Shown here: piece after piece, positions 1 through 25,416 of the stretch
Numbering within the stretch: the stretch's first letter is position 1
Layout: the number at the start of each line of letters is the position of its first letter
Virus record (IMG/VR): IMGVR_UViG_3300003885_000080
Coordinates: 1-25,416 of that record
DNA length: 25,416 nucleotides
From: a virus
Reading direction: 5' to 3' (one strand)
Made by a program: the position numbers and the translations under genes
Notes under the pieces: model-generated
What the model was told of the DNA's origin: nothing
Seen by the model: the letters and a program-made list of their open reading frames with translations, nothing else
Database searches by the model: none

Positions 1-81
1 CCTAATCAAATGAACTACCGCCACACATCGGGGGAGGCAGGGAAGCACGTAGAGATATATTTTGAGAGGAAACGAGGATGA
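1..81 (+). CDS. 3' end of an upstream gene (partial, truncated by window edge)
   Basis: Frame 1 is open from the first base and ends at TGA 79-81, giving a C-terminal tail that includes NYRHTSGEAGKHVEIYFERK. The stop overlaps the ATG of the next gene (ATGA at 78-81), the coupling style used throughout this cassette, which supports real coding. Too little of the protein is present to name it. The position directly before DUF1367 and recombination-type genes makes a DNA replication or recombination protein plausible, but that is inference only. Confidence 0.55.
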   Translation, partial: PNQMNYRHTSGEAGKHVEIYFERKRG

Positions 82-386
82 ATTACATATTAGACGGACA
101 TAAAGTAATAGAAGAACCGGACATATCAAAATGGGCCCAATGGTTTCAGGTTGGTGACAGGGTGGTAAAAAAAACTACCCTTCAAGACAAAGAGGGGATC
201 TCGGTTAAAATATCAACGGTATTCTTAGGGTTAGATCACTCGTTTAGTGATGGCCCGCCATTATTGTTTGAAACGATGGTTTTTGGTGGAGAGCTAGATC
301 AAGAAATGGACAGATGCACTACATGGGACGAAGCTGTGATAATGCACGGGCTGATGTGCGATAAAGCAAAGTACTCAATAAAATGA
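78..386 (+). CDS. conserved phage hypothetical protein (102 aa)
   Basis: Start ATG 78 is preceded by GAGAGGA (64-70) at good spacing, and the gene overlaps both neighbours by 4 bases (ATGA at each end). The core segment ISTVFLGLDHSFSDGPPLLF followed by ETMVFGG resembles a small family I recall from phage early regions, in which this STVFLGLDH...GPPLLFET pattern is conserved; no function is known to me. No signal peptide or membrane segment is visible and the protein is acidic overall. The tight coupling to the DUF1367 gene suggests a shared role in early DNA metabolism. The family resemblance is from memory and the function is unassigned. Confidence 0.8.
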   Translation: MNYILDGHKVIEEPDISKWAQWFQVGDRVVKKTTLQDKEGISVKISTVFLGLDHSFSDGPPLLFETMVFGGELDQEMDRCTTWDEAVIMHGLMCDKAKYSIK

Positions 387-841
387 CAGAAATATACCTA
401 AAAAAAGTATTCGGTGTCCTCGGCCCTAATGACGATGATGCCAAGGAGTACCTGGAGAAACTAAAAAGCGGCGAGGTAATAAAAGCTACTGTAACCAGAC
501 CACGTAATTATGATTTCCACAAAAAGCTATTTGCCCTACTGGATGTCGCTTATGACGCATGGGAAATAGAGCCAGTAGAATACAAAGGCGTACCGATTGA
601 AAAAAATAAGACGAGGTTTAGAAAAGACATTACTATCATGGCTGGATTTTATGAGATGGTGGTTAATGTTAAAGGGGAGGTCAGAGCGCAGGCTAAGTCA
701 ATCAGCTTTGCAAGCATGAGCGAGGATGAGTTTTCAGAATTATACAGTAAAATCATAGACGTGATATTGAAACGGGTACTAAAAAACTACACCAGGGCAG
801 ACCTGGATCGGGTCGTTGAAGAGGTAATGTCGTTTACATAA
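383..841 (+). CDS. DUF1367 family phage protein (NinB-like recombination-region protein)
   Basis: A 152-aa protein with the hallmarks of DUF1367: RPRNYDFHKKLFALLDVAYD near residues 39-58, TRFRKDITIMAGFYEMVVNV near 77-96, and a C-terminal AKSISFASMSEDEF ... LYSKIIDVILKRVL segment. The family is found in lambdoid and other phages near nin-type recombination genes; its biochemical activity is not established, although a recombination role is often presumed. Length fits the family. ATG 383 overlaps the preceding stop (ATGA). Neighbouring Ref/NinZ-like and VRR-NUC genes fit a recombination or DNA-processing cassette. Confidence 0.85.
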   Translation: MTEIYLKKVFGVLGPNDDDAKEYLEKLKSGEVIKATVTRPRNYDFHKKLFALLDVAYDAWEIEPVEYKGVPIEKNKTRFRKDITIMAGFYEMVVNVKGEVRAQAKSISFASMSEDEFSELYSKIIDVILKRVLKNYTRADLDRVVEEVMSFT

Positions 842-854
842 CGAGGAAAACAGA

Positions 855-1007
855 ATGAGACAATACGCAATACCAATAGGCAATTATCTGATCTGGGTAG
901 CAGATGATGGCAAGATAGGAATACAGGTTAGAGAAGGCGAATCAGGTATATTTTCAGAAAAAGAACTGGAAAAAGTAATAGACAAGTTTTACAAAGAAAA
1001 CTTCTAA
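855..1007 (+). CDS. small hypothetical protein (50 aa)
   Basis: Short ORF MRQYAIPIGNYLIWVADDGK...KENF filling the gap between DUF1367 and the next gene. ATG 855 has a GAGGAAAA Shine-Dalgarno at 843-850 and the stop TAA at 1005-1007 is followed at once by the AGAGGAGAA RBS of the next gene. The predicted product alternates beta-like segments with a C-terminal helix rich in Lys/Glu. No family recognised. Coding is supported by the RBS, by tight packing and by the natural-looking amino-acid composition. Confidence 0.65.
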   Translation: MRQYAIPIGNYLIWVADDGKIGIQVREGESGIFSEKELEKVIDKFYKENF

Positions 1008-1020
1008 AGAGGAGAACATC

Positions 1021-1317
1021 GTGATAGAAAAATATGAATTAACCACCCTGAAAGATATATTTAATAATGTCCCGATAGACAGGGTTGAGGACTGCATGAA
1101 AGAGCTAGCCGCCCTGTTGATCCAAGCTAAAACAATAGATATGTCTATGCGTGCCGTTGCTCATCTAACAGCCGGAGACGCCGCAGATGTCAGGACGGAA
1201 TGGCCTGAGCCTGTGATATGGGTCGACGATGGGGAGGGAAATATAGTCACAGATATAGAGTTAAATAGTGAAAAAATAGGATCCATAAAAAGCAACATAA
1301 ACAGCCCGAGGGCATAG
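1021..1317 (+). CDS. conserved phage hypothetical protein (98 aa, GTG start)
   Basis: Starts at GTG 1021 behind a strong AGAGGAGAA RBS (1008-1016). The N-terminus LTTLKDIFNNVPIDRVEDCM then KELAALLIQAK looks like two amphipathic helices and resembles small conserved phage early proteins. The C-terminal half (EWPEPVIWVDDGEGNIV) is beta-rich and acidic. The following gene starts 9 bases downstream. No catalytic motif is visible and no function is proposed. Confidence 0.75.
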   Translation: MIEKYELTTLKDIFNNVPIDRVEDCMKELAALLIQAKTIDMSMRAVAHLTAGDAADVRTEWPEPVIWVDDGEGNIVTDIELNSEKIGSIKSNINSPRA

Positions 1318-1326
1318 GAGAGAATA

Positions 1327-1731
1327 GTGGAAAAAATATCACACATTGCACAGGAACGAGCAAAAAGAACCACAATACATGGTCCCGAAGGGCTAGCAGA
1401 TTTAATTATGAGCGGGTCGGCACACAACACAGACCCATCAAGACCATTTACTGGCCAGCCACATACGGATCAAGGCGAAAGAGGAAAGCAAGAACTGTCC
1501 GGTATAAGGATGCGGGATGTGGCAGATTGCTTAGTGAGGTCATACGTGAGGGCGGCAGGCAGTGATCTGCTTAATGATAAAACCGATAACAACACACTTA
1601 CATACAACGATGTGTATGAGATTGATTTTGATAAGATTGACCCAATCACTGTGGTGCAAAACTTGACGTGTGAGATAGAAAAGATGATGGGAATATTTCC
1701 AAACATTCCGGGACAAAAGGAAAAACCATGA
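1327..1731 (+). CDS. hypothetical protein (134 aa, GTG start)
   Basis: GTG 1327 is preceded by GGAGAG (1317-1322). The first half is low in hydrophobic residues and probably disordered (SGSAHNTDPSRPFTGQPHTDQG). The second half contains IRMRDVADCLVRSYVRAAGS and a DFDKIDPITVVQNLTCEIEK helix, which looks folded. A second ATG occurs at 1408, but the RBS favours the GTG. The stop overlaps the next ATG (ATGA at 1728-1731). Function unknown. Confidence 0.7.
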   Translation: MEKISHIAQERAKRTTIHGPEGLADLIMSGSAHNTDPSRPFTGQPHTDQGERGKQELSGIRMRDVADCLVRSYVRAAGSDLLNDKTDNNTLTYNDVYEIDFDKIDPITVVQNLTCEIEKMMGIFPNIPGQKEKP

Positions 1732-1934
1732 AAACCCAATCCCTATTCAGCCACTTAATCGACAGACTGCGAGACCACTACAGTCCTACTGTCATAAAGA
1801 CGACATCGTGTGATAATGACTATGCCTACAAGCAACTAATGGAGCGCACCAGAAAGCGGATCCAGCATAAGATCACAGAACTGGGCGAGGCCTGGATAGG
1901 CCATGTTAACTATGTGAGTAAGGCGAAGTATTGA
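1728..1934 (+). CDS. small hypothetical protein (68 aa)
   Basis: Coupled by ATGA to the gene before it. The product is basic and mostly helical (LFSHLIDRLRDHYSPTVIKT ... YKQLMERTRKRIQHKITELG) and could bind nucleic acid, but no motif settles this. The final codons overlap the TTG start of the downstream HNH-type nuclease. The gene is supported mainly by its packing between two convincing genes and lack of a competing frame. Confidence 0.6.
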   Translation: MKTQSLFSHLIDRLRDHYSPTVIKTTSCDNDYAYKQLMERTRKRIQHKITELGEAWIGHVNYVSKAKY

Positions 1935-2218
1935 ACGGACGTAAGCCAAATAAGGAAGAAAAGAAATGGCTCGATGCTATTACCGAGCTAGGCTGTATCG
2001 TTTGCCGCCAGGAAATGAACATCTATTCACCAGCGGAAGTGCATCATATTAACGGTGGCAGCAATCATCTTGAGAGCATCCCGTTATGTTTTGAGCATCA
2101 CCGGTCAGGCCGATATAGCAAGCCCTGCACATCAAGACACCCATACAAAGGTATGTTTTTTAAGCTGTATGGATCCGATAGAGAATTGCTTGATATAGTA
2201 AAGGAAATGTTAAAATAG
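1931..2218 (+). CDS. Ref/NinZ-like HNH-type nuclease, recombination-associated
   Basis: A 95-aa protein with a Cys/His pattern typical of phage Ref/NinZ-type HNH nucleases: CIVC (two Cys near residues 22-25), AEVHHINGG (His pair near 38-39), SIPLCFEHHRSG with a CxxHH pair, and a final SRHPYKGMFFKLYGSDREL segment. P1 Ref is a RecA-dependent nuclease that cuts at D-loops; NinZ-type proteins are smaller relatives. Start is TTG 1931, overlapping the upstream TGA, with AAGGCG 6-8 bases before it; no better in-frame start exists because the fold begins immediately. It lies in a recombination cassette with DUF1367 and VRR-NUC. Confidence 0.75.
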   Translation: MNGRKPNKEEKKWLDAITELGCIVCRQEMNIYSPAEVHHINGGSNHLESIPLCFEHHRSGRYSKPCTSRHPYKGMFFKLYGSDRELLDIVKEMLK

Positions 2219-2227
2219 TGCTATAAT
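2219..2227 (+). promoter_or_regulatory. candidate extended -10 promoter element
   Basis: TGC-TATAAT at 2219-2227 is a perfect extended -10 element located in the only non-overlapping gap of this cassette, 13 bases before ATG 2240. No good -35 at 16-18 bp is visible (a TTGATA at 2190-2195 is too far away). It may give a secondary start for the peptidase/VRR-NUC/HTH genes, but the start site would lie almost on the RBS, so it could also be chance. Confidence 0.25.
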
Positions 2228-2239
2228 ACAGGAGGTTGT

Positions 2240-2527
2240 ATGATAAAGAAAATCAGAATACTCGGCATAGACTATCCGGTGACCTATGTTGATATGTGTG
2301 GAAATGTGGGCCAGTGCCACAACCTGGAAACAAAGATAGTTATCGACACAGCCCAGAACAGCGAGCAGCACCAGCCCTGTGTTTTATTGCATGAGATTAT
2401 TGAGGCACTGGACTACCGGCTTGAGTTAAAACTAGACCATAACGTATTAACCTCTTTAGAATCAGGTCTATACCAAGTATTCCGTGATAACCCAGGATTG
2501 GCTAAATACATAATAACGGGGAAATAG
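2240..2527 (+). CDS. small phage putative metallopeptidase (HExxE type)
   Basis: A 95-aa protein that opens with KKIRILGIDYPVTYVDM and carries LLHEIIEALDYRLELKLDH at about residues 49-67. This matches a compact family of phage and Gram-positive mobile-element proteins with a gluzincin-like HExxH or HExxE helix (I recall the pattern HEILHAI or HEVIEA, followed by L...LYQVL). Here the motif is HEIIE, with the further His at LDH as a possible third ligand, so activity is plausible but not assured. Substrate unknown. A strong RBS (CAGGAGG) precedes ATG 2240. Confidence 0.65.
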   Translation: MIKKIRILGIDYPVTYVDMCGNVGQCHNLETKIVIDTAQNSEQHQPCVLLHEIIEALDYRLELKLDHNVLTSLESGLYQVFRDNPGLAKYIITGK

Positions 2528-2821
2528 ATGCCAAAAAAAGCAGATGCCAACCAGCCAGCCATTGTTAAAGCTATTCGCAAAATGGGCGCATCGGTACAGC
2601 ATCTACACACTGTCGGCCAAGGTTGCCCGGACATTATGATCGGTCTCAATGGTTATAATTATCTTGCGGAACTGAAAGACGGCGACAAGCCCCCAAGCGC
2701 CAGAAAGCTAACATCTGATGAACGAGACTGGCACAGGCAATGGAGGGGTCAGGTGGTCACCATCGAAAACGAGCAGCAGGCGGTGGACTTTGTGAGGTCT
2801 ATTCGAGAATCCGGTCTATGA
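2528..2821 (+). CDS. VRR-NUC domain nuclease
   Basis: A 97-aa single-domain protein with the PD-(D/E)xK arrangement of the VRR-NUC family: GCPDIMIGLNG (Asp near residue 35) and YLAELKDG (Glu-x-Lys near 48-50), followed by KPPSARKLTSDERDWHRQW and GQVVTIENEQQAVDFV. Stand-alone phage VRR-NUC proteins of this size act as Holliday-junction or flap nucleases in characterised relatives. The start ATG 2528 directly follows the upstream TAG and the stop overlaps the next ATG, so translation is coupled. Likely role: resolving branched DNA before packaging (inference). Confidence 0.88.
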   Translation: MPKKADANQPAIVKAIRKMGASVQHLHTVGQGCPDIMIGLNGYNYLAELKDGDKPPSARKLTSDERDWHRQWRGQVVTIENEQQAVDFVRSIRESGL

Positions 2822-3246
2822 GGACTAAATACCAATACCGCCACATAGTCATATTATTGACGGATTGGGCAACGTGGCAAACCAAGGGTATTCAAGCTCT
2901 TGATTATCCATCAGAAACCCCTGAGAGCCGGATGCGTGTAGAGCTAGCCCCTACAAAGAAACACAGAAAGAAACGATTTATCGAATACGCAGCAATGGGG
3001 AAGGAAACAAGATCAACCAGACCCCAAACCCCCGGATACACACCGAATAGACGTATGGCTACTGTCCACATGGCCATCCAGAGTGTAGATGACACCCTAA
3101 GACGACTAGCACAGGCCAAATACATTGACGGCCTCCCAGAGAGCGCCTTATTGGCTCACATGGGAATGAAGAAATCCAAGTTATACGAAGAACTCAATAA
3201 CTTACACGCATTTGTAGACGGATGGATAAATGCAAAAAAGAGTTGA
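2818..3246 (+). CDS. HTH protein, candidate late-gene (antitermination Q-like) regulator
   Basis: A 142-aa basic protein. ATG 2818 overlaps the VRR-NUC stop (ATGA); a longer in-frame ATG at 2740 would overlap VRR-NUC extensively and encode low-quality sequence, so 2818 is preferred. The C-terminus LRRLAQAKYIDGLPESALLA ... HMGMKKSKLYEELNNLHAFV reads as a sigma-region-4-like helix-turn-helix, as in phage Q/ArpU-type late regulators. It is the last gene of the early cassette, as Q is in lambdoid phages. Family assignment is by architecture and position only; a simple transcription factor is the alternative. Confidence 0.55.
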   Translation: MRTKYQYRHIVILLTDWATWQTKGIQALDYPSETPESRMRVELAPTKKHRKKRFIEYAAMGKETRSTRPQTPGYTPNRRMATVHMAIQSVDDTLRRLAQAKYIDGLPESALLAHMGMKKSKLYEELNNLHAFVDGWINAKKS

Positions 3247-3353
3247 ATTGTCCGGATTTGCGTGTATTATTATAGTCATACTACCCTAAAAGACAGTATA
3301 CCTCTTAATCCACGGCCTAGTCTGCGGCCATAAGCAGACAATCCCCCCCTTTT
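3247..3353 (+). ncRNA. possible short non-coding transcript region between early cassette and terminator
   Basis: No ORF of note occupies this stretch on the + strand. TTGAAT (3243-3248), a 16-bp spacer and TATTAT (3265-3270) form a moderate promoter match. Downstream is a hairpin GTCTGC (3320-3325)/GCAGAC (3334-3339) and then the strong terminator at 3354-3377. A transcript from this promoter would be about 100 nt. The simpler reading is that this is only the trailer of the early operon. Confidence 0.2.
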
Positions 3354-3377
3354 CCCACCCTACGGGGTGGGTTTTTT
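3354..3377 (+). terminator. rho-independent terminator of the early cassette
   Basis: Perfect 7-bp stem CCCACCC (3354-3360)/GGGTGGG (3365-3371) with a TACG tetraloop and a run of six T (3372-3377). On the minus strand the stem lacks a U-tract, so it acts rightward. It overlaps the last codons of the convergent minus-strand RHH gene, so the element separates the early cassette from the leftward operon. Confidence 0.9.
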
Positions 3378-3524
3378 ATTACGGAGGATCAGCCTGGCTT
3401 TATCGATCGCGGCTTTAACAAAAAACCCTGACAAAGTGCGAGAGTCTAATATAGCCGCTTTCTGGATCAGCTCTTTCTCGGCCAGGGAGATACGGAAATT
3501 AACAAAAACTTTTGATTTAGGCAT
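3360..3524 (-). CDS. ribbon-helix-helix DNA-binding protein (54 aa)
   Basis: ATG at 3524-3522 (minus strand) to TAG at 3362-3360. The sequence begins MPKSKVFVNFRISLAEKELI then QKAAILDSRTLSGFFVKAAI. This is the classic RHH/DUF1778-like layout: a short beta strand (VFVNFRIS), helix A (LAEKELIQKAAIL), a turn and helix B (TLSGFFVKAAIDKARL). Such proteins are dimeric repressors or antitoxins that bind short palindromes. It is the last gene of the leftward operon, and a palindrome overlaps that operon's promoter (4857-4871), so autoregulation is a reasonable guess. No partner toxin is obvious. RBS is weak (AAAGAG). Confidence 0.75.
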   Translation of the reverse strand: MPKSKVFVNFRISLAEKELIQKAAILDSRTLSGFFVKAAIDKARLILRNKKPTP

Positions 3525-3540
3525 GATTTTACTCTTTTTG

Positions 3541-3612
3541 TTAGCCGAAAATAACCCCGATCACTGCCAGCCCAAAATAGGCCAGCAGGATCAGGCGAGT
3601 GGAGAAGGTCAT
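3541..3612 (-). CDS. micro-membrane peptide (23 aa)
   Basis: Minus-strand ORF MTFSTRLILLAYFGLAVIGV-IFG, almost entirely one hydrophobic helix. Its ATG (3612-3610) overlaps the stop of the 26-aa peptide upstream (ATGA), and GGAG lies 8 bases before it. Overlap coupling, a good RBS and the transmembrane character together argue for expression, although 23 codons is short enough to be chance. It might be a pinholin-like or regulatory membrane peptide; no family is recognised. Confidence 0.45.
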   Translation of the reverse strand: MTFSTRLILLAYFGLAVIGVIFG

Positions 3613-3689
3613 AATACGATCTCCAGAAAATGCACTGTATTAACTATCCACAGCGCACATACAGCCACAATATAAACGAGAGTATCCAT
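3609..3689 (-). CDS. micro-membrane peptide (26 aa)
   Basis: Minus-strand ORF beginning MDTLVYIVAVCALWIVNTVH, predicted as a single membrane-spanning helix. ATG (3689-3687) overlaps the TAA of the upstream gene (TAATG), with AGAGG 7 bases before the start. The downstream 23-aa peptide is coupled to it by ATGA. Two successive hydrophobic micro-ORFs with RBSs in a leftward operon form a coherent unit. Function unknown. Confidence 0.5.
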   Translation of the reverse strand: MDTLVYIVAVCALWIVNTVHFLEIVL

Positions 3690-3949
3690 TAGGCGGCCTC
3701 TTTGATTTGCTCAAGCGTCACAGGGGACCAGTTTATATCTAACTCAACACCGGCGCTGATAATCTCTTGAATAGAGATATACCCAAGCTCTGGATAGCCG
3801 AGGTCAGCAAGACCAAAGGCCTGTATTTGCCCGTCACCGTCTGGATCTGAATCCTTTTCGGTGATGTAAAAATCGCCTGCATTACAAAAATAATGTAGGT
3901 AGACCACGGCTTGATCTCCCATGCCATTCTGACCATAGGTCTCAGGCAT
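3689..3949 (-). CDS. small conserved protein, DUF2958-like tail; true N-terminus uncertain
   Basis: The ATG-initiated form has 86 aa and includes AFGLADLGYPELGYISIQEI, reminiscent of DUF2958-type proteins of mobile elements (FGL...ELGYFSL...). The C-terminus SPVTLEQIKEAA ends at TAA 3691-3689. The frame stays open upstream to a stop at 4039-4037 and reads like real protein (IPAPLGNRWRDIIDLLVNLA then DVVSS). That extension has no ATG, GTG or TTG; only ATT 4024-4022 or CTG 3979-3977 could initiate it. The ATT would lie 2 bases after the upstream gene's stop, an ideal coupled position. So the protein may be about 111 aa with a rare start codon. Function unknown. Confidence 0.6.
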   Translation of the reverse strand: MPETYGQNGMGDQAVVYLHYFCNAGDFYITEKDSDPDGDGQIQAFGLADLGYPELGYISIQEIISAGVELDINWSPVTLEQIKEAA

Positions 3950-4026
3950 ACTGGAGACAACATCGGCAAGATTAACCAGTAAATCTATAATATCGCGCCA
4001 CCTGTTGCCAAGAGGCGCTGGAATGG

Positions 4027-4785
4027 CTAAACTGCTTTACTAACGATGATTGCTTTAGTAGGACGCTTGAAAAAACCAAACTTGTCATCCTTGTCACTCA
4101 CATCCACCTTAGCTATGAATGAAATGGTATCGCCTTTGTTAGCGTCAAGCGACATAGGGTAGCTGCCCCACACTTTAAATCCCTGCGGTGCTCTAACTAA
4201 CATTTTGAGCACTGTGCCATAAAAACTATCCTGACTCTTGATGCACAGGATTTCACCTGTGATGTTGATGCGGGCGTCAGTAACTGGGACAGGATCAGCA
4301 GCTGCGGCTTCCGCTACTCGTTGTTGCTCATACTTTTCAGCCTGGGTAAGCGGCCTAACACCATCAGTTTCATCAGCAATAGTGCAAGCGAGGTGAACCC
4401 CAAACGGAATGTTGGCACTTAATGTGTGATTAAAATCCTCCAGCATCCACCAGAAATAATCCACGTCATCAGCAAATACGTTAGACAACCGTTGCCCACG
4501 GAACTTACCGTAAGGAATAAAATCAGGATTAATGAGTTCAAGCTCCATGGCCCATCGATCATCCCCGCGTAGCTTGCCAATTTCATCAAGCTCAAAATAT
4601 CCAGCGTGTAATTCCATACCTGCGCGATCAGCAAACACTCGCGCCTTGTCCTGCGCGGTATCCCAGTTTGTGGAAAGATTCTTAATGTAATTTTCAACGC
4701 ATGCGGTTTCAGTAGCGACTATAGTACGCAACGTATAAAACCCATACTTTTCACCGGTGCTGATAAATGCAATTCGTGAAGTCAT
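4027..4785 (-). CDS. hypothetical protein with DUF3820-like motif and C-terminal OB-like domain (252 aa)
   Basis: Residues about 90-118 contain IPYGKFRGQRLSNV and VDYFWWMLEDF, the pattern of DUF3820-type segments (PFGKYKG...YL.WL). The C-terminal third (ITGEILCIKSQDSFYGTVLK ... GFKVWGSYPMSLD ... DKFGFFKRPTKAIIV) resembles an OB-like beta domain that recurs in phage and mobile-element proteins. Together these suggest a nucleic-acid-related role, not a known enzyme. Start at ATG 4785 is chosen because AGAGGGA sits 6 bases upstream; an in-frame ATG at 4812 lacks an RBS. It is the first gene of the leftward operon and is transcribed from the promoter at 4855-4882. Confidence 0.7.
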   Translation of the reverse strand: MTSRIAFISTGEKYGFYTLRTIVATETACVENYIKNLSTNWDTAQDKARVFADRAGMELHAGYFELDEIGKLRGDDRWAMELELINPDFIPYGKFRGQRLSNVFADDVDYFWWMLEDFNHTLSANIPFGVHLACTIADETDGVRPLTQAEKYEQQRVAEAAAADPVPVTDARINITGEILCIKSQDSFYGTVLKMLVRAPQGFKVWGSYPMSLDANKGDTISFIAKVDVSDKDDKFGFFKRPTKAIIVSKAV

Positions 4786-4817
4786 TTTAATTCCCTCTTG
4801 TTGATAAGCCATTATCG

Positions 4818-4839
4818 CGGGCTCTGATTAAAAAGCCCG
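4818..4839 (-). promoter_or_regulatory. hairpin in the leftward mRNA leader
   Basis: CGGGCT (4818-4823) and AGCCCG (4834-4839) form a 6-bp stem with a 10-base loop. On the minus strand it lies in the 5' UTR between the predicted promoter and the ATG at 4785. There is no U-tract on either strand, so it is unlikely to be a terminator; it may stabilise the leader. Confidence 0.35.
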
Positions 4840-4854
4840 TATGTTGATAACTAC

Positions 4855-4882
4855 AGTATACACAATGTATAGCGATTGTCTA
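4855..4882 (-). promoter_or_regulatory. leftward promoter overlapped by a palindromic operator
   Basis: On the minus strand TAGACA (4882-4877), a 16-bp spacer and TATACT (4860-4855) give 5/6 matches to both sigma70 hexamers. A perfect inverted repeat TATACA-CAA-TGTATA at 4857-4871 overlaps the -10 and the spacer, exactly where a repressor would block RNA polymerase. TATAG recurs 21 bp away (4868-4872 and 4889-4893). The RHH protein at the distal end of this operon and the HTH protein at 5476 are candidate ligands (inference). A perfect TATAAT facing right lies at 4895-4900, but without a recognisable -35. Confidence 0.55.
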
Positions 4883-4926
4883 GCAAAGTATAGATATAAT
4901 TAACTACCTAAACGCCTGAAAAGCTT

Positions 4927-5400
4927 ATGAAAACTCAAAACAAGACATCAGAAAGCCAAGCAATGCAGGACTATTACGATGGTAATGAAAATCATCCTGG
5001 CGGAGCGCCCACTAAATACAATAACGCTGTATTAACCACAGCTATTGATTACCTAAATAACTTCAAAGAGCACGGACAGAATGTTCCTACCATTGCAAGA
5101 CTCGCGCAACTGCTTGAAATAACAGAAGTTACTTTATATCAATGGGCAAAGCATGAGGATAAAGCCGAGTTATCTTATACTTTAGACAGAATCAAGCAAT
5201 CACAGAAGATAGAACTGATTGAAAACGGTCTAGCAAGCAACTACAACTCAAACATCACTAAATTAATGCTTTACAATCATGGGTTTAGTGAGAAGCAGCA
5301 GGTCACAGGACAAATCCAGGTCAGCAAGGTTGAGCGTAGTATTATCGACGTGACGCCAGCGCTCGGGCACGAGGAAATAGAAGGGGAAACAACGAGTTAG
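4927..5400 (+). CDS. terS: terminase small subunit (P22 gp3-like)
   Basis: A 157-aa protein with the GP3_package layout: GGAPTKYNNAV near residues 25-35, NVPTIARLAQLLEITEVTLY then QWAKH (helix-turn-helix, about 53-78), and a helical part IKQSQKIELIENGLASNYNS then NITKLMLYNHGFSEKQQVTG. In P22, gp3 forms a ring that recognises the pac site and hands DNA to the large subunit. The disordered C-terminus (VTPALGHEEIEGETTS) is where small terminases often contact TerL. It begins the rightward packaging module. The RBS is poor (only GAAAAG upstream). Confidence 0.85.
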   Translation: MKTQNKTSESQAMQDYYDGNENHPGGAPTKYNNAVLTTAIDYLNNFKEHGQNVPTIARLAQLLEITEVTLYQWAKHEDKAELSYTLDRIKQSQKIELIENGLASNYNSNITKLMLYNHGFSEKQQVTGQIQVSKVERSIIDVTPALGHEEIEGETTS

Positions 5401-5417
5401 ATGGATGCGCCACAAAA

Positions 5418-5497
5418 TGTCCCACTAGGTGTCCCACATGGTACAATGTCCCATTATAATTAAGGAGAATGTCCCATGTCCCGCCAAGAATGTCCCA
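5418..5497 (+). repeat. TGTCCCA repeat cluster at the start of the HTH gene
   Basis: Exact TGTCCCA occurs at 5418-5424, 5430-5436, 5447-5453, 5470-5476 and 5491-5497, with a near copy TGTCCCG at 5477-5483. Four of the exact copies are preceded by AA. Start-to-start spacing is 12, 17, 23 and 21 bp. The cluster spans the intergenic region, the RBS (AAGGAG 5462-5467) and the start codon of the HTH gene, an arrangement typical of an autoregulated operator array. The upstream copies also lie in a 20-codon ORF (5401-5463), which I do not regard as a gene. Confidence 0.6.
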
Positions 5498-5937
5498 CGC
5501 TTACAGAGGCGCTAGAAACAGCAGGAATCAACAAAACAAGATTGGCTGAATTGCTGAACGTAAATCGCAAGACCGTTCAGAGAATGGGTGATGAATTGAC
5601 GCCAGACGTTCAGGCGGTATTATCTAAGATCCCCAAAACAGAACCAACCATTCCGCGAACTGTAAGCGGGACAACAGAGAAATATGCGGAAGCGATTAAA
5701 GTGCAACCATACGATATGCTGGCACCGATCAAATGGCACCCAGAGATTAATCAAAAGATATTCGACGGTCACGGACGTGGCGTTCCTGTAGACGGGTTTG
5801 TTCTCATCTCAATGGGTCGCGTTGCCGATAATATGCCGGAGTGCCAGGTCGTAGCAGAGACTGACTGGATGACACGATTAGCGCACAAATGCGATCACAG
5901 CTACAAAGGATGGACCTGCAAGCCATGTCTATATTAA
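5476..5937 (+). CDS. HTH DNA-binding protein with C-terminal Cys/His cluster (153 aa)
   Basis: Residues about 8-36 (LTEALETAGINKTRLAELLN then VNRKTVQRM) form a clear helix-turn-helix of the XRE/resolvase-like kind. The middle contains GVPVDGFVLISMGRVADN, of unknown role. The C-terminus CDHSYKGWTCKPC could bind one zinc ion. AAGGAG lies 8 bases before ATG 5476. The TGTCCCA array overlaps its own start, so negative autoregulation is a natural hypothesis. Location between TerS and TerL is unusual for a regulator; it could control late transcription or take part in pac/cos recognition. Confidence 0.7.
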   Translation: MSRQECPTLTEALETAGINKTRLAELLNVNRKTVQRMGDELTPDVQAVLSKIPKTEPTIPRTVSGTTEKYAEAIKVQPYDMLAPIKWHPEINQKIFDGHGRGVPVDGFVLISMGRVADNMPECQVVAETDWMTRLAHKCDHSYKGWTCKPCLY

Positions 5938-5948
5938 GAGGTAACGCA

Positions 5949-6176
5949 ATGCGTAAACTACTACTGTTAGCAATCCTGGTCTCTACACCGGCCCTGGCCC
6001 AACACGGTGGCCTGTGGCATGAGCCGAGTGGCCAACCGTATAATCAGCAGCCACAAGGCTATTCCAAGACTGACTCTCGCTCACAACAGCAAGAGTATGA
6101 GCGCCAGTTAAGACGCGAGCGTGAGCTCAAGCGGGATCGCAAGCCTAATTGCCGGTCTAAGTCATTGATGTGTTGA
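5949..6176 (+). CDS. small secreted protein with signal peptide (75 aa)
   Basis: Start ATG 5949 is chosen because AGAGG precedes it and because it yields a textbook signal peptide MRKLLLLAILVSTPALA followed by QHGG (AxA cleavage near residue 17). The longer frame from 5889 overlaps the HTH gene and places this leader internally. The mature part is short, Gln/Arg-rich and charged (SRSQQQEYERQLRRERELKR) and ends with two Cys (PNCRSKSLMC). It could be a periplasmic or spanin-like accessory protein, but there is no lipobox and no neighbouring Rz-type gene. Function unknown. Confidence 0.6.
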   Translation: MRKLLLLAILVSTPALAQHGGLWHEPSGQPYNQQPQGYSKTDSRSQQQEYERQLRRERELKRDRKPNCRSKSLMC

Positions 6177-6270
6177 TTAACCGGCCATACTGACGCCCTG
6201 ACAAGCCCTGTAAGCCACGATCTCAAGACGACCTATACCCTAACCACCCTGTAAATAACACTAGCCTGAC
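6177..6270. other. non-coding stretch before the tRNA
   Basis: I see no ORF with an RBS, no strong hairpin and no second tRNA between the secreted-protein gene and the tRNA. The region probably holds only the tRNA leader. Confidence 0.5.
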
Positions 6271-6343
6271 GCGGGTATGTACAAGGCGTACCGTCGGCCC
6301 TCCAAGCCGTACAGCCAGGGTTCGACTCCCTGTATCCGCTCCA
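6271..6343 (+). tRNA. tRNA-Gly (anticodon UCC), with encoded CCA
   Basis: Acceptor stem GCGGGTA (6271-6277) pairs with TATCCGC (6333-6339), with discriminator T and an encoded CCA at 6341-6343. The T-arm is canonical: CAGGG-TTCGACT-CCCTG (6316-6332). The anticodon loop CCTCCAA (6299-6305) reads UCC, as in bacterial glyT, with a 4-bp stem CGGC/GCCG plus a T.T mismatch. Position 33 is C instead of the near-universal U. The D-stem GTAC/GTAC encloses a 5-base loop AAGGC, and only one base separates it from the acceptor stem. It is therefore a compact, somewhat divergent tRNA. Confidence 0.82.
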
Positions 6344-6467
6344 TTAATTATATTAGAAAATTGTTATATAGTGATAGGGGGGGGGAAGTAGCGTTGGTAC
6401 TAAAGATATGTGTCTGCCCCAACTTTTCTAAAATCCCAATTCTAATACCCACACAGCCTGTAGGTGT
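6344..6467. other. leader between tRNA-Gly and terL
   Basis: AT-rich stretch that includes a run of nine G (6377-6385). No convincing small gene. GTTGG and CCAAC words (near 6393 and 6419) could pair across about 20 bases. The RBS for TerL is weak (AGGTG close to the ATG at 6468). Confidence 0.4.
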
Positions 6468-8711
6468 ATGTCCACATTAAAAATAGATACCGCCAGAGTC
6501 TTTACGCCACTCCTACAGCCGAGTCGTTATAAAGGATTATGGGGGGGAAGGGGGTGCGTTCATCCTGACACGCTGATTGACACCCCGGACGGGCAGGTAA
6601 GGATTAAAAACTTTAAGGGGGGTGAGATACACTCTTACCATGAAGGTAAGGTTGTTATTGGAAATGCGACCAAGCCAGTTCAGTATCCCGCCGAGGATTT
6701 ATTCAGGGTGGTGTTTGAGGATGGCCGTGAGATTATTGTAACGGACGAGCATAAGTTCCTTACAGATAGGGGATGGGTTCAATTACAGCACCTTTCCAAG
6801 TCCGACGCTTGCGTCTGCGAGCCTTGTCCAGAGCCTTCATGCCTTCCTCAGACCACTTCGGGCACTTGCCCTTCAGGGTTTCGCGAAGGTGTTCGGCATT
6901 ATTTGAATAGAGTTCAAGATTATCTGGGTGGTTATTTCGGGGATTATCGTCTAAATGATGAACAACTTCTCCCGGCAGAAGATAGCGGCCTAGTTTTTTC
7001 TCAATTACCAAGCGGTGCACAGCCACATAACCGCCATGCTTTGTTTTATGGGGATGGTCGATTACTCTCTGATATAGATGGCCGCTCGTCGTTGTTTTTA
7101 CGCCACCTCGCCAGTTTGGGCGCTCCTCTCTGCGCGGAGGGGAGAAATTATACAGCCTTGGGAAATTATAACGGCGAAAAACCTTCTGGACTGATTTTGG
7201 GGTTACGCCTAATTTTTCTGCTATTTCTCTGGAAAAATACCCTTCTCGTGCCAGGGCTAATATCTGCTTTACTTGTTCGGGTTTACGGCACCCTTTCAGA
7301 TCTAGCTCAAAATCTGAAAAAAGCTCTTGGCAATCTTTTTTACGGCGCTCTCGATAATTCATTGGGTTCTCCTGTTTGTGACCACGACCGACTTATTTTA
7401 AATAAAATTGTCGATATTTGCAAGCACAGCCACCAGCCATATTGGGATTTACACGTACCCATATATGAGAATTATTTATCGAACGGCATCGTTAATCACA
7501 ACTCTGGAAAAAGTCACTTCTTTGCGGAGTCTGCGGTTGAGCATTGCGTAATGGTTTCTGGCGCTCGTGTTGTTTGCGTTCGTGAGGTTCAAAAATCCTT
7601 GAAAGAATCGGTGAAGTTACTGATAGAGGATAAGATTAAGTCCTTTGGACTTCAGGGGTCTTTTACTATTCTCAATGACCATATCGTGACGCCTGGTGGT
7701 GGGATCATCGTTTTTAACGGGATGGCAGATCATACTGCCGAGTCCATCAAGTCTTTGGAGGGGTTTGACATAGCGTATGTTGAGGAAGCCCAGACCCTCA
7801 CTGAAAGGTCTTTGGAGCTTTTAAGACCTACGATTCGTGGATCTGACCGGATGAAGGCACTCGGAAGAAAATCTGAAATTTGGTTTTCATGGAACCCAAA
7901 AAATGAAAACGATGCTGTGGATAGATTTTTGAGAGGCGCTGTTGTCCCCTCCGATAGCATTGTCATAAATTCAAATTATTCAGATAACCCGTGGTTCCCG
8001 GAGGAGCTAAAACAAGAGAGGGAGTTTGACGAAATAAACAGCCCCGGACGGTATGGGCACGTTTGGTTAGGAGAGTATGAACCTCAAGCCGTTGGTGCGA
8101 TCTGGACAAGAGACGTTATTCAGAGAAATCGAAGACAGGAAGCCCCACGATTAGGCAGGATTCTGGTAGGGGTCGATCCCTGTATTTCATCCAAACCGGG
8201 CTCAGATGAAACCGGTATTATTGTCGGGGCGATGGGGCACGATAAGCGCGGCTATGTTTTAGCTGATTTTTCGACTTACGGCACCCCCAGGCAATGGGCT
8301 GAAAAAGCTGTCGCGGCCTATGATTTGTACGATGCCGATGCTATCGTTGCCGAAGTAAATCAAGGTGGCGAGATGGTCGAAAACACCATCCACTCCATTC
8401 GCCCCGGAATTAAAGTCATTCCGGTTCGTGCGACACGAGGAAAACACGTCAGGGCCGAGCCGATTTCAGCGCTGTATAGTCTGGACAGGATCTCCCATGT
8501 AGGCGAATTTCCAAAACTTGAGATGCAGCTTTGCCTGTTTACAGCAGACGGGTATTGCGGTAACGATTCAGCTGATCGAGCAGATGCCATGATTTGGATT
8601 TTTCATGAGCTGTTTCCGAAGATGACTAAAGGGGAAAAAGTCAAGAAACGACCTATGGTAACTAGAGTCAATAATAAGTATTCTCCACACAGAGCCTATG
8701 GAACACGTTGA
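6468..8711 (+). CDS. terL: terminase large subunit, interrupted by an intein in the Walker A motif
   Basis: The ORF encodes 747 aa; removing the intein (residues 30-345) leaves a 431-aa TerL. The N-extein ends LLQPSRYKGLWGGRG and the C-extein resumes SGKSHFFAE, restoring the P-loop GGRGSGKS. Walker B is FDIAYVEEAQ (Glu439/440), the coupling motif is IWFSWNP (472-477), and the RNase H-like nuclease has Asp570 (LVGVDP), Glu629 (AEVNQGG) and Asp706 (DRADAM). TerL pumps DNA into the prohead and cuts concatemers. Splicing is expected to be obligatory, because the ATPase site is split. It lies downstream of TerS and a tRNA; the 3' end overlaps the next ORF by 14 bases. Confidence 0.95.
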   Translation: MSTLKIDTARVFTPLLQPSRYKGLWGGRGCVHPDTLIDTPDGQVRIKNFKGGEIHSYHEGKVVIGNATKPVQYPAEDLFRVVFEDGREIIVTDEHKFLTDRGWVQLQHLSKSDACVCEPCPEPSCLPQTTSGTCPSGFREGVRHYLNRVQDYLGGYFGDYRLNDEQLLPAEDSGLVFSQLPSGAQPHNRHALFYGDGRLLSDIDGRSSLFLRHLASLGAPLCAEGRNYTALGNYNGEKPSGLILGLRLIFLLFLWKNTLLVPGLISALLVRVYGTLSDLAQNLKKALGNLFYGALDNSLGSPVCDHDRLILNKIVDICKHSHQPYWDLHVPIYENYLSNGIVNHNSGKSHFFAESAVEHCVMVSGARVVCVREVQKSLKESVKLLIEDKIKSFGLQGSFTILNDHIVTPGGGIIVFNGMADHTAESIKSLEGFDIAYVEEAQTLTERSLELLRPTIRGSDRMKALGRKSEIWFSWNPKNENDAVDRFLRGAVVPSDSIVINSNYSDNPWFPEELKQEREFDEINSPGRYGHVWLGEYEPQAVGAIWTRDVIQRNRRQEAPRLGRILVGVDPCISSKPGSDETGIIVGAMGHDKRGYVLADFSTYGTPRQWAEKAVAAYDLYDADAIVAEVNQGGEMVENTIHSIRPGIKVIPVRATRGKHVRAEPISALYSLDRISHVGEFPKLEMQLCLFTADGYCGNDSADRADAMIWIFHELFPKMTKGEKVKKRPMVTRVNNKYSPHRAYGTR
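6760..7362 (-). CDS. HNH homing endonuclease encoded antisense inside the TerL intein
   Basis: A 200-aa protein with a helix-turn-helix near residues 37-62 (GYFSREIAEKLGVTPKSVQK) and an intact HNH_3-type core: HRLVIEKKLGR (His116), GEVVHHLDDNPRNN (His135/136), HPDNLELYSNN (Asn148) and EHLRET. The basic C-terminus (ARRRKRRTWKG) is usual for this family. ATG 7362 has AGGAGA (7373-7368) 5 bases upstream, and a promoter-like pair at 7395-7423. It overlaps TerL entirely. Its last ~15 codons lie opposite genuine intein block B coding, while most of the gene fills the block B-F interval. Presumed role: cutting intein-less terL alleles to drive intein homing; it might also act as a stand-alone site-specific nuclease. 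Confidence 0.92.
   Translation of the reverse strand: MNYRERRKKDCQELFSDFELDLKGCRKPEQVKQILALAREGYFSREIAEKLGVTPKSVQKVFRRYNFPRLYNFSPPRREERPNWRGGVKTTTSGHLYQRVIDHPHKTKHGGYVAVHRLVIEKKLGRYLLPGEVVHHLDDNPRNNHPDNLELYSNNAEHLRETLKGKCPKWSEEGMKALDKARRRKRRTWKGAVIEPIPYL
7395..7423 (-). promoter_or_regulatory. candidate promoter for the antisense HNH gene
   Basis: Reading leftward, TTGCAA (7423-7418), a 17-bp spacer and TAAAAT (7400-7395) match sigma70 consensus at 4/6 and 5/6 with ideal spacing. The predicted start near 7388 gives a 5' UTR of about 26 bases containing the AGGAGA RBS. The element lies within the sequence coding for the C-terminal Hint segment (residues 309-319 of the precursor). The match is moderate in an AT-rich patch, so its use is uncertain. 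Confidence 0.45.
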
Positions 8712-8967
8712 ATTGACCCCTTTGAGGGAAGAGCTTAACCGTGAGCGAGAAGCTTCGCGTAGAGAAGCCATCAACCTTCAGCAGGAAGTTGAGCCGACAG
8801 AAGGAGAAAAGAAGAACGGCTGGACAAAAAAGACGCTGACAAAGTATTTATCCGACAGGATGGCTGCACAATCTCTGTCGGTCGATGTCAACAGTCTTCA
8901 CAGACAAGCTGCGCGTAGACCAAATAGTCAAAATCATCAATATCGCGTACATCGGTGGCGACGATGA
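8698..8967 (+). CDS. hypothetical protein (89 aa), overlapping frames at its 3' end
   Basis: ATG 8698 overlaps the TerL end by 14 bases. The N-terminal part is convincing: a charged helix (LREELNREREASRREAINLQ) and then GWTKKTLTKYLSDRMAAQSL. The last ~30 codons (RPNSQNHQYRVHRWRR) look like out-of-frame translation, and the +1 frame across the same bases gives a much more protein-like segment (see 8885-9001). Either the gene ends in poor sequence, or a frameshift joins the two. Its position after TerL suggests a small accessory protein. Function unknown. Confidence 0.5.
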   Translation: MEHVELTPLREELNREREASRREAINLQQEVEPTEGEKKNGWTKKTLTKYLSDRMAAQSLSVDVNSLHRQAARRPNSQNHQYRVHRWRR

Positions 8968-9001
8968 AAATACTTACACTAAATTTGCCAGAAGATTTTG
9001 A
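8885..9001 (+). CDS. alternative short ORF or frameshifted C-terminus (38 aa)
   Basis: In the +1 frame relative to the gene at 8698, ATG 8885 to TGA 8999-9001 gives MSTVFTDKLRVDQIVKIINI then AYIGGDDENTYTKFARRF. It has a clear amphipathic helix and natural composition, unlike the overlapping Arg/His-rich tail of frame A. Only a weak RBS (GTCGG) precedes it. It also overlaps the start of the gene at 8964. It may be a separate tiny gene, or the true C-terminus of the upstream protein reached by ribosomal frameshifting or displaced by a mutation. Confidence 0.35.
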   Translation: MSTVFTDKLRVDQIVKIINIAYIGGDDENTYTKFARRF

Positions 9002-9206
9002 CACAGGTTTGGTGTGGCATAATTTGCCCAGAGACACTCTATACACAATAGAATCTATTGATGATGGGGATTTGTTAGACAAAGAAAAAATGGAGGGGCT
9101 TGGGAAACTTCAGGGTTTAGCGATGTATAGAGCATTTGAATTTCGTAATAATCCTGATATTTATCCTGATTTGAAAAGACGGGGGGAAGAAAATGAAAAC
9201 AGGTGA
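8964..9206 (+). CDS. hypothetical protein (80 aa)
   Basis: ATG 8964 is chosen over the in-frame GTG at 8955 because GGTGG sits 5-6 bases before it. The product starts MKILTLNLPEDFDTGLVWHN and is acidic, with a helical C-terminus (GLGKLQGLAMYRAFEF). The last 14 bases overlap the next gene. No family recognised; it is probably a small conserved protein of the terL-portal interval. Confidence 0.65.
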   Translation: MKILTLNLPEDFDTGLVWHNLPRDTLYTIESIDDGDLLDKEKMEGLGKLQGLAMYRAFEFRNNPDIYPDLKRRGEENENR

Positions 9207-9609
9207 TCTGATCGAGTCATCCATCTGGGTAACGGGCGATGAGCCGAAGGCGTTACTTGACAGATACAAACAGGACGTGACCGAGGCCATTAGTTACCTG
9301 TGCCAAGAGAATGGCATGACGTATGGTGATGTCACGTTTATCGAAAAACATCCAATGGACGACATACCAGAAGTCCCAGATCATATATCAGGATCGAGAG
9401 TCAGACTGTTGGTTGGCGAGGCCTATGTGACGGGCGTAGTAGTTGAGACTACCGAAGGATCTTTTGTCAATAATCTTGATCACAAGGACTTAATGAAGCT
9501 CAGAACAATCATCCGTCGATACGGTACAAGGAGTAATGCTGATTGCGACGCTATCATTGAGCAGATCGGCCCTGAAGCGGCGATTGATACATTGAGATCA
9601 CTTCATTGA
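9193..9609 (+). CDS. hypothetical protein (138 aa)
   Basis: ATG 9193 follows a GGGGGGAAG Shine-Dalgarno. The middle of the protein (GSRVRLLVGEAYVTGVVVET) is beta-rich; the C-terminus (HKDLMKLRTIIRRYG ... DAIIEQIGPEAAIDTLRSL) is a helical segment of a type I associate with small phage proteins near head genes. No enzymatic motif is seen. The TGA stop overlaps the TTG start of the GNAT gene, suggesting coupled expression. Confidence 0.7.
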   Translation: MKTGDLIESSIWVTGDEPKALLDRYKQDVTEAISYLCQENGMTYGDVTFIEKHPMDDIPEVPDHISGSRVRLLVGEAYVTGVVVETTEGSFVNNLDHKDLMKLRTIIRRYGTRSNADCDAIIEQIGPEAAIDTLRSLH

Positions 9610-10046
9610 TACGACGCGCCCAACCAGAAGATCTTTATCCTCTATGTGATATGGCACAAAGATTCATTGCCGAGAGCGGGCTTCCTTACACCTATGATCC
9701 AGATCTGGCCAGAGACACTTTCTGGGAAGGTATCAACAGCGGTATTTTGATAGTAGACGATCAAGATGGTATTTTATCAGGTGCAATTATGGGATATATG
9801 GGCAGGGATTTCTGTATTGAATATACCGCCTATATTACCAAGTTATACATTGAAAAAGAATTTCGCGGAAGCTCAATAGCAAGAGAACTTGTTAAGGCTT
9901 TTTTGAAAGAGACAGAAGAAGCAAAGCTTGTTTTCACATCTGCGACCGCCGGAATGGGCGAAAGAATTGAAAAATTATATGTAAGATTATTTGAACGATC
10001 AGGATTTAATGTCTTGGGAAGAATTTTAGTCAAGGAACAATTATGA
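9606..10046 (+). CDS. GNAT-family N-acetyltransferase
   Basis: A 146-aa protein with full GNAT topology: beta1 IRRAQPEDLYPLCDMAQRF, the central strand/motif A AYITKLYIEKEFRGSSIARE with the acetyl-CoA loop EFRGSSIA (Arg87-Gly88), and the C-terminal RIEKLYVRLFERSGF segment. GNATs transfer acetyl groups to amines; in podophages such proteins occur among virion genes, often with unknown targets. TTG 9606 is the likely start because it preserves beta1; the next ATG (9651) would delete it and has no RBS. The stop overlaps the following gene (ATGA). Confidence 0.85.
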   Translation: MIRRAQPEDLYPLCDMAQRFIAESGLPYTYDPDLARDTFWEGINSGILIVDDQDGILSGAIMGYMGRDFCIEYTAYITKLYIEKEFRGSSIARELVKAFLKETEEAKLVFTSATAGMGERIEKLYVRLFERSGFNVLGRILVKEQL

Positions 10047-10270
10047 GCAAAATAGCAAAATTATTTGGGTTTAGCGGGCCAAAAGCCCCCCCACCACTCC
10101 CGCCAATCCCTAAACGGGAAGACCCATCCATCGCAAGCGCCAGAAAGAAACAACGATCTGCCGAGTTGATGCGTAAGGGTAGGCGGGCTACAATTTTAAC
10201 CCGTGGGATAGAAGATCCACTTGGTGCGACCAGACCAGAGGCAAGAACTTCAGAATTGTTAGGAGAATAA
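10043..10270 (+). CDS. small conserved Pro-rich phage protein (75 aa)
   Basis: A proline run (GPKAPPPLPPIPKREDPSIA) followed by a basic segment ARKKQRSAELMRKGRRATIL and ending TSELLGE. This PPxPP ... RKGRRATILT pattern recurs in many podophages between terminase and tail genes; the function is unknown to me. It is probably a short virion or assembly protein. ATG 10043 overlaps the GNAT stop. Confidence 0.8.
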   Translation: MSKIAKLFGFSGPKAPPPLPPIPKREDPSIASARKKQRSAELMRKGRRATILTRGIEDPLGATRPEARTSELLGE

Positions 10271-10271
10271 T

Positions 10272-10862
10272 ATGGCAGTAACATTTACGTTAATTAAAAC
10301 GTCGCCTATCCGATTTCAAGGGCTTAACGCAGACTCAAAACCCACGACTTACGCGGCTCCAGGGGATGCTGCTAAAGCTGTCCCGGCGGGTTCTATATTT
10401 ATCGAAACTGACACCGGCAATACAGATATATTTAGCGGCACAAGCTGGTATCAAATCGGAACTGGTGGCGCGGGGAGAACCGGCACACTCGCATCAACCA
10501 CTGTCGCAGTCGCAGGCTTGACGACCATAGGCGCGGCTATTGATGTGTCTAATTTCAACTTTATCAAGGTTGTAATAGACAACTCAGACGATACTGGCTC
10601 AGCAGCAATTAAGTTTGATGCTTTTGAAATCCAGACATCCTCAGATGGTGGTGCTAACTTTGAAACAGAGCATTCTACATCTGGTGATTTTACTGGGCCT
10701 ACTGAGGCATTGATTGGTACTTCAGGCGACTTAACTGCTTTAGCTGCTAACGCAAGAGGTTGGTTCAGACTCGACGTGCAAGGTATAGACCAGATTAGGG
10801 TACAGGCCAGTGCTGACACTACTCAGTCAGTAGGGGTGACAGGGACTTGGAGTGCTAACTAA
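10272..10862 (+). CDS. putative structural protein, beta-rich (196 aa)
   Basis: Composition rich in Ser, Thr, Gly, Ala and Asp with few charges, typical of virion surface proteins. The segment AVPAGSIFIETDTGNTDIFS then GTSWYQIG resembles a short motif seen in phage tail and decoration proteins; the C-terminal part (FNFIKVVIDNSDDTGSAAIK ... IDQIRVQASADTTQSVGVTG) suggests a beta-sandwich domain. The RBS is GGAG 8 bases upstream. It precedes the DUF1566 protein and may act with it in host attachment (inference). Confidence 0.65.
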   Translation: MAVTFTLIKTSPIRFQGLNADSKPTTYAAPGDAAKAVPAGSIFIETDTGNTDIFSGTSWYQIGTGGAGRTGTLASTTVAVAGLTTIGAAIDVSNFNFIKVVIDNSDDTGSAAIKFDAFEIQTSSDGGANFETEHSTSGDFTGPTEALIGTSGDLTALAANARGWFRLDVQGIDQIRVQASADTTQSVGVTGTWSAN

Positions 10863-11473
10863 TGCCCTTTTGGCCAGCTAACGCCCCACTCCTGGCAACA
10901 GGCCAAACGACTGACTACACGCCTGCCGGCCGAACTTCCAAAGATGATGGCGGCGAAGAAAGGGGCATTTCTCGTCAGTATGAAGTCCTGACGACCGGGC
11001 AATTCTCTGGCACTACTACAATAACAGTCAACTCTATCGCAGACGCCCACTCAAACGAGGTCGTAGTCGATAAACGCACTGGCCTGATGTGGCAACGGAC
11101 AGAAAGCCCTGCAAGTTATGGTACTGGAGCAGAGTATCTGCTATGGGACGCCACAGGAGAAGCAACAGGGCTTGATGAGGAAGATATATTCTTTTATGTT
11201 GATCAAGCTACCGCACAAAGCTTGTCTGGGTTTACTGACTGGCGCGTTCCTACCCTAAAAGAATTTATAAGCATTCTAAACTATGAGGCCGCTAACGCAA
11301 AGCCGGATTCAGCGGCGTGGCCTTCTATATCTGGTACAGCATTCTGGACTAGTACCACTGTCCCTAGTACAACAACTAGCGCTCAGGCTCCTTCTACCAC
11401 CACCGGTAACGTGGCTCCACAAGTAAAAACAACTATTCACAATCCAGTTATACTAGTCCGAGGAGGCCGCTAA
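10862..11473 (+). CDS. DUF1566 (C-type-lectin-fold) protein, candidate receptor-binding protein
   Basis: A 203-aa protein with a DUF1566/Lcl-type domain over residues ~70-203: VVDKRTGLMWQRTE, a central helical part, SGFTDWRVPTLKEFISILNY, then FWTSTTVPSTTTSA and the closing VILVRGGR. The DUF1566 fold is C-type-lectin-like, the fold also used by the BPP-1 tropism determinant Mtd, and several DUF1566 proteins are diversification targets. The residues just before VILVRGG, where variability usually sits, are Thr/Ser rich. No reverse transcriptase or template repeat is seen in this window. Role at the tail tip is inferred. Start overlaps the upstream stop (TAATG). Confidence 0.75.
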   Translation: MPFWPANAPLLATGQTTDYTPAGRTSKDDGGEERGISRQYEVLTTGQFSGTTTITVNSIADAHSNEVVVDKRTGLMWQRTESPASYGTGAEYLLWDATGEATGLDEEDIFFYVDQATAQSLSGFTDWRVPTLKEFISILNYEAANAKPDSAAWPSISGTAFWTSTTVPSTTTSAQAPSTTTGNVAPQVKTTIHNPVILVRGGR

Positions 11474-11784
11474 TGGGGCACGTAGTCACAAGACGGTCGG
11501 ATAAATTAATCTCACGTGAGGTCATTACCCCTGAGCCAATCCCTGCAAAAATATTGGCTGTGATGAAATTCGTCAGGGACTTGCCTGCATCACCCGCTAA
11601 GAGGTTTCTCAGGGACTTGCTGAACGATACCTATACCAAACCCGCAAACATCCGCCGGGAGATTGATTACACATATCACGAAGATGTGACAGGTGACAAA
11701 CCTAAAAAGCGCGAGGTGATAAAGGACATTGATATTGCTACGGGCAAGGTTTTGAAAACGTGGACTAAGGACTACCCAAGATAA
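11473..11784 (+). CDS. hypothetical protein (103 aa)
   Basis: Coupled by TAATG to the DUF1566 gene and by the same overlap to the next gene. It is basic and charged, with FVRDLPASPAKRFLRDLLND and a repetitive C-terminus (REIDYTYHEDVTGDKPKKRE, VIKDIDIATGKVLKTWTKDY). It might be a chaperone or adaptor for the flanking putative fibre proteins; there is no motif to prove this. Confidence 0.65.
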   Translation: MGHVVTRRSDKLISREVITPEPIPAKILAVMKFVRDLPASPAKRFLRDLLNDTYTKPANIRREIDYTYHEDVTGDKPKKREVIKDIDIATGKVLKTWTKDYPR

Positions 11785-12794
11785 TGGCGAACTGGAACCG
11801 GATGAAGTTCTTTGGTAATACCGGTGCGGATAACGGGATTGATGAAGTCGGGATTTTGGTAAACCAAACAGCTCAAGACATCTCAAAATTCTCTATCGGA
11901 ATTAGTAATGTAATTATCGACAACCCTCTAACCGCAAAAGCAACAAATGTAGCTACTACGGTTGGATATGATACTTTAACTACTAATGTCATTGGCGCGA
12001 CTTCCGCGCAAGCAAGTCAGACGTGGCCGTTCGTGTTTGGCGTTAATGTCAATCAGTGGATATCGGCATCTTCTGGTAAGACCGCTATTGCAACAGTAAT
12101 GACTGGTGTCAATGTAATGGCTCCCACTAAGCTAGCGGCTGGTGGAACGGAAACAATCAACTATGTCTGGGGTGTAGAGATCCGTGATTTAAGCGGCCTT
12201 GCAGGGGTTGAATCTGCCGCAATTAAAATGGCGAACAATAATGGGATTGTCAGTGTCAATAATGCGGGAACTACCCCTCATGTCAAAATGCTGAGTATCG
12301 GCACCGATGATGTTATAGACATTGGTGATACCAGTTACAATTTAAACCTTGATGGCAGTGACTATACGGTTGCAGATAAACAGTTATTCAGGACAGCTAT
12401 AAACAGCGGTCTTGCATTACAAACAGCGGGGCAAGGCCCAGTGGCCTTCGCAAATGCTACAACGTATTACCTGGGATTTATCTCGCCACTAACCGCAGCA
12501 ACGCTGCAAAGTATTGTAATCCCAAGGGCAGGCAAGGTTAAAACGATTACTGTGTACATGTGGAATAACGTACTAGGGTCTAACGAGGCGTCGACTATTT
12601 CATTTAGGCTGAATAATTCCACTGACACCACTATATCCGCCGCCGTTAATAATAGTTCGTCTATCCAAAAGATCGTTAAAACTGGATTAGACATCACAGT
12701 AGCGCAGGGCGACACGTTTGAAATTAAATGGGTAACACCAACCTGGGTCACAAACCCGACAACTTATATGCAAGCAACGGTTTATATTGAATGA
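11784..12794 (+). CDS. putative tail fibre / host-recognition protein (336 aa)
   Basis: The product is Asn/Thr/Ser/Ala-rich and low in charge. The C-terminal ~110 residues (TYYLGFISPLTAATLQSIVI ... PRAGKVKTITVYMWNNVLGS ... DTFEIKWVTPTWVTNPTTYM) resemble a jelly-roll-like domain common at the C-terminus of phage surface proteins, where IP(R/K)xGxVKxxxVY, GDxxEIK and TPxW...NP are recurring landmarks (from memory). The N-terminal half is unique. Together with the DUF1566 protein it makes an adhesion module placed between terL and portal. The start overlaps the preceding TAA. Confidence 0.65.
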   Translation: MANWNRMKFFGNTGADNGIDEVGILVNQTAQDISKFSIGISNVIIDNPLTAKATNVATTVGYDTLTTNVIGATSAQASQTWPFVFGVNVNQWISASSGKTAIATVMTGVNVMAPTKLAAGGTETINYVWGVEIRDLSGLAGVESAAIKMANNNGIVSVNNAGTTPHVKMLSIGTDDVIDIGDTSYNLNLDGSDYTVADKQLFRTAINSGLALQTAGQGPVAFANATTYYLGFISPLTAATLQSIVIPRAGKVKTITVYMWNNVLGSNEASTISFRLNNSTDTTISAAVNNSSSIQKIVKTGLDITVAQGDTFEIKWVTPTWVTNPTTYMQATVYIE

Positions 12795-12893
12795 CAGACC
12801 TATCTAAAAAGATGAGCTGAAGGCAGTTTTATGACAATAGCATCATACTCAGAGACTCAACATGACTGAAGAAACCAACGGGCTAGCCAAGAA

Positions 12894-14525
12894 ATGACTG
12901 GACGAGTTAAAAATATCATTGAGCGATGGAAGGCGCTAAAAGCCAAGAAAAGCATGTGGCATAGTCATTATGATGATCTTGCTCGTGTCATGCTGCCAAG
13001 GCGCTTAGGGTTCGCGCAAACAACGGTTGACGGCGAGAACCGCATGGATGACATTTTTGATGGCACTCCAATGCAGGCGGCTCGTGGATTAGCGAATGCA
13101 ATTGGAGGGATGATGCGCCCTGAAGGGCTTCCGCGAATCGAAATGAAAACCGAAAATGACGCCCTGAACGAAATGGATGAGGTCAAGGACTGGTTATCAG
13201 ATGCAGATGAAAGGTTAAAAAACGCCTTTAACAATCCTGATGCACGTTTTCGCCAAGCCAGCGGTGAAAAGGACATTGATCTAGTGGTCTTTGGCACCGC
13301 CGCTATGTTTATTGGTGAGGCAAGGAACAAATTATTATTTCAAACCCTTCATTTAAGGGACGTTACACCTTTTTTTAGCGAGTCGGGCGTACCAGAGGGT
13401 ATGTTCATAAAGCGCAGATTCACCATACGCCAGTTGATGTCCCGATTCGGAGAAGACAAGCTATCCAAAGAAACCAGAAAACTAATACAAGACAATAAGA
13501 TAGACGAGAAAATTGAAGTTTTACACGCAGTTATTCCAAGAGAGGAAAGTCGTGCCAATGCGTTGTTCGCTAAAGACCTTCCTTTTGCTGATCTATGGAT
13601 TGAGATAGAAGCAAAGCACGAAATATCCGTCGGTGGCTTCCATGAGTTCCCATTTATTGTGCCGAGATGGGACACGACAAGCGGCGAAGACATGGGTCGC
13701 TCTCCAGGAATGATAGCTCTGCCGGACGCTGAGACGTTACAGGCGATGGGGGAGACTATCCTGATTGCCGGGCAACGTTCTGCCGATCCACCCCTGATGG
13801 CCCCTAATGACGGCTCATTCGATGCCCTGAATACCTTTCCGGGAGGTCTAAGTTACTACGATGTGGAAACCGCTGTTGCGGTGCGTGGCAACCCATTCTT
13901 TTCATTAGAGTCTGGCACTAACCTCTCGATCTCAAGGGATATGCAGGCCGATTCAAGAGAACAGATTTTTGCCGCTTTCTTCAGAAATGTACTGAATCTT
14001 CCGGTCAGAGGCCCGGAGATGACGGCCACTGAGGTTATTCAGCGCAAAGAAGAATTCATTCGTGAGATTGGCCCAATTTTCGGCAGGCTGGAGACCGACG
14101 ACACCTCGCCTACGGCTGAAAGGTCGTTTATGGTTATGCTCCGGGCCGGGGGTTTCCTGCCCATTCCAGAGGTTTTACAAGGTCAAAACATTCGCTTCGA
14201 CTACGATTCTCCGGTGAAGAAGATCCGACAGCAAATCGAGGCAGCAGCGGCTAGAATGTGGGCACAGGAAATGATAGAGTTAAGCGCTGTTAAACCAGAA
14301 GCCCTTGATTTGATCAATGCCGATGAATTAGGTAGATTCTCTGCTGATGCACTTGGGATACCTAAAAAGATTGTCAATGGTGCAGAACGGGTGGATCAGA
14401 TCAGAGCACAAAGACAACAGGCATTGGAAGAACAGCAGCAGGCTGAACAACTTGCCCAGGGTCTGGATATGGCTAAAACTGCCTCACAAGCTGCTAATGA
14501 AGCTGGATTAGTTGAGCAAGCATGA
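12894..14525 (+). CDS. portal / head-tail connector protein (T7 gp8-like)
   Basis: A 543-aa protein of the head-tail connector family: N-terminal IIERWKALKAKKSMWHSHYD and DLARVMLPRR, DIFDGTPMQAARGLANAIGG MMRP, LVVFGTAAMFIGE, and GPEMTATEVIQRKEEFIREI (residues 373-392), ending in a Gln/Glu-rich coiled coil (QQALEEQQQAEQLAQ). Twelve copies form the dodecameric ring through which TerL packs DNA. The RBS is weak; an 11-codon ORF (12861-12896) ends in ATGA over the start, so coupling may help. Length fits the family. The motif GPEMTATEV reappears in the protein at 16424. Confidence 0.93.
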   Translation: MTGRVKNIIERWKALKAKKSMWHSHYDDLARVMLPRRLGFAQTTVDGENRMDDIFDGTPMQAARGLANAIGGMMRPEGLPRIEMKTENDALNEMDEVKDWLSDADERLKNAFNNPDARFRQASGEKDIDLVVFGTAAMFIGEARNKLLFQTLHLRDVTPFFSESGVPEGMFIKRRFTIRQLMSRFGEDKLSKETRKLIQDNKIDEKIEVLHAVIPREESRANALFAKDLPFADLWIEIEAKHEISVGGFHEFPFIVPRWDTTSGEDMGRSPGMIALPDAETLQAMGETILIAGQRSADPPLMAPNDGSFDALNTFPGGLSYYDVETAVAVRGNPFFSLESGTNLSISRDMQADSREQIFAAFFRNVLNLPVRGPEMTATEVIQRKEEFIREIGPIFGRLETDDTSPTAERSFMVMLRAGGFLPIPEVLQGQNIRFDYDSPVKKIRQQIEAAAARMWAQEMIELSAVKPEALDLINADELGRFSADALGIPKKIVNGAERVDQIRAQRQQALEEQQQAEQLAQGLDMAKTASQAANEAGLVEQA

Positions 14526-14565
14526 TAGCGAAAATTAAAAAGTTGCTAGAGCATTAGGAGATATT

Positions 14566-14823
14566 ATGAGTGAAGATCATTGGATTTCCCGCGCCCAGAG
14601 CGCAGAAGCGAAGTTAGTGACTATGAAAGAATCTCTCGGGGCTGCTATTGACCGGGTAAAGGAATTTAAAACCAACTTCGGCATCAAGGAACGATCTAAT
14701 GGTGAGATTGTCATTGATTTTGACAAGTTCGTTGAGAACCTCGGGAAAGATAGTTGCATGGAACTTCGCAGTATTATTGATGAGCATTACTCCAATACGC
14801 TTCACCTGAAAAATCATGGATGA
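14566..14823 (+). CDS. small helical phage protein (85 aa)
   Basis: TAGGAGA precedes ATG 14566. The N-terminal half (AEAKLVTMKESLGAAIDRVK then EFKTNFGI) is a probable coiled coil; the rest (SNGEIVIDFDKFVENLGKDS then CMELRSIIDEHY) matches a small protein type I associate with this location in podophages. Function unknown; it may assist portal or scaffold assembly. Stop overlaps the next start by 8 bases. Confidence 0.7.
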   Translation: MSEDHWISRAQSAEAKLVTMKESLGAAIDRVKEFKTNFGIKERSNGEIVIDFDKFVENLGKDSCMELRSIIDEHYSNTLHLKNHG

Positions 14824-15109
14824 GCTTGATTTCCTAGAATTACTCCCGACCTCAAAGTATGCCTCAAAGCAGGATAGATACAACTCCTTCAGAAAACTGT
14901 TCATGGGAACTGGCGAAGGAAAGCAGGTGCTTTATGAAATTCTTTCATGGGGCAGATTCTTTGACATAGGTATATCAGGAAGTCCTATCGACCAAGTTGC
15001 AATGAATATAAGCGCTGGAGAGAAAAACATGGCGATACGCCTTCTTCATGTAGTGAATACTGAACCCCCCGATCTCCCCAAACAAACAACCCGAAAGAGG
15101 ATTAAATGA
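14816..15109 (+). CDS. Bbp19-like phage protein
   Basis: A 97-aa protein with a Bbp19-type core: FRKLFMGTGEGKQVLYEILS then WGRFFDIG and AMNISAGEKNMAIRLLHVVN. The family is named from Bordetella phage BPP-1, where the gene lies between portal and scaffold as it does here; it is regarded as virion-associated, but its exact role is not known to me. The N-terminus (DELDFLELLPTSKYASKQ) is variable. Overlaps at both ends show a coupled operon. Confidence 0.8.
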   Translation: MDELDFLELLPTSKYASKQDRYNSFRKLFMGTGEGKQVLYEILSWGRFFDIGISGSPIDQVAMNISAGEKNMAIRLLHVVNTEPPDLPKQTTRKRIK

Positions 15110-15276
15110 TGCCAATGACAGCACAGGACAAAAAATACCAAGCCGAAAGCGATATGCGAACTTTGGTCGACGCGTCGTTAATCAAGCGTGATAAAGCAAG
15201 ACATGGTGCTGCGATGAAGCTTGTTATGGAGCAACGAAAGGCACTTTCTGATATTACCAAAGGTGAAGACAAATGA
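15106..15276 (+). CDS. small helical protein (56 aa)
   Basis: ORF from ATG 15106 (a second ATG at 15109) to TGA 15274-15276, with ATGA overlaps at both ends. The sequence starts MMPMTAQDKKYQAESDMRTL and continues with a basic amphipathic helix (IKRDKARHGAAMKLVMEQRK). Perfect packing between Bbp19 and scaffold genes and an AGAGG RBS (15096-15100) support it. It resembles short scaffold-adjacent helical proteins; function unknown. Confidence 0.7.
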   Translation: MMPMTAQDKKYQAESDMRTLVDASLIKRDKARHGAAMKLVMEQRKALSDITKGEDK

Positions 15277-16259
15277 TTCAGTTTTATAAAAATCTCTTTT
15301 TGTGGGCGTTTTTTACTAGCGTAGTTGATGGCGCGGGTGGCGGTGATGCTGGCGGTGAGGGTGAAGGCACTGGAGAGGGTGATGGCGGGACTGGAGATGG
15401 CGAAGCCGCTAAGGGTAAAGGAGATAATTTAAGTAAAGAGGATCTTGATGCTGCCATAAAAGATGAAGATTGGCGCTCCGATCTCCCTGAAGACCTGAGA
15501 AAAACAGCCGATAGGTTTACTTCAAAAGAAGACGCGGTTCGTGCTATTGTTGCCTTCCAGAAAAGAGAAGGACAAGTACGTGTACCCGGCAAGAATGCTA
15601 CTGAAGAAGAAATCGCCTCCTACCATAAGGCCGTTGGCGTTCCTGACAAGGCAGAGCTTTACGAGTTCCCAGAGATTGAAGGCGAAGAATTGACTGATGA
15701 AGTCAAGGCCTCCAGAGCCGAGTGGGGCGAACGCTTCCACAAGATGAATATTCCCAAAGATGTGGCAAAGTCGTTGGTTCAAATGGTTGGCGAAGATGCT
15801 GCAAAAATGATGGAAGCAGAGGTAGAGGCTGACAAGAGCTTTGCCAAGTCACAAGAAGACGCCCTTCACAATGAATGGAAAGGGGAAGACTACGACAAGA
15901 ATAAGACGTTGGCGAACCGTGCTTTTAATGAGATTGCACAACGCGCTGGCCTGGATATTGAAGAATTAACAAAGATTGAAACCAAAGATGGCCGATTCCT
16001 GATGGACAGGGCAGAGATGTCCAAACTATTCGCCGTGATAGGCAGAGAGATGTCTGAAGGATCACTTGGCCCCGCCCTGTCTGACACTGAGAGAGATACG
16101 GTTGAGGACGAAATTACTGATGTTCGTAAGCAGATTTCTGAAGCACAATCCGCCGGAAATACAAAGAAGGCGAACCGTTTATTTACCAAGGAACAAGCAC
16201 TTATAGCAAAAATGAACGGAAATAAAAATATTGTGGGGGCTAATGGCAGAGCTGCTTAA
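15273..16259 (+). CDS. scaffolding protein
   Basis: A 328-aa acidic, largely helical protein directly before the capsid module. After a short hydrophobic start (MIQFYKNLFLWAFFTSVVDG) comes a Gly/Glu/Asp linker (residues ~21-52), then DWRSDLPEDLRKTADRFTSK and AVRAIVAFQKREGQVRVPGK, SYHKAVGVPDKAELYEFPE, and a C-terminal DVRKQISEAQSAGNTKKANR helix. These are recurring features of T7 gp9-like and BPP-1-type scaffolds that direct procapsid assembly and then exit. The hydrophobic first 20 residues are odd for a scaffold. No better RBS-supported internal start is seen. Confidence 0.85.
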   Translation: MIQFYKNLFLWAFFTSVVDGAGGGDAGGEGEGTGEGDGGTGDGEAAKGKGDNLSKEDLDAAIKDEDWRSDLPEDLRKTADRFTSKEDAVRAIVAFQKREGQVRVPGKNATEEEIASYHKAVGVPDKAELYEFPEIEGEELTDEVKASRAEWGERFHKMNIPKDVAKSLVQMVGEDAAKMMEAEVEADKSFAKSQEDALHNEWKGEDYDKNKTLANRAFNEIAQRAGLDIEELTKIETKDGRFLMDRAEMSKLFAVIGREMSEGSLGPALSDTERDTVEDEITDVRKQISEAQSAGNTKKANRLFTKEQALIAKMNGNKNIVGANGRAA

Positions 16260-16278
16260 TCTGTGTTATATTTAAGAA

Positions 16279-16446
16279 ATGGGAAGAATCATAAAATGGC
16301 TGGATCAGCGTAATACAATAGTTAAGGTATTTTCATTATTTATAATTGCTATTATTGCTGTCCCGTTTATTTTTAATAAAAAATTATCTTTAAAATGGGA
16401 TAAAATGGTAGAGGATGCTTTTGATGAACAGAAGAAAATTCCTTAA
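16279..16446 (+). CDS. small single-pass membrane protein (55 aa)
   Basis: ATG 16279 to TAA 16444-16446. MGRIIKWLDQRNTIVKV is followed by a hydrophobic helix FSLFIIAIIAVPFIF (about residues 18-32) and a charged tail SLKWDKMVEDAFDEQKKIP. Its end overlaps the start of the Tat-signal-like gene by 23 bases in another frame. The RBS is weak (TAAGAA). Membrane topology and a secreted neighbour invite comparison with spanin or holin pairs, but there is no sequence support for either. It may be a virion or superinfection-related membrane protein. Confidence 0.45.
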   Translation: MGRIIKWLDQRNTIVKVFSLFIIAIIAVPFIFNKKLSLKWDKMVEDAFDEQKKIP

Positions 16447-16669
16447 ATATCTAGGTTTTGGTGCTGCTGTAGTGGCGACGCCCGTCTTAGCCAATCTTTC
16501 TAAAAAGACAGGATTAAGTGCGTTAGAAGGTGAAGCTGTTAAAGTCATCGCAGATGGAAATGTTGGCCCTGAAATGACCGCTACTGAGGTCAAGGAAAGA
16601 AGGGATGCGTATTGGGAAGAGTTCCGGGCAAGAACCGTTGATCCGCCAATTATTCAAATGAGGTCTTGA
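16424..16669 (+). CDS. small protein with a Tat-type leader and a portal-like motif (81 aa)
   Basis: ATG 16424 is preferred over 16415 because GAGGA lies 8 bases before it. The N-terminus MNRRKFLKYLGFGAAVVATP then VLA fits a twin-arginine signal (RRxFLK, hydrophobic core, AxA-like end). The mature part contains residues 48-56 GPEMTATEV, identical to portal residues 373-381, followed by KERRDAYWEEFRA. Tat export of a phage protein would be unusual; a leader that simply anchors it in the membrane is possible. It sits between scaffold and the capsid-proximal HNH gene. Function unknown. Confidence 0.65.
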   Translation: MNRRKFLKYLGFGAAVVATPVLANLSKKTGLSALEGEAVKVIADGNVGPEMTATEVKERRDAYWEEFRARTVDPPIIQMRS

Positions 16670-16692
16670 CAACCACTTAAATATATTATAAT
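16666..16692 (+). promoter_or_regulatory. candidate sigma70 promoter upstream of the HNH/capsid leader
   Basis: Perfect -35 TTGACA (16666-16671) and perfect -10 TATAAT (16687-16692), with a short 15-bp spacer. It overlaps the end of the preceding gene and precedes a 160-base untranslated leader. It could provide extra transcription of the capsid gene, ending at the terminator at 19347-19376. Confidence 0.6.
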
Positions 16693-16820
16693 TTGGTAAT
16701 AGACAGTTCACCCGTCAAAGGCGCTGTCGAAACAACCGCACTACTGAAAGCTCTAATCGTGATAAAGGTGTCCCCGAAAGGGTCACACATCTAACTCCTC
16801 ATTAGATCACCCGCAAGTCG
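16693..16820 (+). promoter_or_regulatory. structured leader region before the HNH gene
   Basis: No gene is present. Potential hairpins are GACAG (16702-16706)/CTGTC (16724-16728), a CCC-GAAA-GGG hairpin near 16773-16782 with flanking GTGT/ACAC, and TCTAA/TTAGA (around 16790-16806) with a CTCCTCA loop. Several words recur in the same order at about 17568-17683, just before the capsid gene. Confidence 0.4.
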
Positions 16821-16849
16821 TGTCCAACTCAATTTTTAATGAGAGGACA
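16821..16849 (+). promoter_or_regulatory. hairpin sequestering the RBS of the HNH gene
   Basis: TGTCC (16821-16825) pairs with GGACA (16845-16849) and CTCA (16828-16831) with TGAG (16840-16843), separated by a small internal loop (AA against A). The 3' strand contains GAGAGGA, the Shine-Dalgarno for ATG 16855. The RBS is thus locked in a nine-pair hairpin, so translation of the nuclease should be low unless the structure is opened. Confidence 0.55.
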
Positions 16850-16854
16850 TTTCT

Positions 16855-17712
16855 ATGTCTACTCCCATTATTGGTATAAAGCGCTGCACAAAATGTGGCG
16901 AAGAAAAAGAAGCCAATGAATTTTGGATCAGAAAATCCAGAGCTAAAAATGGAGGTTCTGGCACATTAACATCGTGGTGCAAAAAATGTACATATAAAAA
17001 TAGTATTTTGTGGAAAAATAAAAACCCACATAAACTACACAAGATAGTACCTATCTCTGATGCGGCTTATAATTGTAAAAACGGACATACCTCTCTAAGA
17101 AACAAGCATGGGCACTGCGTAGAGTGTATTCGTGAAAATACTAGGCGTTGGCAAGCAAAAAACAGTAAACATTGTGCCGAGTATTCTCGTCAATGGAGAA
17201 AAAATAATCCTGAAAAATATATTGCGTTAAAAAATAATTGTAACGAAAAACGCAGAAATGCTTCTGAAGCAGAAAAGGACATTATTCGCAAAAGAAACAG
17301 GGAATGGCAAAAAAATAATCCAGATATAATAAGAAGGATAAACAGAGTTAGAATGGCCTTTAAAAGAAATTCAGCTCCGAAATGGGCAAACAAAAAATTA
17401 ATAGCCCGTATTTATAATAAATGCCCAAAAGGGATGCAAGTAGACCATATCATTCCAACCAAAGGAAAGAATGTTTGCGGTTTACATGTAGAAACAAATT
17501 TACAGTATTTACCTCCAAAGGAAAACATGGAAAAGCTTAATTCCTTTGACGGAACAGAATTCAATGGTGGGTCACCTGTTTTATCAGCCCCAACCTGGAT
17601 AAACAAAGCAAGTCTGAAGCCTACGCGTGTTTTATATGACCCCAGAAATGGGTCACTCATAAAGCCCATGCTTGGTCACCTGATGGCAGGCAATTTCATT
17701 AATGTCTATTAA
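16855..17712 (+). CDS. HNH endonuclease between scaffold and capsid genes
   Basis: A 285-aa basic protein. Two N-terminal Cys pairs (CTKC 11-14, CKKC 42-45) and CKNGH/CVEC (74, 88-91) form zinc-ribbon-like modules. A Lys/Asn-rich middle repeats RxW(R/Q)KNNP(E/D) (residues ~112-156). The catalytic part is [20 protein letters not shown] then [19 protein letters not shown] (His198, Asn215). The last ~50 residues ([20 protein letters not shown] ... [13 protein letters not shown]) extend beyond the usual end of such enzymes and are encoded by DNA related to the gene's own leader. Probably a free-standing homing endonuclease. RBS GAGAGGA is in a hairpin. Confidence 0.88.
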
Positions 17713-17726
17713 ATCAGGAGCTTAAC

Positions 17727-18620
17727 ATGAGCACGAGCATAGACACCGCCTTTATCACTTCTTACGAGGCGAAAGTACACGAGGTCTTCCAGCGACAAGG
17801 AAGCTACCTCAAAGATGCCGTCCGCCTAAAGGACAATGTTATTGGGTCTACAGCGGTCTTCCAGAAGATCGGCAAAGGCACAGCAACAACCAAAGCACGT
17901 CACGGCACCATTACACCAATGAACCAGACTCATACAGCGCCCAGTACAACGCTTGCAGATTTCTACGCAGGTGATTGGGTTGATAAGCTGGATGAGGCTA
18001 AAATCAACATCAACGAGCGTGATGCCATTGCAAGTGGCGGAGCGATGGCGCTGGGTAGAAAGGTCGATAGTCAGATCACCACAACCCTTGACGCCACTAC
18101 TCAATCAACCATTACCCTAACGGTTACATCAAAAGCCACTGTTCTTGCAACTGCGATTGAGTTTGCAGAAGCTGCATGGGCCAATGATGTGCCAAATGAT
18201 GGAATGGTTTATGCCGTTGTTACCCCGCGTTATTGGTCACAGTTAATGACTGTAGATCAATTCCAGAGATCAGAATATGTCGGCACTGATGGCCTGGCCT
18301 TCACTCAAGGCCCATCTATCGGTAAAGGCAGATGGAAAGACTGGATGGGGATTAAGTGGAAGATGCAAACAGGTCTACCAGGGGCTACAACCGCCACAGC
18401 CAAGGTCTTTATCTGGCATAAAATGGCAGTTGGTTATGCTGTAGCACAATCCGCTGGCAATGTTGCTGGCAACGAAGCTGTAGCAGCCGACATCACCTGG
18501 CATGGTGACAGGGCAGCACATTTCGTCAACCACATGATGAGCGGTAACAGCGTCATGATCGATGACACTGGTGTGATCGAGGGAAACCTTAATGATCAAA
18601 CTGCAATCGTAACTTCATAG
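17727..18620 (+). CDS. major capsid protein
   Basis: A 297-aa protein of the BPP-1-like podophage capsid type: STSIDTAFITSYEAKVHEVF then QRQGSYLKDAVRLKDNVIGS, ERDAIASGGAMALGRKVDSQ, and MVYAVVTPRYWSQLMTVDQF. The fold is expected to be HK97-like. It is strongly translated (AGGAG at 17717-17721) and leads an operon with the decoration gene, ending in the terminator at 19347. Its leader appears to be duplicated or shared with the upstream HNH gene. Identification rests on position after scaffold and family resemblance. Confidence 0.92.
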   Translation: MSTSIDTAFITSYEAKVHEVFQRQGSYLKDAVRLKDNVIGSTAVFQKIGKGTATTKARHGTITPMNQTHTAPSTTLADFYAGDWVDKLDEAKININERDAIASGGAMALGRKVDSQITTTLDATTQSTITLTVTSKATVLATAIEFAEAAWANDVPNDGMVYAVVTPRYWSQLMTVDQFQRSEYVGTDGLAFTQGPSIGKGRWKDWMGIKWKMQTGLPGATTATAKVFIWHKMAVGYAVAQSAGNVAGNEAVAADITWHGDRAAHFVNHMMSGNSVMIDDTGVIEGNLNDQTAIVTS

Positions 18621-18629
18621 GAGGCTATC

Positions 18630-19307
18630 ATGGCTTTTACAAAAGCAAATTTACTAAACAGTACGGGAATGCCTCCCGGTAAAGCAGAATACGTCTATAC
18701 ATCTGATACGGACACACGATCGACAGTCGCTGCGGTGGGATATTTTAACAACACTGACGATGATCAGAACCTTGCGGCTGATGACACTATTAAGGTCATT
18801 GGTGACGAAGGCGGGTATGATCTGACTGTCGTTAGCGTATCATCCGGGTCAGTTACAACAGGCCCAGCGACAAACAGCGCCAAGCCTGTAGCTGCTGGCG
18901 GAACATTGACCTTGACTAAAGCAACACACGATGGTCGAACCATTGTCTTTGATACAGCGGCAGGTTCAGTTATAACCCTTCCCGCCGCATCAGGAAGTGG
19001 AATGAAGTTCAGGTGCGTTGTTTCTATATTAGCGACATCTAACAGTCATATTTTGCAATGTGTCGGGACTGACATGATGCAAGGGGCTTGTGGAATCGTT
19101 GACACAGACACGGGCGATGCTACGATCCAATTCGCAGCGTTAGTAGGAGATACCTTCGATACTGTTACAATGAACAGAACCACCACCGGGCTAGGTGCCC
19201 CTGGTGATTATGTAGAAGTGGAAGATATTGTCTCGGGTGTCTGGGCTATTCGTGGTGTAATCCGGGCAAGTGGATCCGTCGCCACACCGTTTAGTTCAGC
19301 AGTGTAG
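18630..19307 (+). CDS. capsid decoration / cement-type protein (225 aa)
   Basis: AGGAGG (18619-18624) precedes ATG 18630, 9 bases after the capsid stop. The N-terminal ~80 residues (FTKANLLNSTGMPPGKAEYV then YTSDTDTRSTVAAVGYF) resemble proteins found next to BPP-1-type capsid genes; the C-terminal beta domain (HDGRTIVFDTAAGSVITLPA ... MMQGACGIVDTDTGDATIQF) resembles a phage surface domain. Thr/Gly/Asp-rich composition fits an exposed virion protein. Likely a trimeric cement or head decoration protein (inference). Confidence 0.75.
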   Translation: MAFTKANLLNSTGMPPGKAEYVYTSDTDTRSTVAAVGYFNNTDDDQNLAADDTIKVIGDEGGYDLTVVSVSSGSVTTGPATNSAKPVAAGGTLTLTKATHDGRTIVFDTAAGSVITLPAASGSGMKFRCVVSILATSNSHILQCVGTDMMQGACGIVDTDTGDATIQFAALVGDTFDTVTMNRTTTGLGAPGDYVEVEDIVSGVWAIRGVIRASGSVATPFSSAV

Positions 19308-19346
19308 GACTATTTTAGTGCGCAGCTAACGCACATTGTAAATTGG

Positions 19347-19376
19347 GGACAGGCTTAATAACCTGTCCTTTTTTTT
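19347..19376 (+). terminator. rho-independent terminator after the capsid-decoration genes
   Basis: GGACAGG (19347-19353) pairs perfectly with CCTGTCC (19362-19368), with an 8-base loop, followed by eight T (19369-19376). It ends the high-expression capsid transcript. The next gene's AAAGGAG RBS starts right after the T-run. Confidence 0.93.
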
Positions 19377-19389
19377 GAAAGGAGTAATG

Positions 19390-19824
19390 ATGATTATACA
19401 TCCAGAAATCTTCGCGACCCCAGACCTACCAACGGTTAAATTTAGGGAACCAAGGGATCAGATTGATCTTGATATTGAGTTGCCGAAAATACTGCATTCA
19501 CAGGGTTGGGATTGTGGTACTTATTTTCATGTTCAATTCGTAAGCCATGATAAAAAGAAATTACTGTCCTCAGCTACTTTTGTGGTTAGCGAGATTGACG
19601 AGACTCTGCATACAAACGAGGATAACCCATATAACCCTGTTACCAAAACAGTCTTCCATCGTAAAGCAGCACAGATAGGCGATTGGTGGAATAGTGGTGA
19701 AGTTAAGGCTGCGACAGTTAAATGGAACCCCGGTAAAAAAGTTCACCAAGTCATTGAGAATGATAAAGTGATCTATGAGAGTCCTGACAAGCAGCAGGCT
19801 ATTAAGGTAGCTGAGGCCGCCTAA
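19390..19824 (+). CDS. hypothetical protein between capsid and tail genes (144 aa)
   Basis: Three in-frame starts exist (TTG 19375, ATG 19387, ATG 19390); ATG 19390 has the best spacing (5 bases) to AAAGGAG. The protein (IIHPEIFATPDLPTVKFREP ... HSQGWDCGTYFHVQFVSHDK ... TVFHRKAAQIGDWWNSGEVK) has a mixed alpha/beta pattern with conserved-looking Trp and His residues. It resembles hypothetical proteins found at this location in related podophages; function unknown. Stop overlaps the next ATG (TAATG). Confidence 0.7.
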   Translation: MIIHPEIFATPDLPTVKFREPRDQIDLDIELPKILHSQGWDCGTYFHVQFVSHDKKKLLSSATFVVSEIDETLHTNEDNPYNPVTKTVFHRKAAQIGDWWNSGEVKAATVKWNPGKKVHQVIENDKVIYESPDKQQAIKVAEAA

Positions 19825-20438
19825 TGCCAGATGAAACTGATTTAGTAAATTTTGGGTTACGGAGGATAGGGGCGAGTATTATAACGTCTTTGGCAGACGG
19901 CTCACCTTCCGCAAATGCCGCCAATGATGTATACACAGAGATTAGAGATGATCTTTTAAGGTCTCACAATTGGAATTTCGCAACAAAACGTCTGAAACTT
20001 GCACAATCATCTACTACACCTATATTTGAGTTTGATTATGGCTACCCATTACCCTCTGACTGGATAAGAACCGTATCAGTCCATGACAATGACGCCGGAC
20101 ATGGCACCATTTTGTACCGAATGGAACAAATTAATGGGCAGAATTCCATTGTCACATCAAGCGACGAAGTATGGCTAAGATATGTATTTAGGATAACAGA
20201 TCCTAATTTAATGACCGCAGATTTTCGTATGGCCCTTTCATATTTAATAGCTGGCCTTCTTGCAATACCGCTTGCGTCTTCTAATACACTTTCTGATAGA
20301 TTTCAGAAAAAAGCTGACTCTACAATAGCAAGGGCGCGTTCTTCTGACGCTCTCGGTAGTTTCCCTGAGCTTCGGCCAAGGGGATCGTGGGCCTCAAGTC
20401 GAGGGGCGCGCAGAAGAAATGAATTCTTATCTGATTAA
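19824..20438 (+). CDS. tail tubular protein A / head-tail adaptor (T7 gp11-like)
   Basis: A 204-aa protein with the gp11/P22 gp4-type layout: DLVNFGLRRIGASIITSLAD, NAANDVYTEIRDDLLRSHNW NFATKRLKL, YGYPLPSDWIRTVSV, and a C-terminal helix YLIAGLLAIPLASSNTLSDR FQKKADSTIARAR. In T7, gp11 forms the dodecameric ring connecting the portal with the nozzle. The basic Ser/Arg tail (RGSWASSRGARRRNEFLSD) is likely flexible. The following gene is the nozzle, the usual order. Confidence 0.88.
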   Translation: MPDETDLVNFGLRRIGASIITSLADGSPSANAANDVYTEIRDDLLRSHNWNFATKRLKLAQSSTTPIFEFDYGYPLPSDWIRTVSVHDNDAGHGTILYRMEQINGQNSIVTSSDEVWLRYVFRITDPNLMTADFRMALSYLIAGLLAIPLASSNTLSDRFQKKADSTIARARSSDALGSFPELRPRGSWASSRGARRRNEFLSD

Positions 20439-20443
20439 CTATT

Positions 20444-23167
20444 ATGCCACGCATACACGATTTACAGGAAAGTTCTAGCAGCGGGGAACTCAGCCCCCGC
20501 CTTGTCGCCAGACTCAGCTTTGTAAAGTACCGATCTGGCCTAGAGACATGCGAAAACCTTATCCCATTAGCAGAAGGTGGCAGTATGCGCCGATCTGGTA
20601 CGCGGTATGTTGCAGAAGAAAAGTCCAGCACAGTTAAAGGGAGACTGAAGCGTTTCATATTCTCTGTAACGCAGGCCTATATATTAGAGCTTGGTAATAC
20701 AGTTATGAGGTTCTTCAGGAACCAGGGGCAAATATCCGTTGCGGACACAGACGCCTCGGTAACTAACGGCGCGTTTCCATCAGGGATCACAGATTGGGAT
20801 GACCGTTCAACTGGGGCAGGATCTATTGCCCATGATGCCACTAATCTTCGATTGTCATTAGTGCCAGGAGGTACTGGTGGCACTGACATTGGCTGGGCAG
20901 AACAGGACATTACTACGACTTCTACTAATGTTGAGCATGTCATTAAGTTCCGCGTACTTGGCGCGCCCAGCGATAAAATAGAATTTCAGGTGGGCACGGC
21001 GGCGTCTGGCGCGCAGACCTTGGCTGCGGTTGAAAAAGAAGTGGGTTATCATTGCATTGCTTTTACACCAACTACGTCACCATTCTATGTGCAGTTTCGT
21101 AATCTCGGAAGTTTTCGTAACAAGACTGTACAGATTGATGATATATCGCTGATTGACAACTCAGCCGTTGAAATAGACACACCGTGGGCAGAGGCCGATC
21201 TTTTTAACGTAGAAGGGCCACAAAGCGCAGACGTTATATATAATTTTCACTCAGATTACCCCACTCATAAACTCTTGAGACTGGGCAATACTACGTGGTC
21301 TCTGGTTGAAGTGGCGTGGGAAGATGGCCCTTATCTCGATGAGAACACAACGACGACGACCTTACTTCCATCCGCCTCGACTGGATTAGGGATTAATCTT
21401 ACCCTTTCATCCATTGTAGGTGTAAACGATGGACAGGGATGGCTGTCTACCGATATAGGAAGGTTAGTCAGATATAAAGAAACAACCAACTGGGGGCATG
21501 CGGTTATAACCTCCATTACCAGCACCACAGTTGCGGTTGCAGATGTAAGGAAGGATTTTGAGGCCACCCCTACTGCCGTAACGACATGGCGATTAGGCGC
21601 ATGGTCTGGGACAACGGGATACCCACAAGTAGCGGGTTTCTTCGAGCAACGTCTTTATGTAGCCGCAACAAGCGATCAACCGCAGACATTCTGGGCTTCG
21701 CAAACAGCGGACTTTGAAAACTTAAAGCCAGATAATGATGCAGGCACAATCGAAGCTGATGACGCGCTTAATTTCACTCTTTCTGCGGACGATGTGAACG
21801 CTATCAGATGGTTATCTTCCGGTGAGGACGCGCTTGTGATAGGAACTCAGGGCGGTGAATGGGTGCCTGTTGCTGATGGTGTTGTGATAACACCGTTAGA
21901 TATTACCGTTCGTAGACAGACGAAGCATGGATCAGCACAGATTCAACCCGTGAGAGTAGGGAACACAGTTTTATTTGCACAAAGGGCCAAGCGTAAAATT
22001 AGAGAGTTTGGGCTGGATGAGTTTGGTAGCAAGTACAACGCACCGGATATGACCCGATTGGCCAGGCATATTACGATTGGTGGTATTGTTGAAATGGACT
22101 ACGCAGAGGAGCAGGAGTCTCTGGTGCAGGCTGTTCGTAGTGATGGGCAGTTATTATCCATGACAACAAGACGAGATGAAGATGTTGTGGGGTGGGCCAG
22201 ACGTATTCTTGGCGGATCGTTTGAGGGTGGCGATGCTGTGGTTGAGTCGGTTGCCGTTATTCCGGGGACGGATGGATCTGGGCAGACCCAGGACTCGACT
22301 AATCGTGATGAGATATGGGTTACTGTAAAACGAACGATTAACAGCGCGACCAAAAGATACATTGAGTTTTTCGAGCGTGATTTCGAGACAGGCGATGCAC
22401 AAGAGGACGCCTATTATTCAGATTCACTGATAACACTTGATAGCCCAGAGACTATAACTGGCGCAACAAAAGCCAATCCTGTTGTTCTTACGATAACAGG
22501 GACGACGCTTGCAAATGGGGATGAAGTTCGTATTACTGATATTAAAGGGACGACAGAACTAAACGGTAATTCTTATAAAGTAGCCAACAAGGCAACAAAT
22601 ACTATTGAATTAACCTCGCCGGATGATGATTCAAACATCGACGGGACAGGATTCACTACTTATATCTCAGGTGGTAAGGCTAATAAGAAAGTCACTGTCA
22701 TTGCAGGGCTTGGTCATCTTGAGGGTGAGACAGTAAAGATATGGGCGGACGGTGCAACGCAGGTAGATAAAACTGTTGCAAGCAGTCAGATAACTATTGA
22801 TGATGCTGCATCTGTTGTGCAGATTGGACTTGGGTATACGCATAAATTAAAAACCCTGAAAGTTTCCGCTGGTAATCCTGCTGGTACCCCATTAGGAAAA
22901 ATAAAAAGAATATACGGAATTACTTTCGCATTGCTAAACAGTCATACGATAAAGTTCGGGTCAGACTCCAGCAATCTATTTGAAAAAGATTTTCGTATAG
23001 TGGCCGATGCAATGGACACTGCTGCACCGCTGTTTACAGGGGAACAGTTCGTAGAGTTTGATGGAGACTGGGGGACTGATAGACGGATAGTAGTTGAATC
23101 TGATTCCCCATCGCCATTTACCCTACTCGCGGTGGCCCCAGAAATTCAATTAAACCCATTACGTTAA
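20444..23167 (+). CDS. tail tubular protein B / nozzle (T7 gp12-like)
   Basis: A 907-aa protein starting RIHDLQESSSSGELSPRLVA with the diagnostic GLETCENLIPLAEGGSMRRS then GTRYVAE segment. Further landmarks are YPQVAGFFEQRLYVAATSDQ PQTFWAS, FTLSADDVNAIRWLSSGEDA and GTQGGEWVP. Around residues 670-745 a domain with GATKANPVVLTITGTTLANG DEVRI ... STELNG-like ... ISGGKA corresponds to an FCCH/Ig-like insertion found in other nozzle proteins. In T7, gp12 forms the hexameric tail nozzle through which DNA is ejected. It begins 5 bases after tail tubular protein A; the RBS is not obvious. Confidence 0.9.
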   Translation: MPRIHDLQESSSSGELSPRLVARLSFVKYRSGLETCENLIPLAEGGSMRRSGTRYVAEEKSSTVKGRLKRFIFSVTQAYILELGNTVMRFFRNQGQISVADTDASVTNGAFPSGITDWDDRSTGAGSIAHDATNLRLSLVPGGTGGTDIGWAEQDITTTSTNVEHVIKFRVLGAPSDKIEFQVGTAASGAQTLAAVEKEVGYHCIAFTPTTSPFYVQFRNLGSFRNKTVQIDDISLIDNSAVEIDTPWAEADLFNVEGPQSADVIYNFHSDYPTHKLLRLGNTTWSLVEVAWEDGPYLDENTTTTTLLPSASTGLGINLTLSSIVGVNDGQGWLSTDIGRLVRYKETTNWGHAVITSITSTTVAVADVRKDFEATPTAVTTWRLGAWSGTTGYPQVAGFFEQRLYVAATSDQPQTFWASQTADFENLKPDNDAGTIEADDALNFTLSADDVNAIRWLSSGEDALVIGTQGGEWVPVADGVVITPLDITVRRQTKHGSAQIQPVRVGNTVLFAQRAKRKIREFGLDEFGSKYNAPDMTRLARHITIGGIVEMDYAEEQESLVQAVRSDGQLLSMTTRRDEDVVGWARRILGGSFEGGDAVVESVAVIPGTDGSGQTQDSTNRDEIWVTVKRTINSATKRYIEFFERDFETGDAQEDAYYSDSLITLDSPETITGATKANPVVLTITGTTLANGDEVRITDIKGTTELNGNSYKVANKATNTIELTSPDDDSNIDGTGFTTYISGGKANKKVTVIAGLGHLEGETVKIWADGATQVDKTVASSQITIDDAASVVQIGLGYTHKLKTLKVSAGNPAGTPLGKIKRIYGITFALLNSHTIKFGSDSSNLFEKDFRIVADAMDTAAPLFTGEQFVEFDGDWGTDRRIVVESDSPSPFTLLAVAPEIQLNPLR

Positions 23168-23171
23168 GTTA

Positions 23172-23180
23172 TGATATAAT
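23172..23180 (+). promoter_or_regulatory. candidate extended -10 promoter for the third HNH gene
   Basis: TGA-TATAAT (23172-23180) is a perfect extended -10, located in the 41-base gap between the nozzle stop and the HNH ATG 23209, with a GGAGG RBS (23199-23203) downstream. No matching -35 is seen at 16-18 bp. Its placement directly in front of a mobile nuclease gene makes an autonomous promoter plausible. Confidence 0.4.
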
Positions 23181-23208
23181 ATGACCTTCATTGGTAGCGG
23201 AGGTTGAT

Positions 23209-23925
23209 ATGTGTATTGAAACTACAGGTCGTGTGTCTGTTGGTAGTAGATTTGGAAGGTTATGTGTTGAGGCTCTTACGAGGAAACCCGTTGAGCATAA
23301 AAGAAAGCGCTCAAGGGCTTACGCAGACGTTGTTTGTGACTGTGGTACTCGTAAATCAGTTCCTTCAGATGACTTGGTTTCGGGCAAGATTAAATCTTGC
23401 GGCTGTCTCCGTAGAGAAAATGGCAAAGCGAATATAAGACCAATGGAAGACCGTTTCTGGGAAAAGGTGAATAAAAATGGCCCAGTACCAAGTTACAGAC
23501 CCGATCTTGGCTCATGTTGGATTTGGGGGGCATCAGTTAATGCCAATGGGTACGGAACGATGGGGGTAGATAAGGGGTCAACTTTGGCGCATAGGATTTC
23601 TTATATTATTGCTAATGGTGAGATCCTTAACGATATGCAATTAGACCATCTTTGCAGAGTACATAATTGTGTCAATCCACGGCATTTAGAGCCTGTTACG
23701 CCGCGTGTAAACGTCCATCGAGGCTATGGCCCTACTGCTGCAAATGCAAGAAAAACTCATTGCCCTCAAGGCCATCCGTATAGCGAAGAAAATACGTATC
23801 TTTATATTGGCGGTGTTCATAAGGGAAATCGTCAATGCCGAATATGTGGTAGAAAAAGAACCCGTGAATATATTGAACGAAAACGACTTGCAGCCTTAAA
23901 TGATCATCCGTCCCGCCAATCTTGA
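23209..23925 (+). CDS. HNH endonuclease between tail nozzle and GNAT genes
   Basis: ATG 23209 is chosen over a TTG at 23191 because GCGGAGG precedes it by 5 bases. The 238-aa product has an N-terminal zinc/DNA-binding module (VGSRFGRLCVEALTRK ... VVCDCGTRKSVPSDDLVSGK IKSCGCLRRENGK) known from phage AP2/HNH proteins, then the HNH core CWIWGASVNANGYG ... AHRISY ... DMQLDHLCRVHNCVNPRHLE PVT, and a terminal CPQGHPY/CRICGRKR zinc ribbon. Likely a free-standing homing endonuclease. Its 3' end overlaps the GNAT gene by 26 bases, suggesting insertion directly against that start. Confidence 0.9.
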   Translation: MCIETTGRVSVGSRFGRLCVEALTRKPVEHKRKRSRAYADVVCDCGTRKSVPSDDLVSGKIKSCGCLRRENGKANIRPMEDRFWEKVNKNGPVPSYRPDLGSCWIWGASVNANGYGTMGVDKGSTLAHRISYIIANGEILNDMQLDHLCRVHNCVNPRHLEPVTPRVNVHRGYGPTAANARKTHCPQGHPYSEENTYLYIGGVHKGNRQCRICGRKRTREYIERKRLAALNDHPSRQS

Positions 23926-24331
23926 GATAGACGCATTAGCCATTACTGAAGGCGCAAAAGACTTTGCTAGTAGAACTATTGTCAGATTACCTAAAGATTT
24001 CACTTCTATAGTAAGTAGAATTATAGATTTACCAGGTGTTGAAATATTAATAGTTGAAAATAGAGGTAAAGTGGTTGGGGGGATCGGTATTCTTTATGTT
24101 CCTTATGTATGGAATCCTGAAATATTAGTGGGAGAAAAATTATTTATATGGGCAGCCAAAGATGCTCCTTTTAGAGCAGCAACTATTCTGATTGATTATG
24201 CTATAGAGCATATTATTGAAAAAGGCGCGGAGCCTATGTTTCGAGGAAGTAAAGGAATGGGAAAGATTTGTATGCGGCATGGTTTAATGCCTGCCGAAAC
24301 ACTATTTATGAGAGAATTTAATGTCCATTGA
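23900..24331 (+). CDS. GNAT-like internal virion protein (T7 gp13 position)
   Basis: A 143-aa protein. The N-terminus MIIRPANLEIDALAITEGAK and the middle GVEILIVENRGKVVGGIGIL, with APFRAATILIDYAIEHIIEK, follow GNAT topology. The acetyl-CoA loop is not canonical: the usual R/QxxGxG/A is absent, so catalysis is doubtful. In T7-like phages GNAT-fold proteins occur at the start of the internal-virion block. ATG 23900 lies inside the HNH 3' end and lacks a clear RBS, so translation may depend on coupling. Confidence 0.7.
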   Translation: MIIRPANLEIDALAITEGAKDFASRTIVRLPKDFTSIVSRIIDLPGVEILIVENRGKVVGGIGILYVPYVWNPEILVGEKLFIWAAKDAPFRAATILIDYAIEHIIEKGAEPMFRGSKGMGKICMRHGLMPAETLFMREFNVH

Positions 24332-24764
24332 TCCACTAACTTTAGCGCTTATTTCAGCCGGTTTTCAAGCGGTGGGGGCTATCTCTCAAGGTCAAGCCGC
24401 AGGTCGGCAGGCTGATTTCAAGGCAGCAGTAACTCAACAGCAGGCAGAACGTGAACGACAGGTTTCAGCAAGCGAAGAAGAGGATTTCCGCCGCAGACAG
24501 TCTGCGATTCTTGCCCAGAGACGAGCCGGGTTAGGCGCAGCGGGTGTGGAGATCGGAACAGGAACGCCCTTACTGGCAGCAGGAGACTTCGCCGCTGAGA
24601 CAGAGTTGCAAGCCCTTCGTATCCGATCAGGGGGTGAAACACGATCTACTCGCCTTGAACAACAGGCCGAATTAACTAGTGCCGGGGGTCGATCCGCCAG
24701 AACGCGCGGGTTCTTCCGAGCCGGCTCATCATTACTTTCAGGAGCCGCCAAGAAATTCGGGTAG
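24321..24764 (+). CDS. internal virion protein (T7 gp14-like)
   Basis: A 147-aa protein with a hydrophobic N-terminus (DPLTLALISAGFQAVGAISQ) and a long Gln/Arg/Glu/Ala-rich helix (QQQAERERQVSASEEEDFRR RQSAILAQRRAGLGAAGVEI), then GTPLLAAGDFAAETELQALR. This is the usual makeup of T7 gp14-type ejected core proteins, which in T7 form a pore through the outer membrane. It overlaps the GNAT-like gene by 11 bases and precedes a further large internal-protein gene. Confidence 0.8.
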   Translation: MSIDPLTLALISAGFQAVGAISQGQAAGRQADFKAAVTQQQAERERQVSASEEEDFRRRQSAILAQRRAGLGAAGVEIGTGTPLLAAGDFAAETELQALRIRSGGETRSTRLEQQAELTSAGGRSARTRGFFRAGSSLLSGAAKKFG

Positions 24765-24773
24765 AGGAAATTA

Positions 24774-24824
24774 TGCAGAAATTCTATATAACGCATTTTT
24801 TGAAAAATAAGAGGTTAATATAAG
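24774..24824 (+). CDS. possible micro-ORF (16 aa) before the last internal-protein gene
   Basis: ATG 24774 has AGAGGAAA 4-5 bases upstream and encodes MQKFYITHFLKNKRLI, ending at TAA 24822-24824 so that it overlaps the GTG of the next gene. It may be a coupling peptide, or the RBS may be fortuitous. Confidence 0.25.
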
Positions 24825-25416
24825 TGCCTAAGCTACCATCATCTGCTGACGTTACCACAATCTCGCCAAGAGTCGCTTCCGACCCTGGGTTACAAGCCCC
24901 AGCGGCTGCTTTTGAATCCCCGCTTGGTGTTGCGGCTGAGGAATTAGCGCCCGCTGTAAGTGCATTTGCAGAGGTAAAATTCCGTCAGGACAAACGACGT
25001 GATACGGTTGATCGCTCAGACAAGATCAACCAATACAATCAAGAAGCAGATGAAGAACTAAGGCGCTTGAATACCGAATCCGATCTATCTAATGAGGATG
25101 TTCTTAGTGAGTTCGGATCGTTTCTTTCACAACGTCGGCAGTCATTAATTGAAGAACATGGTGGGTCGGAAGATAGTCTAGCCGCATTGACAATAAGACT
25201 TGGTGATATTGAGGCGACAGCAACCGGGCGGGCGGCAGGAATCTCAACAAAGATTGGGCGCGATAAAGTTCAAAAAACGTTTGAGGATAGGTTGGGTCCA
25301 TTGGGAGAAAGTGCCGCGCAAGACCCATCATTAGAGAATCTTGACAAGTTGCTTTCTGTTGATGCGGAAACAACGATAAGCGATCTCAGCGGAGCATTCG
25401 ATCCGAGCGAGGAACA
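24824..25416 (+). CDS. internal virion protein, 5' part only (runs off window)
   Basis: GTG 24824 is preceded by AAGAGG (24809-24814), and the frame is open to the end of the window (197 complete codons). It starts MPKLPSSADVTTISPRVASD and continues through LGVAAEELAPAVSAFAEVKF into a charged helical region (RQDKRRDTVDRSDKINQYNQ) and repeated coiled-coil-like stretches. By position after a gp14-like gene it should be the gp15- or gp16-type internal ejection protein. No lytic transglycosylase motif is seen in this part. Truncated only by the window edge. Confidence 0.75.
   Translation, partial: MPKLPSSADVTTISPRVASDPGLQAPAAAFESPLGVAAEELAPAVSAFAEVKFRQDKRRDTVDRSDKINQYNQEADEELRRLNTESDLSNEDVLSEFGSFLSQRRQSLIEEHGGSEDSLAALTIRLGDIEATATGRAAGISTKIGRDKVQKTFEDRLGPLGESAAQDPSLENLDKLLSVDAETTISDLSGAFDPSEE

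Follow-up and report, generated by a model that had tools for sequence, protein, structure and literature searches.

The terL gene in the 25,416-nucleotide stretch of viral DNA analyzed here (the window; positions 1 to 25,416 of IMG/VR record IMGVR_UViG_3300003885_000080) very probably carries, within its Walker A motif, a mobile intein with its homing endonuclease encoded separately, as a helix-turn-helix (HTH)–HNH gene on the opposite strand. On its 5' side, terL has a gene for the small terminase subunit and a tRNA-Gly, and on its 3' side it has genes for a head-tail adaptor, the major head protein, and tail proteins; these terminase, head, and tail neighbors identify the contig, which comes from a bacterial assembly, as that of a tailed phage. 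The tRNA-Gly (anticodon TCC) occupies positions 6271-6343 on the plus strand, directly 5' of terL.

The terL ORF (6468..8711, plus strand) is single and continuous, encoding 747 residues that match Terminase_3 (4e-26), Terminase_6C, Intein_splicing (1.5e-11), and terminase PHROGs, as well as the NCBIfam models for N- and C-terminal intein splice regions (TIGR01445 and TIGR01443). The N-extein (6468..6554) ends partway through the Walker A motif at KGLWGGRG and is followed by a 316-residue intein with a Hint fold (6555..7502) that runs from Cys1 to Asn316 and abuts Ser+1. The C-extein (7503..8711) resumes at SGKS and contains the remainder of the ATPase together with the RNase H-like nuclease domain, with Terminase_3 matched at residues 345-536 and Terminase_6C at residues 568-714. 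The hallmarks of an intein, namely Cys1, TDEH (TxxH), a terminal HN, and then Ser, all occur in one frame. Joining the flanks without the insertion yields KGLWGGRG|SGKSHFF, a Walker A motif that is uninterrupted (GGRGS[GA]KS) in TerL homologues 56-66% identical to this one (L005-L007), and the predicted spliced TerL has 747-316 = 431 residues. The initial annotation had placed Cys1 at 6555, TDEH within the intein, and a VNHN end at 7502 before SGKS, with restoration of GGRGSGKS and a 431-residue spliced product; our coordinates, motifs, GGRG|SGKS insertion point, and predicted size agree with it throughout.

In the AlphaFold2 model of the intein, both Hint halves are predicted at pLDDT 95-98: the N-terminal half (residues 1-90; 6555..6824, plus strand) at about 96-98 and the C-terminal half with the VNHN end (residues 280-316; 7392..7502, plus strand) at 95-98. 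The best PDB match to the fold is the NpuDnaB intein (E 1.4e-7), which also gives a profile match of 3.5e-16. Between the halves lies a sense-frame linker (residues 91-279; 6825..7391, plus strand) that is open but is mostly predicted below pLDDT 50, and this translated shadow of the HNH gene is the region of most antisense coding. Searches of Pfam and NCBIfam found no protein family in the linker. No sense-strand endonuclease was found in this linker, which has no domain match and is modeled as disordered. Large inteins are usually described as two domains fused in one protein; this element does not belong among them, since its endonuclease lies on the opposite strand and there is no in-frame fusion between the Hint halves. 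A split intein, or fractured gene, is likewise ruled out because TerL and the intein form one continuous ORF.

The antisense gene (6760..7362, minus strand), which lies opposite intein residues 69-270, encodes 200 residues from an ATG start to its own stop and matches HNH_3 at 3.9e-11, exceeding the curated cut-off, as well as HNH PHROGs at 7e-28. A helix-turn-helix region spans residues 32-66 (7165..7269, minus strand; HTH_29 at 7e-6, under the curated cut-off), and the HNH_3 catalytic region spans residues 114-155 (6898..7023, minus strand). Residues H116, H136, D138, N144, N148, N155, and H158 are invariant in 63 sequences, with the catalytic His, Asp, and Asn invariant across 58-63 homologues. 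The model of the protein, with a mean pLDDT of 92.6, shows a helical HTH region and then the HNH domain; no fold match among solved structures is significant, the best being the homing endonuclease I-HmuI (E 0.11; profile E 0.03). A Shine-Dalgarno sequence, AGGAG (7369..7373, minus strand), is positioned 6 nt 5' of the antisense ATG. The complete HNH gene proposed earlier, reading from 7362 to 6760, is confirmed. Its proposed ribosome-binding site also stands, but the promoter-like elements proposed with it do not, being no more frequent than chance (2 found versus 3.2 expected); terminator signals for the gene are likewise not above chance. By sequence and fold the element is an intein, and by sequence its antisense product is an HNH endonuclease.

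To learn how far this arrangement extends, we searched for relatives of both of its parts. Scanning IMG/VR with the single HNH sequence returned no relatives, and a degenerate search with an HNH alignment returned at least 403. The initial annotation had called for a search for TerL inteins with an antisense HNH ORF between the Hint blocks. In the best 80 IMG/VR loci selected by HNH, 79 have the HNH ORF antisense inside a 350-1,230-residue ORF with Hint blocks, and the 80th (L118) has a single in-frame stop in the sense ORF. An intein-only search, whose loci share many contigs with the HNH-selected set, gave 71 intact nested elements among 80 loci, along with 7 mini-inteins of 130-154 residues without a whole HNH gene and 2 loci with a broken sense frame; none of these 80 has a sense-strand endonuclease. 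By tblastn the nested arrangement was also found in Pseudoalteromonas phage PHS3 and in eight Pectobacterium Ymer-group phages, including Dickeya phage Setonix, so that nine otherwise complete phage-isolate records have the element within TerL; the terminases are diverged in both of the isolate records examined in full. Members in bacterial genomes come from Enterobacter cloacae DSM 26481, Acinetobacter, a Methylomonas bin, and Escherichia coli MEI003, and prophage carriers include E. coli MEI003 and Enterobacter cloacae. A relative of the HNH protein is also present in the unannotated record of an uncultured 484-kb phage. Searches of actinobacteriophage records found no full-length relative of this HNH protein, and the overlapping HNH and metallophosphoesterase annotations of Streptomyces phage Mildred21 proved to be adjacent genes without nesting.

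The homologous nested loci in phages and IMG/VR rule out a unique local event, and the nested antisense-HNH inteins constitute a widespread, apparently monophyletic class. The 157 copies collected represent 107 distinct inteins, all in one phase, in which the first base of the antisense codon lies opposite the first base of the sense codon. Across members the Hint motifs are nearly invariant, and the exteins are terminases of two families, Terminase_3 and Terminase_6. The insertion site is nearly always Walker A: of the 107 inteins, 91 follow P-loop residue 4 and 7 follow residue 7. The subclade comprising L150, L153, L159, L161, L164, L165, L172, L173, and L183 is inserted three residues later, after GK and before the T/S of Walker A, so the insertion register tracks the clade of the HNH, which is what the specificity of an endonuclease would lead one to expect. 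One antisense-HNH intein (L168 3631-5901, minus strand) is found not in a terminase but in an SNF2-type helicase, again within the Walker A motif (TGLGKS). Extra Hint-like domains at ORF residues 688-775 of L148 (2746-5814, minus strand) and 506-548 of L160 (2590-5880, minus strand) suggest a second intein in each of these terminases.

Selection maintains both the sense and the antisense frame of the overlap. Among 72 distinct homologues, picked for having an enclosing ORF by a filter that lost only 1 of 80 loci, the sense frame contains no stops, where synonymous permutation of HNH codons leads to an expectation of 6.3 per gene, or about 455 over the set. Permuted genes keep the sense frame open about 0.5% of the time, and the other four frames of the 72 genes hold 569-903 stops and are never open. 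In the same phase, free-standing HNH relatives have 52 stops per 1,119 codons and the nested set has 1 per 19,174, this lone stop probably belonging to an additional ORF of L173 that is not nested but entered the count. The sense frame is broken in two members, L270 (equivalent to L118, with one stop) and L299, which could reflect assembly error or real decay.

Substitution rates in the overlap, measured over 43 independent pairs, are 0.205, 0.165, and 0.434 at HNH codon positions 1, 2, and 3, respectively, even though the HNH wobble base is position 2 of the sense codon, normally the most constrained. The terminase part of the ORFs has ordinary codon-position rates of 0.16, 0.105, and 0.467. 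In 42 of these 43 pairs, the translations are more alike when read as HNH than when read in the sense frame. Shine-Dalgarno sequences accompany 50 of 97 first ATGs versus 17 of 286 internal Met codons (p = 2e-21), and by the criterion used, the first in-frame ATG has none in about half of the members. Together, the codon-position bias, the identity excess, the invariant catalytic residues, and the Shine-Dalgarno enrichment identify the HNH protein as the selected product of the overlap, and by the same evidence, the sense reading of this region mainly needs to remain open.

The distribution of alleles shows that the element moves. The inteins of L123 and L127 are 84% identical in Hint and 83% identical in HNH, but their TerL proteins are only 26% identical, and 28 pairs in all are more than 68% identical in HNH yet less than 42% identical in TerL, indicating that Hint and HNH transfer as one unit between divergent terminases. 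Empty, full, and endonuclease-deleted alleles coexist. Intein-free alleles with the extein motif restored include L005-L007 and, in comparison with E. coli MEI003, the uninterrupted terL of E. coli ET729, which is 84% identical to the MEI003 gene; a related terL is present in 782 E. coli genomes, of which MEI003 alone carries the element. At the deleted end of the series, L298 is the L256/L301 element minus 486 nt in frame, with flanks 98% and 89% identical, and L316 is a mini-intein relative of L313/L314. HNH-less mini-inteins of 130-143 residues at the TerL site are found in L297, L309, L311, L315, L316, and L319, and such mini-inteins are possible compact cis-splicing inteins. The initial annotation had named homologues with a degraded HNH gene and a persisting intein as evidence against its reading. 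These do occur, in L298, L316, and others, but alongside many intact copies, and since a homing cycle predicts such a mixture, the model is not refuted by them.

We therefore propose a mechanism divided between the strands. From the sense strand, the whole TerL–intein–TerL ORF would be translated, and the Hint domain would excise itself to restore GGRGSGKS, with the shadow of the HNH gene forming a disordered loop required only to stay open. The HNH gene has a start and a ribosome site of its own, and from the antisense strand it would produce the endonuclease. This enzyme is predicted to make a cut or nick in the Walker A codons of terL genes lacking the intein; repair would then copy the element into the empty gene. 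We infer that the full ORF is spliced, that the antisense gene is transcribed, and that its product cleaves DNA at this site.

Other explanations of the locus fare less well to differing degrees. Long antisense ORFs are common by chance, and an ORF list alone proves nothing, so the antisense frame could in principle be a mere shadow of the sense intein; its HNH_3 homology, confident fold, and invariant catalytic residues, together with the HNH-type codon-position bias and Shine-Dalgarno enrichment, contradict this and leave it with practically no probability. The converse proposal, that the sense intein does not splice and that terL is dead or decaying behind an incidentally open frame, as RefSeq implies for E. 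coli MEI003, can draw on the PGAP call of that terL as incomplete and on the two loci with broken sense frames. It is very improbable against the absence of stops from 72 distinct sense frames where about 455 were expected, the near-invariance of the Hint motifs, the frame retained by the mini-intein derivatives, and the nine otherwise complete phage-isolate records that have the element in TerL. HNH proteins next to terminase genes can function in packaging. The location of this HNH within terL might therefore point to a service to the phage other than homing, such as DNA packaging as in HK97-type phages, for which HK97 gp74 is a precedent (cited in PMC6293099). Yet L005-L007 and ET729 have neither the intein nor such a gene in terL, HNH-deleted inteins persist, HNH moves with Hint between terminases 26% identical, and one copy resides in a helicase, all of which make a packaging role improbable. 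Co-transfer, the empty and deleted alleles, and site specificity argue instead for homing.

A different question is whether reversed HNH genes invaded TerL inteins several times, with the shared phase reflecting constraint rather than descent. The class is deeply divergent, and the HNH tree has only modest support at its base, as several origins might produce. The ease of keeping a frame open fails to predict the phase, however, because in free-standing HNH genes the three antisense phases hold 52, 52, and 33 stops and the phase used ties for the worst. In a tree with free-standing relatives, the nested HNHs fall essentially on one side, with 2 changes (one from a very long branch) against a shuffled mean of 39 and a single change in 68% of bootstraps. 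Several independent invasions are thus unlikely, if less so than the readings above. The single phase in all members and the grouping of the nested HNHs suggest that the nested arrangement most likely arose once, and the constant phase and the HNH tree are explained most simply if a TerL intein captured a reversed HNH gene once, in an ancestor. The initial annotation had read the locus as a composite of a Hint intein and an independent, reversed HNH gene with splicing and homing functions on opposite strands, and the comparative evidence supports it; the annotation had further suggested that the two functions may be expressed at different times of infection. On balance, we lean toward the broader proposal that Hint and a reversed HNH were joined once, long ago, and that the product radiated across tailed-phage terminases and at least one helicase as a previously undescribed class with obligately overlapping antisense endonuclease genes, in which endonuclease expression is decoupled from that of the essential late gene. 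Under this single-joining proposal, endonuclease frameshifts would also disrupt the essential frame that the gene overlaps and would be purged with the host gene, and decay would proceed mainly by missense change or in-frame deletion.

The element resembles several known systems without matching any of them. Inteins located near the P-loop of TerL are well documented. Some group I introns, for example in protist rDNA, carry antisense homing endonuclease genes and are likewise mobile, self-splicing elements with the endonuclease on the opposite strand. The sense strand of an intron may go untranslated, however, whereas here the sense frame must stay open through the whole antisense gene, making the DNA dual-coding. 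Split inteins with an endonuclease gene between their halves, known as fractured genes, also keep splicing domain and endonuclease as separate genes, but here a continuous TerL–intein ORF overlaps the endonuclease gene. Inteins with fused endonucleases include the HintN and HNH_3 intein in the dCTP deaminase of cyanophage CL131 (PMC6293099), and inteins are known in mycobacteriophage TerL (PMC5050341); neither report describes an antisense gene. Our searches also recovered the canonical layout in the anaerobic ribonucleotide reductase of an Erysipelotrichaceae bin (L222 3005-7303, plus strand), with HNH_3 on the sense strand and a weak LAGLIDADG match further on. The CL131, mycobacteriophage, and L222 inteins share with the present element a Hint domain, insertion at an active-site motif, and a linked endonuclease that spreads the element, but in the present class, the endonuclease is a separate opposite-strand gene and the linker read on the sense strand is predicted to be disordered.

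In spirit, the published element closest to this one is ShiLan, a hidden HNH insertion in phage methylases whose HNH gene is read from the strand of the host gene in a different frame and which has no splicing domain (PMC11855218). Its HNH is a distant homologue of that in the window and likewise overlaps an insertion open in the host frame. Membership in the ShiLan type is ruled out, because the HNH gene is antisense in all 107 distinct members and sits inside a full Hint intein. T4-like phages have free-standing endonucleases, including segD, which is antisense to its neighbors (PMC2988022) but lies between genes, neither nested in an essential gene nor linked to a splicing element. A preprint by Gosselin on actinobacteriophage inteins of "non-canonical architecture", cited in PMC11855218 in connection with overlapping frames in phage mobile elements, may, as far as that citation indicates, overlap with the present class. 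Among the mostly non-subscription journal papers searched, none was found to describe an intein with an antisense endonuclease, and the class has apparently been overlooked so far.

Current annotation offers a plausible reason. RefSeq treats the terL of E. coli MEI003 as an incomplete pseudogene and annotates HNH alone, the PHS3 terL is annotated as truncated, and the Ymer HNH has no annotation. The MEI003 gene (L321 2480-4885, plus strand; NZ_CP071263) has VVNSSNPPVKDRVNSMNAMFCNANGERR twice in tandem in its C-terminal TerL region and may therefore carry a small in-frame duplication. The class accounts for the systematic misannotation of both terL and the endonuclease. It shows that splicing and spreading functions can be encoded on opposite DNA strands over long evolutionary times, and it provides more than 100 natural cases of gene-length antisense dual coding, with a distinct asymmetry in which one frame is a selected protein and the other is mostly just kept open. 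The mode and timing of expression of an antisense endonuclease inside an essential gene become testable, and the empty, full, and endonuclease-deleted alleles form a natural series in which to study the homing cycle.
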